Of a DNA stretch of 64,000 nucleotides, positions 1 through 64,000 are shown piece by piece. How positions within the stretch are numbered: position 1 is the first letter of the stretch; every line of letters begins with the position of its first letter. The position numbers and the translations under genes are program-made. The DNA is from a virus. The stretch covers positions 1 to 64,000 of IMG/VR virus record IMGVR_UViG_3300008267_000005; one strand, given 5' to 3'. Under the pieces are notes generated by a model that did not search any database, was not told the DNA's origin, and worked only from the letters and a program-made list of their open reading frames with translations.

Positions 1-20
1 TAAGAATTTTGAATGCAGTT

Positions 21-50
21 GGATGTTGTGTTGGGGAACCCCACAACATC
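21..50. repeat. inverted repeat with GGnnCCyCA element, copy 1
   Basis: GATGTTGT (22-29) and ACAACATC (43-50) form an inverted repeat around GGGGAACCCC. The core 35-43 is the first of about twelve GGnnCCyCA elements found only in the first 6.1 kb. A related 24-bp stretch recurs at 448-471. Confidence 0.5.
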
Positions 51-107
51 TTCATTGCTTCGCCAAAAAAAATCCCCTAATTATTTTTTTCTTTATGTAG
101 AATTTTC

Positions 108-115
108 TACATTTG
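108..115 (+). promoter_or_regulatory. host-type promoter -7 element
   Basis: TACATTTG fits the Bacteroidota -7 consensus TAnnTTTG and lies about 30 nt before the gene at 144. The surrounding GTAGAATTTTCTACATTTGG is nearly repeated before the gene at 3216. Confidence 0.55.
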
Positions 116-143
116 GAACATAACTAATTAAAATCTCAACCAC

Positions 144-377
144 ATGGAAATGCATGAAAAATTAGAAAAATTGCAAGAGGATTTCAGAAAGGACCAAAAG
201 GCTCAAGATCTAATTACACAATTGAAAACTAGATTCAACGAGCTTCAAGAACAAGTATTCACCTCGGAAGATTTTGAATCTAATGAGTTTAATGAAATGA
301 ACGAAGAATACTATAGTGTAGTTAGGGAAGGTGATGTTGATGCCATGGAATTATTTGACTTCTTCTGGTTTAAATAA
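144..377 (+). CDS. small acidic hypothetical protein, 77 aa
   Basis: I do not recognise this protein. It is acidic, mostly helical (residues 1-35 look like one charged helix) and ends in an aromatic-rich tail. A host-type promoter lies just upstream and a strong terminator follows at 396-419, so it is a single-gene transcription unit. A second ATG two codons in (position 150) could be the true start. The window begins with TAA, which may be the stop of a gene further left. Confidence 0.75.
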   Translation: MEMHEKLEKLQEDFRKDQKAQDLITQLKTRFNELQEQVFTSEDFESNEFNEMNEEYYSVVREGDVDAMELFDFFWFK

Positions 378-395
378 ATTACACACAATTTTCTT

Positions 396-419
396 AAAGG
401 ACCTTCGGGTCCTTTTTTT
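396..419 (+). terminator. intrinsic terminator
   Basis: AAAGGACC TTCG GGTCC followed by seven T, directly after the gene ending at 377. Confidence 0.85.
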
Positions 420-447
420 ATGGTCTAAGGAATTCTTGATGTGGTTT

Positions 448-471
448 GGATGTTTTGATGGGGAGCCTCAG
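448..471. repeat. GGnnCCyCA element, copy 2
   Basis: Contains GGATGTTTTGATGGGGAGCC, similar over 24 bp to 21-44. The core is 462-470. Confidence 0.45.
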
Positions 472-482
472 TAACTGTTAGC

Positions 483-1136
483 TTAACTACCAAAACCAAA
501 TCTTCTGATAATGCTTGAACCATCAATTAAATCTGGGTCTTGCGCAATCAATTCTTTTCCTAAATCTTTTAATAAAGAAATCTCATCCAATGCCTTGACC
601 TTAAAAGCATATTCTATTGGGTCGGTTTTTTTCAACTCTACAAGCCATTTCCTAATTGCATCATACAAAGTCACATCTTCATTTCCAATAAACCAACTAA
701 TTATTGGGCTCATCAAAAAACCGGTAGAGGTTGAAGTAATTAAGATTTTTTTCTTGTACCCCAAAAAACTTTGAATCTCTGAAGCCACTTGGGAATCCAA
801 ATCATTCATAGTGTTAACTATAAATGGCTTTCCCCCACCTGACATTTCTTGATCCCTAGGACTAATTCCATTTTTAGGCAAAGCAATACTTAGCTTATCA
901 TGCCAACTAGTTTGAGGATCTTTATCCATGATTTGCTTTAGTAATGAATTCTTAGAAACAAAAATGTTAATGTAGTTTTTATTATGAATTAAAGTGTGGG
1001 ATTGCCCTAAAAAAGAAGTGGCTTTTCTGTAAGCGTTTGTTTTCAGAACCATTTCTAAATCAGAAATAGGCCTAGAGGCCTCATCATAAGGATCAATCAT
1101 ATCCTCAAATATATTATAGTCTTTTATCCACTTCAT
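483..1136 (-). CDS. hypothetical protein, possible tagged virion protein
   Basis: The predicted product is 217 aa and I recognise no known family. I chose the ATG at 1134-1136 rather than the one at 1151 because GATATATA (1142-1149, minus strand) then stands five nt before it, as at many other genes here. With that start the protein begins MKWIKDYNIFED, which resembles the MKxIKxFxxF tag of other proteins in the window, though less exactly. It is the only leftward gene in the first 3.9 kb and is isolated between rightward units. A GGGK stretch near residue 106 is not a P-loop. Confidence 0.8.
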   Translation of the reverse strand: MKWIKDYNIFEDMIDPYDEASRPISDLEMVLKTNAYRKATSFLGQSHTLIHNKNYINIFVSKNSLLKQIMDKDPQTSWHDKLSIALPKNGISPRDQEMSGGGKPFIVNTMNDLDSQVASEIQSFLGYKKKILITSTSTGFLMSPIISWFIGNEDVTLYDAIRKWLVELKKTDPIEYAFKVKALDEISLLKDLGKELIAQDPDLIDGSSIIRRFGFGS

Positions 1137-1141
1137 GATTG

Positions 1142-1149
1142 TATATATC
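1142..1149 (-). promoter_or_regulatory. GATATATA late-type motif
   Basis: GATATATA on the minus strand, 5 nt before the start at 1136. Confidence 0.5.
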
Positions 1150-1317
1150 AATTACTAGGTCCCTGGGAGGGGGAGACCCAATTCTCTAAAAAAAACTCTA
1201 CAAATCTCTACAATCTGGGTTACCCCCTCTGCATGCAACCGGAACATTTTTTTCTTCTCACCGTATAAAAAATGAGAAATAAACAGGGAATCATTTTTTT
1301 ATCCAAATAGATTATTC

Positions 1318-1325
1318 TACATTTA
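1318..1325 (+). promoter_or_regulatory. host-type promoter -7 element (one mismatch)
   Basis: TACATTTA, one base off TAnnTTTG, 23 nt before the ATG at 1349 and in a context similar to 108-115 and 3190-3197. Confidence 0.45.
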
Positions 1326-1348
1326 CATCACTATTAAACTACTCTCCC

Positions 1349-1528
1349 ATGAAACAATTTAAAAACATCTTCCTTAATTTAGGAAACACAATTGGAATCA
1401 ACTTCTCTCAGTTAGTTGAGGTTAGACGTGCAAAACTTATACAAGAAGGCTACAATGTTGATAATGTAAATTGGGAGCACTACGCAAAAGTGCTGGAGGC
1501 TAAAAACGAGGGTCGAATCCTGTCCTGA
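1349..1528 (+). CDS. small hypothetical protein, 59 aa
   Basis: The product begins MKQFKNIFLNLGN and is basic, with one helix-rich core and a WEHY motif near residue 42. It is not a recognised family. Upstream is a plausible host-type promoter. The last codons (1513-1528) are built from the same 20 bases that form the 3' end of the tRNA-like gene at 11558-11731, so this C-terminus may be a recombination scar. A 5-bp hairpin, GCACT/AGTGC, lies at about 1479-1495. Confidence 0.6.
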   Translation: MKQFKNIFLNLGNTIGINFSQLVEVRRAKLIQEGYNVDNVNWEHYAKVLEAKNEGRILS

Positions 1529-1532
1529 CTAC
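1511..1532 (+). repeat. 20-bp copy of a tRNA 3' end
   Basis: TCGAATCCTGTCCTGACTAC here is identical to the T-arm/acceptor 3' end of the tRNA-like gene ending at 11731. No matching 5' half of a tRNA is convincing upstream. Confidence 0.7.
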
Positions 1533-1599
1533 TAAAATTTAACAAATTACATTGGGGAATTAGATTGAAAGGGGAAAATCCAATCCTCAAGTTCTCACT

Positions 1600-1725
1600 T
1601 TGCTCAAGTTAGCAGCAGCGTTAAATGTACATTTAAGGGAAATTTTACCTCTACCAACAGACCCTACTTTCATCATTAAAGAACCTTCAATGTACACCCC
1701 TAGAAAACATCAGGTCAAGGTATAA
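1600..1725 (+). CDS. possible 41-aa ORF with TTG start
   Basis: An open frame from a TTG at 1600 to TAA at 1723-1725 would encode a peptide starting (M)LKLAAALNVHLREILP. There is no ATG except very near the end, so the start is doubtful. It lies in the otherwise empty 1529-1857 interval, ahead of a strong terminator, which means this interval is transcribed; it could equally be a small non-coding RNA. Confidence 0.25.
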   Translation: MLKLAAALNVHLREILPLPTDPTFIIKEPSMYTPRKHQVKV

Positions 1726-1762
1726 AAGTTGTAGTGCTATATTTTATGTTGGTTATAGAGAG

Positions 1763-1790
1763 GCCTGGGCGAAAGCTCAGGCTTTTCTTT
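1763..1790 (+). terminator. intrinsic terminator
   Basis: GCCTGGGC GAAA GCTCAGGC, an 8-bp stem with a GNRA tetraloop, followed by TTTTCTTTT. Confidence 0.8.
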
Positions 1791-1836
1791 TGTGCCCTGA
1801 AACAAAAAATTCTGGTGCTACTAAAAAATAATCTGG

Positions 1837-1845
1837 GGATCCTCA
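1837..1845 (+). repeat. GGnnCCyCA element, copy 3
   Basis: GGATCCTCA, 12 nt before the ATG at 1858. Confidence 0.4.
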
Positions 1846-1857
1846 ATAACTAATAGC

Positions 1858-2079
1858 ATGACACCAATACAACAACTTATTAGAGTTGCTCAAAGAAACA
1901 CAGAAAGAGAAACGGGTATGTGGATTTATGAAAATTTACAAACTCTATCAGAAAGAGAAAAGAACTCATATCTTAAATTATGGGAAATGTGCCTGAGAGG
2001 AAAAACTTTCACTGAAGCTTATGAAATTCTCATGAAAGAAGAATATGAAAACGAAGACAAGAAATCAATGGATGTCTAG
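1858..2079 (+). CDS. small hypothetical protein, 73 aa
   Basis: This small helical, charged protein has no recognisable motif. It is the first of a rightward series 1858-3182 in which each gene is preceded, 12-20 nt before its ATG, by a GGnnCCyCA element (1837, 2084, 2709). It lies 31 bp upstream of the thymidine kinase gene and is probably co-transcribed with it. No function can be inferred. Confidence 0.75.
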   Translation: MTPIQQLIRVAQRNTERETGMWIYENLQTLSEREKNSYLKLWEMCLRGKTFTEAYEILMKEEYENEDKKSMDV

Positions 2080-2083
2080 TTAA

Positions 2084-2092
2084 GGTTCCCCA
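2084..2092 (+). repeat. GGnnCCyCA element, copy 4
   Basis: GGTTCCCCA, 18 nt before the thymidine kinase ATG at 2111. Confidence 0.4.
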
Positions 2093-2110
2093 TCCAAAAT
2101 AAGCTCACAA

Positions 2111-2701
2111 ATGTTTTTAGAATCTACTCCATCCAATCTTCAAGGATCTATCGAAGTTATATGTGGTTCTATGTTTTCTGGAAAAACTGAAGAACTAATT
2201 CGAAGAATTCGTAGAGTACAATTTGCAAAACAAGAAGTCAAATGTTTCAAACCATCTATCGATACAAGATATCACAATAGTGATGTTGTGAGTCATGACA
2301 AAAACAGTATGTCTAGCACTGTCGTAGAACACTCCTCCGAAATCTTAATAGCATGTGGAAATGCAACTTGTGTTGCTATTGATGAAGCACAATTTTTCGA
2401 CGAAGAATTACCCAACGTGTGTAACACCTTAGCGAATAGAGGCATTAGGGTTATCGTAGCTGGACTTGATATGGATTTTCAAGGCAAACCATTTGGACCA
2501 ATTCCACACTTGTTAGCAATAGCAGAACATGTCACAAAGGTTCATGCAATTTGTGCAAAAACTGGAGAATTAGCCAACTTCTCTTTTCGCCAAACCCCCA
2601 ACGAATCTCTTGTACAACTTGGTGAAAAAGACGTTTATATTCCATTATCAAGAAGCGCTTTCAAAGAAGCTATGATTTGGAAAAAGAATCAAATCAACTA
2701 A
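2111..2701 (+). CDS. tdk: thymidine kinase (type II)
   Basis: Phosphorylates thymidine (and deoxyuridine) with ATP to feed dTMP into phage DNA synthesis; cytoplasmic. Visible features in 196 aa: P-loop GSMFSGKT at residues 19-26, the DEAQF motif at 91-95 with catalytic Glu92, the GLDMDF segment near 119, and the lasso-type C-terminal region. The zinc site is reduced: one Cys remains in HAICAKTG and the C-terminal Cys pair is replaced by PLSRSAF. This is the form I associate with Bacteroidota thymidine kinases, so it is probably functional and host-derived. It is adjacent to small genes of the putative early region. Confidence 0.95.
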
Positions 2702-2708
2702 CTAATCG

Positions 2709-2717
2709 GGAACCCCA
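2709..2717 (+). repeat. GGnnCCyCA element, copy 5
   Basis: GGAACCCCA, 18 nt before the ATG at 2736. Confidence 0.4.
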
Positions 2718-2735
2718 TCTAAACACATCTAAGCC

Positions 2736-3182
2736 ATGATCGGACCATTAACCAAAGAGCTATTAGAAAAAAATAGAACCCTCCAAGACAAAGAACATGA
2801 ACTTCTTATCGAAGAAATTGAGACCTACTATGTCGTTCCTGGAGTACCCCCTCCAGCTCTCATTCAACTCTCACATCCAGAACAAGTTATAGAAGCCTAC
2901 GAAAACCACAACTCCACTCCACCAAAATTAACTCTCAAAAAATCCCAATTCCTTTTTTGGCTGGAAACATTCAAAAGCATCACCTTCTTAACATGCTTTT
3001 TCTTTGTGTTTAAATGGGTCGTACAATCAAGCAATAGTTTACCATTCTTAGGAGCAATAATGTTCGCTACGGGTCTTATATTCGGTTCTTTGATCCTCAT
3101 CAGCATCATCTCCAAAGCCATAGAAAAATACTGGGACAAATCCCTCAAAAAAAAGTGGGCAACTATTTTTTATTCCAAGTAG
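2736..3182 (+). CDS. two-span membrane protein
   Basis: The product is 148 aa. Residues 1-68 are soluble and contain a PGVPPPA turn. Two hydrophobic segments follow at about 73-95 and 102-126, then a basic tail. It is not a recognised family. The arrangement (N-terminal cytoplasmic domain, helical hairpin in the membrane) is common among early phage proteins that alter the host inner membrane, but no specific role is visible. It follows tdk by 34 bp and is followed by a new host-type promoter. Confidence 0.8.
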   Translation: MIGPLTKELLEKNRTLQDKEHELLIEEIETYYVVPGVPPPALIQLSHPEQVIEAYENHNSTPPKLTLKKSQFLFWLETFKSITFLTCFFFVFKWVVQSSNSLPFLGAIMFATGLIFGSLILISIISKAIEKYWDKSLKKKWATIFYSK

Positions 3183-3189
3183 AATTTTC

Positions 3190-3197
3190 TATATTTG
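3190..3197 (+). promoter_or_regulatory. host-type promoter -7 element
   Basis: TATATTTG matches TAnnTTTG, 18 nt before the ATG at 3216, inside a stretch almost identical to that at 95-117. Confidence 0.55.
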
Positions 3198-3215
3198 GAG
3201 CCTAATACTTCTCCC

Positions 3216-3854
3216 ATGAAATCCTCAGCTTCTCGTAAACCCATTTCGCCAAATCAGTTTCGTAACTTCATCTTTGCTGGTCGTGCAGTTTTCACCCTTG
3301 AGAACAAGACCACTGATAACTACATCACCTTTAAGGTGAAGCAAATGAGGAAGGCCAATGAACCCGTTCCTCACATGTACGTGGTGGAGTGTAAAGCTCT
3401 TGGTGATAATAACTATGGTTACACCCTCCTAGGTTTTCTCAATCTACAAACCCGAACTTTTAGTTCTCGTGTGGAGCAAATGGGTCTTTCTAAAGACTAC
3501 ATTGGTTTCAAGACTTGGGTTTGGTTGCTTAGAAACTTAGAAACCCTTGAGCGTTTCGAAGCTCTTGCTATTTACCACGAGGGTAAGTGTTGTAAATGTG
3601 GTATGCCTTTAACTGTTCCTGAGAGTATCACCTCTGGTATTGGTCCAGAGTGCCTAAAACGCACTATTCACTTCTCAGTAGAGAAAATCAAGGCCGTGAA
3701 CCTTTGGGATGATGCTCTTGATTACGAAACAAATCTCAGAAATTGCATTCAAACCCACCCGGCCATGTGGAGTGAACTTTACATTCCAGAAGGGTTCAAG
3801 AGAGAAGAAGCTTTTGAAGTGCATCGCATGTTTGAAAGAATGAGTATCTTCTAA
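3216..3854 (+). CDS. zinc-finger protein with CxxC-PES-GIGPxC motif
   Basis: The predicted product is 212 aa. I chose the ATG at 3216, because an earlier TTG at 3195 overlaps the promoter. The centre holds CCKCGMPLTVPESITSGIGP followed by ECLKR, a compact zinc-binding motif also found in short phage and plasmid proteins (DUF6011-like, from memory). The N-terminal half is probably a beta-rich domain (TLENKTTDNYITFKV). Such proteins may bind nucleic acid, but this is inference. It has its own promoter and ends at a strong bidirectional terminator, so it is a separate unit. Confidence 0.85.
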   Translation: MKSSASRKPISPNQFRNFIFAGRAVFTLENKTTDNYITFKVKQMRKANEPVPHMYVVECKALGDNNYGYTLLGFLNLQTRTFSSRVEQMGLSKDYIGFKTWVWLLRNLETLERFEALAIYHEGKCCKCGMPLTVPESITSGIGPECLKRTIHFSVEKIKAVNLWDDALDYETNLRNCIQTHPAMWSELYIPEGFKREEAFEVHRMFERMSIF

Positions 3855-3875
3855 CACCAATCCCCTCACAATTGA

Positions 3876-3906
3876 AAAACCCCGTTCCAGAAGAGCGGGG
3901 TTTTTC
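3876..3906. terminator. bidirectional intrinsic terminator
   Basis: AAAAACCCCG (TTCCAGAAGAG) CGGGGTTTTT separates the rightward gene ending at 3854 from the leftward genes 3968-4434. Confidence 0.85.
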
Positions 3907-3967
3907 GTGATAAACAATAAAAACACAATTTAAAACAACACACATCTAACAGGGAACACACCCCCTA

Positions 3968-4162
3968 CTAGAATTTCTTATTTTTCTTCTCCCAATTTCT
4001 ATCAGGGATAGTTAATAACCATATCATGAGCGATGAAAATAATGTGATTGGCCAAAATATAGAAAATATGAGCAATAGTCCAAATCCAGAATTCTCCCCC
4101 GAGAATACATCCCAGGCAGTAACGAAAACTAAGACTAAAAATGCTATAAAGAGATAATCCAT
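3968..4162 (-). CDS. small two-span membrane protein, 64 aa
   Basis: The product is very hydrophobic: spans at about 3-18 and 27-50, then a basic tail NWEKKNKKF. It follows the leftward gene 4171-4434 by 8 bp and is probably co-transcribed with it from the promoter at 4463-4470. No family is recognised. Confidence 0.7.
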   Translation of the reverse strand: MDYLFIAFLVLVFVTAWDVFSGENSGFGLLLIFSIFWPITLFSSLMIWLLTIPDRNWEKKNKKF

Positions 4163-4170
4163 ATTATCTT

Positions 4171-4434
4171 TTACTCAAACTCAACATCATAAGTTTCATT
4201 CTTTATTCTCTCACTAGCAACATCCTCATTACAGCACATCTCAAAAATGGAAAGAGAAACCCCATGTCTTTCACTCTCCATCTCATGCCAGTTGGATTTT
4301 ATATAATTCTGCATCTCCTCAACTGTCATTCCATCAAGCTCAGAAAACTCTTTAGCATCAATTTCAAGACATTCCCTAACAACTATAGTTGTCCATGTCT
4401 CAATCATACGAATTTTAATCTTTTGCTCACTCAT
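4171..4434 (-). CDS. small acidic hypothetical protein, 87 aa
   Basis: The product begins MSEQKIKIRMIETWTTIVVREC and is acidic, with a beta-strand start and a helical middle (VEEMQNYIKSNWHEMESE). It is the first gene of a two-gene leftward unit with a host-type promoter upstream. I cannot assign a function. Confidence 0.75.
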   Translation of the reverse strand: MSEQKIKIRMIETWTTIVVRECLEIDAKEFSELDGMTVEEMQNYIKSNWHEMESERHGVSLSIFEMCCNEDVASERIKNETYDVEFE

Positions 4435-4462
4435 AGTTTTTACTATTTAAACCGTAACTCCA

Positions 4463-4470
4463 CAAATATA
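4463..4470 (-). promoter_or_regulatory. host-type promoter -7 element
   Basis: TATATTTG on the minus strand, 28 nt before the start at 4434. Confidence 0.5.
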
Positions 4471-4497
4471 GATTAAATATATAAGAAAAACATCATC

Positions 4498-4824
4498 ATG
4501 AAAACAGACTGGTATCTCCTCTTCACAGTTATCTTCAAAAATTACAAATACCACATGGGAATGTGTCTACTAATACTTGGAGGCTATCTCCATAACGAAT
4601 TCATCCCATCAGAAGACCACTACACTCTATGGTACACACACGGTCCAGTATCTCTAATTATCCCCTTCCTTGTGGTCACCCCACTAATTCTCATGCTTAG
4701 ACACTCTTGGAAGCACTACAAATCAATCGAAAAGTACTACCCAGAAGGTTACAAGAACAACAAAACTCCTCAAAGAGACCCAAAAAAGTGGAAAGGAGAA
4801 AACACAAGCACTTCTATTCAATAG
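4498..4824 (+). CDS. two-span membrane protein, 108 aa
   Basis: Hydrophobic segments at about 18-32 and 49-67 are joined by a polar loop, and the C-terminal tail of about 40 residues is basic and rich in Lys, Pro and Thr. It is divergently transcribed from the 4171-4434 unit. No family is recognised; it may be an early membrane-acting protein. Confidence 0.7.
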   Translation: MKTDWYLLFTVIFKNYKYHMGMCLLILGGYLHNEFIPSEDHYTLWYTHGPVSLIIPFLVVTPLILMLRHSWKHYKSIEKYYPEGYKNNKTPQRDPKKWKGENTSTSIQ

Positions 4825-4826
4825 CA

Positions 4827-4835
4827 GGCACCTCA
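4827..4835 (+). repeat. GGnnCCyCA element, copy 6
   Basis: GGCACCTCA followed by TCTGGGCAAACAATC, between two convergent genes. Confidence 0.4.
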
Positions 4836-4848
4836 TCTGGGCAAACAA

Positions 4849-5118
4849 TCATTTCATAATGTAAATAAACCTAGATATAGAAAAAATAAGTGTAGGTATA
4901 GACCAGTAGATATACCCAATGTTTCCAAAATAGTGAGTAAAAATCATTTGAGAGCCAACTAGTATCATTAGAATCAAGAGTTGAATAAGTGCGGGTAGAT
5001 TATCATAAGCTCTATTAATCTTTGCATTAATACCACGCTTGATTATGATAGTTTTAGCTCTAGGATCATTTTCTCTACCAATAGAGAATCCATCTTCTTT
5101 GATTTCTTTTATTATCAT
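4849..5118 (-). CDS. two-span membrane protein, 89 aa
   Basis: I take the start at MIIKEIKEDGFSIG (5118); a frame extends upstream to 5151. The N-terminal 40 residues are polar and basic, followed by two hydrophobic segments (about 44-60 and 66-85). It is not recognised, and resembles other small membrane proteins in this left arm only in general layout. Confidence 0.6.
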   Translation of the reverse strand: MIIKEIKEDGFSIGRENDPRAKTIIIKRGINAKINRAYDNLPALIQLLILMILVGSQMIFTHYFGNIGYIYWSIPTLIFSISRFIYIMK

Positions 5119-5418
5119 AATTTTTAAGAGTATAAAATGTCCACGATACAAAGGGTTAAAAGTAAAAAAGATGAGAGTTCTTTTGTTGAGGTTTTTTGGT
5201 TTCTTTCAACACTTGAAGAAGGCACCTCATCTAAGCATATGCTACTCTTGATTTCTTGATTTTCCCTTCTATAATAAAGATTGTCCAAAAAAGAAATACA
5301 TCTGTATCCAATATGAGGCTCCTCATCTAGGCATATGCTACACATGATTTCTTTAAAACCCAAGAGTTACACCATTTCTAAATCCGACTCGAAGGCACCT
5401 TCCCTTCTAATAGTTCAT
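5119..5418. repeat. intergenic stretch with two 38-bp direct repeats
   Basis: Two near-identical copies, 5221-5258 and 5317-5354, start with GGCACCTCATCTAAGCATAT or GGCTCCTCATCTAGGCATAT and run on to TGATTTCTT. They hold GGnnCCyCA copies 7 and 8. A frame on the minus strand across them merely translates the repeat twice, so I do not call a gene. A looser third copy (AAGGCACCTTCCC) is at about 5392. Confidence 0.55.
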
Positions 5419-5679
5419 CTACAAGTTGTTCTGGTAGTGAGCAAAGAGAAGTAGACAAAATAAACCCCCTCCCAACAATGTCGCTCCTATATCCTCAAGA
5501 CTAATACGCTTCTTACTAAACCAATATCCCCATAATTCCCTTCCCAAAGCAGCAACAACCACCGCTAACCAAGCCCACACCCATTTAAAATCAATAGAAA
5601 AAAGCACAAAAATCACCCCACCAGCCAATACATGCTGAAGCTTATCCTTCTCGTTAAACCATTTAAGCAATAATTCCAT
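5419..5679 (-). CDS. small membrane protein, YfiM/VanZ-like
   Basis: The product is 86 aa. It begins with an amphipathic helix, then DKLQHVLAGGVIFVL, a second hydrophobic pair around 30-45, a GRELWGYW segment, and the ending LEDIGATLLGGGLFCLLLF. The D-K-x-x-H start, the central R-E and the late D-I-x-A-x-x-x-G recall small YfiM (DUF2279)/VanZ-like membrane proteins found in bacteria and phages. The biochemical role is unknown. It is the gene closest to the putative origin on the left and points away from it. Confidence 0.7.
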   Translation of the reverse strand: MELLLKWFNEKDKLQHVLAGGVIFVLFSIDFKWVWAWLAVVVAALGRELWGYWFSKKRISLEDIGATLLGGGLFCLLLFAHYQNNL

Positions 5680-5780
5680 AAATCAAAATTTATTTAGTAC
5701 TACTATCTATTCCCAAACTCCCCTAAAAGAGACAAGACCCAAAAAAATCACATGATTTGGAAAAGAATCTGTCCACCTGC

Positions 5781-6031
5781 GGAACCCCCACAATATCATG
5801 TCACTCCAAATCTGGATATTATCCAAGGAAAGCACTTAAAATAAGCCTCTCTGAGGCACCCCACAAAGAAACAGATGTCAAGATGCTTTCCCAGCAATCT
5901 GCAGATTCCGAGAGTATTCGCGGAAAAACCAGAGACAGGATTACTTCTGAGGCACCCCATTCACATTGTCTCAGCACTATGGCCTTTTGTACATGCTGAT
6001 TATAGAAAGAATCCCTTCTGAGGCACCCCCA
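5781..6031 (+). repeat. four GGnnCCyCA elements at 70-95 bp spacing
   Basis: Cores at 5781-5790, 5855-5863, 5951-5959 and 6022-6031; the last three share CTGAGGCACCCC. The earlier copies at 5221 and 5317 have the T variant (CCTCA). Confidence 0.5.
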
Positions 6032-6224
6032 ATTCCAAAGACAATCCCTGACAAAACCCTTATCCTGCAAGAAACACCCAAAATAATGGCCCTATAGAGG
6101 ATACCCCCTTTTACCCCCCTCCTATGCAAAGTGGTCACATCCCCCTAAAAAAACCCTAAAAACACAAGTTTTACAGACCCAAGGGGCCGGTGGGCCTATA
6201 CGGCGATTTTCCCCAGGTCTAGGC

Positions 6225-6268
6225 CCCTAGAAAAATTAGCGAGCCTAGAAATTGGCCTTTTTCTAGGG
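6225..6268. repeat. 11-bp perfect inverted repeat at composition switch
   Basis: CCCTAGAAAAA (6225-6235) and TTTTTCTAGGG (6258-6268) are separated by 22 nt. It marks the point where the plus strand changes from C-rich to G-rich and abuts the first tandem repeat at 6267. Confidence 0.7.
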
Positions 6269-6416
6269 TTCGCCTCAAAGTTTCCATACCTGATGTCTTA
6301 GAGGTTCGCCTCAAAGTTTCCACACCCTATATGTCTTAGAGCTTCACTTCAAGGCTTTCCTTCTTGGTATATCTTAGATGGTTCGCCTTAAGGGTATGTC
6401 TGGGAGAGTCTTTAGA
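6267..6416 (+). repeat. four tandem 36-38 bp repeats (iteron-like)
   Basis: Units 6267-6302, 6303-6340, 6341-6379 and 6380-6416. The first, second and fourth start GGTTCGCCT, the third GCTTCACTT; all end in TCTTAGA or TCTTTAGA. Units 1 and 2 are nearly identical over the first 20 bases; 3 and 4 are more diverged. The same head recurs singly at 6552 and 6683. Confidence 0.7.
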
Positions 6417-6485
6417 CCTTATATCTCTTTGCCTTCTATGCTATGTAGGAGATATCCCCATTTGTATTATCTAGGGGTGGGCCTA

Positions 6486-6694
6486 GGCCCTAAAAAGTGG
6501 GTGTGTCCGTTTTTGAAATTTTTACGTGCGGGGTGGAATGGGGGTTTTTAGGGTTCGCCTCGAGTTTTCGGGTTTGTATTTATATACATTTACTATGTTG
6601 GGGGATGTTGGGCCCTAAAAAGTGGGTGTGTGCTGTTTTGAAATTTTTACGTGCGCGGTGGAATGGGTGTTCCTAGGGATGCGCCTCGGGTGAT
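6486..6694 (+). repeat. long direct repeat, two copies 125 bp apart
   Basis: Copies 6486-6570 and 6611-6694 both start GGCCCTAAAAAGTGGGTGTG, share TTTTGAAATTTTTACGTGCG and GGTGGAATGGG, and end in a CGCCTCG head. The second copy runs into the GATATATA before the gene at 6716. Confidence 0.75.
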
Positions 6695-6699
6695 ATATA
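6692..6699 (+). promoter_or_regulatory. GATATATA late-type motif
   Basis: GATATATA, 16 nt before the ATG at 6716. Confidence 0.5.
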
Positions 6700-6715
6700 G
6701 TAACAAATAGGATTT

Positions 6716-7204
6716 ATGCAGGAAGGGGGTTTTGCACTTATAAGTTTGTTTCATCATTTTCCTATTAGGTCGAAGAGAGATGAGACTGGTGAGGAGATGC
6801 GTGATGTCAATGGTAACCTCCTATTTGATTGGAGTGATGGCCCTTTTGGTATGGCTATTATTTCTTTGACTCATCCTCAGATTTATGTTGTGGTTGATGT
6901 CACACGTAATGAAATGTTACATAGCTATATAGATGATTCGATTGTTCCTATGTTGAAGTATTTTGGTGATGGACCTTATAGTCTTGCTGACTTGGGTTCT
7001 GAAGAGGTCCTTTCTGAGTTGTCTGAGCAATATGCAGAGTACTGTGGTCAGGAGAGTGCTTATGTGACTATGGAGGTGAAGTCTGTGGATTGGTCTAAGA
7101 GTTATGATCCTCTTTTTGTTTCTGAGGAGTTGTCCAGGATTATTCCTTCTCGTGTGAGTGTGTGGACTTTTTTGCAAAAGTTGGAAGTCTCTGGTTTAGT
7201 CTAG
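6716..7204 (+). CDS. hypothetical protein, 162 aa
   Basis: This acidic soluble protein is not recognised. It has an N-terminal FHHFPIRSKRD, a beta-rich centre (IISLTHPQIYVVVDV) and a Glu-rich second half. It is the first rightward gene after the candidate origin, with a GATATATA motif in front. The coding strand is markedly G/T-rich, unlike the C/A-rich genes of the left arm. Its ending, WTFLQKLEVSGLV, loosely recalls ELKVSGIDFSRI in the next gene, so the two may be distant relatives; this is weak. Confidence 0.8.
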   Translation: MQEGGFALISLFHHFPIRSKRDETGEEMRDVNGNLLFDWSDGPFGMAIISLTHPQIYVVVDVTRNEMLHSYIDDSIVPMLKYFGDGPYSLADLGSEEVLSELSEQYAEYCGQESAYVTMEVKSVDWSKSYDPLFVSEELSRIIPSRVSVWTFLQKLEVSGLV

Positions 7205-7339
7205 GGGACTTAGAAAAATCTACAAGCTGAAGAGGTCCCAGGGGGCCTAAAAAGCGCGAGCATTTTGGAGGTCTTGGATATATAAGTAAATGTAGAAAAA
7301 ACCCAGAAGAGAAAAAAATGTTTTTGTGATATTTTTGCC

Positions 7340-7347
7340 GATATATA
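7340..7347 (+). promoter_or_regulatory. GATATATA late-type motif
   Basis: GATATATA, 6 nt before the ATG at 7354; another copy at about 7279-7286 lies further up in the same 149-bp gap. Confidence 0.5.
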
Positions 7348-7353
7348 AAAGAC

Positions 7354-7890
7354 ATGTCTAATAGTGTTTATCTTGGATCTTTTGTAACGAAGAATGGTTC
7401 TCATCCTGCTATATTGAGCGAGGAGGCATGGATTGTTATTGGAAGTCATCCTCTTGAGTTTCCTATTTTTGAAACAGTAGATAAATTTGATACAGTTCCT
7501 TCGGCTATTGTTTGTATTTACGAATCTCATTATACACCAGGCTGGGATATCTTTCCAATTAGTCAGCAAACTGCTAATGATATCATTGAAAAGATTGAGG
7601 GAGACCACTTCACAACCGAACATAGTTATTTGGGTAAAGAGGTGATGAATGAGGTTTTTGATATGCTTGGGTATTCAACACATCCCTTGGCATTTGCCAG
7701 TGTTACTATTATTCAAAATCCTGAATTAGATACTGTTTATTTTAATTGGTCCTTTGGCCAATCATATTGGAGTCCTCCGTATGAGAAAAGATCAATTTGG
7801 AGTTTAATGGACATTGGGGAATTAAAAGTCTCTGGAATAGATTTTTCTAGAATTATCTCCAAGATGAGATCTAAAGGTATAAGTGGTTGA
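7354..7890 (+). CDS. hypothetical protein, 178 aa
   Basis: I do not recognise this soluble protein. It is rich in aromatic residues, with beta-strand-like stretches (AILSEEAWIVIG, AIVCIYESHYTPGWDIF) and FNWSFGQSYWSPPY near residue 135. The layout could fit an immunity- or toxin-immunity-like small globular domain, but no motif supports a function. It has two GATATATA motifs upstream and shares the G/T-rich strand of its neighbours. Confidence 0.8.
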   Translation: MSNSVYLGSFVTKNGSHPAILSEEAWIVIGSHPLEFPIFETVDKFDTVPSAIVCIYESHYTPGWDIFPISQQTANDIIEKIEGDHFTTEHSYLGKEVMNEVFDMLGYSTHPLAFASVTIIQNPELDTVYFNWSFGQSYWSPPYEKRSIWSLMDIGELKVSGIDFSRIISKMRSKGISG

Positions 7891-7939
7891 GTTCTTGAAA
7901 TTTTTCTGTGTTATTGGGTAAGATGTCAAACATCTATCT

Positions 7940-8572
7940 ATGAGTGAAAAATCTGATCCCGTTGTTAGTCTAAAAGATATTTATGGAGATCCTGGTAAAA
8001 GAACTGGTCATTTCGGAGTTTTTTACCGGGGTATTAACTATGTTAAATGTCCATTTGATTATGTCTTATATCAGATGGTTATAACTGAGTTGAATCCAGA
8101 TTTAGTAATTGAAATAGGAACTTTCAATGGTGGTGGTGCACTTTATATTGCTGATATTTTAGAGAAGTTAGGAGATGGTGTGGTACACACTATTGATTTG
8201 AAAGAAAGGGAGTATGACAATCAGGTAATGGAGAATCCCAGGATCAAGTGTTACTTTGGAGGTTACCAAAGTTATGATTTAAGTGAATGTGAGGGTTATG
8301 AAAATATCCTCGTGATCGATGACGGATCACATGTTTATGATGATGTTAGGGATGCTTTTATAAAGTTTAATCCCTTGGTCAAAAAAGGCGGCTATTATAT
8401 TATCGAGGACGGGATTGCTTCTAACCAGCCATCGTTAAAAGGTGGCCCTAATAAATTTGTTGCTGAACTAGACCAGTATTCAGACAGATTTAGAATCAAT
8501 ATTGGAATTTGTGATTTCTTTGGAAAGGGTGCCACTTTCAATCCTTATGGATATTTAGTCGCAGTGGAATAG
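7940..8572 (+). CDS. CmcI-family methyltransferase-like protein
   Basis: The product is 210 aa and resembles the cephalosporin hydroxylase / rhamnosyl O-methyltransferase family (CmcI, PF04989), which are class I SAM-dependent enzymes often found with polysaccharide genes. Visible: SAM-binding loop VIEIGTFNGGGALYIADIL at about 54-72, acidic LVIDDGSHVYDD near 119 as metal/SAM site, and GGYYIIEDG near 150. The full usual domain length is present. A surface-glycan or virion-glycan methylation role is inference, supported by other glycan-type enzymes in the window. Confidence 0.85.
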   Translation: MSEKSDPVVSLKDIYGDPGKRTGHFGVFYRGINYVKCPFDYVLYQMVITELNPDLVIEIGTFNGGGALYIADILEKLGDGVVHTIDLKEREYDNQVMENPRIKCYFGGYQSYDLSECEGYENILVIDDGSHVYDDVRDAFIKFNPLVKKGGYYIIEDGIASNQPSLKGGPNKFVAELDQYSDRFRINIGICDFFGKGATFNPYGYLVAVE

Positions 8573-8575
8573 TCC

Positions 8576-9721
8576 TTAATTATGCGATATAGGAGAAATG
8601 GTTGGACATGGATAAAATGTGACAGGATAAGTTCTTGAATCCCAGCATCCTAATTCAGTAGTGGCAGTTAGTGTGACATTATATGTTCCTGGTTGTGTAT
8701 AGATGTGTGTGGGAGATTGCTCTGTAGATGTTGTACCGTCTCCGAATTCCCAAAGCCAAGCAATTATTGGACTATGGATTGATGTTGATGAATTGATGAA
8801 TTCTGCTGAGGAGTCTTCACAGAAGCATGAATTTTCTGATGAAAAGTTCACTTGCGGGTCTGCTGGATTTATGAATGTGGTCAAGGTAGCAACACATCCG
8901 GAAAAAGAGGTTAGAGTACAAGTTATTTGATCGTAAATGTCTGGATCAACCGTGATTGATTGAGAGGTTTCTCCTGTGCTCCATTGGTAACTTGCAAACC
9001 CTGGTGGAGCGGTGAGATTTGCAACACTATCTTGAACACAATACAAGACCTCTAGTTCCATTGGCTGACATCCGATTGCATCTATATAAGCATATCCAAA
9101 ATGTGCACCAAGATCACAATCACCTGTTTTGAATTCCAATGTTACTGATTGGCCAATAAATGCACTAAGATCCACTCCTACTGTTGTCCAGTTTCTATAA
9201 ACAATATTAATAGGGTTTCCTTGCCAATCTATACCTGGACAGGTTTGAAATCCAGGAAGATTGGATGATGAGCTCACCATATATTGGGTACATGGAATGG
9301 GATTGCCTCCTGCAATAACTTGGGTTTCAAATCTTGGCTGTTCATCATCGATGTGTCCAGGATCTTCAAATACCACAGCATATTGGTAGGTAAAGAGACT
9401 TGAGTTTGCTGTCACTGTATAAGTGTAGCTTAGGCTTTCTGCTCTAGATCCTCTATTTGGATTTCCTAGTCTAGCTGAGAAATTTCCCCCCAGTGGTGAA
9501 ACTACTGGTACTTGGTTGCATGTTCTGGGATCTGTTCCTGATCCAGATGTGATAAGGTGTCTGGTCGCAACTAATCCTGCATTGGGCAAGTCTATTGGGC
9601 AGCAAAACCCAGTTCTTCCTGACCAACCTGAAAAATTTCCTAGTTCAAAATCTGCATTGTCACACTGAGAAAATGAAGAAAGACTTGCTATGAAAAACAC
9701 TATTGTTACCCAGTGTTTCAT
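8576..9721 (-). CDS. secreted protein with PKD domain
   Basis: The product is 381 aa. A Sec signal peptide covers residues 1-19 (ends SFSQ). A beta-rich, Cys-containing region (about 20-210, with NADFELGNFSGW at its start) follows, then an Ig-like part and a PKD domain (about 288-370) with the hallmark WLWEFGDGTTS and GTYNVTLTAT. Such domains occur in Bacteroidota surface adhesins. It ends in PTISPISHN, the same ending as the protein of 10295-10852 (PTISPISHD), encoded with different codons. It has no T9SS sorting domain of its own. Last gene of a three-gene leftward operon. Confidence 0.9.
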   Translation of the reverse strand: MKHWVTIVFFIASLSSFSQCDNADFELGNFSGWSGRTGFCCPIDLPNAGLVATRHLITSGSGTDPRTCNQVPVVSPLGGNFSARLGNPNRGSRAESLSYTYTVTANSSLFTYQYAVVFEDPGHIDDEQPRFETQVIAGGNPIPCTQYMVSSSSNLPGFQTCPGIDWQGNPINIVYRNWTTVGVDLSAFIGQSVTLEFKTGDCDLGAHFGYAYIDAIGCQPMELEVLYCVQDSVANLTAPPGFASYQWSTGETSQSITVDPDIYDQITCTLTSFSGCVATLTTFINPADPQVNFSSENSCFCEDSSAEFINSSTSIHSPIIAWLWEFGDGTTSTEQSPTHIYTQPGTYNVTLTATTELGCWDSRTYPVTFYPCPTISPISHN

Positions 9722-9731
9722 ATTTTTGTTT

Positions 9732-10295
9732 TTATCTTATTAGTACAACGTGTCCTATTTTACTTCCTGTTGCCCCGTCTTTTCCTGTCCATTCCGCTTT
9801 ATATATATAAACGTCATTTTGCACATAATAATCTCCTCCTCTGAAAGAGCCATCCCAAAGATCTTCTATTGAGTGGGATTCATAAATTTGTAATCCCCAT
9901 CTATCGAATATTTTCCATTCTATTTTCACAATACCCATTCCATTTGGACCCCACCTGTCGTTTATCCCATCAGCATTTGGTGTGAATGCGTTGGGAAAAT
10001 AGATTATTGATTCCATGCACTCAATAACATGGACCCAATAAGTTTTAGGGTTTATTGGACAGCCACTTTCAAAATTAGCTACTATTTCATAATTCCCAGG
10101 AGTGTCCCAAGTGATAGTGACTGTATTTGAATGTGAAAGAGTATCTGAGCCAACTGTCCAGAACCAACTCCCCACAACATTCGATGAAGAGTAATAAGTG
10201 AAAGTGTTTTTATAATCTTCGCAAAGTTCTATTGTTTGCTGTGTAAAGGAGAATTTGCTCAGCACCAATAGCACGAACAAAACTAAACGTTTCAT
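9732..10295 (-). CDS. secreted protein with T9SS type B sorting domain
   Basis: The product is 187 aa. Signal peptide at 1-18 (ends FTQ), a short Ig/PKD-like domain (about 20-90: WFWTVGSDTLSHSN), then a complete gliding-motility-associated C-terminal (CHU_C, type B) domain at about 95-187: IYFPNAFTPNADGINDRWGP, IFDRWGLQIYES, LWDGSFRGG, and GHVVLIR at the very end. In Bacteroidota this domain sends proteins through the type IX secretion system to the cell surface. Its start overlaps the stop of the upstream gene (TAATG), so translation is coupled. A phage gene with a host T9SS address is unusual. Confidence 0.92.
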   Translation of the reverse strand: MKRLVLFVLLVLSKFSFTQQTIELCEDYKNTFTYYSSSNVVGSWFWTVGSDTLSHSNTVTITWDTPGNYEIVANFESGCPINPKTYWVHVIECMESIIYFPNAFTPNADGINDRWGPNGMGIVKIEWKIFDRWGLQIYESHSIEDLWDGSFRGGDYYVQNDVYIYKAEWTGKDGATGSKIGHVVLIR

Positions 10296-10852
10296 TAGTC
10301 GTGACTAATGGGAGAAATAGTCGGTACTGGATAAACCGTCATTGTTCCTGTGGCAGTAAATACACATTCTCCTACTGTGTATGTGTATGTCACAACGTGA
10401 TCCCCAACACCTGCTGTGCTCGGGCAAAACTGAGCACCAACAACTCCTGGACCACTCCATGTTCCTCCAAGGGGTGTTCCTATTAGATTAGTGCATGGTT
10501 CATCAAAACAAAAAGTCATTGGGGTGACAACAGGTGTTTCGTTGTAAATAAAAACATCCATATTGACTGTTGGGCCCACACACCCGTATTGGTTTGTAGG
10601 AAAAACAGATACTGCAGTGCCTATTAATCCAGGAGCAGCTCCTGCCCAGTCAACATTAATAATGTTGGTGCCTTGACCTGAAAGTATAACACCAGGAGCT
10701 TGAACAGTCCAGGTGTAGGTGTTCCCAGCTTCATTATCAACTTGGTAAATTGATTCCGTTGATTGGAAGCAAACAGTGTCTGGGCTTAGTGTTGATTGGG
10801 AAAACAGAGCCACAGGAACAAGTGCTAAAAGGGTAATAAATAGTTTCCTCAT
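10295..10852 (-). CDS. secreted Ig/PKD-like protein
   Basis: The product is 185 aa. Signal peptide at 1-18 (ends LFSQ) followed by two Ig/PKD-like modules (about 20-105 and 108-175) with GNTYTWTVQ, GTWSGPGVVG and VVTYTYTVGECVFTATGTMT. It stops at VPTISPISHD, the same ending as the last gene of the operon. First gene of the operon 10852-8576 and translationally coupled to the T9SS type B protein. It probably forms a surface or adhesin complex with it, which is inference. Confidence 0.88.
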   Translation of the reverse strand: MRKLFITLLALVPVALFSQSTLSPDTVCFQSTESIYQVDNEAGNTYTWTVQAPGVILSGQGTNIINVDWAGAAPGLIGTAVSVFPTNQYGCVGPTVNMDVFIYNETPVVTPMTFCFDEPCTNLIGTPLGGTWSGPGVVGAQFCPSTAGVGDHVVTYTYTVGECVFTATGTMTVYPVPTISPISHD

Positions 10853-10900
10853 GATTAGTTTTTTGTTTAAGTTTAGGAAATTTTTTGAGAATATCCCTTT

Positions 10901-10929
10901 TATATATTTATGATGTTCTTTAATATATA
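10901..10929. promoter_or_regulatory. divergent late-type motifs
   Basis: Minus strand: TAAATATATA (10901-10910), 48 nt before the secreted-protein operon. Plus strand: TAATATATA (10921-10929), 12 nt before the ATG at 10942. Confidence 0.4.
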
Positions 10930-10941
10930 AGGAATACTGAC

Positions 10942-11256
10942 ATGAAAAAAAATCTAATAGTTGGAGATCTGGAAATTTTCTATAGGGATCTCCCAGATAG
11001 GGAATTTTTAAGTGGTAAGGCTTTATGTTCAGCTCTTAGGGGAGGTGATTGGAGAATTCCAACTCTTAAGGAGCTTGGCTATTTGTACGAACTTCACAAA
11101 CTTGGAATTCTTGGTTTTAATCCAACAGGATTATATTGGAGTGATCGATCAACTCAAGATGGTTACAATGCGGTTATAAATTTTAGTACAGGATCATACT
11201 CTTCAAAAAATACTAGATCTAACAAACTGGGTATTCGCCCGGTTAGAAATATTTAA
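10942..11256 (+). CDS. DUF1566/Lcl C-terminal-like domain protein
   Basis: The product is 104 aa. GGDWRIPTLKELGYLYELH, then GLYWSDRS, INFSTGSYSS and LGIRPVRNI form the signature of the DUF1566 (Lcl C-terminal) domain, a C-type-lectin-like fold seen in surface and fibre proteins. There is no signal peptide and no other domain. A diverged paralogue is encoded at 14546-14908. A role as small binding module of the virion is inference. Confidence 0.82.
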   Translation: MKKNLIVGDLEIFYRDLPDREFLSGKALCSALRGGDWRIPTLKELGYLYELHKLGILGFNPTGLYWSDRSTQDGYNAVINFSTGSYSSKNTRSNKLGIRPVRNI

Positions 11257-11261
11257 TCAAT

Positions 11262-11387
11262 ATGATACTAAATTACAAGGAATTTATAGCTGAGAAAAAA
11301 AATCCCTGCTGGAAGGGATACAAACAAATTGGGACAAAGGACAAAAACGGTAAGATCGTTCCCAATTGCGTTAAAGTCAAAAATTAG
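11262..11387 (+). CDS. 41-aa tagged NPCWKGY protein
   Basis: The product begins MILNYKEFIAEKKNPCWKGY and continues KQIGTKDKNGKIVPNCV. Two recognisable parts: an N-terminus like the T4 capsid-targeting peptide (YKEFIAE, with the IAE site that T4-type prohead protease would cut), and the NPCWKGYK...GKIVPNCV motif common in small proteins and domains of marine T4-like phages. The ATG is 5 bp after the preceding stop. It is probably a prohead-core or internal virion peptide; inference from family resemblance. Confidence 0.8.
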   Translation: MILNYKEFIAEKKNPCWKGYKQIGTKDKNGKIVPNCVKVKN

Positions 11388-11557
11388 CTTTCTTTCAATT
11401 TTTAATCTACACTTTGGAATTCTTTACTTTTTTGCCAGTATAAATTATGAGTTCTTTGAAATACTGGTTGGTTGGGAATTAGGGGCTAGCACTAGCAAGA
11501 AATGCCAATCGTAAAAACAGATGTCCACACCCCCATCTTCTGTTTTCCTTTGAATAT
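11388..11557. other. AT-rich intergenic region with hairpin
   Basis: No gene seen. AAAACAGA (11515-11522) and TCTGTTTT (11539-11546) form a hairpin followed by CCTTT, possibly a terminator or processing site before the tRNA-like gene. Confidence 0.4.
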
Positions 11558-11731
11558 AGTCAGGTGGCGGAATAAGGCGCTTTGGGCCTTGGTAGACGCT
11601 TATTGACACGCACGGCAACCGAAATGTAAAAGCGCTCAATGATTAGGCAATGCGAATGATGAAGAACACTACCTCACTGTGCGTAGGTAAATTTCAAAGT
11701 GTTCATACAGGTTCGAATCCTGTCCTGACTA
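11558..11731 (+). tRNA. tRNA-Leu-like gene with large insertions, 174 nt
   Basis: The acceptor arm pairs perfectly (AGTCAGG 11558-11564 with CCTGACT 11724-11730, discriminator A). The T-arm is canonical (ACAGG TTCGAAT CCTGT). The D-arm reads GCGGAAT then TTGGTAGACGC, the Leu pattern, but with about 16 extra nt (AAGGC...GCCTT hairpin) inside the D-loop. Between D-arm and T-arm there are about 100 nt, far more than the usual 32, and I cannot assign an anticodon. It could be a degenerate tRNA, a tRNA with an intron-like insertion, or a tRNA-mimicking RNA. The 3' 20 nt recur at 1513-1532. Confidence 0.6.
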
Positions 11732-12034
11732 CAATGAGTAAGAGATACTCAGAGTCTTCGAATCAAGACTTTAAGAATGATTCCGCAGAATGTCTACGGC
11801 GCGAGTGGGACATCATGGGAATAAAGGAGAGCGACACACCTCCTCCCAGTAGTGTTGGATGTTTTCAACGGGTAAGACCAACAGGTTTTTAAGAAATAGA
11901 AAACCGATATATCTACTCACCAGTAATCTCAAGGTGGGAAAAACACAGAGTGGCGCAGGTTGATACTACTTTGCTAGTAGATTGATACAGAGTAAAAAGA
12001 GGTGGGGGAAACCACTCATTAACCCACCCAATTT
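11732..12034. ncRNA. possible structured RNA between tRNA-like genes
   Basis: No convincing protein gene. GGTGGG at 11933-11938 and again at 12001-12006 can each pair with CCCACC at 12023-12028, giving two exclusive folds. CTACT/AGTAG forms a small hairpin near 11965-11980, and AGTGGCG precedes it as in the flanking tRNA-like genes. ATTC-CGCA-GAAT is another small hairpin near 11780. It may be part of one transcript with the tRNA-like genes. Confidence 0.3.
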
Positions 12035-12176
12035 GATCGAGTGGCGGAAGTGGGATGATTCTAGATAATTATCTCCTGGTAGACGTAACGAGGTTATAGC
12101 CTTGTGGTAAAAAAAGCATTGAAAAAATGCGGTCACTATAATGACAGCTGTGAAGGTTCGAATCCTTCCTCGATCA
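12035..12176 (+). tRNA. tRNA-Leu-like gene with D-loop insertion, 142 nt
   Basis: The acceptor GATCGAG (12035-12041) pairs with CTCGATC (12169-12175), discriminator A. The T-arm is GAAGG TTCGAAT CCTTC. The D-arm is GCG-GAAG...TGGTAGA-CGT; removing 26 nt (12051-12076), bounded by direct repeats TGG, restores a canonical Leu D-loop. The anticodon region ACGAG-GTTATAGC-CTTGT gives a loop of 8 or 6 nt rather than 7, and two extra hairpins (GCATT/AATGC, GTCA/TGAC) follow. The anticodon is uncertain. It shows the same kind of anomaly as the gene at 11558. Confidence 0.6.
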
Positions 12177-12281
12177 CTACAATATTAAACCCCTAAAAGT
12201 TCGAGGATTTTATTCTGTGGTAATATCAGAATAAAGAAATTGTTATTATTCCAATCCTTAGCATAAGGATCATTTTTTCTT

Positions 12282-12290
12282 GAATATATA
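12282..12290 (+). promoter_or_regulatory. GAATATATA late-type motif
   Basis: GAATATATA, 47 nt before the ATG at 12338, heading the glycosyltransferase operon. Confidence 0.35.
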
Positions 12291-12337
12291 AATCAAGAAA
12301 AACTAAAAAACGGAAATCCCATTTCCTCCGGATTTTT

Positions 12338-13042
12338 ATGGATTTAAAAGACCTTCTAACTATAGTGATCCCCTGCAAGAATGAATCTGGGATTATTGTT
12401 ACTGCTTTGAATTTATTAAATTCTCAAAAAAATATCGATGGCACAACCGTAATTGTAGCCGATGATTCTGATGATGGTACTAAAGAAATTCTAAAATCTT
12501 GTAACTCCTACAGATTTAACCTTTGTGTAATAAATGGGGGATTACCAGGAAAGGCTAGAAATGCCGGTGCAAGACTTGTTACAACACCCTATGTTTTGTT
12601 CATGGATGCCGATATTTTCATATTGGATATGAATTTGCTTTCTGAGTGTATCGATTCAATTAAAAACAATAATCTCGATCTTTTAACTACAAAGGTTAGA
12701 ACTTCCAATGGAAATTATAATTACGTGTTTAGATGTTTTGATTTAATTCAAAAATTAATAAAACCTTTTACCCCTTTTTGTCTTGGAGGGTTTATGATGT
12801 TTAGGACTCAAACTTTTCAGAATTTGGGAGGTTTTGATGAAGATGCTAAGGTAGCAGAAGACTATTTGTTATCGAAAAAAATTTCAAATGGTAAATTTGG
12901 GATTCTTAGAAAAAATATTTTTACTCCCGCTAGAAGATTTGAGAATAAGGGGATATGGTACATGCTTAAATTAATGTGTAAATCCTATCTTCACAGGAAT
13001 AATAAAGAATTTTTCTCCGGACACAAAACTTACTGGAAATGA
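12338..13042 (+). CDS. family 2 glycosyltransferase
   Basis: The product is 234 aa with a GT-A fold: TIVIPCKNESGIIVTAL at 8-24, nucleotide-binding VADDSDDGT near 43, FMDADIF (DxD motif, metal and UDP-sugar binding) near 89, GGFMMFR and GGFDEDAKVAEDYLLSKK near 150-190 (the ED acceptor motif). It lacks obvious membrane spans. First gene of a three-gene operon coupled by 4-nt overlaps with a membrane protein and an LpxH-like phosphoesterase, which suggests action on a lipid or lipopolysaccharide at the inner membrane. Confidence 0.9.
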   Translation: MDLKDLLTIVIPCKNESGIIVTALNLLNSQKNIDGTTVIVADDSDDGTKEILKSCNSYRFNLCVINGGLPGKARNAGARLVTTPYVLFMDADIFILDMNLLSECIDSIKNNNLDLLTTKVRTSNGNYNYVFRCFDLIQKLIKPFTPFCLGGFMMFRTQTFQNLGGFDEDAKVAEDYLLSKKISNGKFGILRKNIFTPARRFENKGIWYMLKLMCKSYLHRNNKEFFSGHKTYWK

Positions 13043-13362
13043 AAAGTGCAAAGAAAGATAATCCCCTAACTCAATCCATTGATATTTTTGGAGCCATCAC
13101 TACCCCTTTAGAATTGATTAAAGAAACTTTTATAAATTTTTCTTGGGGATTTATGGGTAATTCAATTGTTGTTTTCATGTCGAAAGAAGTTGATTCTTTG
13201 GTTTTTTTAAATTTTTTACTCTATTACATGCTCATTTCTTATATAGTTAATAGGGAAAAATATAAAACAAAACTGGGAAGATTTATTATTTTACCTGGGT
13301 CTGCATCACTTGGAGCTTTCACTGGATATAAGGTAGCCCAAATAGTCTCTAATCTCATATGA
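13039..13362 (+). CDS. small membrane protein, 107 aa
   Basis: Starts by ATGA overlap with the glycosyltransferase stop. Hydrophobic stretches lie at about 35-47, 53-70 and 84-104. No family is recognised. Its place between a GT2 and an LpxH-like enzyme suggests an accessory membrane protein of the same pathway (anchor or carrier); inference only. Confidence 0.8.
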   Translation: MKSAKKDNPLTQSIDIFGAITTPLELIKETFINFSWGFMGNSIVVFMSKEVDSLVFLNFLLYYMLISYIVNREKYKTKLGRFIILPGSASLGAFTGYKVAQIVSNLI

Positions 13363-14072
13363 GAGAATGGAAAACTATTATAATGAGTGATTTGCATTTG
13401 GGATCTAGACAATCTCAAACGGACAAGATAATACAGTTTTTGAGAACCAATAAATCTGAAAAATTAATACTAAACGGGGATATAATTGATGGCTGGGCTT
13501 TAAAAAATGGTAGTAAATGGAAAAAGGATTGCACTAAGATATTTAGAAAATTTATGAAATTTTCCGAGACTGGAACTGAAGTTATTTATATCAGGGGAAA
13601 CCATGACGATTTTTTAAAACCATTTATACCTTTCACTTTAAACAATATAAAAATTACAAGGAAATACGTTCATTATGGGATAGATGGGAGAAAATATTTT
13701 TGCTTTCATGGAGATGTTCTTGATTTTGTAATTATGAAAGCCAGATGGCTTGCAGTCATTGGTGGGTGGTCTTATGACTTAGTTATTCGACTAAATACAA
13801 TCTATAATTATACAAGGAAAAAATTCAATCTTCCGTATCATTCTTTGGCTAATTCTGTTAAGCAGTCGGTTAAGGGAGCTATAAATTTTGTTTCTGATTT
13901 TGAAGAAAATGCTAAAGCATTAACGAAACAAAAAGGATATGATGTAGCTGTTTGTGGTCACATACATTATCCTAAAATGGAAAGTGACTATATGAATTCA
14001 GGGGACTTTTGTGAAAATTCAAGCTGTTTAGTGGAAGACTTTGATGGAGCTTGGTATTTGATTCACGTTTAG
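13359..14072 (+). CDS. LpxH-like calcineurin-type phosphoesterase
   Basis: The product is 237 aa, a dinuclear metallophosphoesterase with all core motifs: SDLHLGS near 9 (D-x-H), NGDIIDGW near 38 (GDxxD), RGNHDDF near 79 (GNHD), FHGD near 118, CGHIHYP near 198 (GHTH type). The length and the W/Y-rich middle insert with RLNTIYNYTRKK recall UDP-2,3-diacylglucosamine hydrolases (LpxH) and their Bacteroidota homologues. It overlaps the preceding gene by 4 nt. It could trim a nucleotide-lipid or sugar phosphate in the host outer-membrane lipid pathway; substrate unproven. Confidence 0.88.
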   Translation: MREWKTIIMSDLHLGSRQSQTDKIIQFLRTNKSEKLILNGDIIDGWALKNGSKWKKDCTKIFRKFMKFSETGTEVIYIRGNHDDFLKPFIPFTLNNIKITRKYVHYGIDGRKYFCFHGDVLDFVIMKARWLAVIGGWSYDLVIRLNTIYNYTRKKFNLPYHSLANSVKQSVKGAINFVSDFEENAKALTKQKGYDVAVCGHIHYPKMESDYMNSGDFCENSSCLVEDFDGAWYLIHV

Positions 14073-14081
14073 GGATAAATA
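14073..14081 (+). promoter_or_regulatory. GGATAAATA late-type motif
   Basis: GGATAAATA, 6 nt before the ATG at 14088; the variant closest to the T4 late consensus TATAAATA. Confidence 0.5.
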
Positions 14082-14087
14082 ATAAAA

Positions 14088-14549
14088 ATGTTAACAGATT
14101 CCACAAATTTACAAAAATCTTTATATGAATGGATTTTGAGGATATCATCATTAGATTCAGGACCTGCTTGTCCCTTTGCTATGAAAGCTTGGTTAAATGA
14201 TGAGGTTAAACTTGTAGAGAATAGGCCAACAATTTCTGAGTTAGTTCCATTCACTGAAGAAATTTCTATTTGTATTGTTCCTTATTTAGATATAAGTTAT
14301 GAAGATCTTGCTGATATTTGTGACTGTTACAATCTTGAATATCCCGAATATATTTTTTTGAATTCACATCCAGACGAAACACTAACTTTACTGGGAAAGA
14401 AAACGGTTTGGGAACATCCTGCTATGTTGATTCAAAAAAAATCCGAGCTAAATGTTGCAAGGTCATTACTTGTAAAAATTGGATTTTATAAAAATTGGGA
14501 TAAAGACATGTTAGAAAGCTTGGGTATAACACATTTAGTTTCCGAATGA
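14088..14549 (+). CDS. hypothetical protein, 153 aa
   Basis: I do not recognise this protein. It is acidic and soluble, with an N-terminal helix, a DSGPACPFAMKAW segment near 23-35, a repeated DIxYEDLxDICDCY helix near 77 and a Trp-Asp-Lys C-terminal helix. It overlaps the next gene by 4 nt (ATGA), so the pair is translationally coupled. A Cys-x-Phe motif near 30 and the Cys pair near 86 have no recognised metal-site pattern. Confidence 0.78.
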   Translation: MLTDSTNLQKSLYEWILRISSLDSGPACPFAMKAWLNDEVKLVENRPTISELVPFTEEISICIVPYLDISYEDLADICDCYNLEYPEYIFLNSHPDETLTLLGKKTVWEHPAMLIQKKSELNVARSLLVKIGFYKNWDKDMLESLGITHLVSE

Positions 14550-14908
14550 AATACAAATCACATAAGGTTGGGAATATTGAAATCATGGATAATGATTTGT
14601 CTTATTATGATCTTGAAATTAGATTCGATCATTATGGAAGAGGTCAGAGTATTTTTTCGTTTGATTCTGTTGTTCATCTCTGCCAGGAAATGGGAGATGG
14701 CTGGAAAATTCCAAACTTTGACCAATTCAGATTTTTCAAACAATTTTATGACCTTAGAATCCTAAATTTTGACAGAGGATCAGGATATTGGATTTCCGAT
14801 GTAAATTCAGGATTTCCCACCAAACAAGTAGCTTACCTTTGGGACATGAGTGTAGGTTCTGCTTACAAGGGGGACAAATTTAGTGTAAGATTAATCCGAG
14901 AAATTTAA
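14546..14908 (+). CDS. DUF1566/Lcl C-terminal-like domain protein
   Basis: The product is 120 aa. MGDGWKIPNFDQFRFFKQFY, then GSGYWISDVNSG and FSVRLIREI are the same three blocks as in the protein of 10942-11256, more diverged. It lacks a signal peptide. It is likely a small C-type-lectin-like binding module. Coupled to the unknown gene upstream. Confidence 0.75.
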   Translation: MKYKSHKVGNIEIMDNDLSYYDLEIRFDHYGRGQSIFSFDSVVHLCQEMGDGWKIPNFDQFRFFKQFYDLRILNFDRGSGYWISDVNSGFPTKQVAYLWDMSVGSAYKGDKFSVRLIREI

Positions 14909-14921
14909 ACTCATTACATTT

Positions 14922-15305
14922 CTAATCTACGTACAAGATTCCGTAGATAATACAAACGTCGTCGTACTCGATCATAATAATATCTGCTCCGTCGTTGTAC
15001 ATATAAAATTTGCATTTCTTCATTTCTGAATCAAATGCAAACCAATAAAAACCTTTTCCATCTTTCGTCTCATATTCAGGCATTAGTGTCTGATAATACT
15101 GAACTTTTTCTGTTAGGATAGTAATGTCTTTGTTGTCTATATAAATTGGAATAATTTCTTCTATTGCCTTAGTTTCACCCCAATAGAATTCATCATATTG
15201 GTTATTTCTTATTCCAACAGTGAGATTTACAGCATAAGCTTTCAGCTGACAAAACAGACTAAGATTAACAAAAAAGAAAAGTAGAGTTACAAATAGTTTT
15301 TTCAT
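14922..15305 (-). CDS. exported hypothetical protein, 127 aa
   Basis: A Sec signal peptide at 1-20 (ends LFCQ) is followed by an acidic beta-rich domain with FYWGETKAIEEIIPIYID and AFDSEMKKCKFYMYN. It is not recognised. It is the second leftward gene after a terminator and probably has its own promoter. Predicted periplasmic or outer-membrane located. Confidence 0.8.
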   Translation of the reverse strand: MKKLFVTLLFFFVNLSLFCQLKAYAVNLTVGIRNNQYDEFYWGETKAIEEIIPIYIDNKDITILTEKVQYYQTLMPEYETKDGKGFYWFAFDSEMKKCKFYMYNDGADIIMIEYDDVCIIYGILYVD

Positions 15306-15355
15306 ATCCTATGTATCTTTTTAAAATAATCCTTTACACCTCTAGCAATGCCCAC

Positions 15356-15387
15356 AAAAAAAGCAGAAATTTAAATTTCTGCTTTTT
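15356..15387. terminator. bidirectional intrinsic terminator
   Basis: A near-perfect palindrome, AAAAAGCAGAAATTT followed by AAATTTCTGCTTTTT, after the leftward gene 15393-15743. Confidence 0.85.
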
Positions 15388-15392
15388 CTAAT

Positions 15393-15743
15393 TTATTTGT
15401 TTTCTGTTGCGTTTGAGAGTGAAGTACCATCTTCCTCATCAACCTTTTGGATAAGCATTTTATCACGATCTTCAGAATTGAACCAGTAGTCAACAACTTT
15501 ATTCAAGTTACCTACAAATGCGCCAAAAAGGATAAGGAGCATTTCTTTCCAATCTTCTTCAATGTTTACGTTGCAGAAAACTGCGATGTTGATTCCAAAA
15601 ATGATAAAGAAGAAAAGGAAGAGCACAATGCCAGTGATTTTCCATCTGTTGCCCTGCATTTGTTGGAGCATGTAATAGAAACGGTTTTTGTCTTCAACTT
15701 TGACATAAGTCGTTTCTCCGATTAAGAGTTTTTTAAGAGACAT
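15393..15743 (-). CDS. holin-like two-span membrane protein
   Basis: The product is 116 aa. The N-terminal 35 residues are basic and cytoplasmic, followed by spans at about 36-56 and 68-83. The second span runs into GAFVGNLNKVVDYWFNSEDRD, a pattern (GAF-x-K-x-x-DYWFNSS) typical of small phage membrane proteins thought to act as holins. The C-terminal tail is acidic. A GATATATA motif is present 19 nt upstream. Holin function is an inference from motif and topology. Confidence 0.75.
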   Translation of the reverse strand: MSLKKLLIGETTYVKVEDKNRFYYMLQQMQGNRWKITGIVLFLFFFIIFGINIAVFCNVNIEEDWKEMLLILFGAFVGNLNKVVDYWFNSEDRDKMLIQKVDEEDGTSLSNATENK

Positions 15744-15762
15744 AAGTTTTTTCAGTTTCTGT

Positions 15763-15770
15763 TATATATC
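15763..15770 (-). promoter_or_regulatory. GATATATA late-type motif
   Basis: GATATATA on the minus strand, 19 nt before the start at 15743. Confidence 0.45.
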
Positions 15771-15828
15771 TGTTATTATCGGATTTGTAGTAGAAAATTT
15801 TATTAGATTTGAGATATATTATGTTAAC

Positions 15829-16320
15829 ATGAAGTTACTAAACCTGTTTTGTTTATGCCTGTTTGCCCCTACTTTTATTCTTTGCCAAAATTATAAGGAC
15901 AAGAACAACTTTGATGCGGATCTTTACAAGATCATTTATATCGAAGAGGCTGTTAGGCCACAAGAAAACCCAATTGATTTCACATGGGTTAAAAGGCAGG
16001 TCAAATCAAGCAAAAGCACTATTTACATCGAGTGCACAAAAAACAACACGCTTATTGGTTTGAAATTTCCTGAAAAGATGACCTTGAAATCCGAGGGTCT
16101 ACCAAACAATGGTTTCCTTGGTGAAAAGTTTTTTGATGAATACAAAATGTACAGGCAATCATATGCTAAAGATGAAAACGGAAACACGTGGATTGTTACA
16201 GTAGGAAAAGATAGTGCGTGGGAATTAGAGGCCAAGAGAGAAGATGGTAGAATTTTCATATCTATACAGGACAGCCTAAACATCCAATCAGGCTGGTACT
16301 TTCTCTTAAAACCGATGTAG
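15829..16320 (+). CDS. exported hypothetical protein, 163 aa
   Basis: A signal peptide at 1-19 (ends ILCQ) is followed by a soluble mixed domain with IDFTWVKRQVKSSKSTIYIE and NTWIVTVGKDSAWELEAKREDG. Not recognised. It is followed 9 bp later by a small membrane protein gene, likely the same unit. ATATATTATG lies just before the start. Confidence 0.8.
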   Translation: MKLLNLFCLCLFAPTFILCQNYKDKNNFDADLYKIIYIEEAVRPQENPIDFTWVKRQVKSSKSTIYIECTKNNTLIGLKFPEKMTLKSEGLPNNGFLGEKFFDEYKMYRQSYAKDENGNTWIVTVGKDSAWELEAKREDGRIFISIQDSLNIQSGWYFLLKPM

Positions 16321-16329
16321 ACTTAATAA

Positions 16330-16560
16330 ATGGAATTCAAAAAAATATTCAGGAAATATTACTATGAAATTTCGTCACTTGTTATTTCTTTTTTTCTGAT
16401 ACTGTTTAAAATCCTAGGATTGATAAATTGGAATTGGATTGCAGTTACAGTATTACTATGGTTTCCCTTAGTTTTTACATTAGGTCTTTGTGCTTTGCTT
16501 TTCGTCCCTGGACTTTTATTTCTCATATTCAGAGATGAAAAATGGAATAATAGAGAGTAA
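16330..16560 (+). CDS. small two-span membrane protein, 76 aa
   Basis: Basic N-terminus (KKIFRKYYY), then two long hydrophobic spans at about 14-33 and 38-68, and a charged tail RDEKWNNRE. Small two-span proteins of this kind are common in T4-like phages; the role is unknown. It follows the exported protein gene at 15829. Confidence 0.75.
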   Translation: MEFKKIFRKYYYEISSLVISFFLILFKILGLINWNWIAVTVLLWFPLVFTLGLCALLFVPGLLFLIFRDEKWNNRE

Positions 16561-16562
16561 GA

Positions 16563-16679
16563 CTATTTAGCTTCAGAAAGAGCTTTTAAGACCTTGTCGT
16601 TGTTTTGGATTCTCTTAATGTTCTTAAGCAGATTTTTTCTATTCTTTCTTTTCTTACCTTCTTTTTTAGCTCTGGCCAT
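16563..16679 (-). CDS. 38-aa very basic peptide
   Basis: The product begins MARAKKEGKKRKNRKNLLKN and continues as a helix (IKRIQNNDKVLKALSEAK). About a third of the residues are Lys or Arg. An ATATATA motif stands 14 nt upstream on the same strand, as at other late genes, which supports a real gene. It could bind nucleic acid or be an internal head peptide; inference. Confidence 0.6.
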   Translation of the reverse strand: MARAKKEGKKRKNRKNLLKNIKRIQNNDKVLKALSEAK

Positions 16680-16763
16680 TTTGGATATTTTCCATATATA
16701 TTTCTTGAAAAATTTTTTTTGCTTTTGCACTTGATTTAATTTAGCTACGTAAAAACAAAGAAA

Positions 16764-17084
16764 ATGTCTAAAGATTCAACTATCACCTCTGGGTTAGGCT
16801 TGGATGAGGAATATTTTGACTCACTACTAGAAACAGTCCACAAAAATTGGTCAAGTAGCGAGACTCTTTCTGATCTAATGATTGTTTCTGCTTCTGATAT
16901 AAAGTTTGAGGAGTTTGAGGTTAGAGACTCAAAATTGTCTGCCTATGAAAAGAAGCTTGTCCTTCTAGGGATGGTTATAGGATTAGAGAAAATCTCTAGA
17001 GAGGTTAGATCAAAGCAAATGGGAGCTTACAAAGCTCTATTTAATGATATTTTTAATTCTGATAATGATGAGGAGACTATTTGA
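16764..17084 (+). CDS. hypothetical protein, 106 aa
   Basis: Acidic, helical and soluble, with a Ser/Thr-rich start and the helix KKLVLLGMVIGLEKISREVRSKQMGAYKALF in the second half (longer than a motif, described by its position at about 67-97). Not recognised. It overlaps the convergent gene 17077-17346 by 8 bp. Confidence 0.75.
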   Translation: MSKDSTITSGLGLDEEYFDSLLETVHKNWSSSETLSDLMIVSASDIKFEEFEVRDSKLSAYEKKLVLLGMVIGLEKISREVRSKQMGAYKALFNDIFNSDNDEETI

Positions 17085-17346
17085 TCCATTCCAGTTTTTT
17101 CTTTATTATTTCTTCATCGTCTAAAATTAATTTAACTTCAGTGAGATCGAGTTCGTAGTATTCTTTGTGTGTTCTAGTGACATATGTCTGTAAGACAGAG
17201 TTTTTCTGATCTCCTAAAATTACGTCTAAATTGGAAAGAATTTTAGTAGGTATCGATGTTTGATATGCTTTCTTTTTGCTTCTGATCACATAGGTAATTT
17301 TAAAATTGTTACCTACCACTGATATGTTGATGATCTCCGTAATCAT
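17077..17346 (-). CDS. small hypothetical protein, 89 aa
   Basis: Beta-rich N-terminal half (ITEIINISVVGNNFKITYVI) and a Leu/Glu/Lys-rich C-terminal half. It has a good host-type promoter element at 17360-17367. No family or function is recognised. Confidence 0.72.
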   Translation of the reverse strand: MITEIINISVVGNNFKITYVIRSKKKAYQTSIPTKILSNLDVILGDQKNSVLQTYVTRTHKEYYELDLTEVKLILDDEEIIKKKLEWIK

Positions 17347-17359
17347 ATTTTCTTTTTTC

Positions 17360-17367
17360 CAAATGTA
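17360..17367 (-). promoter_or_regulatory. host-type promoter -7 element
   Basis: TACATTTG on the minus strand, 13 nt before the start at 17346. Confidence 0.5.
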
Positions 17368-17415
17368 TTTTTATTTATGAAAACAGATATGCCTTGTTAA
17401 TAAATCACACTTTCG

Positions 17416-17423
17416 GATATATA
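17416..17423 (+). promoter_or_regulatory. GATATATA late-type motif
   Basis: GATATATA, 15 nt before the ATG at 17439; it argues against the upstream in-frame start at 17394. Confidence 0.5.
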
Positions 17424-17438
17424 GAAGAAAACCAAAAC

Positions 17439-17603
17439 ATGCAAAAAGAACAAATTTTAGGATTCGTTAGACATGCCCTTACTTTCATGGGCGGTATTTT
17501 AGTTGCTAAAGGTTTGGCTTCAGATGGTCAAATTGCTGAAATGATAGGATCTGCTATGACATTAGTAGGTGTGGTATGGTCTGTTGTAGCTAAAAAGGCT
17601 TAA
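17439..17603 (+). CDS. Pam3-gp28-like putative holin, 54 aa
   Basis: The product begins MQKEQILGFVRHALTFMGGI. The FVRHxLTxxGGxLVAKG segment followed by a second small-residue-rich span (IGSAMTLVGVVWSVVAKK) matches the Pam3-gp28-type holin family. Spans are at about 9-25 and 34-50. I take ATG 17439, after the GATATATA motif, rather than the longer frame from 17394. It would form inner-membrane lesions that release the endolysin. Followed by a strong terminator. The protein of 15393-15743 is a second holin candidate. Confidence 0.82.
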   Translation: MQKEQILGFVRHALTFMGGILVAKGLASDGQIAEMIGSAMTLVGVVWSVVAKKA

Positions 17604-17620
17604 ACTGAAATGCTTTTATA

Positions 17621-17646
17621 AAAAGGGTCTTAGGACCCTTTTTTTG
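17621..17646 (+). terminator. intrinsic terminator
   Basis: AAAAGGGTC TTAG GACCC followed by seven or more T, after the holin-like gene. Confidence 0.85.
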
Positions 17647-17702
17647 TGGTTTTCAATTTTGAAACCATTTTTGATACATCGATAAAATCAGAAAAGCAAA
17701 AA

Positions 17703-18134
17703 ATGAAAGGAATAATTAAAACCTCAAAAGGTGATATGGTCGTAGAATTCTACGAGGCTGATGCACCTGGAACTGTTAAAAACTTTGTTGATCTTTCTAA
17801 AAAGGGATTTTACAATGGACTGAATTTTCATCGAGTGATCCCCAATTTCGTAATTCAAGGTGGGTGCCCACAAGGAACTGGAGCCGGTGGTCCTGGCTAC
17901 TCAATTCCTTGCGAACTTGATGGAGGAAATCAATATCATGATAAAGGCGTTTTGTCCATGGCACACGCAGGTAGAAATACCGGAGGGTCCCAATTTTTTA
18001 TTTGTCACAATAGACAAAACACTCAACACTTAGATAGAAACCACACATGTTTTGGTAAAGTGATTGAGGGATTGAATGTTATTGATCAAGTTCAGCAGGG
18101 AGACAAAATCGTTTCGATTGATATCCTTGATTAA
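17703..18134 (+). CDS. cyclophilin-type peptidyl-prolyl isomerase
   Basis: The product is 143 aa, start ATG 17703 (the frame extends to a GTG at 17646 inside the terminator T-run). Catalyses cis-trans isomerisation of X-Pro bonds. Hallmarks: FHRVIPNFVIQGG near 40-52 with the catalytic Arg, GPGYSIPCE near 60, MAHAGRNTGGSQFFI near 82, and HTCFGKVIEGLNVID near 112. It has the short form typical of bacterial cytoplasmic cyclophilins, without a signal peptide. It probably assists folding of a phage protein; uncommon in phages and likely of host origin. Confidence 0.93.
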   Translation: MKGIIKTSKGDMVVEFYEADAPGTVKNFVDLSKKGFYNGLNFHRVIPNFVIQGGCPQGTGAGGPGYSIPCELDGGNQYHDKGVLSMAHAGRNTGGSQFFICHNRQNTQHLDRNHTCFGKVIEGLNVIDQVQQGDKIVSIDILD

Positions 18135-18151
18135 TCTTAATTTATCATATG

Positions 18152-18174
18152 AAGCGGCTAAGGCCGCTTTTTTT
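18152..18174 (+). terminator. intrinsic terminator
   Basis: AAGCGGC TAAG GCCGCTT and a run of T, after the cyclophilin gene. Confidence 0.85.
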
Positions 18175-18176
18175 GT

Positions 18177-18184
18177 GATATATA
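18177..18184 (+). promoter_or_regulatory. GATATATA late-type motif
   Basis: GATATATA, 19 nt before the ATG at 18204 and directly after the terminator. Confidence 0.5.
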
Positions 18185-18203
18185 GAATATCAAATTTTCT
18201 TCC

Positions 18204-18515
18204 ATGAATATACTGAGAGCTAAATTGAAACCTGTTAAGGGTGGTTCAAGTGATTATGTTTCTATAAAGGGTAAAATCAAGTCATTGATCAAACAACACC
18301 AAGGAATTGAGCAACTACAATTTGTTGTAGATTTAGATGGAGTAAAAAGTGTAAAAGAGTTTGGTCCTGAATTTATGGACAGGGAGTTAATCGGACAAGA
18401 TGCAAAGATATTAGGGTCTGATGGGGTTAGATTCAATGAGGATGGGTCCATCAAAATATTAGGGGAAGATTTTAATGAAGGGTTAACTCATTTGAAAGGA
18501 TTTTCATCTTTCTAA
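18204..18515 (+). CDS. hypothetical protein, 103 aa
   Basis: Basic N-terminal third, then an acidic soluble part with VDLDGVKSVKEFGPEFMD and a repeated I-L-G pattern (AKILGSDG, IKILGEDF). Not recognised. It stands alone between a terminator and the next unit, with a clear late-type motif. Confidence 0.75.
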   Translation: MNILRAKLKPVKGGSSDYVSIKGKIKSLIKQHQGIEQLQFVVDLDGVKSVKEFGPEFMDRELIGQDAKILGSDGVRFNEDGSIKILGEDFNEGLTHLKGFSSF

Positions 18516-18582
18516 AAATAATAGATTTTTGCGAATCCTTTTTCTGACTACTTCTATAACTTAGGGTATAAAATTGAAAAAT

Positions 18583-18876
18583 ATGTCTAAAGTTTATGTT
18601 GCTATTCTACGAGCAAACAAAGGGAATAAGAGTAAGCCTCTTGCAGTTTCCCAATCTTTAGATCTGATCAAAAAAGAGGTTGATGAGTTTTATGATGTAA
18701 CAAGGGGTTATAAAATTCCTGACAATCCAATGGGCGAGAGAATAAGTTTTACTCCTGCTGATCCCAAGAAATCAACTGACTACGAAGGCTATTTGACATA
18801 CAATTGTCATTATTTGAATCTAAAAAAAGAAGGACTTGACTATGTTGATTTATATTGCGTTGAATTTACAAAGTAA
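18583..18876 (+). CDS. hypothetical protein, 97 aa
   Basis: Start ATG 18583 (MSKVYVAILRANKG); a TTG three codons upstream is less likely. The central part is soluble (DVTRGYKIPDNPMGERISF) and the end, LDYVDLYCVEFTK, looks like an edge beta strand. Not recognised. First of three small rightward genes 18583-19489 with 2-5 bp gaps, likely one operon. Confidence 0.72.
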   Translation: MSKVYVAILRANKGNKSKPLAVSQSLDLIKKEVDEFYDVTRGYKIPDNPMGERISFTPADPKKSTDYEGYLTYNCHYLNLKKEGLDYVDLYCVEFTK

Positions 18877-18881
18877 AAATT

Positions 18882-19154
18882 ATGACTGTAGATCCTAAAA
18901 TCAAGGCGGAAGAAATTATGTCTTCATTTAAGATCATCTTGATGAGCGAGGACACTGAATGTGGGAATGAAATACTTTGTACATCAATTGCCAAGGAATG
19001 CTCTATGCTTTTGATCAGCAAAATCAAAGAAAGTAGGGAGGACGACCCATCATTTAATGATTCTCCATTCCCAAATGGCACTGGATATACAAAATTACAT
19101 CCCATGTTCCTTTCGTATTGGAACAAAGTTGAAGAATACATTAAAATTGCATAA
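18882..19154 (+). CDS. small phage protein of the AKECxxLLIxxI type, 90 aa
   Basis: KAEEIMSSFKIIL, then SIAKECSMLLISKIKE and an ending YWNKVEEYIKIA. This order (K-A-x-E-x-x-x-x-F, A-x-x-x-C-x-L-x-x-x-x-I, Y-W-x-x-V) is that of a very widespread family of small phage proteins of unknown function. The match is by memory of the pattern. In the middle of a three-gene operon. Confidence 0.75.
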   Translation: MTVDPKIKAEEIMSSFKIILMSEDTECGNEILCTSIAKECSMLLISKIKESREDDPSFNDSPFPNGTGYTKLHPMFLSYWNKVEEYIKIA

Positions 19155-19156
19155 AT

Positions 19157-19489
19157 ATGAGTGGTGGTCATTTTAATTACGATCAATACAAAATAAGGGT
19201 TATTGCTGACAGTATCGATCAGATAATAAGAAAAAACAACGTCAAAAGGGAGAAGCAAAATTCCTGGGACCCCGATTATCATTATCAATATTCGGATGAA
19301 GTCATTGCTCATTTCAAGGAGGCCTGGTACCAAATTAGAAAAGCTGAAATTTTCGCACAAAGGGTAGATTGGTTAGTCTCAGGCGATGATGGAGAAAAAT
19401 CTTTCCTGAAAAGGTTGTATGAGGATATTGAAAGACTTGAAGAAGAAAAACTGAGCAATACTTTCGAATTCATACCTGATGAGGATTAA
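19157..19489 (+). CDS. MSGGHFNY-type phage protein, 110 aa
   Basis: Begins MSGGHFNYDQYKIRVIADSI and later has EKAWYQIRKAEIFAQRVDW-like text (positions 55-73) and LVSGDDGEKSFLKRL. This family, with the invariant SGGHFxY start and the DWLxSGDDGExSFxxRL motif, is widespread in phages and some bacteria; its function is unknown. Complete length. Last gene of the operon. Confidence 0.82.
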   Translation: MSGGHFNYDQYKIRVIADSIDQIIRKNNVKREKQNSWDPDYHYQYSDEVIAHFKEAWYQIRKAEIFAQRVDWLVSGDDGEKSFLKRLYEDIERLEEEKLSNTFEFIPDED

Positions 19490-19550
19490 TACTTTAGATT
19501 TTTCTGTTTTTTTTTTTTAGAAAACATTTTTTATTTACTAAACCTATGTA

Positions 19551-19558
19551 TAAGTTTG
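19551..19558 (+). promoter_or_regulatory. host-type promoter -7 element
   Basis: TAAGTTTG fits TAnnTTTG, 28 nt before the ATG at 19587. Confidence 0.4.
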
Positions 19559-19586
19559 GGTGTTTATAAATTTAAAATTTAAAAAA

Positions 19587-20048
19587 ATGAAAAATTTAGT
19601 TCTGGTTTTAATTGTTACTTGTTTCTCTAATCTTTCCTATTCGCAATGGGTTTTTAAAAAAGTTGACAACAAAATTGATCCTTCTTACAAAATTGCCTAT
19701 TGTTCCTCGAAAGATAAATCGGCATTTCTGAAAATGGAAAATGTAGAGGGAGAAATTGCTTTTTATGTTACTGGAAGTTACTTTTGTGACGATTATCCCA
19801 CTGTAGACATGGCTTTGAAGTGTGGGACCGAAAGTCTAAAATACACTTTCAATTGTGCAAAGTCAAGTGACTCATCAACTATTTTTATGCTGGATGATCT
19901 CAGTGCAGAAGAAAACCAAATATTCCTAGACCACTTTAAAAAATGCTCAACTTTGGTGCTTCGTGTAAATGAGTCTCACTGCCAAGATGAATATCATGAA
20001 TTTGTTATGACAAGCTCAACTGCAGCTTTTGACTTCATGAAAAAATAA
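19587..20048 (+). CDS. exported hypothetical protein, 153 aa
   Basis: I chose ATG 19587 because it places a clean signal peptide at the N-terminus (MKNLVLVLIVTCFSNLSYSQ). The mature part has six Cys (CSSKD, YFCDD, LKCGTE, FNCAKS, KKCST, HCQDE), which could form disulfides in the periplasm. Not recognised. It is followed by the unusual hairpin at 20061-20136. Confidence 0.8.
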   Translation: MKNLVLVLIVTCFSNLSYSQWVFKKVDNKIDPSYKIAYCSSKDKSAFLKMENVEGEIAFYVTGSYFCDDYPTVDMALKCGTESLKYTFNCAKSSDSSTIFMLDDLSAEENQIFLDHFKKCSTLVLRVNESHCQDEYHEFVMTSSTAAFDFMKK

Positions 20049-20060
20049 AATATTTTTTAA

Positions 20061-20136
20061 AAAAATCCCGAAGAAGCTTTTTGAATTTATGAAGATGGTA
20101 AATTACACTTTGAAAAAAGCTTCTTCGGGGATTTTT
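20061..20136 (+). promoter_or_regulatory. long hairpin enclosing a start codon
   Basis: AAAAATCCCGAAGAAGCTTT (from 20061) is complementary to the stretch 20114-20136 (AAAAAGCTTCTTCGGGG, then ATTTTT) over about 22 bp with one bulged base. The 31-nt loop contains the ATG of the gene at 20089. The stem followed by TTTTT looks like a terminator of the gene ending at 20048, yet its 3' arm is coding sequence. Confidence 0.7.
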
Positions 20137-20754
20137 GTTGTTGTCGTAGAAGATTCTTATGAAAGGGCAATGCTTTTTCTTAGGTGCCAGGAATTTTATG
20201 AATCACCCTTTCCAGATTTTAGAGGAAAGCATTTCGATATCTTTCAGTATATGAATCATTACAGAAAAGAAAATGATTCCAGCTTTTTTACCTACCCTGG
20301 TGATTGGGGGGGTTTCAATGTTCCTGGAGACATAGTTGAGCAATGTATAAATCATGTGTTAGATGACAATAGCGACACTTTAGCCACGCCTTACGACTAT
20401 GTTATGAAAGAGATAATTGACGCTGTTAAAGCACAGTTAGAACAAGAAACTAGATGGTATCTTATTGGTGTTAATAGTGAAGATGGTAGGATCATGGATC
20501 ATGAAATTTCTCATGGCCTTTTTTATGTGAATCCTGAATACAAAGAAAAAGCAACGGCTTTAGTGAATTCCCTACCACAGGAGGTTGTCAATAATATGTC
20601 CTATCTAATTACTTCAATGGGCTATTGTGAAGAAGTAGTAATGGATGAAATACAGGCTTACCTTTCTACCGGGCTTACTCCCACAATGTCTCAAATTCCC
20701 AAAATAGAGGAGTTTACCTCCGTATTTGAATCCAATCTAAAAGTTTTTTTGTAA
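20089..20754 (+). CDS. phage protein with HExxH motif
   Basis: The product is 221 aa. Pattern: MLFLRCQEFYESPFPDFRGK near 28-47, FTYPGDWGGFNVP near 71, WYLIGV near 123, and MDHEISHGLFYVNPEYKEKA near 136-155. This matches a family seen in viruses of bacteria and in some bacterial genomes that is annotated without known function. HEISH has the form of a zinc metallopeptidase site (HExxH), but a third ligand is not evident. The first codons form the 3' arm of the hairpin at 20061-20136, so expression may be controlled by RNA structure. Confidence 0.82.
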   Translation: MKMVNYTLKKASSGIFVVVVEDSYERAMLFLRCQEFYESPFPDFRGKHFDIFQYMNHYRKENDSSFFTYPGDWGGFNVPGDIVEQCINHVLDDNSDTLATPYDYVMKEIIDAVKAQLEQETRWYLIGVNSEDGRIMDHEISHGLFYVNPEYKEKATALVNSLPQEVVNNMSYLITSMGYCEEVVMDEIQAYLSTGLTPTMSQIPKIEEFTSVFESNLKVFL

Positions 20755-20810
20755 GTCTTCTGTAATCTTTTTTGGAAACGGTGTATAATTTTTCAAACCA
20801 TTTCCAAAAT

Positions 20811-22475
20811 ATGAAATATTCACTTCTATTATTTTTTACACTTTTTTATTTGCAGATCTTTTCTCAGTCTTGTGCAGGTGATACTATTAATCCCTGGTAT
20901 GTTAACTTTAATCCCAATGTGACTTTAGGTTGCAATGATGATTTATCTTCTGCTATTCCTGATGTCTTTGACAACTGTGATACTCTAGTTGAGCTTGTAT
21001 TCTACGAAGAGGTTTTTTCTGGAGACTGTGCAGGATCTATCAATATATTCAGGGTTTATAGAGCTTTTGATGATCAAGGCAACCAAGCAGTTGAGTCACA
21101 AAACATCTATATTGTTGATGAATCATCCCCTTCTTTTGTTAATCTACAAAGTCAAATTGTAGTGGGATGTGGATCTGATGATACTCTCGCATATCCTCAA
21201 GTCATTGATAATTGCTCATCGGACATTGTTCTTACTTATCAAGATACTGAAGTTCAGTATTTTGGATGTGATTCTTCTTTCTATAGAATTTGGACCGCAA
21301 CAGATGAATGCGGTAACTCTTCTTATTTCAGTCAAAATATTTCTTTTCAGGACTTATCTGAACCCACTATAAGTAATTGTCCGCCAGATCTTGTTTTAAG
21401 TACGGGAGAAACATTACCAGAGGGTTACGAGATCTTAGTCTCTGATAATTGTGACCAGAACCTTACAGTTAATTATGAAGAATTCTATTTAGGTGATAGT
21501 ACACCCAATTGTTCGATATTTACTCCACCTGCATCAAGTGGTGGTAATTGCGACGTTATCGTAAATGGTGGGTTAGTTGATTGGGGAATGCAATTGATGA
21601 ACTTACCTGTTCTCCATAGGTTTTATAGTGTTGAATCTGGACAGATAACTCAAATTGATAGTAACACAATCAGAATATCTGCAATGCTGACAAACGTATT
21701 CAACAACCAAAATGGATTTCTTGTTGATGTTACTTTTACTGGAGCATATACTTGGGAAGAATGGACTTCTTTATCTTATCCCACAAGCTTCAAAGCAGAC
21801 TGCAACGGCAGTGAGTCAAATCACGATTCGTGGATCTACTATCTATTAAACAATGGCGATGGTGCAGAGTTAACTGGATTCGGCGATTATACAGGATCTG
21901 CAATAAGTCTAACTCACGCTCCTGCAAATCAATATTTTGGTTTTCAGTACGGGAACGGAGCCAATAACTATAATTCCTCAGCTAATGGATTTGGTGGTTG
22001 GTTCAATTACTCTGGAGTATTTCCGAGTCAACCAGGACAGTTCGCTCCAATTTCTGGAGCGGGTGATTTTGCTTTTGATACCGATTGCTCAAATGAATAC
22101 ACTTTGATTAGACAATGGACAGTTACAGATTGCTCAGGAAATTCATCTGTTTGCTCACAGACGATTAGATTTTTAAACACCGGAGAGAACGCTAATAGTG
22201 AATTGGATGCAGAAGATTTACCAAGCAAGGAAATAGGAAGGAAAGAATCGTTACAAATCCAATCATCTCCAAACCAGGTGTTCTTTAAAAATCTATCGGA
22301 TAGTCAAGGAACAATTGAAGTATATGACATGAATGGCAAGAAATGTTTAGAGACAAACATTCAACCTGAAAACATAATGTCGATTGATTACGATAATCAC
22401 CCCTGCGGGTTATACATGTATGTGTTCACTACCCCTGAAGTTATAGAAGTTAAAAATTTCTTAGTTGGCAATTAG
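20811..22475 (+). CDS. large secreted protein with T9SS type A sorting domain
   Basis: The product is 554 aa from ATG 20811 (signal peptide at 1-19, ends IFSQ; an upstream frame start at 20772 would bury it). Two or three HYR/Ig-like repeats at about 25-220 share SDNCD/VDNCS and DECGNSS/DCSGNSS motifs. A unique beta-rich domain follows at about 235-420 (WIYYLLNNGDGAELTGFGDY). The C-terminal 70 residues (IQSSPNQVFFKNLSDSQGTI, VYDMNGKKC, GLYMYVF, KNFLVGN) form a T9SS type A sorting domain. Predicted cell-surface adhesin or modifying protein of the infected host. Confidence 0.9.
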   Translation: MKYSLLLFFTLFYLQIFSQSCAGDTINPWYVNFNPNVTLGCNDDLSSAIPDVFDNCDTLVELVFYEEVFSGDCAGSINIFRVYRAFDDQGNQAVESQNIYIVDESSPSFVNLQSQIVVGCGSDDTLAYPQVIDNCSSDIVLTYQDTEVQYFGCDSSFYRIWTATDECGNSSYFSQNISFQDLSEPTISNCPPDLVLSTGETLPEGYEILVSDNCDQNLTVNYEEFYLGDSTPNCSIFTPPASSGGNCDVIVNGGLVDWGMQLMNLPVLHRFYSVESGQITQIDSNTIRISAMLTNVFNNQNGFLVDVTFTGAYTWEEWTSLSYPTSFKADCNGSESNHDSWIYYLLNNGDGAELTGFGDYTGSAISLTHAPANQYFGFQYGNGANNYNSSANGFGGWFNYSGVFPSQPGQFAPISGAGDFAFDTDCSNEYTLIRQWTVTDCSGNSSVCSQTIRFLNTGENANSELDAEDLPSKEIGRKESLQIQSSPNQVFFKNLSDSQGTIEVYDMNGKKCLETNIQPENIMSIDYDNHPCGLYMYVFTTPEVIEVKNFLVGN

Positions 22476-22492
22476 GCAATTTTTACCCCCAC

Positions 22493-22522
22493 AAAAAAAG
22501 CTCCCGCAGGAGCTTTTTTTTT
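22493..22522. terminator. bidirectional intrinsic terminator
   Basis: AAAAAAAGCTCC CGCA GGAGCTTTTTTTTT lies between convergent genes. Confidence 0.88.
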
Positions 22523-23667
22523 TAATTTACGTATCCTGATGGGACCTCGAAACTACACATTAGAGTTAACTGGTGAAGTTCTAAATTTGCCCAGACAGAT
22601 TTTTGTTCTTTTTCGCTTAGAGTTACAAAAATAGAAGATTCTGTTAATTTTTCTAGAGCCATTAGACCTTCTGAAATGTATCCATTTTGATAACAAAGGG
22701 TTGCATATTGGTTAATGAATTTCCATTCATAAATCGATTTGTCAACACACAATGAGTCAGCTAACGGAGGCTGATTTAAAGAATCCTTAGATATTAGAAA
22801 TGCTAACCTTTTTTTACCAACTGATGAAAGGAAATTGATAAGGTCGTAAGTTGCTTCTTTTCTTTGTGGTCTATATTCCCAAGCTTTGACAAAAGATTCT
22901 AATATTTGGGAATTTGAGCTTGAATTTAGATATTTTGATTTAGCAGCCATCCAAAGCGAAACATAAACTTCTTCCGGCCAACCCCCAGCTTTACCTCTTT
23001 TTTGAAAGTACTCAATTGCTTTTTTATAGTCTTTGCCATCAAAATAACTTTGAGCTATGTAAAACATGTATCTGTTCCTAAGATTGGCACTTAAATCTTT
23101 TCTCTTAAGTTCCTTCTCTAAGATTTGTGCATCTTCTAGATATTTTGGATCACCTTGACAAGCACTAGAAGATGCTATCATTGTTACACCATCCAAGATA
23201 CCCTCTTGATATTTTTCTATTTTTGGGATTTTTAAATACTCATGTAAAATTCCTTCATACTCCCAGTCTAGATTGGATTTAAATATTTGGATTCTATGGT
23301 ATGTTTTATCCCCAAGCTTTATTTCCACCTTATAGGCATGATCTGATAAGGTTCTAAAAATGCTGGGGTTTGGTGCAATCAAAAAATCATCCGCATCGAT
23401 TACCAAAGTATATTCAGCCTTCCCTTTTGCTAAATCTAAACTTTGGTTTCTGTTAACTTCAAAATTAACCCATTCCTTTTCATGAAGTTCTCCAGGAATT
23501 TCGTAGGCTTCCATTGTCTTTGTAATTAGATCCTGTGTTCCGTCAGTTGATCCAGTATCAACAATAACCCAATAGTCAATGATATTTTTAACAGACGACA
23601 GACATCTTTCGATAACTTGTGCTTCGTTTTTGACTATCATTGCCAAACATATTTTTCTGTTTTGCAT
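22522..23667 (-). CDS. family 2 glycosyltransferase with TPR-like tail
   Basis: The product is 381 aa. GT-A domain at about 1-190: ICLAMIVKNEAQVIERCLSS, WVIVDTGSTDGTQDL (nucleotide binding), YTLVIDADDFL (DxD motif), and WEYEGILHEYL (acceptor site region). Then helical repeats at about 195-375 (YIAQSYFDGKDYKKAIEYFQ) of TPR type. This layout is that of glycosyltransferases with TPRs used for surface glycans or for protein O-/S-glycosylation. Monocistronic, leftward, ending at a shared terminator. Confidence 0.9.
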   Translation of the reverse strand: MQNRKICLAMIVKNEAQVIERCLSSVKNIIDYWVIVDTGSTDGTQDLITKTMEAYEIPGELHEKEWVNFEVNRNQSLDLAKGKAEYTLVIDADDFLIAPNPSIFRTLSDHAYKVEIKLGDKTYHRIQIFKSNLDWEYEGILHEYLKIPKIEKYQEGILDGVTMIASSSACQGDPKYLEDAQILEKELKRKDLSANLRNRYMFYIAQSYFDGKDYKKAIEYFQKRGKAGGWPEEVYVSLWMAAKSKYLNSSSNSQILESFVKAWEYRPQRKEATYDLINFLSSVGKKRLAFLISKDSLNQPPLADSLCVDKSIYEWKFINQYATLCYQNGYISEGLMALEKLTESSIFVTLSEKEQKSVWANLELHQLTLMCSFEVPSGYVN

Positions 23668-23745
23668 GTGAAATTTTGTAAAGTAAAGATTATATAAGAA
23701 GTCTAAGGGTTGTTTCGTAATTACCCATCAAACAAAAATAAAAAA

Positions 23746-24075
23746 ATGAATCAAGAACTTAAAAAAGAAATTTCTGAATCCTTTATTTTAAAGCTGTATG
23801 TACAAGTTCAGAAGTTAGCCAAATACATTCCCGCTTTCAAATGGATTGCAGGAATAACTTTTATTGTTGCTTTTATTGATGTAGTTATTAATGGAGAAAT
23901 GCACAACTTCATTGGATACACTTTAATGGTAATTTGGTTCCCTGGAATCCTTTTTGCTTTTTTCGCAGGCTTTATCCACTTCCTGGTCGGGTTAAAGTTC
24001 AAGAATCTTTCCAATAAGTATAAGGTGGATTTGGAGGAGTTAAAGCTCACCTCCGGGGAAGTTTTTGAAAAATAG
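23746..24075 (+). CDS. two-span membrane protein, 109 aa
   Basis: Start ATG 23746 (MNQELKKEISESF). Spans at about 29-45 and 55-79, then a polar tail (KFKNLSNKYKVDLEELKL). Not recognised. Confidence 0.72.
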   Translation: MNQELKKEISESFILKLYVQVQKLAKYIPAFKWIAGITFIVAFIDVVINGEMHNFIGYTLMVIWFPGILFAFFAGFIHFLVGLKFKNLSNKYKVDLEELKLTSGEVFEK

Positions 24076-24077
24076 AT

Positions 24078-24602
24078 TTAAATCCTTCCTTGAAAATAAG
24101 GATCGAAATCTTCTAACTCAATAACCATATTATGAGGAGCTGTTTGATTTCCCCCGAAATATGGCCACAAATTATATCCCCAGTAAAATCTCCGGTTTGT
24201 ACCAACAAAGTACGAGAATAAAGATTTTTCTTGATCCTCTACCTCAAATAAATAAGCTCCTGGTCTAATTGAGATTGAAAGTTTATACCATTGACCTAAT
24301 CTTAAATCGATTAGGTCTTTCGATTTTCTTTCTCCGTTGATGTAGCAATACGATGACAGTTTAATAATATTCCCATCAGCTCTCCATCCAAATCTTGCAG
24401 AATTGTTATGATGAAACCCTGAGGATATCCCAAATAGTTTGTTTATATCACTTTGATCTTCAGAACCTAAATCATAAAGACAAGATTCATCAAACTTTGT
24501 CCAAAAACCTTTGTATCCTTGTAGATTTATAAAATCAAAAATCTTTTTCGTTATCCTCTCAGGACTTGAAAAGTGCTCTCCTTTTTTGATGATGAATTTC
24601 AT
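24078..24602 (-). CDS. hypothetical beta-sandwich-like protein, 174 aa
   Basis: SGFHHNNSARFGWRADGNII, then LSSYCYINGERKSKDL and AYLFEVEDQE recall an unnamed family of Bacteroidota proteins with a lectin- or jelly-roll-like sandwich. No catalytic motif. The start overlaps the stop of the outer-membrane-type gene upstream by 4 nt, so the two are translationally coupled and may act together at the envelope, although this one lacks a signal peptide. Confidence 0.75.
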   Translation of the reverse strand: MKFIIKKGEHFSSPERITKKIFDFINLQGYKGFWTKFDESCLYDLGSEDQSDINKLFGISSGFHHNNSARFGWRADGNIIKLSSYCYINGERKSKDLIDLRLGQWYKLSISIRPGAYLFEVEDQEKSLFSYFVGTNRRFYWGYNLWPYFGGNQTAPHNMVIELEDFDPYFQGRI

Positions 24603-25270
24603 TCGTTTTGATTTTTTCTTGCCTCTCTCTTAAATGTTTTAGCTTTGAGCGAGTTTTTATTATAGTCCATCAACTTGTAAAAGATTCCAATAGAAAAATC
24701 TATGTAATTTGTTCCGTGGTGTGGAAACATCTTATGAAGACCAAACTTTCCCAATGTTTGAAAATTGAAAGCAATTTTGCTTGACAAGAAATTAAAAGTG
24801 AGATTAAACCCTGCGTTGAGTGTATATGCGGAAGTAAACTCAATTGGATAAAGAGTTTTGTAAGTGTATCCTAAACCAGTTAAAGCTGCTCCATAGATTG
24901 AATATGAACTGAAAAAGTTTTTCTTTCTATCGAATCTTGGTGACTCTTTTTTAAGTCTTAACCTGTACCCTATTGAACCATCAAAAGAAAACATGTCACC
25001 TGGATTTCTGTATCTTTCACCATAAAGCTGCTCATTTAATTTCAAATATCCTCCATCTACTCTGAAAAATAAATCGTTGGAGTAAATTCTAATTAGGCTT
25101 AATTTCGTTGGTATGGGTAGGTAGCTAATGTTGTCTTTATTCAATACCACAGAAGACTTTGCATTGTCATCTATTGCTACTGAAGATAGACCAATGTATA
25201 AGTTTCCTGTTTGCGAGCTCATTGAAAATGAAATAATTAGAAACAGGATTATAGCGAATATTCTTTTCAT
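24599..25270 (-). CDS. exported beta-barrel-like outer-membrane protein
   Basis: The product is 223 aa from ATG 25270 (MKRIFAIILFLIISFSMSSQ signal peptide); the longer frame starting at 25306 is less likely, as AAATATATAA sits between. The mature part alternates polar and aromatic residues in about eight strands (SFDGSIGYRLRLKK, YGAALTGLGYTYK, YTLNAGFNLTFNF, YIDFSIGIFYKLM), typical of small outer-membrane barrels. The C-terminal tail is basic. It may alter receptor accessibility; inference. Confidence 0.8.
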   Translation of the reverse strand: MKRIFAIILFLIISFSMSSQTGNLYIGLSSVAIDDNAKSSVVLNKDNISYLPIPTKLSLIRIYSNDLFFRVDGGYLKLNEQLYGERYRNPGDMFSFDGSIGYRLRLKKESPRFDRKKNFFSSYSIYGAALTGLGYTYKTLYPIEFTSAYTLNAGFNLTFNFLSSKIAFNFQTLGKFGLHKMFPHHGTNYIDFSIGIFYKLMDYNKNSLKAKTFKREARKNQNE

Positions 25271-25285
25271 ATACCTCTTTATCCT

Positions 25286-25294
25286 TATATATTT
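25286..25294 (-). promoter_or_regulatory. late-type AT motif
   Basis: GAAATATATAA on the minus strand, about 16 nt before the start at 25270. Confidence 0.4.
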
Positions 25295-25416
25295 CAAAGA
25301 TTTCAACCATTAATCATGAAAATTTCACAATCCATATTTTATTGGATTTTTCTAAGAAGATCTAAAAAAAACTCAAAAAAACCATTAAAAAGTTTTTTTC
25401 GTAGTAATTCCCATTA

Positions 25417-25424
25417 TACATTTG
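25417..25424 (+). promoter_or_regulatory. host-type promoter -7 element
   Basis: TACATTTG, 45 nt before the ATG at 25469, with a T-rich stretch about 20 nt upstream. Confidence 0.6.
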
Positions 25425-25468
25425 CGTTGTTAACAAATAAATGTTAACATAACAAAACTTCTAAACAC

Positions 25469-25837
25469 ATGTCTAAAAAAGTTTCAACAAGCGGTACTAT
25501 CCGCAAACCGATGTCAACAGTACGAGTAGGTCGCACAGTTGGTTCTGATTCAGCAGTAAAACCTGTTTCTGTTAAACCTAAGAGTATTAAGCCAGTTGTT
25601 GCTTCTAAACCAGTAGTTACTGAAGAAGCAGTGGTTGAGTCTTTCACTCAAGCTTTTGGATTTCCAGTAAGACTTTATTGGAATTTGCGCCTTGAATCTG
25701 AAAATTCATCTTGCGCAAAAGCAGGAACTGAACTTTCTTTCGAGACAATTTCTATGAAAGGAAAACAAACGATCTACCGAGTTAGACGTGGTAAGCGTAA
25801 CTTCTTTACAACAACTAAAGAGCTTACTTCTAAATAA
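25469..25837 (+). CDS. basic protein with Pro/Val/Lys linker, 122 aa
   Basis: Residues 1-55 form a disordered, basic, repeat-like linker (KPVSVKPKSIKPVVASKPVV). Residues 60-122 are a small folded domain ending in TIYRVRRGKRNFFTTTKEL. Charge and layout suggest a nucleic-acid-binding protein, perhaps histone-like, but no known family is recognised. It has its own host-type promoter and terminator, so it is probably expressed early and strongly. Confidence 0.78.
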   Translation: MSKKVSTSGTIRKPMSTVRVGRTVGSDSAVKPVSVKPKSIKPVVASKPVVTEEAVVESFTQAFGFPVRLYWNLRLESENSSCAKAGTELSFETISMKGKQTIYRVRRGKRNFFTTTKELTSK

Positions 25838-25854
25838 TAAGATCTTTCAGATCT

Positions 25855-25884
25855 AAAAAGCCTGGTCAATCCAGGCTTTTTTTG
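25855..25884 (+). terminator. intrinsic terminator
   Basis: AAAAAGCCTGG TCAAT CCAGGCTTTTTTT, after the gene ending at 25837. Confidence 0.88.
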
Positions 25885-25892
25885 TGTGGTTC

Positions 25893-25900
25893 GATATATA
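25893..25900 (+). promoter_or_regulatory. GATATATA late-type motif
   Basis: GATATATA, 6 nt before the ATG at 25907. Confidence 0.55.
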
Positions 25901-25906
25901 AGAGAA

Positions 25907-26005
25907 ATGAAACAAAGAGTAAAATCTGTTTTATTTATATTAGCTTCATGTGCAATTGGAGCTTTAATAACCGTTTTAGCTAGCGAAATAATTTTTGACA
26001 AATGA
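25907..26005 (+). CDS. 32-aa single-span membrane peptide
   Basis: The product begins MKQRVKSVLFILASCAIGAL, with one hydrophobic span at about 6-25 and an acidic end. It is supported by a GATATATA motif 6 nt upstream and by an ATGA overlap with the next gene, both recurrent features here. Role unknown. Confidence 0.65.
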   Translation: MKQRVKSVLFILASCAIGALITVLASEIIFDK

Positions 26006-26406
26006 AGTATTTAAAACTTTTCGAGGAGTTCAGTTTACCCTCAGATATTGTAATCGAAGATTTTACCTTTGATTGGTTTCCTTATGATGCTGAAATCGAA
26101 AATCCTATCAATTCATCTATGCCTGAATCTTTGTCTTACTCTGATTTAAAGAACATGACCCCTGAGTTTGAATCTATGGGAGCTTCTAAAGCTGGTCTTT
26201 TCATTGCCCACAAGAAGAGCAAAGACGGAGGATTTATTAGACTTCTAACATCTTCAATGAATCCATTGAAGTTCGATTATTCTCAGTTCAATAAAAACTT
26301 TGAATCTGTAGGAGAATTCAAAGGTCTAAACACTTCAGATCTAGAGGGAGAAGGAATAGCTAATATCAAGGCTGGAGCCAGTATCATTTCTAGATTCAAC
26401 AAGTAG
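26002..26406 (+). CDS. tagged hypothetical protein, putative virion component
   Basis: The product is 134 aa and begins MKYLKLFEEFSLPSD, a clear member of the MKxIKxFxxF tag family of this window (LFE is a possible prohead-protease site). The rest is acidic at first (DFTFDWFPYDAEIE), then a Gly/Ser-rich fold of unknown type (SKAGLFIAHKKSKDGGFIRL). It is coupled by ATGA to the 32-aa membrane peptide. I infer packaging into the head from the tag only. Confidence 0.78.
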   Translation: MKYLKLFEEFSLPSDIVIEDFTFDWFPYDAEIENPINSSMPESLSYSDLKNMTPEFESMGASKAGLFIAHKKSKDGGFIRLLTSSMNPLKFDYSQFNKNFESVGEFKGLNTSDLEGEGIANIKAGASIISRFNK

Positions 26407-26551
26407 TATTTATTTAAATGCTTGATTTTTATAGGGGTTTTGTGTTTTTTCTTTCCAAGTAGAAAAATTTTCAATTTTTTTCACCAAAAACCATAAACTA
26501 ATCATATGCCCCTGCATATAAGACCTATAACAAATCAAAAAATAAATAAAT

Positions 26552-27025
26552 ATGGAAAAAAATCAGATTACCAGTAGTTTAAATTACGCTTTGAAAAACG
26601 ACCCAGGAGTGAAAGCATGGATTGCACCAAACTGTCCTTTGTTTCCTCAAAGTTCAGAACATTCGGACATGTTTTTAACAACTTATAGGATTAGGAATGC
26701 TTACGAGTTACTTCTTAATAAATTAGCGGAAGGAGAAGAGGTTACAGAAGAGAAAGACTTAATCTTAATTCAAAGATATTTCGAAATGGGATTTCACCCA
26801 CCTATGAGTCTTAGCTTAACAGCATGGAAAGAGGGAAGAGACCCTTCGGTAAGAATAGTTAAAGCATTCAAAGATCGTAGATGGAAAGGTAACAGAAGAA
26901 GATCTCATGAGATAACTTTAAAACTTAATAACGGGAAAAAGATTCAGATTAACCCAGGCAAGGTGATATCTCAATATCTTTATATAACCAGGTTAATGCC
27001 TGGATTGGCAGCTTCGTCGCTTTAA
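26552..27025 (+). CDS. hypothetical protein, 157 aa
   Basis: The N-terminal part is helical (RIRNAYELLLNKLAEGEEV), the middle basic (FKDRRWKGNRRRSHEITLKL) and the end Gly/Ala-rich. The basic stretch might bind nucleic acid. Not recognised. It overlaps the convergent gene at 27022 by 4 nt and its 3' end forms part of the terminator region. Confidence 0.75.
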   Translation: MEKNQITSSLNYALKNDPGVKAWIAPNCPLFPQSSEHSDMFLTTYRIRNAYELLLNKLAEGEEVTEEKDLILIQRYFEMGFHPPMSLSLTAWKEGRDPSVRIVKAFKDRRWKGNRRRSHEITLKLNNGKKIQINPGKVISQYLYITRLMPGLAASSL

Positions 27026-27513
27026 TTAGGTAAGGGCTCAGACAAATTCTGGGCCCTTATTTTTTTCTCAAATTTCTCTATTTTCTTCACCATTGGTAAA
27101 GTATTAATTTGAGGTGAAGGCCTAACCAGAATAATAGAGTCTTTGTCAGGATTTCCTTTTTCTAAATTTTCAAAAACAAGGTTGTTCCTACCTGTTTTTA
27201 AGGCATCGTCTTTAAGCTCATCAAGCATTTCTAGAAATTCTTCTTCTCTTTTAAGTATTTCATTTGTGCAGTTCTTTTGGTTTGTTCTAACCAAAGAATC
27301 TAACTCAAATATAGAACCCTTCAAATTTTCAATTTCTGTTTGCTTGCTGTCTATTTTCTGTTCCAAGTCTTTTCTGTCCATTGTTATTGCTGATATCAAT
27401 GAAGGGGAAATAGTAATTATTACAATTGTGAACAACAATAGAATCAAAGCCCACAATTTCTGAGCTTTAGAAAACTCTGAGAGTATTTGAGGGATTTCTT
27501 TAAAGAAAGACAT
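27022..27513 (-). CDS. single-span membrane protein with coiled coil, i-spanin candidate
   Basis: The product is 163 aa. A short cytoplasmic start, one membrane span at about 19-41, then a coiled coil from about 45 to 115 (DLEQKIDSKQTEIENLKGSI) and a charged tail with EKFEKKIRAQ. This N-in, C-out type II topology with a periplasmic coiled coil is that of Rz-like i-spanins, but length and topology alone are weak evidence and no o-spanin lipoprotein is adjacent. GAATATATA stands 4 nt upstream. Confidence 0.7.
   Translation of the reverse strand: MSFFKEIPQILSEFSKAQKLWALILLLFTIVIITISPSLISAITMDRKDLEQKIDSKQTEIENLKGSIFELDSLVRTNQKNCTNEILKREEEFLEMLDELKDDALKTGRNNLVFENLEKGNPDKDSIILVRPSPQINTLPMVKKIEKFEKKIRAQNLSEPLPN
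27030..27065 (+). terminator. intrinsic terminator
   Basis: AAGGGCTCAGA CAAAT TCTGGGCCCTT then seven T. It lies within the 3' end of the convergent gene 27022-27513. Confidence 0.7.
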
Positions 27514-27517
27514 GAAT

Positions 27518-27526
27518 TATATATTC
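27518..27526 (-). promoter_or_regulatory. GAATATATA late-type motif
   Basis: GAATATATA on the minus strand, 4 nt before the start at 27513. Confidence 0.5.
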
Positions 27527-27530
27527 ACAA

Positions 27531-27556
27531 AAAAAAAGCCCTAAGGGCTTTTTTAA
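27531..27556. terminator. intrinsic terminator (leftward)
   Basis: AAAAAAAGCCCTAAGGGCTTTTTT, after the ferritin-like gene read leftward. Confidence 0.8.
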
Positions 27557-27573
27557 AAAGTCTTTGAAGTTCC

Positions 27574-28164
27574 TCAGAAATAGTTTTTCTCGAAGAACAA
27601 GACATCAAGTTTGCTGTTGATATCAATCAATTCAAGGGCATTCAAAAGATCTGCATATTCTGCTACCTCACCATTTTGAATATCAACGTATTTTTGAATA
27701 AAGTTATAGGTTGCCGGGTGAACACTATGGAAGTTTTTCTGATCCTCCGAATATTTCATCAAAAGGTTATATTCCAACTCGTAAGCTTTGTTGATGATGT
27801 CAACTAAACTAGCAAATTCTTGTTTTGTTGCTACACCTGGTATTGCAGGAATAGTGTTCCATTGAACTAAATATTCTTGTAATCCTTTGCCATGCTCTAA
27901 TTCACCTTCTGCTTCTTTATCGAAAAAAGCACCCGCTTTGTTGTAGTTTTTTTCGTTACACCAGTTAGCTGCATTTCTGTAGAAATAATAAGCAATGTAT
28001 TCATCACCAATTCTAGAATTCAAAGTTTCTTGAACTTCTTCTGGAAGGCAGTTTGGCTTAACGATTCCATTCATTCCCATTGGGACTTCTTGGTGCTGAT
28101 CTGTAAGATCTTTAATAGCTCCAAAATCTAGTTTATCCATTTTTTTAATTGTGAATTTGTCCAT
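27574..28164 (-). CDS. ferritin-like iron-storage protein
   Basis: The product is 196 aa. The four-helix ferritin layout and the diiron ligands can all be seen: Glu55 in RIGDEYIAYYFY, Glu88 and His91 in EGELEHG (ExxH), Glu129 or Glu131 in AYELEY, and Gln163/Glu166 in QNGE (QxxE, as in FtnA-type ferritins). Residues 1-40 are an extra N-terminal arm. It would oxidise Fe(II) and store Fe(III) in a 24-subunit shell. An iron-storage enzyme is unusual in a phage; it may protect DNA or the cell from Fenton chemistry during infection. GATATATA lies 18 nt upstream. Confidence 0.88.
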   Translation of the reverse strand: MDKFTIKKMDKLDFGAIKDLTDQHQEVPMGMNGIVKPNCLPEEVQETLNSRIGDEYIAYYFYRNAANWCNEKNYNKAGAFFDKEAEGELEHGKGLQEYLVQWNTIPAIPGVATKQEFASLVDIINKAYELEYNLLMKYSEDQKNFHSVHPATYNFIQKYVDIQNGEVAEYADLLNALELIDINSKLDVLFFEKNYF

Positions 28165-28182
28165 TTTTGAACATATATTAAT

Positions 28183-28190
28183 TATATATC
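28183..28190 (-). promoter_or_regulatory. GATATATA late-type motif
   Basis: GATATATA on the minus strand, 18 nt before the ferritin-like gene start. Confidence 0.5.
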
Positions 28191-28406
28191 CTAATTCATT
28201 TCAAGCATTCTCTTGATGTGTTTTGAGATTGATTTCTCTAAATCCTCCATTGCTACCATAATTTCAACATCATGTATTCTTGAGATAGAGGTAGCGACTT
28301 TGTACCTTTCAAGATAGGGAGTGAATTTAGGATCTCTCATTTTCTGAACGACCTCATCTGCAATCTCTTTTCCAAATTCTTCAATTTGCTTTTCGTAATT
28401 TTTCAT
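28191..28406 (-). CDS. small helical protein, 71 aa
   Basis: All-helical and charged (MKNYEKQIEEFGKEIADEVV, then KHIKRMLEMN). Not recognised. It lies directly upstream of the ferritin-like gene on the same strand but is separated from it by the GATATATA motif. Confidence 0.72.
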   Translation of the reverse strand: MKNYEKQIEEFGKEIADEVVQKMRDPKFTPYLERYKVATSISRIHDVEIMVAMEDLEKSISKHIKRMLEMN

Positions 28407-28461
28407 AGCTGTTATACTAGAATCTTTCTGATAATTTCTAGTTCTATCGATTTATTTATGC

Positions 28462-28469
28462 GATATATA
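28462..28469 (+). promoter_or_regulatory. GATATATA late-type motif
   Basis: GATATATA, 6 nt before the ATG at 28476. Confidence 0.55.
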
Positions 28470-28475
28470 TAATCT

Positions 28476-29225
28476 ATGAAGCATTTGAAGCATATAAATC
28501 AATTTTTGAAAATTGACGAACAGCTATTTGGAGCGGATGTGAGAAAATTTGGAGAGACCTTATTTGGAAAGGGTGACCAAAAATCATCCTCTTCTTCAGA
28601 TGCAACTCCCGTTAAAAAATCTGGAACTTCACAAGGTGAACCAATTGTAACTCAAAAAACAGAGAAAGCACCTGAATCAGCAAAGGATCTTGGATCATTC
28701 GGTAAATTTACTCAAGGAGAAAAACCAACTAGCCCTTTGGTTGTAGTATATGGAGGAACTGATGTCGGGGGAAGAAAGAGCGGAGTTTATATGTACGATT
28801 ACTTTGCAGGATTTAATAACAGATATAATCTCTTCGTAGCAAATGATCACAACGTAGATGGTACTGGGGCTTACACAGCAATTCAAAATAAGGTTGGAAA
28901 CTACCCATCAAAAAAGATACTTTATCTTTTCTCTGGAGGATATAGACCTGGAAAAAAACTTCTTAAAGAGGTTGGAGCTGGTGAATTTGATAAGATTTAT
29001 CTTGTAGATATTTGGATGGGCAATCAAGACGTAGGAAGTTTTTATACAAATCTTGCTAAAGAAAATCCGGATAAGGTTGAATATTACTACACTTCCTTTG
29101 GCGGAAATAATTCTTCCGCTACTTCGTCTATATCAAGTTCAGTAAAGACGAAATTATCCCAGAAAGAAAACAGTCACATGAAGACCAATGAGGATGCAGT
29201 AAAATCTTTATCTAGTTACGCATAA
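28476..29225 (+). CDS. tagged alpha/beta hydrolase-like virion protein
   Basis: The product is 249 aa and begins MKHLKHINQFLKIDEQLFGA, the best form of the window's N-terminal tag, with the protease-like site IDE|Q. A Ser/Lys/Thr-rich linker follows (about 30-80), then a possible alpha/beta domain (85-215): SPLVVVYGGTDVGGRKSGVY, KKILYLFSGGY, DKIYLVDIWMGN. The order of strands suggests a hydrolase, yet no catalytic triad is certain. It is followed 10 bp later by a tagged peptidoglycan hydrolase, so both are probably packaged. Confidence 0.78.
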   Translation: MKHLKHINQFLKIDEQLFGADVRKFGETLFGKGDQKSSSSSDATPVKKSGTSQGEPIVTQKTEKAPESAKDLGSFGKFTQGEKPTSPLVVVYGGTDVGGRKSGVYMYDYFAGFNNRYNLFVANDHNVDGTGAYTAIQNKVGNYPSKKILYLFSGGYRPGKKLLKEVGAGEFDKIYLVDIWMGNQDVGSFYTNLAKENPDKVEYYYTSFGGNNSSATSSISSSVKTKLSQKENSHMKTNEDAVKSLSSYA

Positions 29226-29235
29226 ATTACCAATA

Positions 29236-30009
29236 ATGAAGCATATTAAATCATTAGACCAATTCACTATAAACGAACAACTATTCGGATCTGATATTCT
29301 GAAATTTGCAAAGTTGCTTAATTTTTCTTTTGAGGAAGAGGGTGAGAAAGAACCAAATCTTTTGAATGCAGACAATCCTTCAGGTCAAGGAAGTCCAAGA
29401 GTACAAATACAAAAGATCCAAGCTAGTGAAATGGATGGATATGGAGCGACTGTTGGAATAACTGATAAAAGTGAGAATGGAAATATAAAGCAACCAACTT
29501 CGGGTCCAATTGGTAACATAGTTAATTCTGCTTATGCTAATTTGAATGTTCCCACCAGAAAAATTCCAGGAACTGATGGAGGAAATTTAGGTTGTGCTGC
29601 TGCAGTATCTATGATTTTTTACAGAGCAACAGGTTATGCAATAGCAGGAAGTGGAGCTATCACTTTAGGAACTTCGAGCATGTGGGAACACTTTTCTAAA
29701 GAATCCGAAAAACCTGGATCAGTATGGAAGAAAATTACTAACTGGAAAACAGAATCCCAACCAGGTGATATCATCCTAACATCCAGAGGAACAAGACCGG
29801 GTCACGTTGGTGTTGTGGTTGACGGAGGCAATATAATTTCAAACTCATCAGGAGGATTCCAAGGAGATAAGAAAGGTCAAATTGAGCTTAATTACAACCT
29901 CAATTCTTGGGACAACGTGGCCCAAAGAAATCCTTCAAAGACTGCTTCATTTAGATATGTAGGACCATATAAAGCCACTTGGGACTCACAACAAGGTGTT
30001 ATTGCTTAA
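29236..30009 (+). CDS. tagged CHAP/NlpC-type cysteine hydrolase
   Basis: The product is 257 aa. The tag MKHIKSLDQFTINEQLFGSD (site INE|Q) is almost the same as that of the preceding protein. Linker at about 35-90. Catalytic domain at about 92-250: GGNLGCAAAVSMIF with nucleophile Cys120, and RPGHVGVVVDGG with His190, as in CHAP or NlpC/P60 amidases that cut peptidoglycan peptides. It lacks a signal peptide. The tag implies packaging in the virion, so it may help cell-wall penetration at the start of infection rather than lysis. Confidence 0.85.
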   Translation: MKHIKSLDQFTINEQLFGSDILKFAKLLNFSFEEEGEKEPNLLNADNPSGQGSPRVQIQKIQASEMDGYGATVGITDKSENGNIKQPTSGPIGNIVNSAYANLNVPTRKIPGTDGGNLGCAAAVSMIFYRATGYAIAGSGAITLGTSSMWEHFSKESEKPGSVWKKITNWKTESQPGDIILTSRGTRPGHVGVVVDGGNIISNSSGGFQGDKKGQIELNYNLNSWDNVAQRNPSKTASFRYVGPYKATWDSQQGVIA

Positions 30010-30079
30010 AACTTTCATTGAGTAAATTTTTTTAATTTGTCCGAAACTTCTAGATTTGCTTTGATTTAATACTTAAAAA

Positions 30080-30292
30080 ATGGAAAAATCTATTCAAGTT
30101 AAAGACAATTTTAGGAAGAATCCAGATAGCCTTATACCTGGAGGATCAACTGTAGAAACCATCTCTTCTGAAGGATTAAGACTGGTTTACGACAAAATAA
30201 AAAATCCATCAGCTTACATCCAAAGAATAATCAAGGATGAAAAGATAGTCAAAATCTTTGTTGATGAAGAACTAGTTTGGGAAAAAGAATAA
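30080..30292 (+). CDS. small hypothetical protein, 70 aa
   Basis: MEKSIQVKDNFRKNPDSLIP, then IKNPSAYIQRIIKDEKIVKI and an ending VDEELVWEKE. The N-P-x-A-Y-I-x-x-I pattern is reminiscent of small phage proteins of unknown role. First of four closely spaced rightward genes 30080-31440. Confidence 0.72.
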   Translation: MEKSIQVKDNFRKNPDSLIPGGSTVETISSEGLRLVYDKIKNPSAYIQRIIKDEKIVKIFVDEELVWEKE

Positions 30293-30303
30293 TTTAAAGC
30301 TTT

Positions 30304-30636
30304 ATGAAATTTTTCAGTGCTTTCAGGACTTTCGTAGTTGCTATGCTTGTACTTGCAACTTCATCGGTTCTAATCAGTTTTTTCTTTCCCTCTGGAAAAA
30401 ACGAAGCTCAAGAATCTAAAAAGAGGAATGACATAGAACAAACTATAGAAAACGCTTGGTTCCCTATTCCTGTCACCGAAGTTGAGATGCAGGATAGGGG
30501 TTCCGAATATAAATATTGGGTTGTTTTGGAGAACGGACTTGGGTTTTACACAGACGAAAAAATAGAAATTGGAGAACCAGGAGCTTGGATAAATGGAGAA
30601 GATTCCATTATTTTTAGCAAATCACAGAAAAATTAA
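30304..30636 (+). CDS. single-span membrane protein, 110 aa
   Basis: One N-terminal span at about 9-28, then a soluble domain with WFPIPVTEVEMQDRGSEYKY and a beta-rich end, probably facing the periplasm. Not recognised. It overlaps the next gene by 44 nt in a different frame. Confidence 0.72.
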   Translation: MKFFSAFRTFVVAMLVLATSSVLISFFFPSGKNEAQESKKRNDIEQTIENAWFPIPVTEVEMQDRGSEYKYWVVLENGLGFYTDEKIEIGEPGAWINGEDSIIFSKSQKN

Positions 30637-30919
30637 ATTGATTCCCCTCGATAATTTACCCAAAGCAGAAGATTGGAATGCGTCAGGAAAAGATGGATGC
30701 GTTCATGTGGTCATCAGTGAAAAAATAAATATAGAGGGTAGTAAATTAAAATTCTTAGGTAAAGATCGTGAACCTCTAATTGAAATGAAACTGAATTATA
30801 GAGAAGTTCATATCTGTATGCAGATAGGAAATCCGTTATTTGTCGAATTACACACGAAAGGTGGTGTTTCAGTTAGGTATGTCACTGGTTCAGGTCAAGA
30901 CTTCTATAAAAAGATTTAA
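30593..30919 (+). CDS. hypothetical protein, 108 aa
   Basis: Soluble, with a beta-rich central region (GCVHVVISEKINIEGSKLKF, REVHICMQIG). The start lies 44 nt inside the upstream gene; an internal ATG further down is possible, so the N-terminus is uncertain. Not recognised. Confidence 0.65.
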   Translation: MEKIPLFLANHRKIKLIPLDNLPKAEDWNASGKDGCVHVVISEKINIEGSKLKFLGKDREPLIEMKLNYREVHICMQIGNPLFVELHTKGGVSVRYVTGSGQDFYKKI

Positions 30920-30927
30920 ATTTATTT

Positions 30928-31440
30928 ATGAAATATTTTGCAGGAATAGGTTCTAGAGAAACCCCAAATGGAGTCAAGCCAATGATTGAGGAGGTTTGCT
31001 CGATGCTCCATAAAAATAATTTTACACTAAGATCTGGAGGTGCCCCTGGGGCTGATCTAATGTTTGAATCATTATTTAAAGGGGAGAAAGAAATTTATCT
31101 ACCCTGGAAAGGATTCAATCAAAATATTTCAGATCTTTTCTTAGATATCTTTGAACCAAAAATAGTTTTAGAAGCTAGAGAGTTGGCAAAAAAACACCAC
31201 CCGAATTGGACAGGACTATCAGGATCTGCTAAGGATTTAATGACAAGGAATAGCTTTCAAGTATTAGGTCAAGATCTCTCTACCCCAGTAGATTTTATAG
31301 TTTGCTGGACACAAGGGGGATTAATAAAAGGCGGCACTGGACAAGCCATGAGGATAGCCAAAAATTTAGGAATACCTATTTTCAATTTATATGATAAGGA
31401 ATGCTTACATAAATTGAGAATTTTTCTCAGTTCTATTTAA
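30928..31440 (+). CDS. SLOG/DprA-like Rossmann-fold protein
   Basis: The product is 170 aa. MKYFAGIGSRETP at the start and LRSGGAPGADLMFESLF near 34-50 give the nucleotide-binding SLOG signature (DprA/LOG/YspA-like), with the later block FIVCWTQGGLIKGGTGQAMR closing the site. Such small proteins are common in phages and are thought to bind nucleotide ligands or DNA; the role is not established. There is no DNA-binding extension as in true DprA. Confidence 0.82.
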   Translation: MKYFAGIGSRETPNGVKPMIEEVCSMLHKNNFTLRSGGAPGADLMFESLFKGEKEIYLPWKGFNQNISDLFLDIFEPKIVLEARELAKKHHPNWTGLSGSAKDLMTRNSFQVLGQDLSTPVDFIVCWTQGGLIKGGTGQAMRIAKNLGIPIFNLYDKECLHKLRIFLSSI

Positions 31441-31474
31441 TTGTCAAGAAACTATGTTCCCAGTTTTCTTCTAT

Positions 31475-31482
31475 GATATATA
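31475..31482 (+). promoter_or_regulatory. GATATATA late-type motif
   Basis: GATATATA, 15 nt before the ATG at 31498. Confidence 0.5.
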
Positions 31483-31497
31483 GAAGAAAAAGTCTTA

Positions 31498-34400
31498 ATG
31501 TCGGATAGAAAATTTATCTCCGTATGTTCAAGCTCAACTGGTGCAACAGGACAAATTCCTATTTACGATCCAGTTAATGATATCTTCACCTACGGAAGTG
31601 CTTCTGGCGGATCAGGGGCATCGCCTGGAGGGGTCACTGGATCTTTTCAGATTAATGATGGAAGTGGGGGATTAAGCGGAATAGGGGTTTACAATCAAGC
31701 GTGCGGTAACATATTTATCCCCGACCAAACCGGGACTGGAGCAAGAAATATTGTAATAGGAGAAGGGGCAGGAACAGGATTATGTGGATCTAGTTGCAAT
31801 AATATCTTTGTTGGAGCATCAGCTGGTGCTCTCACGACTACTGGATGTAGCAACGTTTATATTGGTAATCTTTCCGGATGCGTTACTACAACAGGAACTT
31901 CCAATGTGTTTATTGGTGAATGTAGTGGCGCGCTAAACACTCAGGGAAGAAACGTGTTTATAGGGGCAGAAGCTGGAAAATCAGCATGCAACATTACAGG
32001 AGGAGTTCTTATAGGATATCAGGCAGGAGCTAATTTAACCGGAGCAGACTCCTGTGGTAATATCATGATAGGATATGAAGCTGGATCTGGAGCAACTTCT
32101 GGTTGTCAAAACGTTTTTATAGGATATCAAGCAGGAAATAAAAACCGATGTCACAATAATATTTTTATAGGACCCTGTTCTGGATTTTCAAGCTCTTCAG
32201 GATGCGGTAATATTTTTCTAGGAAGTTGTTCAGGGCTAAACGTCAGTACTGGGCAAAAAAATATATTCATCGGCGAATGTAGTGGAGCTGGTCACACTAC
32301 TCTGTCGGGCAATATCTTTATTGGAGTTTGTGCAGGACTTGAAAGTACTGTAGGCGCTGATACAATAGCAATTGGTAGGCTTGCTGGATGTGTAAATTGC
32401 GGGACTGATAACATTTTTTTAGGAAATTTTGCTGGGTCCAAAAACACAACTGGAAGCTGTAATATAGCAATAGGCGTATCGTCTCAACTGTGCGGCACTA
32501 GAGGAACCGATAATATCTCAATTGGACTATGTAACTCTGCCCGAAACCAAACAGGGACAAATAATATTTCATTAGGACAATGTGGCTCCTTTTGCAATTT
32601 AGGCTCAGATAATATTTCAATTGGCCAATGCTCGTTATTAACAAACAGGCTAGCTTCTTGTAACATTGCAATTGGAGCCTGCGGGCTTCTAAACAATACA
32701 ACAGGGGCTTGTAACATTTCAATTGGAACCTGCACGCTCCTAACCAATACATTTGGGTCTAATAACCTAGCAATAGGCATTTTAGCTGGTAGATGTAATG
32801 CCACTGGTTCTTTTAACCTTTTTATCGGTAATTGTTCGGCTTTTTCAGCCACAGGATCAACAGGATCTATTATAATAGGACATCTTGCTGCTACTGCTAT
32901 GACGACAGGATCCAACAATCTCATTATAGGAAATTGTGCTGCTACTGGTATGACGACAGGATCCAAAAATATTATTTTAGGAGCTTCTGGAGGAGTAGCT
33001 GGAAATTTCACAGGAGGAACTTGTAATATCATCATCAGTAATTCAACAAGAGTTCCTTCTGGTTGTGGAAATGTTTTGCTCAACCCACAGTTTAGCGATG
33101 TTGTTTTAGCTTTTGCTGATCAGATAAACAGTACAATAGCAATTGGAGAGGTTGGTATATGTGCAACAGGATGTGGTATAACAATCGGAAAAACAAATGG
33201 AAAAAATACTCCTAGTACATGCGAATACATTTCGATTGGATATAATGTTGGAGTCGGTGGCTCTGGAACTAGTCCCATAAATATAGGAAGTTTGATTCAG
33301 GGGGGAGGAGGTTCCTACGATTCTTCTTCGACAATTGCGATAGGAAGATGTATTGTAATGCACAATTGTTTCGTATGTAACACTGGCAATATATTTTTAG
33401 GTACTTGTATTGCAGCAACCTCTCCAGGTGGTTCTAGCTGTCAAAGTTATGTTGCTTGTAATGTGGTTTTAGGAAATTTGGCAGGGCAAAGGCTTGATTG
33501 TAGCTGCGATATGGTACTTATAGGAAGAAATTCAGGTAATTGTACACTTTGTTCCAATGGAAGCGTAATGATTGGTGCATATGCTGGATCTCTAAATACA
33601 ACAGGTGCATGTAATACATTCGTTGGAGCAAGTGGTGGTGGTAAAAACACTACTGGTGGATCCAATACATTCATAGGTTTCAACAGCGGAGCATGTAATA
33701 CAACTGGCTCATCTAATACATTTTTGGGAATATGCTCGGGATTCACGAATACTTTTGGAGGAAATAATACTTTTTTAGGCACATTAGCAGGTAGATTCAG
33801 TACAACTGGATCACAAAATACCTTTGTTGGTTACTTGTCCGGTATGTGTAATACTACTGGTGGTTGTTCAACTTTCATAGGAACCTGTGCAGGACATCTT
33901 AACACAACTGGTGATTCAAACGTCTTTGTAGGTTTTGAATCTGGTTATTGTAACACTACAGGAGCTCGTAATACATATGTAGGATACCAGGCGGGTTGTT
34001 TGGGTTCAGAATCTGCATTACAAACTGCAATAGGTTACCAAGCCGGAAAAAATTCAACGGGAACAAGATGTAGTGTTTTTGTTGGAGCTTGTGCAGGGAC
34101 TAACGAAACAACTCCAGCATGTTCAAATGTTTATATTGGAACATGTTCAGGTGGTTTAAATACGACAGGAGGTGGAAATACTTTTTTAGGAAATGGTGCG
34201 GGGTATAATAACACATGTGGAAACGATAATATTTTTCTTGGAAACAAAGCAGCACAAGCCAATACTACAGGATCAAATAATATTGCAATTGGATCTTGTT
34301 CTTATTTTTGCGGCACTATTGGAACAAATAATACTATTCTAGGATTCTGTAGTGGATTTTCAAACACAACAGGATCTTGTAACGTTTACTTAGGAACATG

Positions 34401-35163
34401 TGCAGGAGACGCAAATACGATTGGTTGTAAAAACGTGTTTGTAGGAGCAGATTCTGGAGGGGCAAATACTACTGGTTATCACAACACATATGTTGGATTC
34501 CAAAGTGGATACTGCAACTCTACTGGTTCTGAAAACACCTACATTGGTTACCAAGCAGGTTACAATACAATTCCTGCGATAGGTAAACCTTCACATTATA
34601 ATACATTTGTTGGTTCGCAAGCTGGATTTTGTAACACTTGTGGAGACGAAAACATATTTTTAGGTTACAGAGCTGGATATTTGAATACAACCGGTTCTAA
34701 TAATATTTTTATAGGCAATTGTAATGCTTGTAGTAACACCATAGGAGTTAATAATACTTTTGTAGGTGACCAAGCTGGATTACGAAATACAACAGGAGGC
34801 TTCAATTCGTTTTATGGTAGTAATGCAGGTTCGTGCAACACCTTGGGTGAATATAATACTTTTCTTGGAAGGTCAGCAGGTTGTTCTGTTACTACAGGTT
34901 GCAACAACGTAGCTATTGGAGCACTATCTGTCGATGGAACTTTAACAACTGGGTGTAATAATATTATTATAGGATATGGCGCTGATTCTACTACAAATAA
35001 CGTTTGTAACAGTATCATAATAGGAGTTGGTGCAACAGGAGTTAGCTCTACACTTTCCTTGGGATCTTCTTCTTCGCCTCTCCTTCTTACAACTTCGTCA
35101 GCTGCAACCTGTGCATTATGTGCTTATATAAATGGAACAGCTTACAAAATATTATTGGCCTAA
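31498..35163 (+). CDS. giant Cys-rich 17-residue-repeat protein, fibre candidate
   Basis: The product is 1221 aa. Residues 1-65 form a short non-repeat head (TGATGQIPIYDPVNDIFTYG). From about 85 to 1190 the chain is built of repeats of about 17 residues with the core NTTGxxNTFxGxxAGxC, interrupted near 520-660 by a degenerate stretch. A short C-terminal cap (AATCALCAYINGTAYKILLA) ends it. Repeats of this kind form left-handed beta-rolls or solenoids in trimeric adhesin heads and phage tail fibres. Unusually it has about 77 Cys, often before or after Gly in the same repeat slot. It has no signal peptide, so it is probably a virion fibre. A GT9-like gene follows. Confidence 0.88.
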   Translation: MSDRKFISVCSSSTGATGQIPIYDPVNDIFTYGSASGGSGASPGGVTGSFQINDGSGGLSGIGVYNQACGNIFIPDQTGTGARNIVIGEGAGTGLCGSSCNNIFVGASAGALTTTGCSNVYIGNLSGCVTTTGTSNVFIGECSGALNTQGRNVFIGAEAGKSACNITGGVLIGYQAGANLTGADSCGNIMIGYEAGSGATSGCQNVFIGYQAGNKNRCHNNIFIGPCSGFSSSSGCGNIFLGSCSGLNVSTGQKNIFIGECSGAGHTTLSGNIFIGVCAGLESTVGADTIAIGRLAGCVNCGTDNIFLGNFAGSKNTTGSCNIAIGVSSQLCGTRGTDNISIGLCNSARNQTGTNNISLGQCGSFCNLGSDNISIGQCSLLTNRLASCNIAIGACGLLNNTTGACNISIGTCTLLTNTFGSNNLAIGILAGRCNATGSFNLFIGNCSAFSATGSTGSIIIGHLAATAMTTGSNNLIIGNCAATGMTTGSKNIILGASGGVAGNFTGGTCNIIISNSTRVPSGCGNVLLNPQFSDVVLAFADQINSTIAIGEVGICATGCGITIGKTNGKNTPSTCEYISIGYNVGVGGSGTSPINIGSLIQGGGGSYDSSSTIAIGRCIVMHNCFVCNTGNIFLGTCIAATSPGGSSCQSYVACNVVLGNLAGQRLDCSCDMVLIGRNSGNCTLCSNGSVMIGAYAGSLNTTGACNTFVGASGGGKNTTGGSNTFIGFNSGACNTTGSSNTFLGICSGFTNTFGGNNTFLGTLAGRFSTTGSQNTFVGYLSGMCNTTGGCSTFIGTCAGHLNTTGDSNVFVGFESGYCNTTGARNTYVGYQAGCLGSESALQTAIGYQAGKNSTGTRCSVFVGACAGTNETTPACSNVYIGTCSGGLNTTGGGNTFLGNGAGYNNTCGNDNIFLGNKAAQANTTGSNNIAIGSCSYFCGTIGTNNTILGFCSGFSNTTGSCNVYLGTCAGDANTIGCKNVFVGADSGGANTTGYHNTYVGFQSGYCNSTGSENTYIGYQAGYNTIPAIGKPSHYNTFVGSQAGFCNTCGDENIFLGYRAGYLNTTGSNNIFIGNCNACSNTIGVNNTFVGDQAGLRNTTGGFNSFYGSNAGSCNTLGEYNTFLGRSAGCSVTTGCNNVAIGALSVDGTLTTGCNNIIIGYGADSTTNNVCNSIIIGVGATGVSSTLSLGSSSSPLLLTTSSAATCALCAYINGTAYKILLA
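31780..35050 (+). repeat. coding repeats of about 51 bp
   Basis: About sixty imperfect 51-bp units encoding NTTG..NTF.G..AG. Third positions vary widely between units, so the repeat is kept at protein level rather than by recent duplication. Confidence 0.75.
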
Positions 35164-35210
35164 TCTTAGAAACAATGTCATTTTATCTTCTATAATTTAG
35201 AAAGATAAAA

Positions 35211-36269
35211 ATGAAATACGTTGTTTTTCAAATCTCAGGAGGAATAGGTAAAAATGTCATAGCAACAGCAGTTGTTCGTGCTATGAACTTTAAATATCCT
35301 GATAGAAAAATTGTAATACTTACAGCTCATCCAGATATTTGGATTAACAATCCAAGGGTTCATAGAGTTATTCAATTTGGACAAACTGCTTATTTTTACG
35401 ATGATTATGTCAAAGATAAAGACACATTGATCTTCACACATGATCCTTACGGAAGTACTGAAGCAATTTATAGAAAAAAACATCTAGTTGATGTCTGGTG
35501 CGATTTATATGGAATCGATTCTCTAGGTACAACCCCCGAACTTTACTTTACCCATCTCGAAAGAGATCAAGTAGAAGTGCTGCTCAATAAAACAAAACCA
35601 ATTTTACTCATCCAACCATTTGGTGGTGCACAAACCAACAACAAATATTCCTGGGCAAGGGATATTCCTCCATACTTAGCTCAAAGAATAGCTGATGAAT
35701 TCAAGAATGATTATAGAGTTATTCAGATTAAGAGAGAGGATCAAATGGGATTAAATGGTGTAGATTATCTTTCACATGGCCCAAGAGTGTTAGCTTTAGC
35801 TCTTATGTTCAGCGATAAAAGAATTTTCATAGATTCATATATGCAACACGCTGCAGCTGCTTTAGGCTTGCCATCGTACGTTTTTTGGATAGGTAATTCA
35901 CCAACAGTGTTTGGCTATGATATTCACAAAAACATCACATCACAATTTGAAATCGGAAGCACCAGAAATAGTCTCTACGATCCATTCGACATAACTGGCG
36001 ATGCAATTCAAGTTGCAACACCTCCTGGTAATTTGTTTGACCACACGTATGTCTTGAATATCTTAAAAGGAGATGATTTAAGTAATCCAATATTTTCACC
36101 AAGAGAAACTATAACTAAGGTGGAATCTGTTGTTCCAAAAGCTCCTTCCATTTCTATCCCTGATATCTCTGATATAATCCCTGGTATTCAACTTGGAGAA
36201 TTTGTAGATGTTACCAACTCGCCAAAAGAAGAAAAAGTAGAAAAGACTGACAAGAAGTCTAAGAAGTAA
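35211..36269 (+). CDS. GT9/heptosyltransferase-like glycosyltransferase
   Basis: The product is 352 aa. GT-B type start ISGGIGKNVIATAVVRAM at about 8-25, then KIVILTAHPDIW, and in the C-terminal half LIQPFGGAQTNNKYSWARDI and FIDSYMQHAAAALGLPSYVF, where the H-A-A-A-A-LG block is the sugar-nucleotide site of GT9 (ADP-heptose:LPS heptosyltransferase) enzymes. The last 45 residues are a charged, Lys/Glu-rich tail absent from the family. It follows the fibre-like gene by 47 bp, which suggests glycosylation of that protein or of the host surface; inference. Confidence 0.82.
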   Translation: MKYVVFQISGGIGKNVIATAVVRAMNFKYPDRKIVILTAHPDIWINNPRVHRVIQFGQTAYFYDDYVKDKDTLIFTHDPYGSTEAIYRKKHLVDVWCDLYGIDSLGTTPELYFTHLERDQVEVLLNKTKPILLIQPFGGAQTNNKYSWARDIPPYLAQRIADEFKNDYRVIQIKREDQMGLNGVDYLSHGPRVLALALMFSDKRIFIDSYMQHAAAALGLPSYVFWIGNSPTVFGYDIHKNITSQFEIGSTRNSLYDPFDITGDAIQVATPPGNLFDHTYVLNILKGDDLSNPIFSPRETITKVESVVPKAPSISIPDISDIIPGIQLGEFVDVTNSPKEEKVEKTDKKSKK

Positions 36270-36275
36270 GTTTCT

Positions 36276-36283
36276 GATATATA
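36276..36283 (+). promoter_or_regulatory. GATATATA late-type motif with SD-like GGAGG
   Basis: GATATATA, then GGAGG directly before the ATG at 36289; one of the few genes here with a Shine-Dalgarno-like sequence. Confidence 0.5.
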
Positions 36284-36288
36284 GGAGG

Positions 36289-36927
36289 ATGAAAATTATC
36301 AAAAATTTCGTCCTCTTTGAACAAGGGACAAAAACTTTCAGTTTTGAAGAGCTTTCCGATCCTGCGAAGAAAAATGCCATTTCTAAAATACAAAAGGGAA
36401 TGGAAATGGGAGAATATGGAGCGGAGGATATTCCTTATTGGGTAGTGGATGATGATTATCTTTTTGAACCCACACACGAGGATTTATTTAGAATATTCGG
36501 CCCAAACTATGATAAAGATCTTGATGGATCTCCAATGATCGGTAATGAAAGGACTGGAATAAGTTTTGAGGTGGGAAGATACATTCACTGTGCAAAAGCT
36601 TTGGAAATCAACCACAATGAAATGTTTCTTGGATGGCTTGGAATTTCTCCTTTTTATTGGGAAGATCTTTATTACACTTTTAAAGATTCCGGTTCATATA
36701 CACAAATAGAATTTGAGATCGAAAACGAGGACGAGATGACCAAAGAAAGGGTTTCTAGAATAGACCACTATATAGGGGAAGCGGAAAAGAAATTCAAATC
36801 TCATATGATTTTCGTTTTAGATAGAATTTCAAGATCAATAGATTCTCAATACGAGACAGAAGAGGTTGAACAAAGAATTGAGTCAAACAACTACAAATTC
36901 GACGAAATGGGAAATCCAGTAGAATAA
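36289..36927 (+). CDS. tagged FEELSDxAKxxA-type phage protein
   Basis: The product is 212 aa. It begins MKIIKNFVLFEQGTKTFSFE: the tag MKxIKxFxxF merges with an LFE|Q site, followed by FEELSDPAKKNAISKIQ, the start of a widespread phage family (F-x-E-L-S-D-x-A-K-x-x-A) of unknown function. The centre carries GISFEVGRYIHCAKA in place of the family's sQGDGasF block. The C-terminus is acidic and helical. The combination of a head tag with this family is notable. Confidence 0.78.
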   Translation: MKIIKNFVLFEQGTKTFSFEELSDPAKKNAISKIQKGMEMGEYGAEDIPYWVVDDDYLFEPTHEDLFRIFGPNYDKDLDGSPMIGNERTGISFEVGRYIHCAKALEINHNEMFLGWLGISPFYWEDLYYTFKDSGSYTQIEFEIENEDEMTKERVSRIDHYIGEAEKKFKSHMIFVLDRISRSIDSQYETEEVEQRIESNNYKFDEMGNPVE

Positions 36928-36985
36928 ATTTCGAACCCAAACCACTCTTTTTCACTATAATTCTTACATTTATCCAAAAAAGAAA

Positions 36986-38401
36986 GTGGGCAAAAAAGAA
37001 ATTAGGCTATTTGATTCTTCAATGTTGAATGAGGATCAACAGCTAGCATTTGATCAATTGAAGGACTTTGTTGCAGGTTCTTCCAATGATATTTATGTAC
37101 TCAAGGGTTGGGCAGGAACTGGCAAAACATTTTGTGTGAGTCTTTTAGTCAAGTATGTTCTTGAAGCTCTTTATCCAAATAAAGCTTGGTATAAAATAGC
37201 AGTAACTGGTCCCACTAATAAATCTGTTAGGGTTATTAAGAAACAAACTGGTATCATTAACAACAGGATAGTGTTCACTACCGTCCACAAAATGCTTGGA
37301 CTGAAAGAGAGAATTACTTCAGATGGTAAGCAAGAGTTTGTAAACGACGGAGAATTCAGACCTCCAATTGCTTCAACAAAACTCTTAGTGATTGACGAGG
37401 TTTCAATGTTGAGCGACGATCTATTCCATGAGATCATAAAATATAGGGATAAAATCAAAATTATTTGTATGGGAGATCCTGCACAAATTCCTCCTGTGGG
37501 AAGACCTGATTGCATACCCTTCCGACCAGAACTTGCCCAGCTTTATGGAATTTGTACTGTTGAGCTTAAAAAAATAATGAGACAGAAAGAGGGTAATCCA
37601 ATTATCGATACCTCAATATTAATCAGGAGTGATCTTGAAAATCCAAGTATTGACACAGGGACACAAACCAAAATATCCGAAAGGGGAGAGGGCATCGAGT
37701 ACTTAAATCTAAACTCACCAGAAATAAAATCTAAGTTCCCTTCAATTCTGGATTCATACTTCAATTCCGACAGGTTTAAAGAAGATCCTGAATATGCAAA
37801 GATAATCGCTTGGAGGAACAAAACTGTTTCTACCATGAATAACCTAGCAAGGAAAGTTATTTATGGTGATAAATCATTAGAAGCAAAAATCTTGATTGGT
37901 GAAAAATTAATTGCTAATAATCCTGTTATAGAGAACAATGAAATCCTATTTAATACTAATGACGAATTCTCAGTTGTCAATTTCAAAGTTAAGGATTCTA
38001 AATTTAGCATAGAAGATCAATCAATTGTTCTTCAGTATTATGAAACAGGAGTTAGCTTTCTAAACGATGATGGAAAGGAACTAGTATTTTATATAGATAT
38101 CCTTCACGAATCAAGCGAAAGTGGGTTTCAGGTGATAGCAAACCATTTGAAAAAAACAGCAATAGAGAAAAAAGGGAAAGATAAATCGTGGATAAAGTAT
38201 TATGAATTTCTCAGAAGATTCGCAGACGTAAGTTACGCTTATGCAATCACTGCTCATAAATCCCAGGGAAGCACCTATCAAGCAGCTTTTGTTCTGGAAG
38301 ATGATATAGACGTCAACATCAATGTTGTTGAACGAAATCGGATAAAATACACAGCCTACACAAGGTCAAGTAACAAACTTTATGTTCTAAAAAGATTCTA
38401 G
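36986..38401 (+). CDS. Dda/RecD-like SF1B DNA helicase
   Basis: The product is 471 aa from GTG 36986 (ATG 37022 is an alternative that would keep all motifs). ATP-driven 5'-3' helicase of the Dda/RecD2 type. Visible: Q-motif LNEDQQLAF at 14-22, Walker A GWAGTGKTF at 41-49, TGPTNKSVR (motif Ia), LLVIDEVSML (Walker B, near 132), GDPAQIPPVG (motif III), and the UvrD_C_2 block YAITAHKSQGSTYQ near 417-430 (motif V), ending YTAYTRSSNKLYVL (motif VI). In T4, Dda helps start replication and strand exchange. Confidence 0.94.
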   Translation: MGKKEIRLFDSSMLNEDQQLAFDQLKDFVAGSSNDIYVLKGWAGTGKTFCVSLLVKYVLEALYPNKAWYKIAVTGPTNKSVRVIKKQTGIINNRIVFTTVHKMLGLKERITSDGKQEFVNDGEFRPPIASTKLLVIDEVSMLSDDLFHEIIKYRDKIKIICMGDPAQIPPVGRPDCIPFRPELAQLYGICTVELKKIMRQKEGNPIIDTSILIRSDLENPSIDTGTQTKISERGEGIEYLNLNSPEIKSKFPSILDSYFNSDRFKEDPEYAKIIAWRNKTVSTMNNLARKVIYGDKSLEAKILIGEKLIANNPVIENNEILFNTNDEFSVVNFKVKDSKFSIEDQSIVLQYYETGVSFLNDDGKELVFYIDILHESSESGFQVIANHLKKTAIEKKGKDKSWIKYYEFLRRFADVSYAYAITAHKSQGSTYQAAFVLEDDIDVNINVVERNRIKYTAYTRSSNKLYVLKRF

Positions 38402-38404
38402 CCT

Positions 38405-38740
38405 ATGTCAAAATTAGCATACACGATATTTTTAGCTATAGCAACAGCAAAGGATGTTGGTATCATATTGGGACTTGATGAAAATATTATAATCAGTTTC
38501 ATTTATCTTGTCCTCTTTTTTACTGTGGTGATAAAGCTAATTACAAACACTTTGCAGCCTTGGGTATGGACTCACGGTTTAACCATAGTGGGAATATCTG
38601 GATTGATTTTCCTTTTGCTTACACTTTGTGGTTTGAAAGATCCAATACTACAAAAATTAAACGCTGTTGTGTGCCTTTATGCCTGGATTAAATCGATGAA
38701 TTATCTTATCAACTATAGGGATGGATTTTCAGATATATAA
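38405..38740 (+). CDS. three-span membrane protein, 111 aa
   Basis: Spans at about 3-22, 28-46 and 54-73, then a short amphipathic end YAWIKSMNYLINYRDGFSDI. Not recognised. It is 3 bp behind the helicase gene and probably co-transcribed with it. Confidence 0.75.
   Translation: MSKLAYTIFLAIATAKDVGIILGLDENIIISFIYLVLFFTVVIKLITNTLQPWVWTHGLTIVGISGLIFLLLTLCGLKDPILQKLNAVVCLYAWIKSMNYLINYRDGFSDI
38732..38739 (+). promoter_or_regulatory. GATATATA late-type motif
   Basis: GATATATA, 4 nt before the ATG at 38744 and inside the last codons of the preceding gene. Confidence 0.5.
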
Positions 38741-38743
38741 GTT

Positions 38744-38947
38744 ATGACTACCTTTTCAGATTTTGGACGTTATGGAACAAGGATACAGACATATAAGTCT
38801 TTTACCCTAGAACCTGTTTCAAATAGTCCAAAAAATGAGCGTGTTGATTTTTATCTGGAATATTTTAAAAATCTCTCTCCAGAAGGCTTCGAATTATCTT
38901 CAAATGGTGACTCTATAACAATAAAGGTTCCACCAAAGACCACTTAA
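38744..38947 (+). CDS. small hypothetical protein, 67 aa
   Basis: Soluble, with a Phe/Tyr-rich start and an ending that looks like a beta hairpin (LSSNGDSITIKVPPKTT). Not recognised. A GATATATA motif immediately precedes it. Lies between the membrane protein and smpB. Confidence 0.7.
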   Translation: MTTFSDFGRYGTRIQTYKSFTLEPVSNSPKNERVDFYLEYFKNLSPEGFELSSNGDSITIKVPPKTT

Positions 38948-38971
38948 CATTTAGCAATTGGATCTATACGT

Positions 38972-39400
38972 ATGAAGAATAGTATTTACATTAAAAACAG
39001 GAAAGCATCTTTCGATTATTTTTTTCTTGAGGAGTATACAGCAGGAATTCAATTGTTAGGCTCAGAGGTAAAGTCTATAATATCAGGTAAGGTGTCTATG
39101 GTAGATGCTTTTTGCTATATTGACAAAAATGAAATTTTTCTTAAAGGCTTAAATGTTTCTCCTTTAGGTGATTTTTCTCATGATTCTTTACGGGTTAAAA
39201 AATTACTCCTTAAAAAAAGTGAGATTGCAAAATTGCAAAGAGGATTAAGTACAGGAATTACAATCGTTCCTTTCTTGATATTTACCAATGAAAGAGGTAA
39301 GATCAAAATAAAAATTGCTCTTTCTAGGGGTAAGAAAAACTATGACAAAAGAGCTTCTATTAAGGAAAAAGAATTATCTAGGGAATTAAGAAAATCATAG
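38972..39400 (+). CDS. smpB: SsrA-binding protein SmpB
   Basis: The product is 142 aa, close to the usual length. SmpB binds tmRNA and delivers it to stalled ribosomes in trans-translation. Conserved blocks are all present: KNRKASFDYFFLEEYTAGIQ at about 9-28, LGSEVKSIISGKVSMVDAF, a central NVSPLGDFSHDSLRVKKLLL (H-D-x-x-R-x-x-KLLL), then ITIVPFLIFTNERGKIKIKI and the basic C-terminal tail GKKNYDKRASIKEKE that reads the mRNA channel. It appears intact. No tmRNA gene is recognisable in the window, so it may act with the host tmRNA. Very unusual in a phage. Confidence 0.93.
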   Translation: MKNSIYIKNRKASFDYFFLEEYTAGIQLLGSEVKSIISGKVSMVDAFCYIDKNEIFLKGLNVSPLGDFSHDSLRVKKLLLKKSEIAKLQRGLSTGITIVPFLIFTNERGKIKIKIALSRGKKNYDKRASIKEKELSRELRKS

Positions 39401-39420
39401 GTTCCTTTGTCTACTTAGGG

Positions 39421-39428
39421 GATATATA
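39421..39428 (+). promoter_or_regulatory. GATATATA late-type motif
   Basis: GATATATA, 13 nt before the ATG of the sensor kinase operon at 39442. Confidence 0.5.
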
Positions 39429-39441
39429 GCAAGTAAACTAA

Positions 39442-41565
39442 ATGCTTAAATCCTCTAAAATATCTTTACTGGTTTGTATTGTTTTAATGACAATATTCTT
39501 TTCGGTAAAAACATTAGTTCTTTTCGAGACCGTACAAAGTTCTAGGTTAACTAGGATAACCGAATATATTTGTTTCCTTTCTTTCGCTCCCTTCTTTTTT
39601 ATGCTCATTAGGGATCTCAAAATCAAAACGAAAGACACAATATTTCTGAATGATTATTCTAAGAAAATTAATTCTTCCCTGATTAAACAGGCATATAATG
39701 AAATTTACTATTTTGGTGATATCGATCAAGCAGCAAGGTCTGTAACTAAAGAAATAACGGAAACGATTGATGCAGATAGAGCTTCTATTTGGTTGTATAA
39801 CAAAGATAGATCTGGGATTGTTTGTCAGCAATTGTATTCAAAATTAGAAGATTCATTCCAAGACGGAATAGAGTTATTCGAAAAAGATTTTTCAGAGTAT
39901 TTTGAAGCTTTGAGAAATGAACCAATAATAGTTGCAAATGATGCTGAAAACCATCCCTCCACAAGATGTTTTACTGATCCATATCTAAAACCTTTAGGGA
40001 TAAAATCGATGCTGGATGTTCCTATTTGGTACAAGGGATCAAATATTGGTGTGATTTGTATAGAGAATCTCACCTCTAGGAAATGGAGAAAAATAGAAGT
40101 TAATTTTGCACAGATCCTTTCTTCGCTATATTCGTTTGGATTCTCGATGCACGAAACCAATGATTTGCTTAGGAGAATCAAAGAAACTGAAAATTTTATC
40201 GACAAATCATCTCTGGTTTCAATAGCTGATAAAAACGGAAAAATAACTTATGTCAACGAAAAATTTTCTGAAGTTTCTGGTTGGAGTCTAGAAGAAGCTT
40301 GTGGTCAAGATCACTCTATTGTAAACTCCGGTCTACAACCTGATGGATACTGGGGGAAAATGTATGAGAAAGTTTTGAATGGACAAATATGGAATGACAT
40401 TGTAGTTAACAGATCGAAGAATGGACATTTATATTATGTTGATACTTATATCAAGGCAATTTTTGATTCTGGGGGTAAACTAGAGGGATTCCATTCCATT
40501 CGACAAGATGTAACTGAAGTTATAAGAAAAGAAACTGAGATTAGAAATAGGATGAATGCTATCAATCAATCCAATGCTGTTATAGAATTTGATTTAGACG
40601 GGAATATAATGTTTGCTAATAATCTTTTTTTGGAAACTATGGGTTACGATTCTTTTGATGAAATAAAAGGAAAGAATCATAGTTTGTTTGTTTCAGAAGA
40701 GGAGAAAAATAGTAGGGAATATTCCAACATGTGGAAAAATCTATGCATGGGAATTTATTTTTCAAACGATGTAGTTAGGATCAGAAAAAATGGGGAACAG
40801 GTTTTTCTTCAATCCACCTATAATCCAATTTTAACTACTGATGGGAAACCATATAGAATAATGAAAATTGCTACTAATGTTACTGAATCTGTTAAACAAA
40901 AAAATGAAATAGAAAAAAAGAACACTTATTTGGAACATGCTGCTAAAATTTTAAGACACGATATGCACTCTGGGATTAATACGTATATTCCTAGAGGACT
41001 AGGATCTTTAGAAAGAAGGCTCAAACAGGAAGATATAGATTCGCTTAAAATTGAAGCTCCAATCAAAATGATCAAAGAAGGTCTTAGACATGCCCAGAAG
41101 GTTTACAAGGGTGTTTATGAATTTACAAATTTAGTAAAGAAGGATGTAGTTCTAAATAGAACAGATTGTAATTTAAAAATAATCCTACAGGACTATCTTT
41201 CTGCAACTGCTTATCATAGTCAAGTTATCATTTCAGATCTTCCAACAATCAGCGTGAATGAACCACTATTTTGTACTGCTGTAGACAACCTAATAAGGAA
41301 TGGACTTAAGTACAATGACTCGGAAACAAAATTTGTCAAGATTTATTTTGAAGAAGATACTCTTTATATACAGGATAATGGAAGAGGTATAACACAGGAA
41401 GACTTTGAACATTTATCTAAACCCTATACTAGGAAAGAGGGGCAAAAGGAATCTGGAACCGGATTAGGTTTAAACATATGTGTAGCAATTCTTCACGAGC
41501 ATGGATTTTCTATAACTTGTGAGAAAAACCAAATAGGGACCAAGATGAAAATAAAGATGCTATAA
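39442..41565 (+). CDS. membrane sensor histidine kinase (GAF-PAS-PAS-HK)
   Basis: The product is 707 aa. Two spans at about 7-28 and 42-56, a GAF domain (about 75-250), PAS domain 1 (about 255-370: ADKNGKITYVNEKFSEVSGW) and PAS domain 2 (about 375-490: IMFANNLFLETMGY), then the kinase core. The H-box is LRHDMHSGINTY with predicted phospho-His506, unlike the common HDLRNPL/HELRTPL. ATP site: N-box DNLIRNGLKYN, G1 DNGRGIT, G2 GTGLGLNI. All ATP-binding motifs look intact. First gene of an operon with a second kinase and a receiver protein; its stop overlaps the next start (TAATG). Confidence 0.93.
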   Translation: MLKSSKISLLVCIVLMTIFFSVKTLVLFETVQSSRLTRITEYICFLSFAPFFFMLIRDLKIKTKDTIFLNDYSKKINSSLIKQAYNEIYYFGDIDQAARSVTKEITETIDADRASIWLYNKDRSGIVCQQLYSKLEDSFQDGIELFEKDFSEYFEALRNEPIIVANDAENHPSTRCFTDPYLKPLGIKSMLDVPIWYKGSNIGVICIENLTSRKWRKIEVNFAQILSSLYSFGFSMHETNDLLRRIKETENFIDKSSLVSIADKNGKITYVNEKFSEVSGWSLEEACGQDHSIVNSGLQPDGYWGKMYEKVLNGQIWNDIVVNRSKNGHLYYVDTYIKAIFDSGGKLEGFHSIRQDVTEVIRKETEIRNRMNAINQSNAVIEFDLDGNIMFANNLFLETMGYDSFDEIKGKNHSLFVSEEEKNSREYSNMWKNLCMGIYFSNDVVRIRKNGEQVFLQSTYNPILTTDGKPYRIMKIATNVTESVKQKNEIEKKNTYLEHAAKILRHDMHSGINTYIPRGLGSLERRLKQEDIDSLKIEAPIKMIKEGLRHAQKVYKGVYEFTNLVKKDVVLNRTDCNLKIILQDYLSATAYHSQVIISDLPTISVNEPLFCTAVDNLIRNGLKYNDSETKFVKIYFEEDTLYIQDNGRGITQEDFEHLSKPYTRKEGQKESGTGLGLNICVAILHEHGFSITCEKNQIGTKMKIKML

Positions 41566-42152
41566 TGAAAACGCTATTATTAGTTTTCCTCCTAATTTCT
41601 TCTTTGGTTTATTCACAAAACCAATATCCCATTCAAACTATTTTTCGTGGGGACTCTGTAGTTATTCTGACAATCGCACAAAGTGAAGAGATTAACAGAA
41701 CTATCGATGAACAAAATCTGTTGATGCTAAATAAATTTAAAGCTTTTAAAAACACAACGGATAGTCTTAATCGTTTTATTTCATTACAAAATAAAGAAAT
41801 TGATAGTCTCAAAAATTCATTAGATTCCTCTTTAGCATGGAATAACGCTCTTTTAGATAGCATATGGAAATGGTCACTTTCACCTTCGATTATTTTCACC
41901 TCAAGTCCTTTAGATACTGAGCTTTATGTTTTAGACCTTTCAAGATATTTTCTTACAACTGACGACTATGGAATTTTTTTACCAAGGATGAAAGACAGTG
42001 AATATAGAAGATTCTTAGAATATTCTGAAAACGGACAAGGTCCAGGATCAAGAGAAAGGGGATTTGGGGGACTAGGTGATTTGGAACTTGTTGGTCAAGA
42101 AAGAATCAGACAAAGAAAAGTTTGGAAACACAAATCACAATGGAAAAAATGA
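41565..42152 (+). CDS. exported coiled-coil protein of the signalling operon
   Basis: The product is 195 aa. Signal peptide at 1-17 (ends VYSQ), then a coiled coil at about 48-95 (EEINRTIDEQ...SLKNSLDSSL), and a globular, Gly/Arg-rich C-terminal part. Predicted periplasmic. Located between the two kinase genes with TAATG and ATGA overlaps, so it is made with them and could be the partner or ligand-binding subunit of the kinase periplasmic parts; inference. Confidence 0.82.
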   Translation: MKTLLLVFLLISSLVYSQNQYPIQTIFRGDSVVILTIAQSEEINRTIDEQNLLMLNKFKAFKNTTDSLNRFISLQNKEIDSLKNSLDSSLAWNNALLDSIWKWSLSPSIIFTSSPLDTELYVLDLSRYFLTTDDYGIFLPRMKDSEYRRFLEYSENGQGPGSRERGFGGLGDLELVGQERIRQRKVWKHKSQWKK

Positions 42153-43405
42153 AAAATGCCCTTATCCTTTTAATTCTATTCTTACCTTTATTTTCTTTAT
42201 CGCAAGATACAGTAGTGGACAGAAGAATACGCCCTGTATGGGTTGAACCAGAAAAGGTGTTTGAACCTAAGGAGGAAAAAGTCATAACCGCAACAATCTT
42301 GGAAGATGAACTATTTGTAGTTGAAAGCGTTAAAAAAGATTTACAGTTCTTAGAGACGTTACCAAAAACTTACGAAGAACTTCCCAAGCAGGATTTAAAG
42401 AATATTCTTCAAGAGATTGATAATAAAATAAATAAGCTTATTCAAGAGAGAGATTCGTTACTCCAAGCAAAAGTTGTTAATCAAAAATTAGTCGAAACTA
42501 AAGAGGGAACAATTAAAACTCTTAAAAAGGAAAAGAACATTGTTACCTTAACTCTTGAATCTGGAGATTTAAAAGACGAAAATGGAAATCTTATAGTTGA
42601 CAAGGAAATTTTAAAGACTGAAAAAGAAACATATAAGAAATATCTTTATACTGCAATTATTGGATTAGTTCTTTCAATACTTGGAGTTATGGTTCTTTTA
42701 CAGAGAAAAACAATCAGGGTCAAAGACGGAGAGATAGAAAGCCAGTTAGACGATATAAACAAAAAGAACACTTATTTAGAGCACGCAGCCAGAATTATCA
42801 GGCACGATATGCACTCGGGAATTAACACATACATTCCTAGGGGACTGACTTCTTTAGAAAAGAGGATATCTCCAGAAGAAGTACAAAATCTTAAGATAGA
42901 GACCTCTTTAAAAATGATTAAGGATGGATTGGCTCACACTCAAAGGGTTTACAAGAGTGTGTACGAGTTTACTAATTTGGTAAAGCAAAATGTTGTTTTA
43001 GATAAAAAGTTGATTAGTATTTCCGAGATATTGCAAAACTATATGAGCAACACCTCTTATTCAAACCAGGTTAAACTTGAGTCGCTTCCTGACTTAGAGG
43101 TTAATGCAGTATTATTTTGTAATGCACTCGATAATCTTATAAAGAATGGACTTAAATATAATGACAACGAGGATAAATATGTTAGAATTTACATGGAAGA
43201 AGAAAATCTCGTAGTTCAAGACAACGGGAGAGGACTAACAAGAAAACAGTTTGAAAAAATCATCAAACGCAAAAGGGAAGAACAAGAGGAAGGGGAAATG
43301 GGACTGGGTTTGAGTATTTCTAATGTAATTTTTAAGGAGCACGGATTTGAGATGTTGTGTGATAAAAATGACATCGGAACCAAAATAATAATTAAACTGA
43401 AATAA
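42149..43405 (+). CDS. second sensor histidine kinase with periplasmic coiled coil
   Basis: The product is 418 aa from ATG 42149 (ATGA overlap; an in-frame ATG lies 9 nt earlier). Signal peptide MKNALILLILFLPLFSLSQD, a periplasmic region with a coiled coil (about 85-160), one span at about 165-185, a short linker helix, then a kinase core. The stretch KKNTYLEHAARIIRHDMHSG (phospho-His219) through PRGL is nearly identical to that of the first kinase, as are the N-box DNLIKNGLKYN and G1 DNGRGLT; G2 is MGLGLSI. The two kinase cores are paralogues with different sensors, so they probably share one response regulator. Confidence 0.92.
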   Translation: MKNALILLILFLPLFSLSQDTVVDRRIRPVWVEPEKVFEPKEEKVITATILEDELFVVESVKKDLQFLETLPKTYEELPKQDLKNILQEIDNKINKLIQERDSLLQAKVVNQKLVETKEGTIKTLKKEKNIVTLTLESGDLKDENGNLIVDKEILKTEKETYKKYLYTAIIGLVLSILGVMVLLQRKTIRVKDGEIESQLDDINKKNTYLEHAARIIRHDMHSGINTYIPRGLTSLEKRISPEEVQNLKIETSLKMIKDGLAHTQRVYKSVYEFTNLVKQNVVLDKKLISISEILQNYMSNTSYSNQVKLESLPDLEVNAVLFCNALDNLIKNGLKYNDNEDKYVRIYMEEENLVVQDNGRGLTRKQFEKIIKRKREEQEEGEMGLGLSISNVIFKEHGFEMLCDKNDIGTKIIIKLK

Positions 43406-43409
43406 AATT

Positions 43410-43841
43410 ATGATTGATTCAATTTTGTTAGTAGACGATGAGGACTTATTCCACTTAGTTTTTGAGGATTCCTGTTCATTGTTAGATATAACTCTTTCTT
43501 TAAAGACCTTGAACAGCTCAGATGAAGCTGCTAAACTTTTCCAGCAGTGGCAGAAAAACCCAGCAGAAAAACCAGAATGTGTTTTTGTTGACTTGAATAT
43601 CATAGGTTCTTCCTTTGATGGTATCGAGCTTATTAGAAAAATCAACTTTGAATACGGAAATCACGTTGTGATAGGTATAATTTCATCATCTAATGAACCC
43701 GATGAACAGGCTAAAGCAATACAAGCGGGAGCTCAATTTTGGATTATAAAATCTGATGATATTGAACCAAGACTTGAAGAATTTAAAAAGGATTACGACG
43801 GATACAAAAAAAGAACTGCACCTTTCAAAGTTTATAAGTGA
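43410..43841 (+). CDS. single-domain response regulator (receiver)
   Basis: The product is 143 aa and is a bare receiver domain. Acidic pair Asp9/Asp10 in ILLVDDED, phospho-acceptor Asp61 in CVFVDLN, Ser in IGIISSSNEP, and the conserved Lys in FWIIKSDD are all present. The last about 20 residues are basic. No DNA-binding output domain is attached, so it may act by protein contact, as CheY or as a phosphorelay intermediate. It is 4 bp after the second kinase gene and overlaps the next gene by 4 nt (GTGA). Confidence 0.92.
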   Translation: MIDSILLVDDEDLFHLVFEDSCSLLDITLSLKTLNSSDEAAKLFQQWQKNPAEKPECVFVDLNIIGSSFDGIELIRKINFEYGNHVVIGIISSSNEPDEQAKAIQAGAQFWIIKSDDIEPRLEEFKKDYDGYKKRTAPFKVYK

Positions 43842-44527
43842 TTAAACTAACCAGTGAAATAAAGAAGGAATTAATTTCCATCTCTGAATCTAAAAATCTT
43901 TTTTTAGAAGGTAACATCATTAAAGTAATAGATTCTGGTGGGGACGAGGAATTTAGCGAGTATTTAAAAAAGTGTTCAGAGAAAGATATTGCCACTAGGA
44001 AGAAAAGGCTCGAAATCACCAAACAGATCCAGACAAAAAATAAGGAGTTATTGGATCTTAATGATGAGAACAAAAGAATAATGGAGGAGCTTCAGGAAGC
44101 CCTTACTCAAACAGAAACTTCTAAAGAACAAATCGAAAGTCAAAATAAAGAACTGCTACTCTGGAAAGATGACAACGAAAGGATGAGTCAAGAACTCAGG
44201 GAAGAAATGCTTAAATCTGAGAGAGCAAGGGAAGAAGCAGAAAAGGCTAAACAAAATGCTGAAAATGATTTAGATGTTCTACAGAAAAGAACACAATTCG
44301 AATTAATTAGCACCATAGTAAGGGTTGCTCTTTATATAATTCTAGGAGTAGGTTTGGTCACAACCGGGCTTTATTTAACTGCAATGTTCACAGATAAGGA
44401 CACACAAATAATTAGTTCTACCTGGAGCAATATGTTTGGTATTCTATTAACAAATGCCTTTAGTATTATCGGTACTATAATGGGTGTTAAATATGCTTCG
44501 CAAGGATCAGGAAAATCTGGAGAATAA
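43838..44527 (+). CDS. coiled-coil membrane protein of the signalling operon
   Basis: The product is 229 aa from GTG 43838, which overlaps the receiver stop. Residues 1-50 are soluble, 50-150 a long coiled coil (LLDLNDENKRIMEELQEALT), then two spans at about 155-182 and 198-222 with GTIMGVKYASQGSGKSGE at the end. The soluble part could bind the receiver and pass the signal to the membrane pair, which recalls small two-span lysis-type proteins. This output role is a hypothesis. Confidence 0.82.
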   Translation: MIKLTSEIKKELISISESKNLFLEGNIIKVIDSGGDEEFSEYLKKCSEKDIATRKKRLEITKQIQTKNKELLDLNDENKRIMEELQEALTQTETSKEQIESQNKELLLWKDDNERMSQELREEMLKSERAREEAEKAKQNAENDLDVLQKRTQFELISTIVRVALYIILGVGLVTTGLYLTAMFTDKDTQIISSTWSNMFGILLTNAFSIIGTIMGVKYASQGSGKSGE

Positions 44528-44611
44528 TTTTTTTTATTTAGAAAATTCCCATAGATTCGCAGGTGAATAACAATTGGACGAATTATTTCCGACTTCACGA
44601 CTAAAATATTC

Positions 44612-44797
44612 ATGGGAAGAAAAACACTAAATTACCCTGACATTGAAGGTATTGAATTGGAAGGAAGCAGAAAGGAGCTTTTTGAAGTTATGAATGATAA
44701 ATTTCCTGGAGGAAATAAACTCACACAAAAAAGTTTCTGTTTTTCTATTCCTGAAGAAAGGGTCCATGTTTATTTAAGAGATTTTAAACGATACTAA
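44612..44797 (+). CDS. small hypothetical protein, 61 aa
   Basis: MGRKTLNYPDIEGIELEGSR, then GGNKLTQKSFCFSIPEERVH. Soluble, not recognised. The 84 bp before it contain no clear promoter. Followed closely by a lipoprotein gene. Confidence 0.65.
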   Translation: MGRKTLNYPDIEGIELEGSRKELFEVMNDKFPGGNKLTQKSFCFSIPEERVHVYLRDFKRY

Positions 44798-44803
44798 AAG
44801 ACT

Positions 44804-45052
44804 ATGAAAAAAATAATTTATTTAATCATTCCAGTTTTCATTATCGGCTGTTTCGATAAACAAAAGGAAGTCAAGAAAGTCAAATGTGAAGTTGTTTCTT
44901 CTGAAAAAATTCCAATAGTTTCTGTTATGGATGAAATCAACAGGAAAAATCAATGGAGGGTTAAAACTGATTGTTGGGACAACACGTTCGTGGTAGATAA
45001 ACAATATTGTCCAGGAGATTCTATTGAGATCGAAGTGATTTCATTTAAGTAA
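44804..45052 (+). CDS. small lipoprotein, 82 aa
   Basis: The signal peptide KKIIYLIIPVFIIGC ends in a lipobox with Cys16; the mature part is short, with Cys27, Cys57 and Cys68. Predicted anchored to the inner or outer membrane. It could be an o-spanin partner for the coiled-coil protein of 27022-27513 because it lies just before the endolysin gene; this is speculation. Confidence 0.75.
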   Translation: MKKIIYLIIPVFIIGCFDKQKEVKKVKCEVVSSEKIPIVSVMDEINRKNQWRVKTDCWDNTFVVDKQYCPGDSIEIEVISFK

Positions 45053-45069
45053 ATTAAGGACTTTTTGGG

Positions 45070-45077
45070 GATATATA
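45070..45077 (+). promoter_or_regulatory. GATATATA late-type motif
   Basis: GATATATA, 16 nt before the endolysin ATG at 45094. Confidence 0.5.
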
Positions 45078-45093
45078 GTAAAAAATATATCTC

Positions 45094-45927
45094 ATGATTC
45101 TTAAACTCGGCTCTAAAGGTCCTGATGTGGAAAGATTACAGAAAGCTCTAGGAATTGGAGCAGACGGAAATTTCGGTCCAGGCACAGAACAATCGCTAAA
45201 ACAATGGCAAGAAAAACACGGTCTCACTGCTGACGGAATAGCAGGCCCAGCAACATTGGATCGGATGGGAGTTACTGCTTCTTTTCCTGATGCCCCTTCA
45301 GCATCACCAGTTACCATTCCATCAAGCTCTTTCAAGCTGGATAAACTAAAAGGTCATATTCCGGATGCAGTGATTGCACAGATTCCAGACACTGCTGCAA
45401 AATTTGGAATTACAAACACTTTAAGACTTGCACACTTCTTAGCTCAGTGTGGTCATGAATCAGGAGGTTTCAAAGCTGTCTCTGAGAATCTAAACTATTC
45501 AGCTGATGGCCTTAAAAAGATTTTTCCTAAATACTTTCCTGGAAACTTAAACGAATCATATTCTAGACAACCCGAAAAAATTGCCAACAAGGTTTATTCT
45601 TCTAGAATGGGAAATGGAGATGAAGCTTCTGGTGATGGCTATAAATTCAGAGGTAGAGGTTATATCCAACTAACAGGAAAATCTAATTACTCAGCTTTCG
45701 ATAAAATGGTTGATGAAGATATCTTAGCCAATCCAGATTTAGTTGCAACTAAATATCCATTGATGTCTGCTGCATTTTTCTTCAACAATAACGGACTTTG
45801 GAGCATATGTGATAAAGGTGCAGATGATGCAACTGTCACAGCAGTAACAAAGAGAGTAAACGGAGGAACTATTGGATTACCTGATCGTATCAAACATTTC
45901 AAAGAATACTATAGCCTCTTGGCCTAA
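45094..45927 (+). CDS. endolysin: peptidoglycan-binding domain plus GH19
   Basis: The product is 277 aa. Residues 1-58 are a PG_binding_1 domain (LKLGSKGPDVERLQKALG, DGNFGPGTEQSLKQWQ, DGIAGPATLDRMG). Linker at 60-80. Residues 85-275 are a GH19 (chitinase-like lysozyme) domain with catalytic Glu122 in QCGHESGGF, and FRGRGYIQLTGKSNYS near 188-203. It would hydrolyse peptidoglycan glycan strands during lysis. No signal peptide or tag, so release depends on a holin (candidates at 17439 and 15393). Terminator follows. Confidence 0.93.
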   Translation: MILKLGSKGPDVERLQKALGIGADGNFGPGTEQSLKQWQEKHGLTADGIAGPATLDRMGVTASFPDAPSASPVTIPSSSFKLDKLKGHIPDAVIAQIPDTAAKFGITNTLRLAHFLAQCGHESGGFKAVSENLNYSADGLKKIFPKYFPGNLNESYSRQPEKIANKVYSSRMGNGDEASGDGYKFRGRGYIQLTGKSNYSAFDKMVDEDILANPDLVATKYPLMSAAFFFNNNGLWSICDKGADDATVTAVTKRVNGGTIGLPDRIKHFKEYYSLLA

Positions 45928-45945
45928 ACACTATTTTAATTTTAT

Positions 45946-45975
45946 AGGGTCAGACATCCAAAGTCTGACCCTTTT
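45946..45975 (+). terminator. intrinsic terminator
   Basis: AGGGTCAGAC ATCCAAA GTCTGACCCTTTTA after the endolysin gene. Confidence 0.88.
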
Positions 45976-45981
45976 ATTTTA

Positions 45982-45989
45982 GATATATA
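45982..45989 (+). promoter_or_regulatory. GATATATA late-type motif
   Basis: GATATATA, 5 nt before the ATG at 45995. Confidence 0.55.
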
Positions 45990-45994
45990 CTGCT

Positions 45995-47014
45995 ATGAAA
46001 CACATCAAACTTTTTGAAAATTTCCAAAAATCTAACATTGAAAAAATGGTTAATGACTTTTTCAAAAAGGTACAAATCTATTGTTCCCTAAACTTTCAGG
46101 ATGCTGAGGAAGAGATAGGTGATGATATGAAAAACTATTGGGTGGATTTCTATGAAAGAAATAAATTCAATAAAATAGACAAAGAATTGCCATTGCTTTT
46201 CTGGAGAAATCCGAAAAGATCAAAAGATCTTTTGAAGAATGGTGATTTACCTAAGAAGTCTTTAATTTATAATCATCCGTCAGACTTCGATCCAGGCAAG
46301 AAAGATCTTGCTAAAAAAGCTTTAGATAAAAAAGTAGATTGGTTCCCAAAGACAGTGTTCAATAAGCAGGATTTAAAAACATTAAGATTTCCTATCATTG
46401 CCAAAAAAGATGATTCCTATCAATCCAAGGGTGTAGAAAAAATAGATTCTATTGAGCAATTAGGAAATAAGAAGTTTGATGTTTACCAAGAATGTATTCC
46501 TATTCAAGACGAGTATAGAATAATGTTATTTAAGGGTAACAATGATCAAAGAATAAAGGCTTTTGGCGTTTGGTGCAGAACTCCAAATAATAAAAAATCA
46601 AAATCTTTGAGAGTAAATGAGGCAAAGGAAAAAGAGATCAAATCCAAGTTTATTTGGGAACCTATAGATATCAATTTATTTCCATATTGGAGTCAAATAA
46701 AGCCTATAGCTCAATCTATTTTTGACTTCTATCCTAATCTCAACTTTGTTGGTTTAGATGTTGCTATTGACAATGAAAACAAGGCTTGGTGTATAGAACA
46801 TAACGAAACTCCAGGACTGGTAGGCAACGCATCGATTAGAATTTACAAATATATTTTTGAAGATTGCTTTGGGACTAAAATGCCTTCAGATATAGTTCAA
46901 ATTCTAAAAGACAAGGCTAAAAGTTATGCTAAGACTTATAAGAAGTATGACTATGTTGAGATACCAGACGGAGATCACAACCTTATAGATCTTGATAGTG
47001 AAATTATTCTTTAG
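45995..47014 (+). CDS. tagged ATP-grasp ligase-like protein
   Basis: The product is 339 aa. The N-terminal MKHIKLFENFQKSNIEKM is a clear tag. The body resembles ATP-grasp enzymes (RimK/glutathione synthase-like): RFPIIAKKDDSYQSKGVEKI (ATP-binding Lys and loop) near 132-150, KFDVYQECIPIQDEYRIMLF near 160-180, and NFVGLDVAIDNENKAWCIEH followed by NETPGL near 250-275 (metal ligands E and N). Substrate unknown. A ligase packaged into a phage head would act on host molecules right after DNA injection; this follows only if the tag is a packaging signal. Confidence 0.82.
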   Translation: MKHIKLFENFQKSNIEKMVNDFFKKVQIYCSLNFQDAEEEIGDDMKNYWVDFYERNKFNKIDKELPLLFWRNPKRSKDLLKNGDLPKKSLIYNHPSDFDPGKKDLAKKALDKKVDWFPKTVFNKQDLKTLRFPIIAKKDDSYQSKGVEKIDSIEQLGNKKFDVYQECIPIQDEYRIMLFKGNNDQRIKAFGVWCRTPNNKKSKSLRVNEAKEKEIKSKFIWEPIDINLFPYWSQIKPIAQSIFDFYPNLNFVGLDVAIDNENKAWCIEHNETPGLVGNASIRIYKYIFEDCFGTKMPSDIVQILKDKAKSYAKTYKKYDYVEIPDGDHNLIDLDSEIIL

Positions 47015-47184
47015 AGAGAATGCTCTAAATTTTTTTCTTTGACAACTTCACGGAAAGCCTTTAAGAAAGCATCAGTTCTTTCCCTGTCTTGAACGTTCTC
47101 TGGAACCCTAGAGATTATCTCTGAAACCACACCTAATCTGTGTGCTTCGTGTAAAATTTCTTCTAAATATTCTTCGTTGCTCAT
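47011..47184 (-). CDS. small helical protein, 57 aa
   Basis: The product begins MSNEEYLEEILHEAHRLGVV and is all-helical and charged. Supported by GATAAATA (minus strand, 47189-47197) 4 nt upstream of the start and by tight packing: its stop overlaps that of the convergent ATP-grasp gene. Role unknown. Confidence 0.68.
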   Translation of the reverse strand: MSNEEYLEEILHEAHRLGVVSEIISRVPENVQDRERTDAFLKAFREVVKEKNLEHSL

Positions 47185-47188
47185 GAAG

Positions 47189-47197
47189 TATTTATCG
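47189..47197 (-). promoter_or_regulatory. CGATAAATA late-type motif
   Basis: CGATAAATA on the minus strand, 4 nt before the start at 47184. Confidence 0.45.
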
Positions 47198-47212
47198 CGA
47201 GTTTAAAAAAAA

Positions 47213-47482
47213 TTACAATCTTGTTATTTTGATACTCAACTCAGAAGAACCCCTGATTAATCTGTGCCATTCTCCTTTCTTGATTAGAATCTTACCAAGT
47301 ATTGGCTGTGGTAATTTATTATCAAATTGGAATTGCCAATCTGTGTTTTCTTCTGTTTCAATTACCCGATCCTCTTCATCAAAATGCCATTTTAGTTCCT
47401 CTGAATTTGTATCTGATGCAAATCTTCTTATAGAGATTTTATCTGAAATCCATTCCTCCTCAAATGGTAGTGGGTTCTCCAT
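47213..47482 (-). CDS. small hypothetical protein, 89 aa
   Basis: Acidic and Trp-rich (five Trp: EEWISDK, ELKWHFD, NTDWQFQF, EWHRLI), probably a small beta-rich fold. Not recognised. TATATAAA stands 4-12 nt upstream on the minus strand. It is followed leftward by the 57-aa gene. Confidence 0.72.
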   Translation of the reverse strand: MENPLPFEEEWISDKISIRRFASDTNSEELKWHFDEEDRVIETEENTDWQFQFDNKLPQPILGKILIKKGEWHRLIRGSSELSIKITRL

Positions 47483-47564
47483 ATTTTATATACTTTAGGA
47501 AACTAATAGATTTCGAATGCTAAAATAAATAGCCAATCAAAAGGCACTAAATAATTAATTACTA

Positions 47565-48209
47565 ATGGAAAAAAATTTACAAGAAACAGAAATTGTAGTA
47601 GTTCTAGATAGATCAGGATCTATGAGAGAAATCGGAGAATCCACAGTTAATGGGTTTAATAAATTCTTGGATGAGCAAAAGAATTCCGAGGGAAAGGCTT
47701 ACATAACCTTAGTTCAATTTGACGATCGATATGAGATTAACTATAAGAGTATTCCAGTTACCGAAGCTGAGAATTTAATTCTAGGTGAAAATTTTAAACC
47801 TCGCGGTAGAACTGCTCTTTTGGATGCAATAGGAAAAACCATAGAGGAATTAAAAACTGACAGAGACGTTGTTTTTGTAATTATTACGGATGGTGAAGAA
47901 AATGCAAGTAGAGAGTATAAGAGAGAAGCCATCATGAAGATGATAGAAACCACAACAGAAGAGGGTTGGAACTTCTTATTCCTTGCTGCAAATCAAGATG
48001 CTATTAAAACTGGGGGATCTATTGGAATCAAAGGTGGTAATTCTATAACTTATGCTTCTACAGATTCCGGTGTTGATAATGTGTTTACTTCCTTCTCTAA
48101 TAATGTTTCCCAGTATAGAAAATCTAAGCTCGATTATAAAGGGGAAGATTTTTCTAAAATATCAAAGGACCTTGATTTCAAAGATGACCAAAGAAAGAAA
48201 TCTAATTAA
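47565..48209 (+). CDS. von Willebrand factor A domain protein
   Basis: The product is 214 aa. A complete MIDAS metal site is visible: VVVLDRSGSMRE with Asp15, Ser17 and Ser19, the Thr in PRGRTALLDAIG near 87, and the Asp in FVIITDGEENAS near 110. The last about 45 residues are a charged helical tail. VWA domains mediate protein binding and often pair with MoxR-type AAA+ ATPases, but none is encoded nearby. It stands alone and overlaps the convergent mgsA by 4 nt. Confidence 0.9.
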   Translation: MEKNLQETEIVVVLDRSGSMREIGESTVNGFNKFLDEQKNSEGKAYITLVQFDDRYEINYKSIPVTEAENLILGENFKPRGRTALLDAIGKTIEELKTDRDVVFVIITDGEENASREYKREAIMKMIETTTEEGWNFLFLAANQDAIKTGGSIGIKGGNSITYASTDSGVDNVFTSFSNNVSQYRKSKLDYKGEDFSKISKDLDFKDDQRKKSN

Positions 48210-48598
48210 GTGTTTGTAGTAAACCAGTCAATTACATATTTAGCTGTCATATAATTTGTAGCTAATGGAACTGAATGAACATCACAGATCCTCATAAGCA
48301 TCTGTATATCCGGTTCGTGTGGATGTGAGTTTAACGGATCCCGGAAGAAAATAACAGCTTTTACCTTTCCCTCAGCCACCATAGATCCTATTTGTGCGTC
48401 TCCTCCATTAGGTCCGCTTAGCATGGAGTGTACTTTCTGTATTCCTGCAAATTTTAAAAATTTACCGGTTGTACCTGTAGCATATATTTCCACATCGTTC
48501 CGATTAAAAAAATCTAAACGCTTGGTTACAAAGCTTACCATATCTGCTTTTTTACCATCATGTGCTATTAAAGCTATATTTAAAACTTCCTTATTCAT
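48206..48598 (-). CDS. mgsA: methylglyoxal synthase
   Basis: Converts dihydroxyacetone phosphate to methylglyoxal and phosphate, a bypass of lower glycolysis. The product is 130 aa, slightly shorter than the E. coli enzyme. Conserved residues are present: IALIAHDGKK with His13, SGPNGGDAQIG with catalytic Asp67, FFRDPLNSHPHEPD with Asp87, His94 and Asp97, and the ATGTTGKFL loop near 40-48. It appears functional. It overlaps the upstream gene by 8 nt on the same strand. A metabolic gene of this kind in a phage is unusual: it would release phosphate and make a toxic aldehyde. Confidence 0.93.
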   Translation of the reverse strand: MNKEVLNIALIAHDGKKADMVSFVTKRLDFFNRNDVEIYATGTTGKFLKFAGIQKVHSMLSGPNGGDAQIGSMVAEGKVKAVIFFRDPLNSHPHEPDIQMLMRICDVHSVPLATNYMTAKYVIDWFTTNT

Positions 48599-49136
48599 GT
48601 CTTTTCTTGCTCGCTACGAGCTCTAAATATTCATTTAAGGTCATTTCATTGTCTTCATGCCTAACGATGAAATTATGTACACCATTGTCAATATTTTCAA
48701 ATGTTGTTAGGTCTATTATCTCTACCCCACCTAAAATATACTTAAGCTTCTCTATAATTACTTTTCTGACCTCTTCTGTATTAAATTCAAATCCATATTC
48801 ACTTATCATATTTGTAATCCTTTCTCTTATAAGCATTGCTTCTTTAGAAGACGGAAGCAAAGAATTAAAAGTATTGGAAGGATATAGGTGCATCGCTAAT
48901 GATTCAACCAGATACATTTTCATCATTAGTATAGGACGGAAAGTCTCCTCGTCGATCCATGATTCAAAAGAGAAATCTACTATTTTATCCTTGTGCTTTT
49001 CTAGATAATCCTCTATTTCTTTTAGGCACTCTTCTGGATTATCCTGAAGATCCTCTAAATTAAAAGAGAAAAACTTCTTAAGTGTAGGTGTGTTAGTCTG
49101 GAGATTCCAGATTTTTTCAAAAATTAGATCTTTCAT
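48591..49136 (-). CDS. hypothetical protein, 181 aa
   Basis: Acidic and largely helical (EDLQDNPEECLKEIEDYLEK, SKEAMLIRERITNMISEYGF). Not recognised. It is translationally coupled to mgsA (8-nt overlap) and 8 bp downstream of the large glycosyl/methyltransferase gene, so the three leftward genes 52774-48206 may form one unit. Confidence 0.75.
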   Translation of the reverse strand: MKDLIFEKIWNLQTNTPTLKKFFSFNLEDLQDNPEECLKEIEDYLEKHKDKIVDFSFESWIDEETFRPILMMKMYLVESLAMHLYPSNTFNSLLPSSKEAMLIRERITNMISEYGFEFNTEEVRKVIIEKLKYILGGVEIIDLTTFENIDNGVHNFIVRHEDNEMTLNEYLELVASKKRHE

Positions 49137-49144
49137 TTATTTTG

Positions 49145-52100
49145 TTATGTAGTTGGAATTTCTCTTCCCCATTTTTTATTTAACTTCTCCTTGTATTCTT
49201 TATATCTTCCCCACTGAGAACCCAATTGAAAATATGTAGATCCTCCATGTAGAATCCATTTTTTCTTATTTTCTTTCTCATCTGGGTAATTATAGGGTTC
49301 CGTGTAATCACACAATATAGTCTTTCCATTTTCTCCTAATTGTACACAAAAATCTTCAACGTATAAATGAAAATCGTCAAATGTATTTTCGTCGAAATTG
49401 AGATCTAAGTTTTCTGTATCAATAACTATAAAACATGAATCCGCTGTTAAAATATCTCTCGACTCTTTTGAATCTGAAGAAATTATTTGATTGCCATTAG
49501 ATCCTGCCATCCCGAAAAATTTAGAATCTGGGTTTAATTTTACGGTTTCTTTTATTTGATCTAAAAGATCATTAGAAAATGCTACATCCTCGTGGCACAA
49601 AATAAGCCATTTTGTTTTACATTCACTTATTATTTTATTGTAATTATATGCTGGATTTTTTGAGTCGTCCGTGGATATAGATTGATATTTTCCATCTATT
49701 TTTTCTAGAGAAGGACCTAGGTATTTTTCAAAAGCCTCTTTATTGTGAGAAATCCATCCAAATGTAAAATCCAAATTGGAGGATTTATATTTTTTATCTC
49801 CAATATGTACTATAAACATTATATCATCGTACCTATTTTTTTGATTTCTAAGATCTATAATCTCTATAGATTCCCTGTATTCCTCAGGTAAGCATTCTTT
49901 TAATATTGCAGTATGATTTATATCTTGAATATCCTCGATAATCATAACACTATTTTCTTTTGCTAGTGATATGTAATTTTTGATAAAAAACTTTTGACTC
50001 TCTAATGTATGAGGTCCATCATCTATCAAAATATCAAATCCTTCGGGATTTTCTTCTTTGATTTTTTCTAGTGATTCCTTAGTGTAAGCATCAAAAATGT
50101 GGAATTTATATCTTTCCTGATTTAATCTGTCCAATATATTTTTTCCTATCTGATCTTTAATGTCTGCCATTACTAGATTTGAATCCTCCAAATACTCGTG
50201 CCATAAAAGGGATGATCCCCCGTATTGAACTCCAACCTCCAGTATTGATGATTTTTTTCCAATGTATTTAGATAGGATCCTTTCGTAAGTTTCTATGTAG
50301 CTATGAAGTGTTCCTTTGTCTGTTCCGCCCTCGCTATCAAATCCGTTTATTCTATTAAAGTCTAGTATTCCAGATAAACTTTTTTTTGATTTCAGAAATT
50401 TCTTTCTTACTCCATTAGCATAACTGTTACTTATGTTGTTGTTTTCAGTGAGTGGATCTATATTATTTTTTTTCTCAAATTCATCCGCTTTTTCTAAAGG
50501 AACACAGATATGATCTGACGGATAAGAATGTTCCATCAGATAGATTTCGTAATTCAGGCCTCTTATTTTTTCAAATATGTTAGCTGAAGAAAAACCAAAT
50601 TTAGAAAGCTGGAATTCTTCTATCTCTATTATTATGATAGGCCGATTTTTTTCTATAGTTTTCGTAGCTCCCTCTATGACAAAATTTTCGTACCCCTGAA
50701 CATCAATCTTAATTAAATCTACTTTCTCTATGTTTATAGAATCAAGAGTTATAATTTCTATATTTTCCCCGTTTAATCCCACACCCAGGTCACCTATATT
50801 TAGTCCATTTTCGTGATAATTTATAGGAGAAAGATTGGATTGTGTTATTATGCTACCTAATCCTTTTTTATATTGAATTATGTTTTCAAATTTATTTTTC
50901 CTGATACTTTCTTTCTGGAGAGAATAAATTAAAGATTGAGGCTCAAAACTGTGGACTGTTTTACATAAGCTAGATGCTATCAATGAATGCCATCCGTAGT
51001 TACTTCCTATGTCGACAAAAACGGATTCTTTATCTAGGTAATTTCTTAGAAAAGAAACTATATGAGGCTCCCAGGACTCGCCCTTATTTATTCCTCTTCC
51101 GATAGCATCATTGCTTAATGTTAGAATAGAAAACCCCTCTATTTTAGTTTCAAGAACTTTATCTCCGATTCCTTCCAACTGTAATAGTGTCTTAATAGAA
51201 TCTGTAATTTCACGGGATCTATTATATTGGTGGATTACCGATGGTATTTTTTTATTGACGTGGATCTTTAATTCATTCACCTCTATTGATTCAGGTGCTA
51301 CTCCACAGGTAATACCTATTGTTGCGAAAAAATCCCCGTTTTTCTTGATGCTCGGATTTACAAAATCCTCTATAGAATTATAGCAGATATAGTTGTGTAT
51401 TCCTTGATCCATCATGTCATAAAAGAAGTCTTTCCTCTCATTATACATTCTGATCATTTCTGAGGAGCTTTTTTTACAATACTTAAGAATATTCCCATAT
51501 GATCCTACAATAGTTCCACAGCAAACTATTTTCTCATTTTTAATTTTTTCTAAGTATTCTTCACCGAAGCATTGTATTATCCATCTAGAATTGAATTTGT
51601 TCGAACCTATTGATTCTGATTCATCCTCCTCCGCAAAAAATATGAATTCACCATCTAATCCATCAAATGGGTCGGATTGAAAATATACATCAGAAACATC
51701 CGATAGAAGAACATTTTTATATGTATTTTTCTCTTTTAAAAAATCTAAGAATTTGATGAACCTGTAATTATTAGGTTGCGTTTCAAGTATTTGCCCTGAT
51801 TCAAATGAGAGTATTTCTACTGAATTCTTTTTTAAGTAATCCAATTTATCCTGCGATGCTGATTCTTCAATAATCAGATATACATCGTCATTAAGATTTT
51901 TACTTCTAAATGAATCTACAAAAATTCTTATATCTTCTAATGAAAGATTTATGGCGGCTCCTAATACTAGGTTATTTTTGTTTTTTATTTTATTCCCATA
52001 TTTTTCCTCGTTTTTTGAAAGAATTCCCCAGTTTTTAGGAAGATATGTATTTTCTAAAGGATCTATTTTTTGGAATGTTCTCCATTCGTCAAAAAGATCT

Positions 52101-52774
52101 AATCCCTCTTTCACCTTTCTTATTACCTCATCCTTTATCTTAAATCTTTCCTGGTTTAATTCCTGGTGAGCAGTACTATTGATTTTGTTAATTATAATTT
52201 CAGGACCTCCAAAATAAGATAAATGCCATCCTCCTCTTTCCCACCATTGACAATTAAAATCTAGCCTGCACTCATCTGGGGTTCTTCCTTTTAAAGTCTC
52301 CCAGTCTACTATTTTTGCATGATACCATTTTTCTGGATATACTAATTTGTTGTAAATAGAAGCCCAATAATGATCCATCTCTAGCTTAAATAATCCTTTC
52401 ATTGGATAACTAGTTTTTATGTAGTTTAGTGTGCTCGAATCTGGGATTTCGTCGAGATCACTAATTACAACTATATCATCATTTGATAATCCTAACGAGT
52501 ATAAAGTAGGCATAATTGAATTCCTTTGATATTTTTCTCTTCCCCAAGTATCTAAGTGCAAAGGAAAATTTACTTTAAGATGGATAATTTTATCAATCCA
52601 TTTTTCGTATCTCCACTTATTCTCTTCAAAGAAAAATATTTTATTTTTTCCTGGGTGTGTTGTGTTTGCCTCTACCAATATAAATTGATCCACAACATCA
52701 TAAATTTCAGCAAGTCTAAGCTCCAGAAGTTCGAATTCATTATTAAATGTAAAACAGTCTATTATTTTTTTCAT
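49145..52774 (-). CDS. 1209-aa multidomain glycosyltransferase/methyltransferase
   Basis: Five modules can be traced. (1) About 1-265: GT17-like (MKKIIDCFTFNNEFELLELR, VISDLDEIPD, GGWHLSYFGG). (2) About 268-545: a second GT-A-like domain (VLLSDVSDVYFQSDPFDG, CCGTIVGS). (3) About 555-790: FkbM-type SAM methyltransferase (VFVDIGSNYGWHSL, VDLIKIDVQGYENFVIEGA). (4) About 810-1000: second class I methyltransferase (ILEVGVQYGGSSLLW, DILIDDGPHTLES, VMIIEDIQD). (5) About 1010-1209: GT2/DUF4422-like domain (KTKWLILCHEDVAFS). It is probably a polymerising or capping enzyme for a surface or virion glycan. Codons are A/T-rich even for this genome. Confidence 0.88.
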   Translation of the reverse strand: MKKIIDCFTFNNEFELLELRLAEIYDVVDQFILVEANTTHPGKNKIFFFEENKWRYEKWIDKIIHLKVNFPLHLDTWGREKYQRNSIMPTLYSLGLSNDDIVVISDLDEIPDSSTLNYIKTSYPMKGLFKLEMDHYWASIYNKLVYPEKWYHAKIVDWETLKGRTPDECRLDFNCQWWERGGWHLSYFGGPEIIINKINSTAHQELNQERFKIKDEVIRKVKEGLDLFDEWRTFQKIDPLENTYLPKNWGILSKNEEKYGNKIKNKNNLVLGAAINLSLEDIRIFVDSFRSKNLNDDVYLIIEESASQDKLDYLKKNSVEILSFESGQILETQPNNYRFIKFLDFLKEKNTYKNVLLSDVSDVYFQSDPFDGLDGEFIFFAEEDESESIGSNKFNSRWIIQCFGEEYLEKIKNEKIVCCGTIVGSYGNILKYCKKSSSEMIRMYNERKDFFYDMMDQGIHNYICYNSIEDFVNPSIKKNGDFFATIGITCGVAPESIEVNELKIHVNKKIPSVIHQYNRSREITDSIKTLLQLEGIGDKVLETKIEGFSILTLSNDAIGRGINKGESWEPHIVSFLRNYLDKESVFVDIGSNYGWHSLIASSLCKTVHSFEPQSLIYSLQKESIRKNKFENIIQYKKGLGSIITQSNLSPINYHENGLNIGDLGVGLNGENIEIITLDSINIEKVDLIKIDVQGYENFVIEGATKTIEKNRPIIIIEIEEFQLSKFGFSSANIFEKIRGLNYEIYLMEHSYPSDHICVPLEKADEFEKKNNIDPLTENNNISNSYANGVRKKFLKSKKSLSGILDFNRINGFDSEGGTDKGTLHSYIETYERILSKYIGKKSSILEVGVQYGGSSLLWHEYLEDSNLVMADIKDQIGKNILDRLNQERYKFHIFDAYTKESLEKIKEENPEGFDILIDDGPHTLESQKFFIKNYISLAKENSVMIIEDIQDINHTAILKECLPEEYRESIEIIDLRNQKNRYDDIMFIVHIGDKKYKSSNLDFTFGWISHNKEAFEKYLGPSLEKIDGKYQSISTDDSKNPAYNYNKIISECKTKWLILCHEDVAFSNDLLDQIKETVKLNPDSKFFGMAGSNGNQIISSDSKESRDILTADSCFIVIDTENLDLNFDENTFDDFHLYVEDFCVQLGENGKTILCDYTEPYNYPDEKENKKKWILHGGSTYFQLGSQWGRYKEYKEKLNKKWGREIPTT

Positions 52775-52851
52775 ATCTTCAAAAGTTAGTTTCCAAATTG
52801 CTCAGAACCTACTCTTTTAATTTAGTTTTGGTTGTTGTATTTGTTTCTTAA

Positions 52852-52859
52852 GATATATA
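52852..52859 (+). promoter_or_regulatory. GATATATA late-type motif
   Basis: GATATATA, 15 nt before the GTG at 52875. Confidence 0.5.
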
Positions 52860-52874
52860 AAGAAACCTACTTGC

Positions 52875-53459
52875 GTGAAACTTCCTAAGAAATATCTAAC
52901 AAAAAATCCTAACGTAATGCGAAGGGAAATAAAAAAACACGCTAAAAAGCGTGATGATGATTCTTCTGCTTATGGTCCTTGGGATGCAGATTATAAATCT
53001 AGAAAAGCGGGAAAGGGAGAAAAGGTAGAAACAAAGCAAAGTCAATACACAAAGAAATACAAACAAATGTTTGGTGAAAATATTATAACTGATCCTTTCG
53101 AGTTCATGCAAGTTCTGGAAGATTTAGAACAGGAATTCATAGAAGAACTTAACCAAATGGATGAAAATTCAATCTTAGAAATTGAAGGATTCCTTTTCGA
53201 AGGTGTCAGCTCTCCATCAAGTCCAGTAAGGAAGGCACTAAAAAACAAATCAGAAAAAACTGGATTCCCACAAGGTATATTAACACAGGTTTGGAAAAAA
53301 GGGTATGTCGCATGGAAGACCGGCCATGTGCCGGGCACGACACCTCAGCAATGGGCAATGGCAAGAGTAAATTCTTTTATAACTGGTGGCAAAACAACAA
53401 AGATGCACGATAAAAAACTCTATCAAAGAGCTAAGAAAGAAAGAAAACCTAGGAAGTAA
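52875..53459 (+). CDS. DUF5824-like T4-type phage protein
   Basis: The product is 194 aa with a GTG start. Residues 1-60 are very basic (KNPNVMRREIKKHAKKRDDD). The middle is acidic and helical, and about 115-190 matches a domain frequent in marine T4-like phages (VRKALKNKSEKTGFPQGILT, VWKKGYVAWKTGHVPGTTPQ, then WAMARVNSFITGGKT and DKKLYQRAK). I associate it with DUF5824; its function is unknown, possibly structural. This gene is one of the stronger links to the T4-like group. Confidence 0.82.
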   Translation: MKLPKKYLTKNPNVMRREIKKHAKKRDDDSSAYGPWDADYKSRKAGKGEKVETKQSQYTKKYKQMFGENIITDPFEFMQVLEDLEQEFIEELNQMDENSILEIEGFLFEGVSSPSSPVRKALKNKSEKTGFPQGILTQVWKKGYVAWKTGHVPGTTPQQWAMARVNSFITGGKTTKMHDKKLYQRAKKERKPRK

Positions 53460-53792
53460 TTAATTAAAGTAGGGATTTTCCTTCTTTAATATCGAAATAG
53501 TAGAATCTATCTCCACACAATCGTTGATGAAATTTATAACTTCAACATCTGAAAGGTCGAAGAATTCGTTTTTAGCTATGGTTTTCTTAGAGGCATATTT
53601 CATGTGAAACCATTTTTCAATCCTCTTGTAGTTTTCACTTTCATAAAATTTAAGAAGCTCAAGCTCATTTGAGTTCCCCGTTTTTAGCTTGTTTAATCTT
53701 TGCCTAGGGTGATTTTTAGTAATTCCTATTTTAAACCTTTCGCGACCATCCTCGTTTGCTTCTACGATTAAATAAACAAACCCCTTAGACAT
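53460..53792 (-). CDS. T5orf172/MUG113-type GIY-YIG-like nuclease
   Basis: The product is 110 aa. FVYLIVEANEDGRERFKIGI replaces the usual YVY...KIG strand pair, followed by THPRQRLNKLKTGNSNELEL-like text (27-45: HPRQRLNKLKTGN) and EKWFHMKYASK...GEFF-like NEFFDLS. This is the short T5orf172 (MUG113) branch of the GIY-YIG superfamily, common in phages. It may be a free-standing nuclease, although no homing context is evident. GGATAAATA lies 4 nt upstream. Confidence 0.82.
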   Translation of the reverse strand: MSKGFVYLIVEANEDGRERFKIGITKNHPRQRLNKLKTGNSNELELLKFYESENYKRIEKWFHMKYASKKTIAKNEFFDLSDVEVINFINDCVEIDSTISILKKENPYFN

Positions 53793-53796
53793 GGTT

Positions 53797-53805
53797 TATT
53801 TATCC
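53797..53805 (-). promoter_or_regulatory. GGATAAATA late-type motif
   Basis: GGATAAATA on the minus strand, 4 nt before the start at 53792. Confidence 0.55.
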
Positions 53806-53873
53806 TTTTTTTCTAAAAACTTGAATCTTTTCAGTTTTGCTTCGTATAAATTTAAATTTTAAAATCTTTGAAA

Positions 53874-54389
53874 ATGGACAAATTAGAGGGAAAAGTAAAA
53901 CTAGTCAGATTAGACCTATTAAGAAACTTGGATAAAAATATTGGAAATTTCGTAGTATCAAATCTTGACAAATCTGTTTATCAAATTCATGGATTGAATA
54001 ACGGTTATTACGAAATATCGGATACTCAAAACCAACAATCTTTGAAAGCAGAAGGGGATTTAATCAACAATTTTTCTTCGATATTTATAACTTGTAAAGA
54101 TTTCTTCGATCCCGAATGTCAAGTACTATTTCTTATAAATGGACAGTACATTATTTCGTCCCCTCTAGATTTCATGGGTAACCAAATAGAAGAAGCAGAT
54201 CCGATATTTGCTTTTCCTTATGAACTAGGTAAAGATTTTGATGGTAATGATTTAGACATTGCAGCGATTCAAAATTTAGTTTTTTCTGAAGCAATCGAAG
54301 TCTGTGTGAGCCAAGAATCTTATAGTGATGGATTGGTTATACAGACACAGGTTAGCGTTGATGGAAAGATTTTAATAGGTTCTAAATAA
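53874..54389 (+). CDS. hypothetical protein, 171 aa
   Basis: Start ATG 53874 (a TTG two codons upstream is less likely). Soluble and acidic, with beta-strand-like stretches (GNFVVSNLDKSVYQIHG, CQVLFLINGQYIIS) and an ending VSVDGKILIGSK. Not recognised. First of five small rightward genes 53874-56151 with short gaps or overlaps. Confidence 0.75.
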   Translation: MDKLEGKVKLVRLDLLRNLDKNIGNFVVSNLDKSVYQIHGLNNGYYEISDTQNQQSLKAEGDLINNFSSIFITCKDFFDPECQVLFLINGQYIISSPLDFMGNQIEEADPIFAFPYELGKDFDGNDLDIAAIQNLVFSEAIEVCVSQESYSDGLVIQTQVSVDGKILIGSK

Positions 54390-54397
54390 TCAAAAAT

Positions 54398-54661
54398 ATG
54401 AGTGAAATTATAGAAGCATTGTCTTATAGATTTAGTCAATTAGATTCCGACTCAATAGAGAAAGAATGGAAATCTATTGAGCAAGAAGGAGAAGGCGTAG
54501 ATCCAAATCGTGTTGAGGTCTTACTTAAAAGTACACCCGGTTTTTCCATGATTGACATGATAAACTTTGGAGAATATTGCAGAAATGGTTTTACCCAATA
54601 CGAATGGGAAGACAAAGAAATAGCAGACCATTTCGTAAATTGGCTAAAAAAAATTAGATGA
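54398..54661 (+). CDS. small acidic hypothetical protein, 87 aa
   Basis: Helical and acidic (SEIIEALSYRFSQLDSDSIE, then EWEDKEIADHFVNWLKKIR). It overlaps the next gene by 4 nt (ATGA). No function is visible. Confidence 0.72.
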   Translation: MSEIIEALSYRFSQLDSDSIEKEWKSIEQEGEGVDPNRVEVLLKSTPGFSMIDMINFGEYCRNGFTQYEWEDKEIADHFVNWLKKIR

Positions 54662-54879
54662 GTTTTTTAGGATTTTGTAGAAGTGGGGTCTTGTCAACAA
54701 AAAGAAAATTGTATTGGGAGATCCAGATTTTTTCGAAAGTTAGAGATTTTTCTGATGGAATCAGTCTATTCAATTTTAAAATTAACTGGGACAGATATGA
54801 GGATTCTCATTCTCCAAAATTTGAAATTGAACTTGATTTTCTGAACATCCATAACCACTTATGGATTTATAAATTTTGA
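54658..54879 (+). CDS. small hypothetical protein, 73 aa
   Basis: Starts by ATGA overlap. Aromatic-rich (LYWEIQIFSKVRDFSDGISL, HNHLWIYKF), beta-strand-like. Not recognised. Confidence 0.65.
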   Translation: MSFLGFCRSGVLSTKRKLYWEIQIFSKVRDFSDGISLFNFKINWDRYEDSHSPKFEIELDFLNIHNHLWIYKF

Positions 54880-54889
54880 AAAATAAAAC

Positions 54890-55690
54890 ATGAATACTAA
54901 AATGGGGAAAAAGGGATTAACTTATCATGAAGCTTGTGAGAAATTCGGTAAAGATGAATTTGGAAGATCTAATGTTAGAAAAATTTTCGAAATCAGGATT
55001 GGTGATAAAAACTACCAGGTTTACTCTATAGAAGGTTATAGTCATCTTTTAGGAAAATACAACGGCCAACCTGAAACATGGTGGTTAGATTGGTCTGATT
55101 ATGAAGAAACTACAAATCAGTTTGGAGAAGTTGAAGCCCCGATTATTCGTGAGCTTATCCCTTACATTGACAATGGTGTTCATCGAGTTTGCTGGGGTAT
55201 ACATTATTCACAATTTAACTCTACTAAGTACAAGTGGGACGAATGGGATATAAGAAGTGGTGGAAAATGCACTATTAGTGCCAATGGTAAAGAAGTTTAT
55301 AAATTCTTTTATAGAGAGATGAAAGGTGCCTTAGCCCATGCCCAAGTTAAGATTGATGAAATGCTGGATCATCCATATAACTTTTTAAATCCAGAGGAAG
55401 AGGAGGGAAGAAAAATTTGGTACTATGGACTTCCTGCAAAAATATTACTTGGATATGAGACTGGGGAAATTAGGATACAGCCAGATTTCGAATATATGAC
55501 ACAAAATGACTGGTGGGATGAGTTGAAGAAAAGACGCACGAATGTTTATCCCAAAAAAAGAGTCTTTGTTGACGATGAAGAAAGCATGGAAGAATTAGAT
55601 AAGGAACACTTTGCTGAACACAGGGATTATGGATCTATAAATCATGGTTCTGCTTTTTACGATGGAATGATAAATTGGTTTAGAAAATGA
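54890..55690 (+). CDS. hypothetical protein, 266 aa
   Basis: Begins MNTKMGKKGLTYHEACEKFG; a second ATG at 54902 is equally possible. Trp/Tyr-rich soluble protein (PETWWLDWSDYEETTNQFGE, WDEWDIRSGGKCTISANGKE). Not recognised, although W-W-L-D-W and the charged tail suggest a large-phage-specific family. It overlaps the next gene by 4 nt. Confidence 0.75.
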   Translation: MNTKMGKKGLTYHEACEKFGKDEFGRSNVRKIFEIRIGDKNYQVYSIEGYSHLLGKYNGQPETWWLDWSDYEETTNQFGEVEAPIIRELIPYIDNGVHRVCWGIHYSQFNSTKYKWDEWDIRSGGKCTISANGKEVYKFFYREMKGALAHAQVKIDEMLDHPYNFLNPEEEEGRKIWYYGLPAKILLGYETGEIRIQPDFEYMTQNDWWDELKKRRTNVYPKKRVFVDDEESMEELDKEHFAEHRDYGSINHGSAFYDGMINWFRK

Positions 55691-56151
55691 GAAAGTTAGA
55701 TAAAAAAGACCTTTTCAAGTACGCCAGTAATGGATTTATGACTGTAGGTGATTTGAAAAAATTTATTGAGGAAAATAATATTCCAGACGAAGCTCCTGTA
55801 ATAGTTGAGAGAATAGAAGATAGTTATTATGATGGACAAGATATTTCTGGAATGTCAGGATGTGAAAGCTGCCCGGATGGTATTTACCCTCCAGGATCAA
55901 AATCTGAAGGATGGGGAGTTTATTTGAAGGAGGGAGATTCTTACCATTGGACAAAGACCATGAATATCCGAATGAAGGAAGAAGTAACAAGAAGGAAGAA
56001 TGGTGAACCTGGTAAATTTCCCAAAGTTGAAAATCCTCTAGACCACATTGTAGAATTAGATGACACCTTAAAAAATCAATACCATCCAGTTTGGAGTCCA
56101 GTATTTTATAAGGACGATCCAGATATTCTATTTTTAGATTTACACTATTAG
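55687..56151 (+). CDS. hypothetical protein, 154 aa
   Basis: Starts by ATGA overlap. TVGDLKKFIEENNIPDEAPV near 18-37 resembles small phage proteins with a DLxxFLxxxxxxxPVxV motif. CESCPDG near 58 has a C-x-x-C pair. Ends in an aromatic, acidic tail. Function unknown. Confidence 0.75.
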   Translation: MRKLDKKDLFKYASNGFMTVGDLKKFIEENNIPDEAPVIVERIEDSYYDGQDISGMSGCESCPDGIYPPGSKSEGWGVYLKEGDSYHWTKTMNIRMKEEVTRRKNGEPGKFPKVENPLDHIVELDDTLKNQYHPVWSPVFYKDDPDILFLDLHY

Positions 56152-56177
56152 CATTTTTTTGTATGGAACACTTTTTC

Positions 56178-56185
56178 TACTTTTG
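56178..56185 (+). promoter_or_regulatory. host-type promoter -7 element
   Basis: TACTTTTG fits TAnnTTTG with TTTG about 16 nt upstream, 25 nt before the ATG at 56211. Confidence 0.5.
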
Positions 56186-56210
56186 AGAAGAAAATTAAAA
56201 ATTTCTCATC

Positions 56211-57395
56211 ATGATGAAAGAGTTTACCAACTTAGTCAATTCTAAAATTTCAGGAGCTGAGCTATTACTGGTTGTGAAACGTGGGTCGCAAGTTTACGGA
56301 ACAGCTCTTCCAACTTCTGATGTTGACTATGCTGGAATTTATATTCAAAGCCTTGATGATATACTTGGGTATGGGTATAAAGACCAAATTAACGATGACA
56401 AGAATGACACTGTCTTTTATGAGATTAAGAGATTTTTAGAACTTGCATCTACTAACAATCCAACTATTTTAGAGCTTCTAAACACGCCCGAAGACTGTAT
56501 TCTATACAAACATCCAGCAATGGATGAAATACTCCGTTATAAGGACAAATTTGTGACTAAGAAATGTTCTAATTCTTTTGCTGGTTATGCAATTCAGCAA
56601 ATCAAGAAGGCTAAGGGACAGGACAAGAAACAAAACTGGGACAAAGACAAAGTCTCACGCAAGGACGTTTTAGATTTTTGTTATGTAATTGAAGATGAAA
56701 AGTCTATACCATGGAAGCAATGGAACAATGGAAGATATGACGAGAAATTCATTGGTGCAGTAAACGTACCAAATGCAAGAGACATATATGCTCTTTACTA
56801 TGACACCGACGCTCATTTATGTTTTTCAGAACAAGTTCCGACTAAAACTCGTGAAATATATTTAGAAACCAGAAAAGAATCTGGTCTACCATTGGGATTC
56901 AGCTACAAAGGTCTTGTAAAAACTGGACATGGGGCAAGTGTTGCAGAATCAAATCAATTACGTCTTTCCTCGATACCAAATGGACAAACCCCTATTTGTA
57001 ACATCATTTACAACAAGGACGGTTACATTATGCACTGTAAGGATTTCAATGAATATCAAGTGTGGCTTGAAAAAAGGAATTTGCAAAGATGGGTAGATGT
57101 TGAATCTCATGGCCAAAAAATTGATGGTAAAAACATGATGCACTGTCGCAGACTTCTTGAAATGGCTAAAGAGATTGCAGAGGGAAAAGGAGTTTTAGTT
57201 AGAAGAAAAAATGCACATGATTTATTAGCGATAAGAAGAGGAGAAATTGATCTTGAGAGTTTGATAAGCTTTGCAGAAAAAGACATTATTGAAATTGATA
57301 GATTATTTAAAGAATCGTCTTTACCAGAAAGTGTTGCGCCCGATTTCGTGAAAGATCTACTCTTACAAGTTAGAAAAAGATTCTATTTTGGATAA
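56211..57395 (+). CDS. RlaP-type nucleotidyltransferase
   Basis: The product is 394 aa. KRGSQVYGTALPTSDVDYAG near 23-42 is the G-S-x-x-Y-G...D-x-D active site of the polymerase-beta superfamily branch RlaP (PF10127), proteins linked to RNA repair gene sets. EIKRFLELASTNNPTILELL near 72 and the His/Arg-rich segments MMHCRRLLEMAKEIAEG and RRKNAHDLLAIRRGEID belong to the same family. Length is complete. No RNA ligase or Pnkp is adjacent. In a phage it might counter host tRNA cleavage; inference. It has its own host-type promoter. Confidence 0.88.
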   Translation: MMKEFTNLVNSKISGAELLLVVKRGSQVYGTALPTSDVDYAGIYIQSLDDILGYGYKDQINDDKNDTVFYEIKRFLELASTNNPTILELLNTPEDCILYKHPAMDEILRYKDKFVTKKCSNSFAGYAIQQIKKAKGQDKKQNWDKDKVSRKDVLDFCYVIEDEKSIPWKQWNNGRYDEKFIGAVNVPNARDIYALYYDTDAHLCFSEQVPTKTREIYLETRKESGLPLGFSYKGLVKTGHGASVAESNQLRLSSIPNGQTPICNIIYNKDGYIMHCKDFNEYQVWLEKRNLQRWVDVESHGQKIDGKNMMHCRRLLEMAKEIAEGKGVLVRRKNAHDLLAIRRGEIDLESLISFAEKDIIEIDRLFKESSLPESVAPDFVKDLLLQVRKRFYFG

Positions 57396-57405
57396 CCAGA
57401 AATAG

Positions 57406-57413
57406 GATATATA
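57406..57413 (+). promoter_or_regulatory. GGATATATA late-type motif
   Basis: GATATATA, 7 nt before the ATG at 57421. Confidence 0.55.
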
Positions 57414-57420
57414 AACCTGT

Positions 57421-57984
57421 ATGAATCATTTACAGGACTTCGAAAATTTTAAAATCTCCGAAAATATGCAATACCATTTTGAAAATGGACTTAGCATTTT
57501 AGAGAGTGTATTTAGAGTTGAATCCGATGCTTGGCTTTCAATTGTTAATGAAGCAAGAACTCTTTATAACACGGGAAAAATTGCTCTTAATGAGGATGAG
57601 GTTTGGTTAATTTCTACTGATGCTGGCACCAAAGCAATCTACGAGGGTCAAGAGATTTACTTAGATGTTCCATTTGAAGACTATGAAGATATTGATGAAG
57701 CAGAATACAGAGGAAGAAAGGTTAATCTTAATAAACCATACAGAACCCCTGGAGGTCCCAGAAAATTTTCAGTTTACACTAAAAACGAGAAAGGAAATGT
57801 TGTAAAAGTCGGTTTTGGAGAACCTGGTATGAGAGTGAATAACGCAGATCCAAAAAAAGCTAGGTCTTTCCAAAAAAGAATGGGATGTGATAATCCTGGT
57901 CCTAAATGGAAAGCTAAGTATTGGAGTTGCAATGTGGCACGATACAGAAAGTTATTAGGTATCAAATCAAGTAACCCGTGGTAA
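57421..57984 (+). CDS. tagged DUF6321-like prohead/virion protein
   Basis: The product is 187 aa. The tag MNHLQDFENFKISENMQYHF (site ISE) leads into a helical part. The C-terminal about 75 residues match a domain common in marine T4-like phages: NKPYRTPGGPRKFSVYTKNE, GNVVKVGFGEPGMRV, and CDNPGPKWKAKYWSCNVA near 156-173. I recall this as a virion-associated domain (DUF6321/DUF5872 type). Its stop overlaps the next start (TAATG), so the next tagged protein is coupled to it. Confidence 0.82.
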   Translation: MNHLQDFENFKISENMQYHFENGLSILESVFRVESDAWLSIVNEARTLYNTGKIALNEDEVWLISTDAGTKAIYEGQEIYLDVPFEDYEDIDEAEYRGRKVNLNKPYRTPGGPRKFSVYTKNEKGNVVKVGFGEPGMRVNNADPKKARSFQKRMGCDNPGPKWKAKYWSCNVARYRKLLGIKSSNPW

Positions 57985-58322
57985 TGAAAAATTTGAAATT
58001 ATACGAAAACTTCAATCAAAGAAGTATGATCCTCAGACATAAAATGTCAGGGGAAATAACTGTTAATCTCCAAGGTAGTGAAATAGCTGAAGTTGTTAAT
58101 AACACAAATATTAGATTTCCTTTTCTTGTTGGATCATATTGGAACAGATCTATAGAAACTTGGGCTTGTACAAACAATTTTAAAACAATTGAAACCTGGA
58201 TTAATGGTAGGTTACAAAATTCGATAGATCCTTGTCCAGAAGAAAAGATATTTGGAATACGTAAAAAAGATATTCCACAAGGACACGAACTTAGACTTCT
58301 CTATCCCAATAAATTTAGATGA
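57984..58322 (+). CDS. tagged hypothetical virion protein, 112 aa
   Basis: Start ATG 57984 by TAATG overlap gives MKNLKLYENFNQRSMILRHK, a clear tag. The rest is a small soluble domain with FPFLVGSYWNRSIETWACTN and a basic end. Not recognised apart from the tag. It overlaps the following nuclease gene by 4 nt. Confidence 0.78.
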   Translation: MKNLKLYENFNQRSMILRHKMSGEITVNLQGSEIAEVVNNTNIRFPFLVGSYWNRSIETWACTNNFKTIETWINGRLQNSIDPCPEEKIFGIRKKDIPQGHELRLLYPNKFR

Positions 58323-58906
58323 TGAAAGCTAGAATTATTTACGTTTTATTATTTGCATTCTTAACTTCTTTTTGTTTTTATCCTCCAAGGGTTATTAAAG
58401 TCAAATCTGACATTTTCACTATTTTGTACTCTGAAGAATTTGAACAACCTCTAGAAATTTGGTATAGTGTGAAATGCCCAAATGGCAAGGCTTCTAGAGC
58501 TGGTATGGATTTTTACAAATGTGATTCAATCCACACATCTTCACATGAAGATTATGAAAACAACGTTTGGGATAAAGGCCATTTGGCACCTGCTGCTGAC
58601 TTTTCTTGCGACAAAGCTACTTTACATAAAACCTTTACATATTTGAATTGTGCTTTACAGCACCAAGACTTGAATAGAGGTGTTTGGAGAATGTTGGAGT
58701 TAAGAGAAAGAGAAATAGCTAAGTCTCAGGATGTCTACGTGCATATTAAACTAGACTTTTCTAAAAATACAATTAAGCAGCCAACAGGATCAACCGTTCC
58801 TGGAGGCTTTTGGAAGGAAATACAATATGGACAGATCGTAGAGATGTATTATTTTCCAAATGTCAAACCAACACTAGGATCTTACCCAAATTATAGGGTT
58901 AATTAA
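58319..58906 (+). CDS. exported DNA/RNA non-specific endonuclease (NUC1 family)
   Basis: The product is 195 aa. A hydrophobic N-terminus (IIYVLLFAFLTSFCF) acts as signal peptide or anchor. Beta-beta-alpha-metal nuclease core: VWDKGHLAPAADF near 84-96 with catalytic His88 (D-K-G-H for the family's DRGH), then YLNCALQHQDLNRGVWRMLE with metal-binding Asn119. Truncated relative to long members but with the key residues. Such enzymes cut DNA and RNA without sequence preference; export would place it in the periplasm, where it could cut incoming DNA of other phages. That role is inference. Confidence 0.88.
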   Translation: MMKARIIYVLLFAFLTSFCFYPPRVIKVKSDIFTILYSEEFEQPLEIWYSVKCPNGKASRAGMDFYKCDSIHTSSHEDYENNVWDKGHLAPAADFSCDKATLHKTFTYLNCALQHQDLNRGVWRMLELREREIAKSQDVYVHIKLDFSKNTIKQPTGSTVPGGFWKEIQYGQIVEMYYFPNVKPTLGSYPNYRVN

Positions 58907-59256
58907 TCTTCAGGTTTTAAAAATCTTTTAGCTGAGTAATAATTACCATTCGTGTAATTTATTACTTCTATATACAAGTCAAATAAAATGTATTTTCTAG
59001 ATTCTTTAACGAAGATTTTTCCTTTTATTTCTGTACCACTTTTAAGCAACAAAAAGAAATCTCCATCTGAATCAATCTGATTTTTCTTTATCCTTGTAAC
59101 TAAAGTGTCTCCGATAGGAATTCTCTCAGGTACTGATGAATTGTATAAACTCACTATAGTGTCTTTTCTTCCATTTTGATTGAAGTAATACAATCCGTCT
59201 TGAGAAAATGCGGAGTAACCAAACAACACAAGTAAGATAGTGATTAGATTTTTCAT
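58903..59256 (-). CDS. exported hypothetical protein, 117 aa
   Basis: Signal peptide at 1-18 (ends AFSQ), then a soluble beta-rich domain (GDTLVTRIKKNQIDSDGDFF, KIFVKESRKYILFDLYIEVI). Not recognised. It is convergent with the nuclease gene (4-nt overlap). Confidence 0.78.
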   Translation of the reverse strand: MKNLITILLVLFGYSAFSQDGLYYFNQNGRKDTIVSLYNSSVPERIPIGDTLVTRIKKNQIDSDGDFFLLLKSGTEIKGKIFVKESRKYILFDLYIEVINYTNGNYYSAKRFLKPED

Positions 59257-59276
59257 AGTTACAAGTTATTTAGTTT

Positions 59277-59310
59277 AAAAAAAAGGCCTGGCGGGATGCC
59301 AAGCCTCTTT
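59277..59310 (-). terminator. intrinsic terminator (leftward)
   Basis: Read leftward: GAGGCTTGGC ATCCC GCCAGGCC and nine T, after the subtilase gene. Confidence 0.85.
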
Positions 59311-59331
59311 CTTATATATTTCGTCTTGGGT

Positions 59332-61614
59332 TTATTTAGCCCATTTGAAAGTTTCTGTTCTATCCATATATTGAGCTTTGATAATGTAAATACCACTTGG
59401 TAATTCACTATATCTGTTAATGTCCAATAAAGCTCCAGTAATTGTGTAGATCTCTACAGCAATTGGATAATCGTCTTCAATATAAACACCTTCAGGATCG
59501 TCAAGAAGAGGATAATTACCGATGATATCTTCTCCACTTGTTGCAAGGCGATTGAAAACAAGATCAACCCTATTGTTAGTTGGATCAGTGTCCCCCATTG
59601 TTCCGTTCACACTTATCACATCCAATCTGAAAGTGTTCGAAGTTCCTACTGGAACTGCACATCTTGTTGGGTGACAAAGATTCACACTTATATAAGTGTT
59701 GTTTGCAGGAAGCAAAGTTGATTGTCCAGGAAGCAAAGTGCCTGTCCAAGTTGAATTTGTTACACATCCATAAGCTGCTGTGCAATCAATCCATCTTCTT
59801 GTGTAATTGATCTGGTTGATTGTTGTAGTTCCTGTGTTAACCGCTCTCCATTGTGTGTTTACTATCTGGAGAGAAGTCGTCCAGGGATTTGCTACTGGTT
59901 GAACAAGTTCCACACGAAGGTCTGTTCCCGTCATAGATGGATTTGCAACATTGAAAGCTTTGAAACTTGTGTTATCCGAAGTTATAGTTTCTTCTGCTGC
60001 ATTGTCATAGTTTATGGTTACGAATATGTAACGTGTACCTGCCATCCCATCAACTGTATAGGAGAAAGATCTAGTTACAGAATTATTTCCTCCACCTAAG
60101 CTCACACTATCGACACCAATTATAATGTCATCTGCATCACCCAATGTAGAGTTTGCTGAATATCTATATTGTACGCCAACAAATGTGGCAAAGGTAGTTG
60201 ATACATTTACTTCTTCAGTAACTATAGCGTTGTAGTTTACTAAAATTGTCTCTCCTAAGTTTACACTAGCTGGAGTTACTATTACATTGTTAACAGTGTA
60301 GTTAGAAACTATTGTTGGTGGAGGTGGAGGTGGACCACCAGGTGTGGGTGTTGCAATAACTGCATTTTTAAGATTAATCCTTCCATAACCTAATTCGTTA
60401 CTTCTAGTACTGTAAGGCCAAGTTGGATTATTAGTGTAAGTGTAACCACCAACCTTTTCACAAGTTGAAGATAGAATTTGCAAAATCTCATCATCAGTTA
60501 ACTCCCAGTTTTTATAAGCGATAACTGCTGAAGCTGCAGCTGTTATTGGACAACTGAAAGATGTCCCGCTAACGCTCTTGTAGTCAGTTGGATCATATCC
60601 TTCGGCACCAAGTCTGTCAGTGGTTCTAATTGCTGAACCGGGTCCAGAAATGTCACAGATTTGACCATAATTCGAAAAACTAGCTCTTGTATCTGATGAG
60701 GTTGTTGCACCAACCCCCCAAACTCCATTGTAGTTAGCTGGATATTGAGCTGCAGTTCCTGAATAACCATTACCGGAAGAAGCAAATACCATCATTCCTT
60801 TGCCTCCTCTTCCGTTTGCCCTTGCATTCAAAAAAGCATTTTCAAGAGTTGCAGAGTATGTGCTACCACCATAAGACATCGCAATAGCAACACAATTGGG
60901 ATTTGCCATTGCTGCATTAACTGCTGCAACTTGAATTCCGGTAGAAGTTCCAAAAGTTCCTCCTGCATAAACCTGCGACATAATGTTGACAGGCATAACC
61001 TTAACAAAGTTGTTACCAACACTGCTAACACCAATTCCGTTATTGGTTCTTGCTGCTATTGTACCAGAGCAAGCAGTACCATGTTTATCTTCTGAGTTAA
61101 CATAGGGAACTGAGTTAGTACCATTCACAGCATTAAACGGGCTGTCGACATTTCCAACAAATTCGGGAATTGTCATATCAAGTCCACCATCAAACATAGC
61201 AACAGAAACCCATTGGTTGTCTGTTGGAAGTAAATCCCAAGCTTCATCTGCATCAATGTCTTTGTCATTTGCTTGTCTCAAATGCCAACAAGAGGCAAAT
61301 TCAGTATCATTGGGAATATAATCGAATTTGATTTCTTCCATTCTATCTCTTTCGATTATACCAAATAAACCACTATCCTCACAGAGTGCTGTGAGAAGAT
61401 CAAAATCATTTGTTCTTACAACATAGATGTCAAGCTGATCTAAATAGCTCACAATCTCTACATTGTAAAAATCCAAAAATTCGTCCACCTGATGCTTCCT
61501 TGCATCAAGCTTCGGTGTAAGTAACACTTGTCTACCTATATCATCTATCAAACTTTGTCCGAGTGACAGAAAAGAAAGTAGTACAAATGAAACAACTGCT
61601 AATACATTTTTCAT
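59332..61614 (-). CDS. secreted subtilisin-like protease with T9SS type A sorting domain
   Basis: The product is 760 aa. Signal peptide at 1-20 (ends LSLGQ), a propeptide at about 21-105, then an S8 peptidase domain (about 130-425) with a complete triad: Asp142 (SVAMFDGG), His178 (DKHGTACSGT) and Ser352 (SGTSFSCP), plus oxyanion Asn282 (SSGNG). A Pro-rich linker (about 437-448) leads to two CARDB/Ig-like domains (about 455-700). The last 60 residues (IAVEIYTITGALLDINRYSE, LPSGIYIIKA, ETFKWAK) form a T9SS type A sorting domain. Predicted surface-attached or released protease made by the infected cell. Confidence 0.93.
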   Translation of the reverse strand: MKNVLAVVSFVLLSFLSLGQSLIDDIGRQVLLTPKLDARKHQVDEFLDFYNVEIVSYLDQLDIYVVRTNDFDLLTALCEDSGLFGIIERDRMEEIKFDYIPNDTEFASCWHLRQANDKDIDADEAWDLLPTDNQWVSVAMFDGGLDMTIPEFVGNVDSPFNAVNGTNSVPYVNSEDKHGTACSGTIAARTNNGIGVSSVGNNFVKVMPVNIMSQVYAGGTFGTSTGIQVAAVNAAMANPNCVAIAMSYGGSTYSATLENAFLNARANGRGGKGMMVFASSGNGYSGTAAQYPANYNGVWGVGATTSSDTRASFSNYGQICDISGPGSAIRTTDRLGAEGYDPTDYKSVSGTSFSCPITAAASAVIAYKNWELTDDEILQILSSTCEKVGGYTYTNNPTWPYSTRSNELGYGRINLKNAVIATPTPGGPPPPPPTIVSNYTVNNVIVTPASVNLGETILVNYNAIVTEEVNVSTTFATFVGVQYRYSANSTLGDADDIIIGVDSVSLGGGNNSVTRSFSYTVDGMAGTRYIFVTINYDNAAEETITSDNTSFKAFNVANPSMTGTDLRVELVQPVANPWTTSLQIVNTQWRAVNTGTTTINQINYTRRWIDCTAAYGCVTNSTWTGTLLPGQSTLLPANNTYISVNLCHPTRCAVPVGTSNTFRLDVISVNGTMGDTDPTNNRVDLVFNRLATSGEDIIGNYPLLDDPEGVYIEDDYPIAVEIYTITGALLDINRYSELPSGIYIIKAQYMDRTETFKWAK

Positions 61615-61643
61615 TTATAATTTATTAATTTATTTATTAGCAC

Positions 61644-62099
61644 CTACTTTATGTAGTTGCTAAGTTTTTCGCCTGAGGCTTCTCTTCTAATTATTTTTAA
61701 TTGTTTAATGTTCAATCTGTATTTTCCTTCAACTAAAAGAAAAATTTCAACTAATCCAACTGCCATTGCTGCAGGGATCCATGCTCCAGTTAAAACCCCA
61801 ACAACTGCTCCCGCGATTAAAGCTGTTTCTCCTATTGCAACTTTCACCCAAGCTTTTTTCCTTAGGTGCTCTTTCAACATAACAACTTTAGTTCTTTGTA
61901 GCTTCCATTCAAGGGTGTGCATACTATCCCTTTGAAGCTGTACCATTCTTTCTAAAACACCATTGTAGTATTCTAGATCGACGACATATTGGTTAGTCTG
62001 TGCTTTCGCAGAATTGGAAAGAAAGCATATTAATATTACTTTAAAGAAATTATTTAGAGTAAAATTTTTGTTGAATAAAAAAATTCCTATTTGATTCAT
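61644..62099 (-). CDS. exported/membrane hypothetical protein, 151 aa
   Basis: I prefer the ATG at 62099; the frame extends to 62144. Hydrophobic signal-like segment at about 16-32 (FFKVILICFLSNSAKAQ), a helical part with MVQLQRDSMHTLEWKLQRTK, then a Gly/Ala-rich hydrophobic stretch (GETALIAGAVVGVLTGAWIP) and a basic tail. The second stretch may insert in a membrane. Not recognised. A GATATATA motif lies far upstream at 62258-62265 on the minus strand. Confidence 0.75.
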   Translation of the reverse strand: MNQIGIFLFNKNFTLNNFFKVILICFLSNSAKAQTNQYVVDLEYYNGVLERMVQLQRDSMHTLEWKLQRTKVVMLKEHLRKKAWVKVAIGETALIAGAVVGVLTGAWIPAAMAVGLVEIFLLVEGKYRLNIKQLKIIRREASGEKLSNYIK

Positions 62100-62257
62100 G
62101 AAATCAAAAATCACAAGGGGTTTATGAATAAAATTAAATGACAAGTTTCGCCTATTTTGTGGAAATTTTAAGAGGAGAAAAACCTAAAGGATTTCAAAAT
62201 TTTCCTAATTTCCGAAGGACTTACTGTAGTATACAACAGTACGCTTTTTCAATACCT

Positions 62258-62265
62258 TATATATC
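62258..62265 (-). promoter_or_regulatory. GATATATA late-type motif
   Basis: GATATATA on the minus strand at the stop of the gene 62264-63118, about 160 nt before the next leftward start; it would give a long leader. Confidence 0.35.
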
Positions 62266-63118
62266 AAGCCATCGTTGCGGTTCCTGAAGATAGATCAACT
62301 GAAAAATTAGCTGCAAATTGTTGGGCACGTACGAATCCTTCGTCATTGGTAACATCGTTACCCCAACCAGCATTTGCATTAGTCATTGCTTTGGTAGCAG
62401 TGAATTGATCTTTAAAACCGTTTATATCTGCAACACCAAATTTTTGAGCCATTTGCGGACTTGATGCTCTAGATAGGAAATAAAGAACCGCAAATTCTGC
62501 TGCAACTTCCGGATCATCAAGTAAATCTGGATTTGTTACAATGTTTACTTGTCTGTTTAGCTTTCCTTTTGAATCATATAACTTTTGCATTTTTTCATAT
62601 GATCCTTTGAAGGTTAATTGGTTGAAACCTCTTCCTCTAAATTTCCAACCGTCTCCTGGAGCTGAATTTCCATATTTCTGAGACTTCCCTGTTTTATCAC
62701 CTGGTCCATAAACGAGATCAAAGAATTTCTCATCATTTGTCTTGATTTGATCGATTTGAGCATCTGTCAGATCGTTTACTCTTGCTCCAAATATTTTTCT
62801 AATTCTTTCCGGTGAGGTATTTCCGTATCCTTTTTCTATTTTTGGAATGTAACCACTTTCTTTTCCTACTACTCCAAGAATTGCTATTTGTGTGAAAGGA
62901 TTTGTGATCCCGTGCTTTTTCATTGCGTCAATAAGAAGCTGAATATTTTTACCCTTATCACCTGAACCTGAAAATCTCACACTACCACCAACTATAGAAG
63001 GTTTAGGGTCTTTAACTTCTTCTGGTCCACCCAATCCTAATAGGTCTAGAAACTTTCCATAGGCATTTCTAAAAAGTTGTTCGTTTATAAACTCTTCTAT
63101 TGGTTTGAGGTGTTTCAT
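62264..63118 (-). CDS. tagged GH19-like peptidoglycan hydrolase
   Basis: The product is 284 aa. The tag MKHLKPIEEFINEQLFRNAY (site INE|Q) resembles those at 28476 and 29236. Gly-rich linker at about 30-55. GH19/lysozyme-like domain at about 58-270 with catalytic Glu87 in GVVGKESGY, and FRGRGFNQLTFKGSYEKM near 160-177. It is related to the endolysin at 45094 only in this domain. The tag suggests that it is packaged and used for entry, while the untagged enzyme serves lysis. GGATAAATA lies 20 nt upstream. Confidence 0.85.
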   Translation of the reverse strand: MKHLKPIEEFINEQLFRNAYGKFLDLLGLGGPEEVKDPKPSIVGGSVRFSGSGDKGKNIQLLIDAMKKHGITNPFTQIAILGVVGKESGYIPKIEKGYGNTSPERIRKIFGARVNDLTDAQIDQIKTNDEKFFDLVYGPGDKTGKSQKYGNSAPGDGWKFRGRGFNQLTFKGSYEKMQKLYDSKGKLNRQVNIVTNPDLLDDPEVAAEFAVLYFLSRASSPQMAQKFGVADINGFKDQFTATKAMTNANAGWGNDVTNDEGFVRAQQFAANFSVDLSSGTATMA

Positions 63119-63138
63119 TTATTCTTATATTTGTAATG

Positions 63139-63147
63139 TATTTATCC
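63139..63147 (-). promoter_or_regulatory. GGATAAATA late-type motif
   Basis: GGATAAATA on the minus strand, 20 nt before the start at 63118. Confidence 0.5.
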
Positions 63148-63168
63148 CACCTACGTTTTAAACCCAGT

Positions 63169-63176
63169 CATATATA
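63169..63176 (+). promoter_or_regulatory. CATATATA late-type motif
   Basis: CATATATA, 4 nt before the ATG at 63181; divergent from 63139-63147. Confidence 0.45.
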
Positions 63177-63180
63177 AACT

Positions 63181-63783
63181 ATGGAACTCAAATTCACAAA
63201 CACCTTCATGAAAAACCTGATGAAGATTTCTTCAAGGAGAATGGCACATTGGAAGATTTACGATTTATTTAGATATGACCTGCCTAGATTTTTTAGAAAT
63301 CTCTGGGTTTTTAGAAAGGATCTTTGGAATTACAATAACTACAATGGAGCTCATTCTATTCTTCCTTTGGTAAAAACATCCTTAGATGATATAGCAAAGT
63401 ATATCGACAAATATTCGTTTGAAGAAACTGTAAGTAAAAATAAAAAGGTTGAGAAAATGAAAAGACTCTCTTACCTTTTAGATATTTTCTTGAAAGATGA
63501 CTACATGGGATTGGCAGAGAAAGAATTAGGACCGATCATTAATACAGAAATAGTCTGGGAACCTTCTGGTGATGGTATGACGTACAGGATGATTGATACG
63601 GGACTTCCTGAAGAGAAAAGTCACAATTTAAAAGTGATGAGAAGATCAAAAGAAATTGCTCAAGATCACTGGGAAGAAATCATTGCTATTATCAAAGGTC
63701 CTGATTACAAGGCAATTTTTGATAACTCAGATGACTTCGATAGTCAATATGATGGAAGTGATATGAGGGCCTGGTGGCATTAG
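63181..63783 (+). CDS. large-phage conserved protein of unknown function
   Basis: The product is 200 aa. Pattern FRNLWVFRKDLWNYNNYNGA near 38-57, then a Lys-rich helical centre KKVEKMKRLSYLLDIF, AEKELGP near 113, HWEEIIAIIKG near 164, and the ending YDGSDMRAWWH. I recall the order RKxLWxxxxWxxxxxL, KMKR, AExELGxL, GxDGSGLRGWWD from many large-phage genomes. Function unknown; intact length. Confidence 0.8.
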   Translation: MELKFTNTFMKNLMKISSRRMAHWKIYDLFRYDLPRFFRNLWVFRKDLWNYNNYNGAHSILPLVKTSLDDIAKYIDKYSFEETVSKNKKVEKMKRLSYLLDIFLKDDYMGLAEKELGPIINTEIVWEPSGDGMTYRMIDTGLPEEKSHNLKVMRRSKEIAQDHWEEIIAIIKGPDYKAIFDNSDDFDSQYDGSDMRAWWH

Positions 63784-63941
63784 TCTTTTCTTTGGAAAAA
63801 TCTCCAAAGAAGTACCACACTCCAGAAATTTATAAAAAATACTGACCCTACAGGATCATATGGTCTCTTTTCAAGATCAATCAATAGAAACCCAATCAGT
63901 TGATTTACAATAAGAAAAATTATAGTAAAAACTAAGATCAT
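63780..63941 (-). CDS. small two-span membrane protein, 53 aa
   Basis: The product begins MILVFTIIFLIVNQLIGFLL, continues IDLEKRPYDPVGSVFFINFW and ends in a basic RRFFQRKD-like tail (WRFFQRKD). Spans at about 2-21 and 34-47. Its stop overlaps that of the convergent gene. Small but with good codon structure; role unknown. Confidence 0.6.
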   Translation of the reverse strand: MILVFTIIFLIVNQLIGFLLIDLEKRPYDPVGSVFFINFWSVVLLWRFFQRKD

Positions 63942-64000
63942 CTATGATTTAACAGTAAAGTGCTAAAAAGTTTCTTTTTCTACTGAGCGATAGTTGATTA
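63942..64000. other. end of window, no feature seen
   Basis: The last 59 bases hold no gene or motif that I can support. Confidence 0.4.

Follow-up and report, generated by a model that had tools for sequence, protein, structure and literature searches.

The window analysed here comprises the initial 64 kb of a viral record of 174,942 bases. Three genes of this window, A, B and C, are three separate open reading frames and form a compact operon on the minus strand, with B in the middle. These genes, their main features and two further T9SS candidates of the window are as follows.

8576..9721, minus strand: gene C, 381 amino acids, with a signal peptide, a conserved N-terminal domain and a PKD domain, without a T9SS domain
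8579..8611, minus strand: tail of C, PCPTISPISHN (from the sequence and an alignment)
9732..10295, minus strand: gene B, a putative carrier of 187 amino acids that combines a T9SS type B sorting domain with a signal peptide and a PKD-like domain
9735..10001, minus strand: T9SS type B sorting domain of B (TIGR04131 / CHU_C), 48.8-50.9 bits, cut-off 35
10293..10297, minus strand: TAATG, overlap of the stop of A and the start of B with one base shared, read from the sequence
10295..10852, minus strand: gene A, 185 amino acids, with a signal peptide, a PKD_6-like domain and a second Ig-like domain, without a T9SS domain
10298..10330, minus strand: tail of A, PVPTISPISHD (from the sequence), with an ISH[DN]-type end that is kept in relatives
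20772..22475, plus strand: HYR_4C protein with a borderline T9SS type A domain, separate from the A-B-C cassette
59332..61614, minus strand: subtilase (Peptidase_S8, 99.5 bits) with a possible T9SS type A end, separate from the cassette

The record encodes a large terminase, two gp20-like portal proteins, a gp23-like head protein and a gp21-like protease. Because it carries these T4-like structural genes, the record is, judged by its gene content, that of a T4-like phage, and bacterial contamination was ruled out on the same grounds. A T4-like portal gene was also present on 13 of the 36 records searched. The gp20-like portal genes stand in tandem in one phage (L006 3454-6707, which equals positions 147454-150707 of the record, outside the window). 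Within the window, a histidine-kinase-like pair of 707 amino acids (GAF, PAS and HATPase domains) and 427 amino acids (HATPase) is followed by a response-regulator receiver protein at 39442-43841 on the plus strand, possibly a phage-encoded two-component system. A protein of 1209 amino acids (49145-52774, minus strand) combines a glycosyltransferase family 17 domain, an FkbM methyltransferase, another methyltransferase and a GT2-like domain. The end of a CmcI/rhamnosyl O-methyltransferase-like gene (7940-8572, plus strand) adjoins gene C on the opposite strand. Additionally, a start segment of the type MKHxKxxxxFxxxE occurs on many open reading frames, for example those at 28476, 29236, 45995, 57421 and 62264, and was also seen in the viral contig L044.

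The initial annotation had proposed a T9SS type B address at the C-terminus of B, and this was borne out by the model searches. Residues 99-187 cover the whole TIGR04131 model with a significant match (48.8 bits, E 5.9e-13, curated cut-off 35), and the Pfam model CHU_C scored 49.1 bits (cut-off 27). Since TIGR04131 gave zero matches when it was run on 14 control genomes, the match of B is not due to chance. The predicted signal peptide of B was found by a rule-based check and appears as an N-terminal helix in the AlphaFold2 model of the protein (pLDDT 90). Type B cargo needs PorP/SprF-like shuttles and five motifs in the C-terminal sorting domain (CTD) (PMC12618676), and it is apparently anchored by PorP-like proteins (PMC9143113). 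B thus shows two features of such cargo, a CTD above the cut-off and a predicted Sec signal peptide, and lacks a shuttle encoded nearby, which is frequent but not general in hosts. A PorP/SprF-like shuttle (PF11751) was absent from all 34 phage records in which it was sought, so that B would have to rely on a shuttle of the host. These sequence features lend good support to the prediction that the phage protein B is directed to the T9SS of the host.

Together with two type A proteins elsewhere in the window, three cargo proteins had originally been counted, of which only B is clear. The HYR_4C protein passed TIGR04183 narrowly (24.9 bits vs. a cut-off of 23; 28.2 bits in the genome search) and stayed below the cut-off of the Pfam type A model (20.9 bits vs. 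27), and it is therefore borderline. The subtilase has a C-terminus of type A look, but its TIGR04183 scores (14.8 and 18.9 bits) are both under the cut-off of 23, and it is only a possible cargo protein.

Furthermore, gene B had at first been viewed alone, whereas it is part of a conserved cassette with tailed partners. A matches PF19408 with 37.9 bits (cut-off 25) and C matches PF18911 (PKD_4) with 66 bits (cut-off 27). The NCBIfam search of A gave zero matches, the T9SS models gave none above noise on C, and neither protein matched TIGR04131 or TIGR04183. Signal peptides were predicted on A, B and C each by the rule-based check, and these calls rest on this check and on the N-terminal helix of the models. 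A read-through fusion of the three genes was ruled out, since their frames differ and each open reading frame has its own predicted signal peptide. The TAATG-type spacing of A and B was counted 52 times among related cassettes, and the one-base overlap suggests that the translation of both genes is coupled; the gap between B and C comprises ten bases. The AlphaFold2 model of A reached a mean pLDDT of 90. In comparison to its copy in the related phage L010, A showed a dN/dS of 0.05, which by this measure corresponds to strong purifying selection; for B and C, dS was saturated.

T4-like phages commonly have Ig-like decoration proteins, and a fold search with B gave generic tandem Ig-like matches only, with RB49 Hoc among the weak ones. 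It is nevertheless very improbable that A, B and C are decoration proteins of the virion, as all three possess predicted signal peptides, the CTD score of B is specific, and none of them matched any PHROG structural family.

The C-termini of A and C are nearly identical (PTISPISHD vs. PTISPISHN), and no IxH[DN] end beyond these two was found in the remaining open reading frames of the record. In the model of A, the last strand stops at residue 174, and the tail (residues 175-185) lies outside the fold. An intein-like His-Asn ending, prompted by the HN end, was ruled out; nothing follows after it, and TN and TD variants exist.

The arrangement of a type B protein with tailed neighbours is found again in related phages, namely in L010, L011 and dozens of contigs. 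A, B and C are all present in L010 (78-81% identical) and, in a different gene order, in L011 (39-48% identical), and the ISH[DN] end is retained on A and C in both. A tailed partner was defined as a neighbour that has a predicted signal peptide and terminates in [ILVFM]x[HT][DN]-COOH. Six scans of the viral collection yielded 93 distinct small type B proteins on viral contigs, many of which are fragments; the size of this set is not a census, because similarity to the cassette was the criterion by which it was gathered. One or more tailed partners were detected for 84 of the 93 proteins, and two or three for 73. The nine exceptions include contig-edge cases, mini type B proteins and two variant tails (SDN in L041; IFH and YKQ in L073). 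When only B was scanned for, a tailed neighbour was found for all B proteins away from contig edges (52/52).

Of the 154 distinct tailed partners, which represent at least six families, 74 are of family A, 51 of family D and 17 of family C; the twelve others fall into five further blast clusters. Such an end was present in 13 of the 1,442 other distinct open reading frames of the same loci, mostly in apparent further copies of partners. Within pairs of unrelated partners of one cassette, the choice between H and T agreed in 70 of 71 cases (60.8 expected by shuffling) and that between D and N in 64 of 71 (53.0 expected), a concordance that is inflated by the common ancestry of the cassettes. 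Large phages also encode mini type B proteins of 111-126 amino acids, which are little more than a signal peptide and a CTD (L108 3914-4249, L109 3521-3856, L113 4509-4859, L114 4338-4718); among these four, only that of L108 has a tailed neighbour, a C protein. Tailed C proteins without a detected type B protein occur in the L026 group and in L044, which are possibly fragments. No cultivated phage with the cassette was found; the matches in INPHARED were a 4-kb fragment and two uncultured phages of 635-642 kb that have fused forms. In some phages, possible T9SS enzymes adjoin the cassette, i.e. subtilases (L059, L064) and a chondroitinase B (L023).

The tail might itself be a minimal T9SS signal that is read by the translocon or the shuttle of the host, and A and C would then be exported in parallel to B. 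It sits at the extreme C-terminus, the place of T9SS signals, is common to unrelated proteins and is found on C proteins of contigs without a detected B. This reading is unlikely, however, considering that tailed partners and small B proteins co-occur, that nine residues are far below the 150-235 given for type B signals (PMC12618676), and that A and C lack a match to any NCBIfam T9SS model.

Long phage proteins with a built-in CTD had a tailed neighbour in none of 16 cases. In the uncultured 635-kb phage LR745206, a chain of 732 residues comprises A (401-558) and then the PKD domain of B and the CTD, in the order of the operon. At the position of the tail of the split phages, this chain reads QQPLILSILPSSQY, i.e. 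it has a linker in place of the tail. The first half of A is fused to the CTD in L022 and L023, where C is the tailed partner, and D is fused to the CTD in L012. From these fused forms and the missing tailed neighbours of the long proteins it follows that, in these sets, the tail accompanies modules that are off the CTD chain. Unsplit type B proteins of 491-511 amino acids, preceded by a large secreted protein, were observed in L069 (1936-5453) and L075 (1741-5294); the secreted protein of L069 is an M43-like metalloprotease.

In Bacteroidota, the relatives of C are mostly long CTD-bearing chains where the gene is complete. With the profile of A (E<=1e-22), matches were obtained in 2 of 395 Bacteroidia genomes, both within long frames, and the profile of D matched 66 of the 395 at 77 places, nearly all of them in frames at least several hundred residues long. 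Overall, the profiles of A, D and B found their host matches mostly within long frames, and the short host frames inspected were gene fragments or contig ends without a tail. Among the sampled Bacteroidia genomes, a stand-alone copy with a tail was not encountered, although a rare one could have escaped, since no more than eight candidates were scored per genome. Inside long CTD proteins, the tail motif showed no enrichment (8 occurrences in 29,597 residues), and a role of the tail as a common inter-domain linker is unsupported inside long proteins, though the tail occupies the linker position.

Long host proteins containing the same modules, and a tail at the position of a linker, would also be expected if acquired host adhesin genes had fallen into pieces and the tails were functionless linker remnants. 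Such a decay is decidedly improbable in view of the lacking enrichment of the motif in long CTD proteins, the occurrence of the tail in unrelated families, the strong purifying selection on A (dN/dS 0.05) and the predicted signal peptide on every single piece.

An explanation with about an even chance of being correct is that A, B and C are the pieces of a split T9SS surface protein that assembles itself, with B bearing the address and A and C riding along via their tails. In general terms, it is tentatively proposed that phages encode multi-subunit T9SS cargo, in which passengers without a T9SS domain are joined non-covalently to a small CTD carrier via the [ILVFM]x[HT][DN] tail. Docking and secretion of A and C together with B are inferred from sequence data. 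A, B and C would enter the periplasm by Sec, where the tails of A and C would attach to B. The host T9SS and a PorP/SprF-type shuttle of the host would then export B, and A and C would be carried along in the folded state. The complex would be displayed on the infected cell like the giant PKD-type surface proteins of Bacteroidota, with the tail replacing the covalent linker. In this way, A could be combined with C, D or other partners on one anchor, as in a swappable display kit, which may alter how the infected cell adheres or exposes its receptors. In L108, where a mini type B protein of signal peptide and CTD lies beside a tailed C, the carrier model would require docking on the CTD itself.

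The split model is favoured by the partnered B proteins (84/93), the unrelated families of tailed proteins, the long CTD proteins without tailed neighbours (0/16) and the fusions. The gene overlap of A and B, the position of the tail outside the fold of A, the agreement of tail types within cassettes and the lacking enrichment of the motif in long CTD proteins also count in its favour. The tailed C proteins without B in the L026 group and in L044 speak against it, unless these contigs are fragments. Alternatively, A and C could remain periplasmic or sit on the inner side of the outer membrane, where the tail would bind a host factor, e.g. a protein of the PorP/SprF or PorE type, and surface export by the host would be blocked or retuned by the cassette. 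This would fit with the absence of a shuttle from the phages (34 records) and with the cargo-shuttle pairing and the PorP-PorE-cargo complexes of the hosts (PMC9143113). PKD and adhesin-type modules are, however, typical parts of surface proteins, and in the fused forms the same modules sit on the CTD chain, which makes a periplasmic function clearly unlikely.

Phage-encoded T9SS cargo is not new in itself, since three type A T9SS cargo proteins encoded by a Cryophage were reported by Bellas et al. in 2020 (PMC7468147). From the initial annotation, the reading as T9SS-addressed phage cargo therefore holds by sequence, but not that of a new kind of phage-host interplay. Phage-encoded T9SS sorting domains and the presumed use of the host machine are common to both phages (PMC7468147). 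The cargo of Cryophage differs in being type A and in consisting of enzyme-like single chains (endoglucanase, GH39, PA14), and its description mentions neither a type B domain nor tailed partners nor an operon (PMC7468147).

Among host proteins, SprB and Fjoh_3952 of Flavobacterium johnsoniae and PG1035 of Porphyromonas gingivalis resemble B in the combination of signal peptide and TIGR04131 domain (PMC12618676, PMC9143113), and host cargo of this type is expected, like B, to need a PorP/SprF-like shuttle. Host type B cargo carries its modules and the sorting domain on one chain, often beside a shuttle gene, whereas the phage cassette consists of separate tailed module proteins and no shuttle was found in the 34 records. 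The cassette is likewise not a giant PKD surface protein with modules and CTD on a single chain, but three open reading frames. The sole PDB sequence that matched the B profile is GhpA, the grappling hook protein of Aureispira (PDB 9flp), with residues 5801-5887 at its C-terminal end; unlike B, it is a bacterial single chain of 5898 residues.

Phage type B cargo, a cassette with tailed partners and a piggyback export by the T9SS were not found in the open-licence papers searched, which is weak evidence of absence. The unusual part is the cassette with its tailed partners. Flavobacterial gliding-machinery proteins were proposed as phage receptors (PMC7345892). In the light of these proposals and of the possible T9SS enzymes near some cassettes, superinfection exclusion, altered adhesion and shuttle competition are reasonable guesses; a role of the cassette in excluding competing phages or in occupying the shuttles of gliding adhesins is likewise a guess. 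If the tails dock passengers, the T9SS could export proteins without an own T9SS domain, which would extend the known rules, and a short tag would be at hand with which proteins could be displayed on the surface of Bacteroidota. If the proposed explanation is true, large phages of Bacteroidota would, across a wide group, use a modular kit to reshape the surface of the cells that they infect.

Follow-up and report, generated by a model that had tools for sequence, protein, structure and literature searches.

Engineered tRNA scaffolds carry recombinant RNA in place of the anticodon arm, and tmRNA combines tRNA-like ends with internal pseudoknots. YrlA is a tRNA mimic bound to a Ro60 homologue; its ends form the Ro-binding stem, while its tRNA-like part is a cap. 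Among phage RNAs, RNA C of T4 (rnaC or species 1 RNA; AF158101, positions 70908-71046), which is stable, has been an orphan since the 1970s. According to the respective papers, RNA C is transcribed late and was detected on Northern blots (PMC9697503), its role is stated as unknown in both 2010 and 2022 (PMC3014915, PMC9697503), and a change was fixed in rnaD, the neighbour of RNA C, during the evolution of a T4-like phage on a host new to it (PMC12685909).

Here we describe two tRNA-like genes, TLS1 and TLS2, located in a window of 64,000 nt that forms part of an IMG/VR virus record of 174,942 bases (Table 1). Both genes possess the 7-bp acceptor, T arm and D arm of a decoding tRNA, and the perfect acceptor and T arms and the Leu-type D arm that the initial annotation had recognized are indeed kept. 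Its two further observations, insertions in the D-loops and overlong anticodon/variable regions, were also borne out: the spacing from TGGCGGAA to TGGTAGAC is 17 nt in TLS1 and 27 nt in TLS2, against a D gap of 1 nt in the normal-size Leu tRNAs L183 and L106 from related loci, and that from TGGTAGAC to GGTTCGAATC is 112 and 70 nt, respectively, against interiors of 29 and 33 nt in these tRNAs. The D-loop inserts of both genes form hairpins and are not random sequence; the TGG repeats reported to bound the second insert are present, and a search for further signal in them returned none. The pattern consisting of the D arm, insert and T arm of TLS2 had 0 matches in 100 shuffles of the window. 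As a single sequence, TLS2 folds better than its shuffles (z -2.97, 0/200), and the TLS1 fragment 11558-11699, which does not include the 3' strands, folds no better than its own (z 0.49). Neither ARAGORN nor Rfam at gathering thresholds produced a match anywhere in the window. Exact matches to the T4-like late-promoter motif TATAAATA occur once on the plus strand and four times on the minus strand of the window, none of them immediately preceding the locus on the strand it occupies, and domain searches with ten neighbouring proteins revealed nothing bearing on the RNAs.

Table 1. Predicted features of the locus, in window coordinates.
Feature	Position	Strand	Detail
u, conserved element immediately 5' of TLS1	11450..11549	+	16 homologues
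TLS1, predicted non-decoding tRNA-like RNA	11558..11732	+	arm pairing; model R1, 71.4 bits; anticodon-arm test
TLS1 acceptor	11558-11564 / 11724-11730	+	AGTCAGG/CCTGACT, 7/7 pairs
TLS1 D-stem	11567-11569 / 11597-11599	+	
TLS1 D-loop hairpin module (AAGGC..GCCTT)	11574..11590	+	without counterpart in homologue L254
TLS1 interior, putative payload P1	11603..11704	+	covariation including kissing pair; free-standing copies
P1 kissing strands	11608-11613 / 11679-11684	+	ACGCAC/GTGCGT
P1 helix	11664-11670 / 11698-11704	+	GAACACT/AGTGTTC
TLS1 T-arm	11707-11723	+	T-stem 5/5 pairs
TLS1 tail	A73 11731, C74 11732	+	
m1, conserved structured RNA in the TLS1-TLS2 interval, distinct from both, ~210 nt	11734..11942	+	33 homologues in related islands
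m2, second conserved RNA of the TLS1-TLS2 interval	11940..12031	+	6 homologues; identity 81-98% where aligned
TLS2, predicted non-decoding tRNA-like RNA	12035..12177	+	arm pairing; model R1, 71.7 bits; anticodon-arm test
TLS2 acceptor	12035-12041 / 12169-12175	+	GATCGAG/CTCGATC, 7/7 pairs
TLS2 D-stem	12044-12046 / 12084-12086	+	
TLS2 D-loop hairpin module	12052..12076	+	class relatives have different D modules or none
TLS2 anticodon-position hairpin CGAGG[TTATAG]CCTTG	12089..12104	+	stem covaries in class; loop 12094-12099 is a predicted kissing strand
TLS2 variable-region module	12109..12145	+	A7 run, then hairpins 12116-12130 and 12132-12145
TLS2 second kissing strand, loop CTATAA	12136-12141	+	within hairpin 12132-12145
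TLS2 T-arm	12152-12168	+	T-stem 5/5 pairs
TLS2 tail	A73 12176, C74 12177	+	

Scanning IMG/VR for an insert-bearing Leu D arm together with a T arm, a pattern that left the acceptor and tail free, returned 49 viral-contig stretches; the patterns for the common acceptor AGTCAGG and for compact forms returned at least 120 stretches each, that for longer interiors 16 and that for the TLS2 class 29. The compact AGTCAGG RNAs (89 distinct out of 115) are 61-90 nt long and have other D arms, several displaying shrunken anticodon-position hairpins when read by eye. A search of 84,980 prokaryote species genomes with the AGTCAGG pattern retrieved 5 stretches. The genomes concerned, two of Chitinophagaceae and three of other taxa, were all assembled from metagenomes, and each holds 2-4 matches to model R1; they give a weak hint that the host may belong to the Bacteroidota. 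For one neighbouring gene, the two best annotated cultured matches come from the large phages Mosig (38% identity) and S-SRM01 (30%), which we take to be T4-like.

The family is accessory in its distribution. The downstream neighbour of the window locus is a metallophosphatase gene, and among 80 loci with that gene, 74 had at least 1.9 kb of upstream sequence, none of which contained an R1 match exceeding 100 nt at E <= 0.1; a match of that length was present somewhere in 10 of 20 records picked without a family pattern. A canonical tRNA lies within 400 nt in 194 of 530 family records, on the same strand in all 194, and 336 records are without one. C74 is encoded by 432/435 canonical tRNAs and 454/459 family members, having been fixed by the compact-form search pattern for part of the latter. 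One 8-kb array (L356:4100-12210) holds about 20 tRNA-like or tRNA genes together with a copy of m1 and a free-standing P1, and in another related array a tRNA gene (L179:5164-5434) is interrupted by a group I intron (Rfam RF00028, 61 bits). Whole TLS arrays were compared with cultured phages, and among the matches listed (20 of 2,174 and 15 of 59) we found ordinary tRNAs or unannotated sequence; blastn retrieved no match to the window locus from the phage collection, nor was a description of such a family found in open-licence PMC full text. Because ARAGORN misses most of these genes, calling 26 of 165 family members, and members without a D insert can score as plain tRNAs in Rfam, phage tRNA counts may mix two different things.

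Counting G-U as a pair, the acceptor is fully paired (7/7) in 31 of 39 distinct sequences, the window pair included, and C74 is encoded in 34 of them, with weak acceptors in some members (L098, 2/7 pairs; L088, 4/7; L109 and L134, 5/7 each). Covariation was assessed in 34 of the 39, five having been dropped, four of those with weak acceptors. In this set 99.2% of 510 acceptor and T-stem cells are paired, and 63 cells display double changes versus 8.8 (sd 2.6) in shuffles; double changes are seen in 7/7 acceptor pairs and 4/5 T-stem pairs, and sliding the partner by 1-3 columns lowers pairing to 31-41%. This covariation indicates that acceptor pairing is under selection, in agreement with the earlier view that random decay is unlikely. 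Broken acceptors in a few members and the 3' remnant at 1410-1533 are what decaying tRNA pseudogenes might leave behind, but covariation throughout the acceptor and in most of the T stem, together with covarying interiors, makes it extremely unlikely that the family consists of such relics. The 53 distinct D-loop inserts also exceed expectation in structure, their mean longest stem being 6.60 versus 5.02 (sd 0.14) after shuffling (0/100).

A canonical anticodon arm (5-bp stem, 7-nt loop, U33) was detected in 9 of 224 distinct Leu-D members, as opposed to 29 of 30 canonical-size Leu-D tRNA controls in related loci; it was found in neither TLS1 nor TLS2, which are not among the nine positive members. 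TLS1 and TLS2 very probably belong to a widespread and very variable family of phage RNAs in which a tRNA chassis is kept without a decoding arm, so that the initial annotation was apt in describing them as possible tRNA mimics. It had also considered that they might be decoys for host anticodon nucleases. Decoys, or resistant substitutes, might be expected to be phage-borne, tRNA-like and present several times per genome, as these RNAs are; however, the canonical arm is absent from 215 of the 224 members, the loop is paired in many, and that of TLS2 takes part in a predicted kissing pair, which renders this role improbable. The RNAs could still serve as decoys for a different factor that binds tRNAs.

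The anticodon arm appears to be replaced by a pseudoknotted interior module that pairs a loop of the anticodon region with the loop of the variable arm. In 118 of the 154 members, out of 165, that passed a length filter, the T stem is preceded at a distance of 1-4 nt, usually 2, by a stem of 4 bp or more. Pairing of the variable-arm loop with the upstream region scores 5.33, compared with 4.98 (sd 0.10) for loops exchanged between members (0/200), an average effect, many single members being without a clear pair. In TLS2 the loops TTATAG and CTATAA are predicted to form a 6-bp kissing pair. The anticodon-position stem covaries in 4 of 6 pairs among 19 aligned sequences of the TLS2 class (of 29 stretches); the invariance of UUAUAG/CUAUAA in this class is no evidence, since the search pattern fixed those strands.

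The interior of TLS1, P1, recurs inside a chassis in L254, which has another acceptor and no D hairpin, and in L271. It is also found outside any chassis (L104/L110, L213, L319, L322/L356, L358 and L123), and in five of these six free forms a tRNA-like RNA lies upstream, its position 74 immediately followed by the first nucleotide of P1. Model R3, applied to 200 loci that contained nearly all its training copies (L322 as copy L356), located P1 at 9 places, 3 in a chassis, 5 abutting a chassis 3' end and 1 apart, of which one (L213) was new. Across the helix and kissing pair of 8 aligned copies, 97.5% of 119 cells are paired, with 23 double-change cells versus 7.2 (sd 2.3) in shuffles (0/500). 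The kissing strands, which the search left free, read by eye as ACGCAC/GUGCGU, as ACGAGAG/CUCUCGU in L358 and as ACAGG/CCUGU in L123; P1 has no match in Rfam. Since other phages have copies outside the chassis in which the loop-loop pairing is kept by compensatory changes, P1 is, as far as comparative evidence can tell, an autonomous RNA grafted into a tRNA chassis.

The structure of the interiors also bears on the possibility, raised at the outset, that the genes are spliced. Intron-bearing tRNAs would account for extra sequence in the anticodon region, a known intron site, but here several sites carry insertions at once, and the interiors, which lack an anticodon arm, consist of structured modules that are conserved and in one case occur outside the chassis as well. 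Moreover, Rfam detects no intron family in the window, in contrast to the L179 gene serving as a positive control, and the same genome already has four ordinary tRNAs at 100-101 kb (Arg, Met, Ile and Leu, by ARAGORN). Splicing is accordingly a very unlikely explanation.

D-loop hairpins and interiors assort independently. The 224 members form 170 clusters by interior and 25 by D insert; of the interior clusters, 27 comprise at least two members, and 11 of the 27 occur with two or more D-loop states. One type of D hairpin combines with 22 interiors, and the TLS2 interior (two clusters, 16 members) combines with several D modules or none. The chassis, composed of the acceptor, the T arm and usually a Leu-type D arm, is a carrier of exchangeable D-loop and interior modules. 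Alternatively, the chassis itself could be the active part, the RNAs being non-decoding Leu-tRNA sinks or donors, charged by the LeuRS of the host or bound by EF-Tu, in which the interior just blocks decoding. The LeuRS of E. coli does not read the anticodon, and the Leu-type D arm with its GG intact, the A73 of most members and the abundance of Leu-D members are all compatible with such an activity. Nevertheless, we regard it as unlikely: A73 does not hold throughout, GC and TC tails also occurring, many members have non-Leu D arms, and conserved interiors associated with varied D modules, one even outside any chassis, would not be expected.

Three other conserved RNAs, u, m1 and m2, accompany the two genes in their island. 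The 3' hairpin of m1 covaries, and its loop AAUCUCA complements the 5' loop AAGAGA, a putative kissing pair read by eye; m1 has no match in Rfam 15, and no sequence similarity to T4 RNA D (L422:1554-1672) was noticed by eye. The closing helix of m2 is GGTGGG/CCCACC, and u has the sequence GCCAATCGTAAAA..GATGTCCAC..CCATCTTC, with a 3' half that is best conserved and a 5' half that is variable among homologues. Elsewhere in the window, the apparent 3' remnant of another family member mentioned above (R1 21.6 bits, E 0.064) ends in CCTGTCCTGACTACT, which overlaps the end of an open reading frame.

We propose that these phages carry exchangeable modules on a tRNA chassis, mature the resulting RNAs as tRNAs and use the payload to act on a host factor, and we assign a probability of about 0.45 to this proposal as a whole. 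The RNAs would be released from precursor transcripts via the tRNA maturation route, with RNase P generating the 5' end; they would be expressed, have discrete ends and receive CCA, and their 3' signature is the same as that of the phages' real tRNAs. The tRNA shell may protect the RNA and let tRNA-binding proteins hold it, and the payload would act in trans, its likeliest role, at a guess, being to bind and disable or distract a host protein of RNA binding, translation or defence. A role of the payloads against the host, which we advance tentatively, would explain their diversity and modular exchange, the several copies per genome and the accessory distribution. If payloads do bind host factors, every one of them is a lead to a host target.

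Comparison with YrlA draws attention to a Ro60/TROVE-like gene of 540 aa in the same genome (about 97.4-99.0 kb; L467:1058-2680), which the ordinary tRNA cluster follows at a distance of roughly 1.1 kb. Genes of this kind occur in 6 of 49 related records, this genome included, and in another large phage (L472:1195-3003) a TLS2-type RNA gene lies ~36 nt downstream of the Ro60-like gene. The RNAs might hence be phage Y RNAs acting as scaffolds for a phage-encoded Ro60-like protein, an idea that we demote to a doubtful alternative because the adjacency is confined to one near-identical lineage (G019, G032, G045) and is absent in the present genome, where no family member stands beside the Ro gene. 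In addition, 43 of the 49 records, many of them fragments, are without a TROVE gene, and no Rfam Y-RNA family matches. TLS1 and TLS2 resemble YrlA in being tRNA mimics that do not decode and in having a Ro60-like gene in the genome, but their ends form a tRNA acceptor. With tmRNA they share tRNA-like ends and pseudoknots inside, yet they keep an intact D arm and measure 141-173 nt; tmRNA identity was rejected, none being reported by ARAGORN in the window or by Rfam. As in engineered tRNA scaffolds, a foreign RNA module replaces the anticodon arm, although the TLS RNAs are natural, providing a case of an RNA module carried in a tRNA shell, and would additionally join the anticodon region and variable arm by a loop-loop pair.

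The closest described counterpart is T4 RNA C, likewise a phage RNA with a tRNA T arm encoded in a tRNA cluster. Its variable-arm hairpin stands two nt before the T stem, and the 6-nt loop of this hairpin, CGUCAA, can pair with UUGACG in the loop of the hairpin before it; TLS1 and TLS2 also combine a T arm with a variable-arm loop complementary to an upstream loop. Furthermore, RNA C adjoins RNA D, a second and non-tRNA-like RNA, as TLS1 adjoins m1. Conversely, RNA C lacks a Leu D arm, its acceptor has two U-U mismatches, its interior includes a long helix, its N73 is other than A, and its score with model R1 is low at 18 bits (E 0.0018 over 4 kb). RNA C seems similar in build to the family, the link resting on topology. 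In 11 Tevenvirinae homologues, T4 included, retained from 13 loci after leaving out L432 and L434 (match at the T-arm end only) and L431 (no match), 99.1% of the cells are paired and 20 display double changes versus 6.4. The kissing strands are invariant across all 11, including phage Melville, in which the surroundings of the first loop have been replaced and the stem is kept through double changes. With some hesitation, we suggest that large tailed phages maintain a fast-changing library of natural tRNA-scaffold RNAs, in which recombination exchanges D-loop hairpins and autonomous payloads on a standard tRNA chassis; the tRNA machinery of the host would process these RNAs, the phages would use them against host factors, and T4 RNA C would be a cultured representative; the family offers comparative leads on RNA C, and T4 a cultured model.

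Follow-up and report, generated by a model that had tools for sequence, protein, structure and literature searches.

A stretch of 64,000 nucleotides of virus DNA (the window; positions 1 to 64,000 of IMG/VR record IMGVR_UViG_3300008267_000005) carries a two-component signalling operon that belongs to the phage itself. It is fairly probable that the encoded proteins form a phosphorelay that controls host lysis by gating a membrane effector. Gene content, intact catalytic residues, the constant pairing of receiver and membrane protein, linkage to an endolysin gene and a shared promoter-like element were observed directly. The findings suggest that the large, uncultivated T4-type phages carrying this circuit, usually beside the endolysin gene, sense the condition of their host and time lysis by it.

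Operon structure

The features of the operon and its downstream flank are as follows.

39418..39429, + strand: promoter-like 12-mer GGGGATATATAG, before HK1
39442..41565, + strand: HK1, GAF-PAS-PAS kinase with two membrane spans, H506 in the phospho-acceptor helix and a HATPase_c domain (Pfam, hydropathy, H, N and G boxes invariant in relatives)
41565..42152, + strand: B, exported coiled-coil protein, optional; signal peptide in the sequence, no family match
42149..43405, + strand: HK2, kinase of one span with signal peptide, coiled coil in the periplasm, H219 in the phospho-acceptor helix and a HATPase_c domain
43410..43841, + strand: REC, stand-alone receiver domain with D61 as phospho-acceptor (PF00072 above cut-off, invariant residues)
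43838..44527, + strand: E, proposed effector, with a small cytosolic domain at the N terminus, a long coiled coil and a two-span hairpin
44804..45052, + strand: small lipoprotein (from sequence; a similar short lipoprotein stands 5' of the endolysin in L062)
45067..45078, + strand: second, identical copy of GGGGATATATAG, before the endolysin gene
45094..45927, + strand: endolysin, peptidoglycan-binding domain plus GH19 (PF01471, PF00182; phrog_181 5e-69)

All five open reading frames at 39442-44527 are present at the place, on the strand and with the overlaps described in an earlier, sequence-only reading. HK1 and B overlap by 1 nt (TAATG), and B and HK2 by 4 nt (ATGA; HK2 starts with ATG at 42149). 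A 4-bp gap separates HK2 from REC, and REC overlaps E by 4 nt, the start codon of E being GTG at 43838. The operon is flanked upstream by a SmpB homologue and downstream by a short ORF, the small lipoprotein and the GH19 endolysin. The SmpB homologue (38972-39400, TIGR00086, 154.7 bits, over cut-off) lies directly 5' of the operon; although SmpB is encoded, a tmRNA was not detected in the 175-kb record. A second, diverged phrog_181 endolysin-like protein is encoded at 62264-63118.

Genome context and promoter-like elements

The virus record from which the window comes is 174,942 bases long. It encodes a T4-type major capsid protein, Gp23 (169485-170888, 2.3e-39), and a terminase (7.7e-22), and contains no tyrosine integrase. 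Gp23 was matched in 21 of the 28 long operon-bearing records searched, a count that leaves out a 29th entry, a bacterial MAG. The description of the phage as lytic fits the absence of an integrase, which alone is no proof.

The 12-mer GGGGATATATAG occurs twice in the window and nowhere else there, preceding HK1 and the endolysin gene. The core GATATATA[AG] has 32 sites genome-wide (G000), 22 of them at most 40 bp 5' of an ORF start, against a background of 2.5% and 1 of 27 sites for five control words. It also stands before the tail spike gene and before the gene preceding gp23. GATATATA[AG] is probably a phage promoter, which would serve late genes. A T4-like TATAAATA late promoter before HK1 was considered for the window and rejected; GATATATAG stands there instead. 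Capsid protein, terminase, lack of an integrase and phage promoter together rule out an origin from the host chromosome, and the phage origin assumed in the sequence-only reading is supported.

In relatives, TATTTAT stands before 54 of 84 HK1 genes, frequently following an apparent intrinsic terminator, and the motif, in the form [AG]TATTTAT, is enriched before ORFs generally. Judged by the motif, the terminator-like element and this enrichment, the operon in relatives looks like a transcription unit of its own. The label 'late' is not extended to the relatives, where [AG]TATTTAT precedes gp23 itself in just 1 of 16 records.

Distribution and gene order

Scans of IMG/VR found relatives of HK2 in at least 596 stretches, of REC in at least 548 and of E in at least 561. 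Chance is excluded because the operon is conserved in hundreds of contigs. When loci with distinct E are counted (110), REC lies immediately 5' of E in 107, and two of the remaining three are contig ends. Among the 65 loci with full flanks, the commonest unit is HK1-REC-E (40 loci), so that the twin kinases seen in the window are not the general form. The twin kinases are not the core, and the five-gene arrangement HK1-B-HK2-REC-E of the window is a minority (16/65); three loci lack B.

Two of the 65 loci contain an insert of 240 aa that resembles homing endonucleases (NUMOD3); a NUMOD3/GIY-YIG-like homing endonuclease is located between HK2 and REC at L008:3518-4240. Two others (L072 and L075) contain a patatin phospholipase of the CBASS type between HK1 and REC (L072:3000-3992; PADLOC 1.3e-71), which is again a membrane-damaging function.

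The operon was also sought outside environmental virus contigs. With tblastn, HK2, E and REC gave no match in 50,697 records of isolated phages; the HK1 core gave weak generic matches only, with at most 34% identity among the best rows listed. Pattern scans of 84,980 species genomes, which use short peptide patterns and may overlook remote relatives, returned none for REC and a single contig for E. This contig carries terminase-like and portal-like genes together with HK1-REC-E and is therefore phage DNA; in 245 genomes of its phylum the H-box DNA pattern matched that contig only. The module is widespread and, as far as searched, confined to phages, which supports the sequence-only reading on this point.

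Kinases and receiver

HK1 matches the Pfam families GAF (2.7e-16), PAS (twice) and HATPase_c (2.2e-14), and has membrane spans at residues 9-27 and 43-61 by hydropathy. HK2 matches HATPase_c (6.1e-12) and has a signal peptide and one span at 166-184, also by hydropathy. PF02518 is above cut-off in both kinases; no HisKA-type Pfam match was obtained for either at E 0.01. The original assignment to HisKA/HATPase_c kinases is thus retained for HATPase_c, while the HisKA subfamily does not stand. The N, G1 and G2 boxes (N127/N131, DNGxG, GLG) are conserved in 85 kinase cores. The H-box noted as common to both kinase cores is real: RHDMHSGINTY, with the acceptor histidine in the dimerisation helix, is invariant in all 91 cores examined, of which the HK2s were partly found via this motif and the HK1s, found as neighbours, were not. 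The sensor region that precedes the histidine is of variable length, about 110 to 510 residues.

In the kinase-core tree, HK1 and HK2 are separated by a 99/99 branch. The duplication is therefore old, and the two are ancient paralogues and not a recent pair. HK2 with the exported protein B is an older, optional addition to HK1-REC-E. Relatives of B adjoin HK2 at 30-46% identity, and B is a possible sensor partner of HK2; it matched no family in Pfam and other profile searches.

The depth of this split bears on the idea that the operon is made up of host signalling genes that were captured recently and have no fixed role. All of its domains are of bacterial type, as that idea would have it. Recent capture is nevertheless very improbable and already contradicted by the two anciently separated clades (99/99), the constant order in hundreds of contigs, the intact active sites, the phage promoter and the failure of the searches to find a cellular relative.

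REC belongs to Response_reg (PF00072, 38.2 bits against a cut-off of 30.2) and has the acidic pair, phospho-acceptor aspartate, Ser/Thr and Lys of a receiver, with no DNA-binding domain. D9, D10, D61, S92, S93 and K114 are invariant in 39 REC sequences, with a mean column identity of 84%. Relatives' REC proteins are 74-94% identical to that of the window, whereas the sensors vary; a constant receiver amid variable sensors is what would be expected of a hub.

The signal could also leave the circuit. REC or the kinases might compete with host two-component proteins and rewire stress signalling, with E anchoring REC at the membrane. Manipulation of host two-component systems by phages is known, as with PIT4 (PMC10714779). 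HK2-like kinases without a detected receiver domain occur in three large virus records (L016:9605-11092, L027:9503-11035, L028:9713-11176), so that a few kinases may signal to a protein of the host. Against this, REC and E are always together, REC is highly conserved, and one acceptor helix is found in both kinase types, all as expected of an internal circuit. Rewiring of the host is accordingly a rather improbable account of the operon.

Membrane protein E

E has spans at residues 156-174 and 199-217 by hydropathy, and its AlphaFold model has a pLDDT of 86. The N-terminal domain is cytosolic and contains invariant residues (alignment A1). Across relatives E measures 185-229 aa, the coiled coil being some 34-38 residues shorter in some of them. 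The second span, TM2 (TWSNMFGILLTNAFSIIGTIMGVKYA), is the most conserved part, with 17 of 26 positions invariant. N198, T205, S209, G212 and G216 share one helical face of TM2, and its polar moment is matched by 1.2% of shuffles (P 0.012).

E has no family above cut-off in Pfam and other profile searches, and is a new protein family. Comparison with solved structures returned coiled-coil chance matches only; among viral predicted structures the sole confident match is one uncharacterised homologue. PADLOC matches to JetC were taken as coiled-coil noise. The identification of E as a known holin is not supported: Phage_holin_9 (PF23809) matched 6 of 39 members weakly (0.02-0.04, below cut-off), which is at most a hint, no record of 23 exceeded the cut-off for a known holin family, and no homologue of T4 holin T (PF11031) was matched in 18 records. 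With its two spans and its linkage to endolysin, E does correspond to a membrane-spanning protein beside an endolysin, and it is the likely output of the circuit.

Most holins are smaller than E. The genes right after E at L025:7558-8097, L058:12223-12531 and L024:12352-12720 encode small membrane proteins that belong to no known family and are holin candidates. In L024 and L058 the small two-span ORF stands between E and the endolysin gene, so that E may only regulate.

Linkage to the endolysin gene

After removal of duplicates, 22 long records have both E and a GH19 endolysin, and in 15 of them the two lie no more than 6 kb apart, against 2.2 expected. Random placement reached a maximum of 10 records in 20,000 trials; the phages are related, so the records are not fully independent. 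A capsid gene was found within 10 kb of E in 0 of 17 records. Of the 65 full-flank loci, 43 have a GH19 enzyme no more than 4 kb from the operon ends, a count that rises to 46 when a 203-aa endolysin-related protein is included, and 19 have no endolysin within 4 kb. Relative to the operon, the GH19 gene is downstream on the same strand in 20 cases, upstream on the opposite strand in 17, upstream on the same strand in 5 and downstream on the opposite strand in 1. Four different arrangements argue that the linkage was kept through rearrangement. E stands directly 5' of the endolysin, the classical holin slot, in L032, L057, L123, L195 and others; in G002 and G015 the endolysin is 37-58 kb distant.

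The loci without a nearby endolysin would also suit control of another membrane event, such as superinfection exclusion, a block of DNA entry or upkeep of membrane energy in a long infection, the endolysin being a mere neighbour in the late region. A bare receiver with a membrane effector implies the membrane and not lysis as such, and the sensors resemble general stress sensors. This explanation is unlikely, given the strong endolysin linkage, which persists in all four relative arrangements, and given that no other gene family, the operon aside, exceeds 12 of 55 loci.

Proposed function

Lysis control by phosphorelay is favored by the invariant catalytic residues of kinases and receiver, the REC-E pairing, the endolysin linkage, the common 12-mer, the polar face of TM2 and the phospholipase in L072 and L075. 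Points against it are that E is outside the holin families and larger than most holins, that 19/65 loci lack an endolysin within 4 kb, that L024 and L058 have a separate small two-span ORF, and that the endolysin of G002 and G015 is far off. Lysis as the target was only a guess in the sequence-only reading; it now has positional and promoter evidence, and remains likely only.

In the proposed relay, HK1 would read the cytoplasm and membrane through its GAF and PAS domains, and HK2, where present, would read the periplasm, perhaps with exported B. The two kinases have the same phospho-acceptor helix and therefore should act on one receiver, REC, which a kinase would phosphorylate. REC, either phosphorylated or unphosphorylated, would bind the cytosolic part of its constant partner E and switch the two-span hairpin. 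The invariant polar second helix of E probably forms or gates a lesion in the membrane. By forming, gating or blocking this lesion, E could free the neighbouring endolysin early or late, and would thus be a holin or holin regulator. The switch may work as trigger or as brake, and the signal sensed may be envelope damage, energy state or superinfection.

The chances are about even that large T4-type phages share a widespread, undescribed class of lysis control, in which a His-Asp phosphorelay with swappable sensors acts through a receiver that gates a new pore-forming or pore-regulating family. If true, hundreds of environmental phages gauge the state of the cell with bacterial signalling chemistry. 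The system would be tractable, with one receiver, one effector and exchangeable sensors, and for the new family E the prediction is clear: the receiver switches a lesion in the membrane.

Comparison with known systems

Lysis timing is understood in a few coliphages, where it works by direct protein binding. No phage-encoded kinase-receiver operon was found in the literature, the coverage of which was incomplete, so that absence is no proof. A survey of jumbo phages reported a divergent receiver domain, cRec, never in histidine-kinase systems (PMC7824862). Both cRec and REC are receiver-like folds in large phages; the canonical receiver here, in contrast, shares an operon with kinases. The patatin phospholipase of L072 and L075 is a relative of the CapV-type effectors of CBASS, whereas no cyclase or other CBASS gene was seen in the operon and the enzyme occurs in only 2/65 full-flank loci.

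Lysis inhibition in T4 involves holin T and the antiholins RI and RIII, an antiholin binding the holin directly without a kinase (PMC11413866); in ICP1 the lysis inhibition system is TeaA/ArrA (PMC7182436). As proposed here, the condition of the infected cell is sensed in both and lysis time is reset via a membrane protein, so that the resemblance is one of purpose and not of mechanism. In its proposed mechanism the circuit is like bacterial two-component systems: the N, G1 and G2 boxes and acceptor histidine of the kinases and the DD/D/S/K residues of the receiver are all present, and are invariant here. It differs from them in being encoded by a virus, in its atypical H-box HDMHSGIN without a Pfam HisKA match, and in having a dedicated partner, E, a coiled-coil protein with two spans that belongs to no known family.
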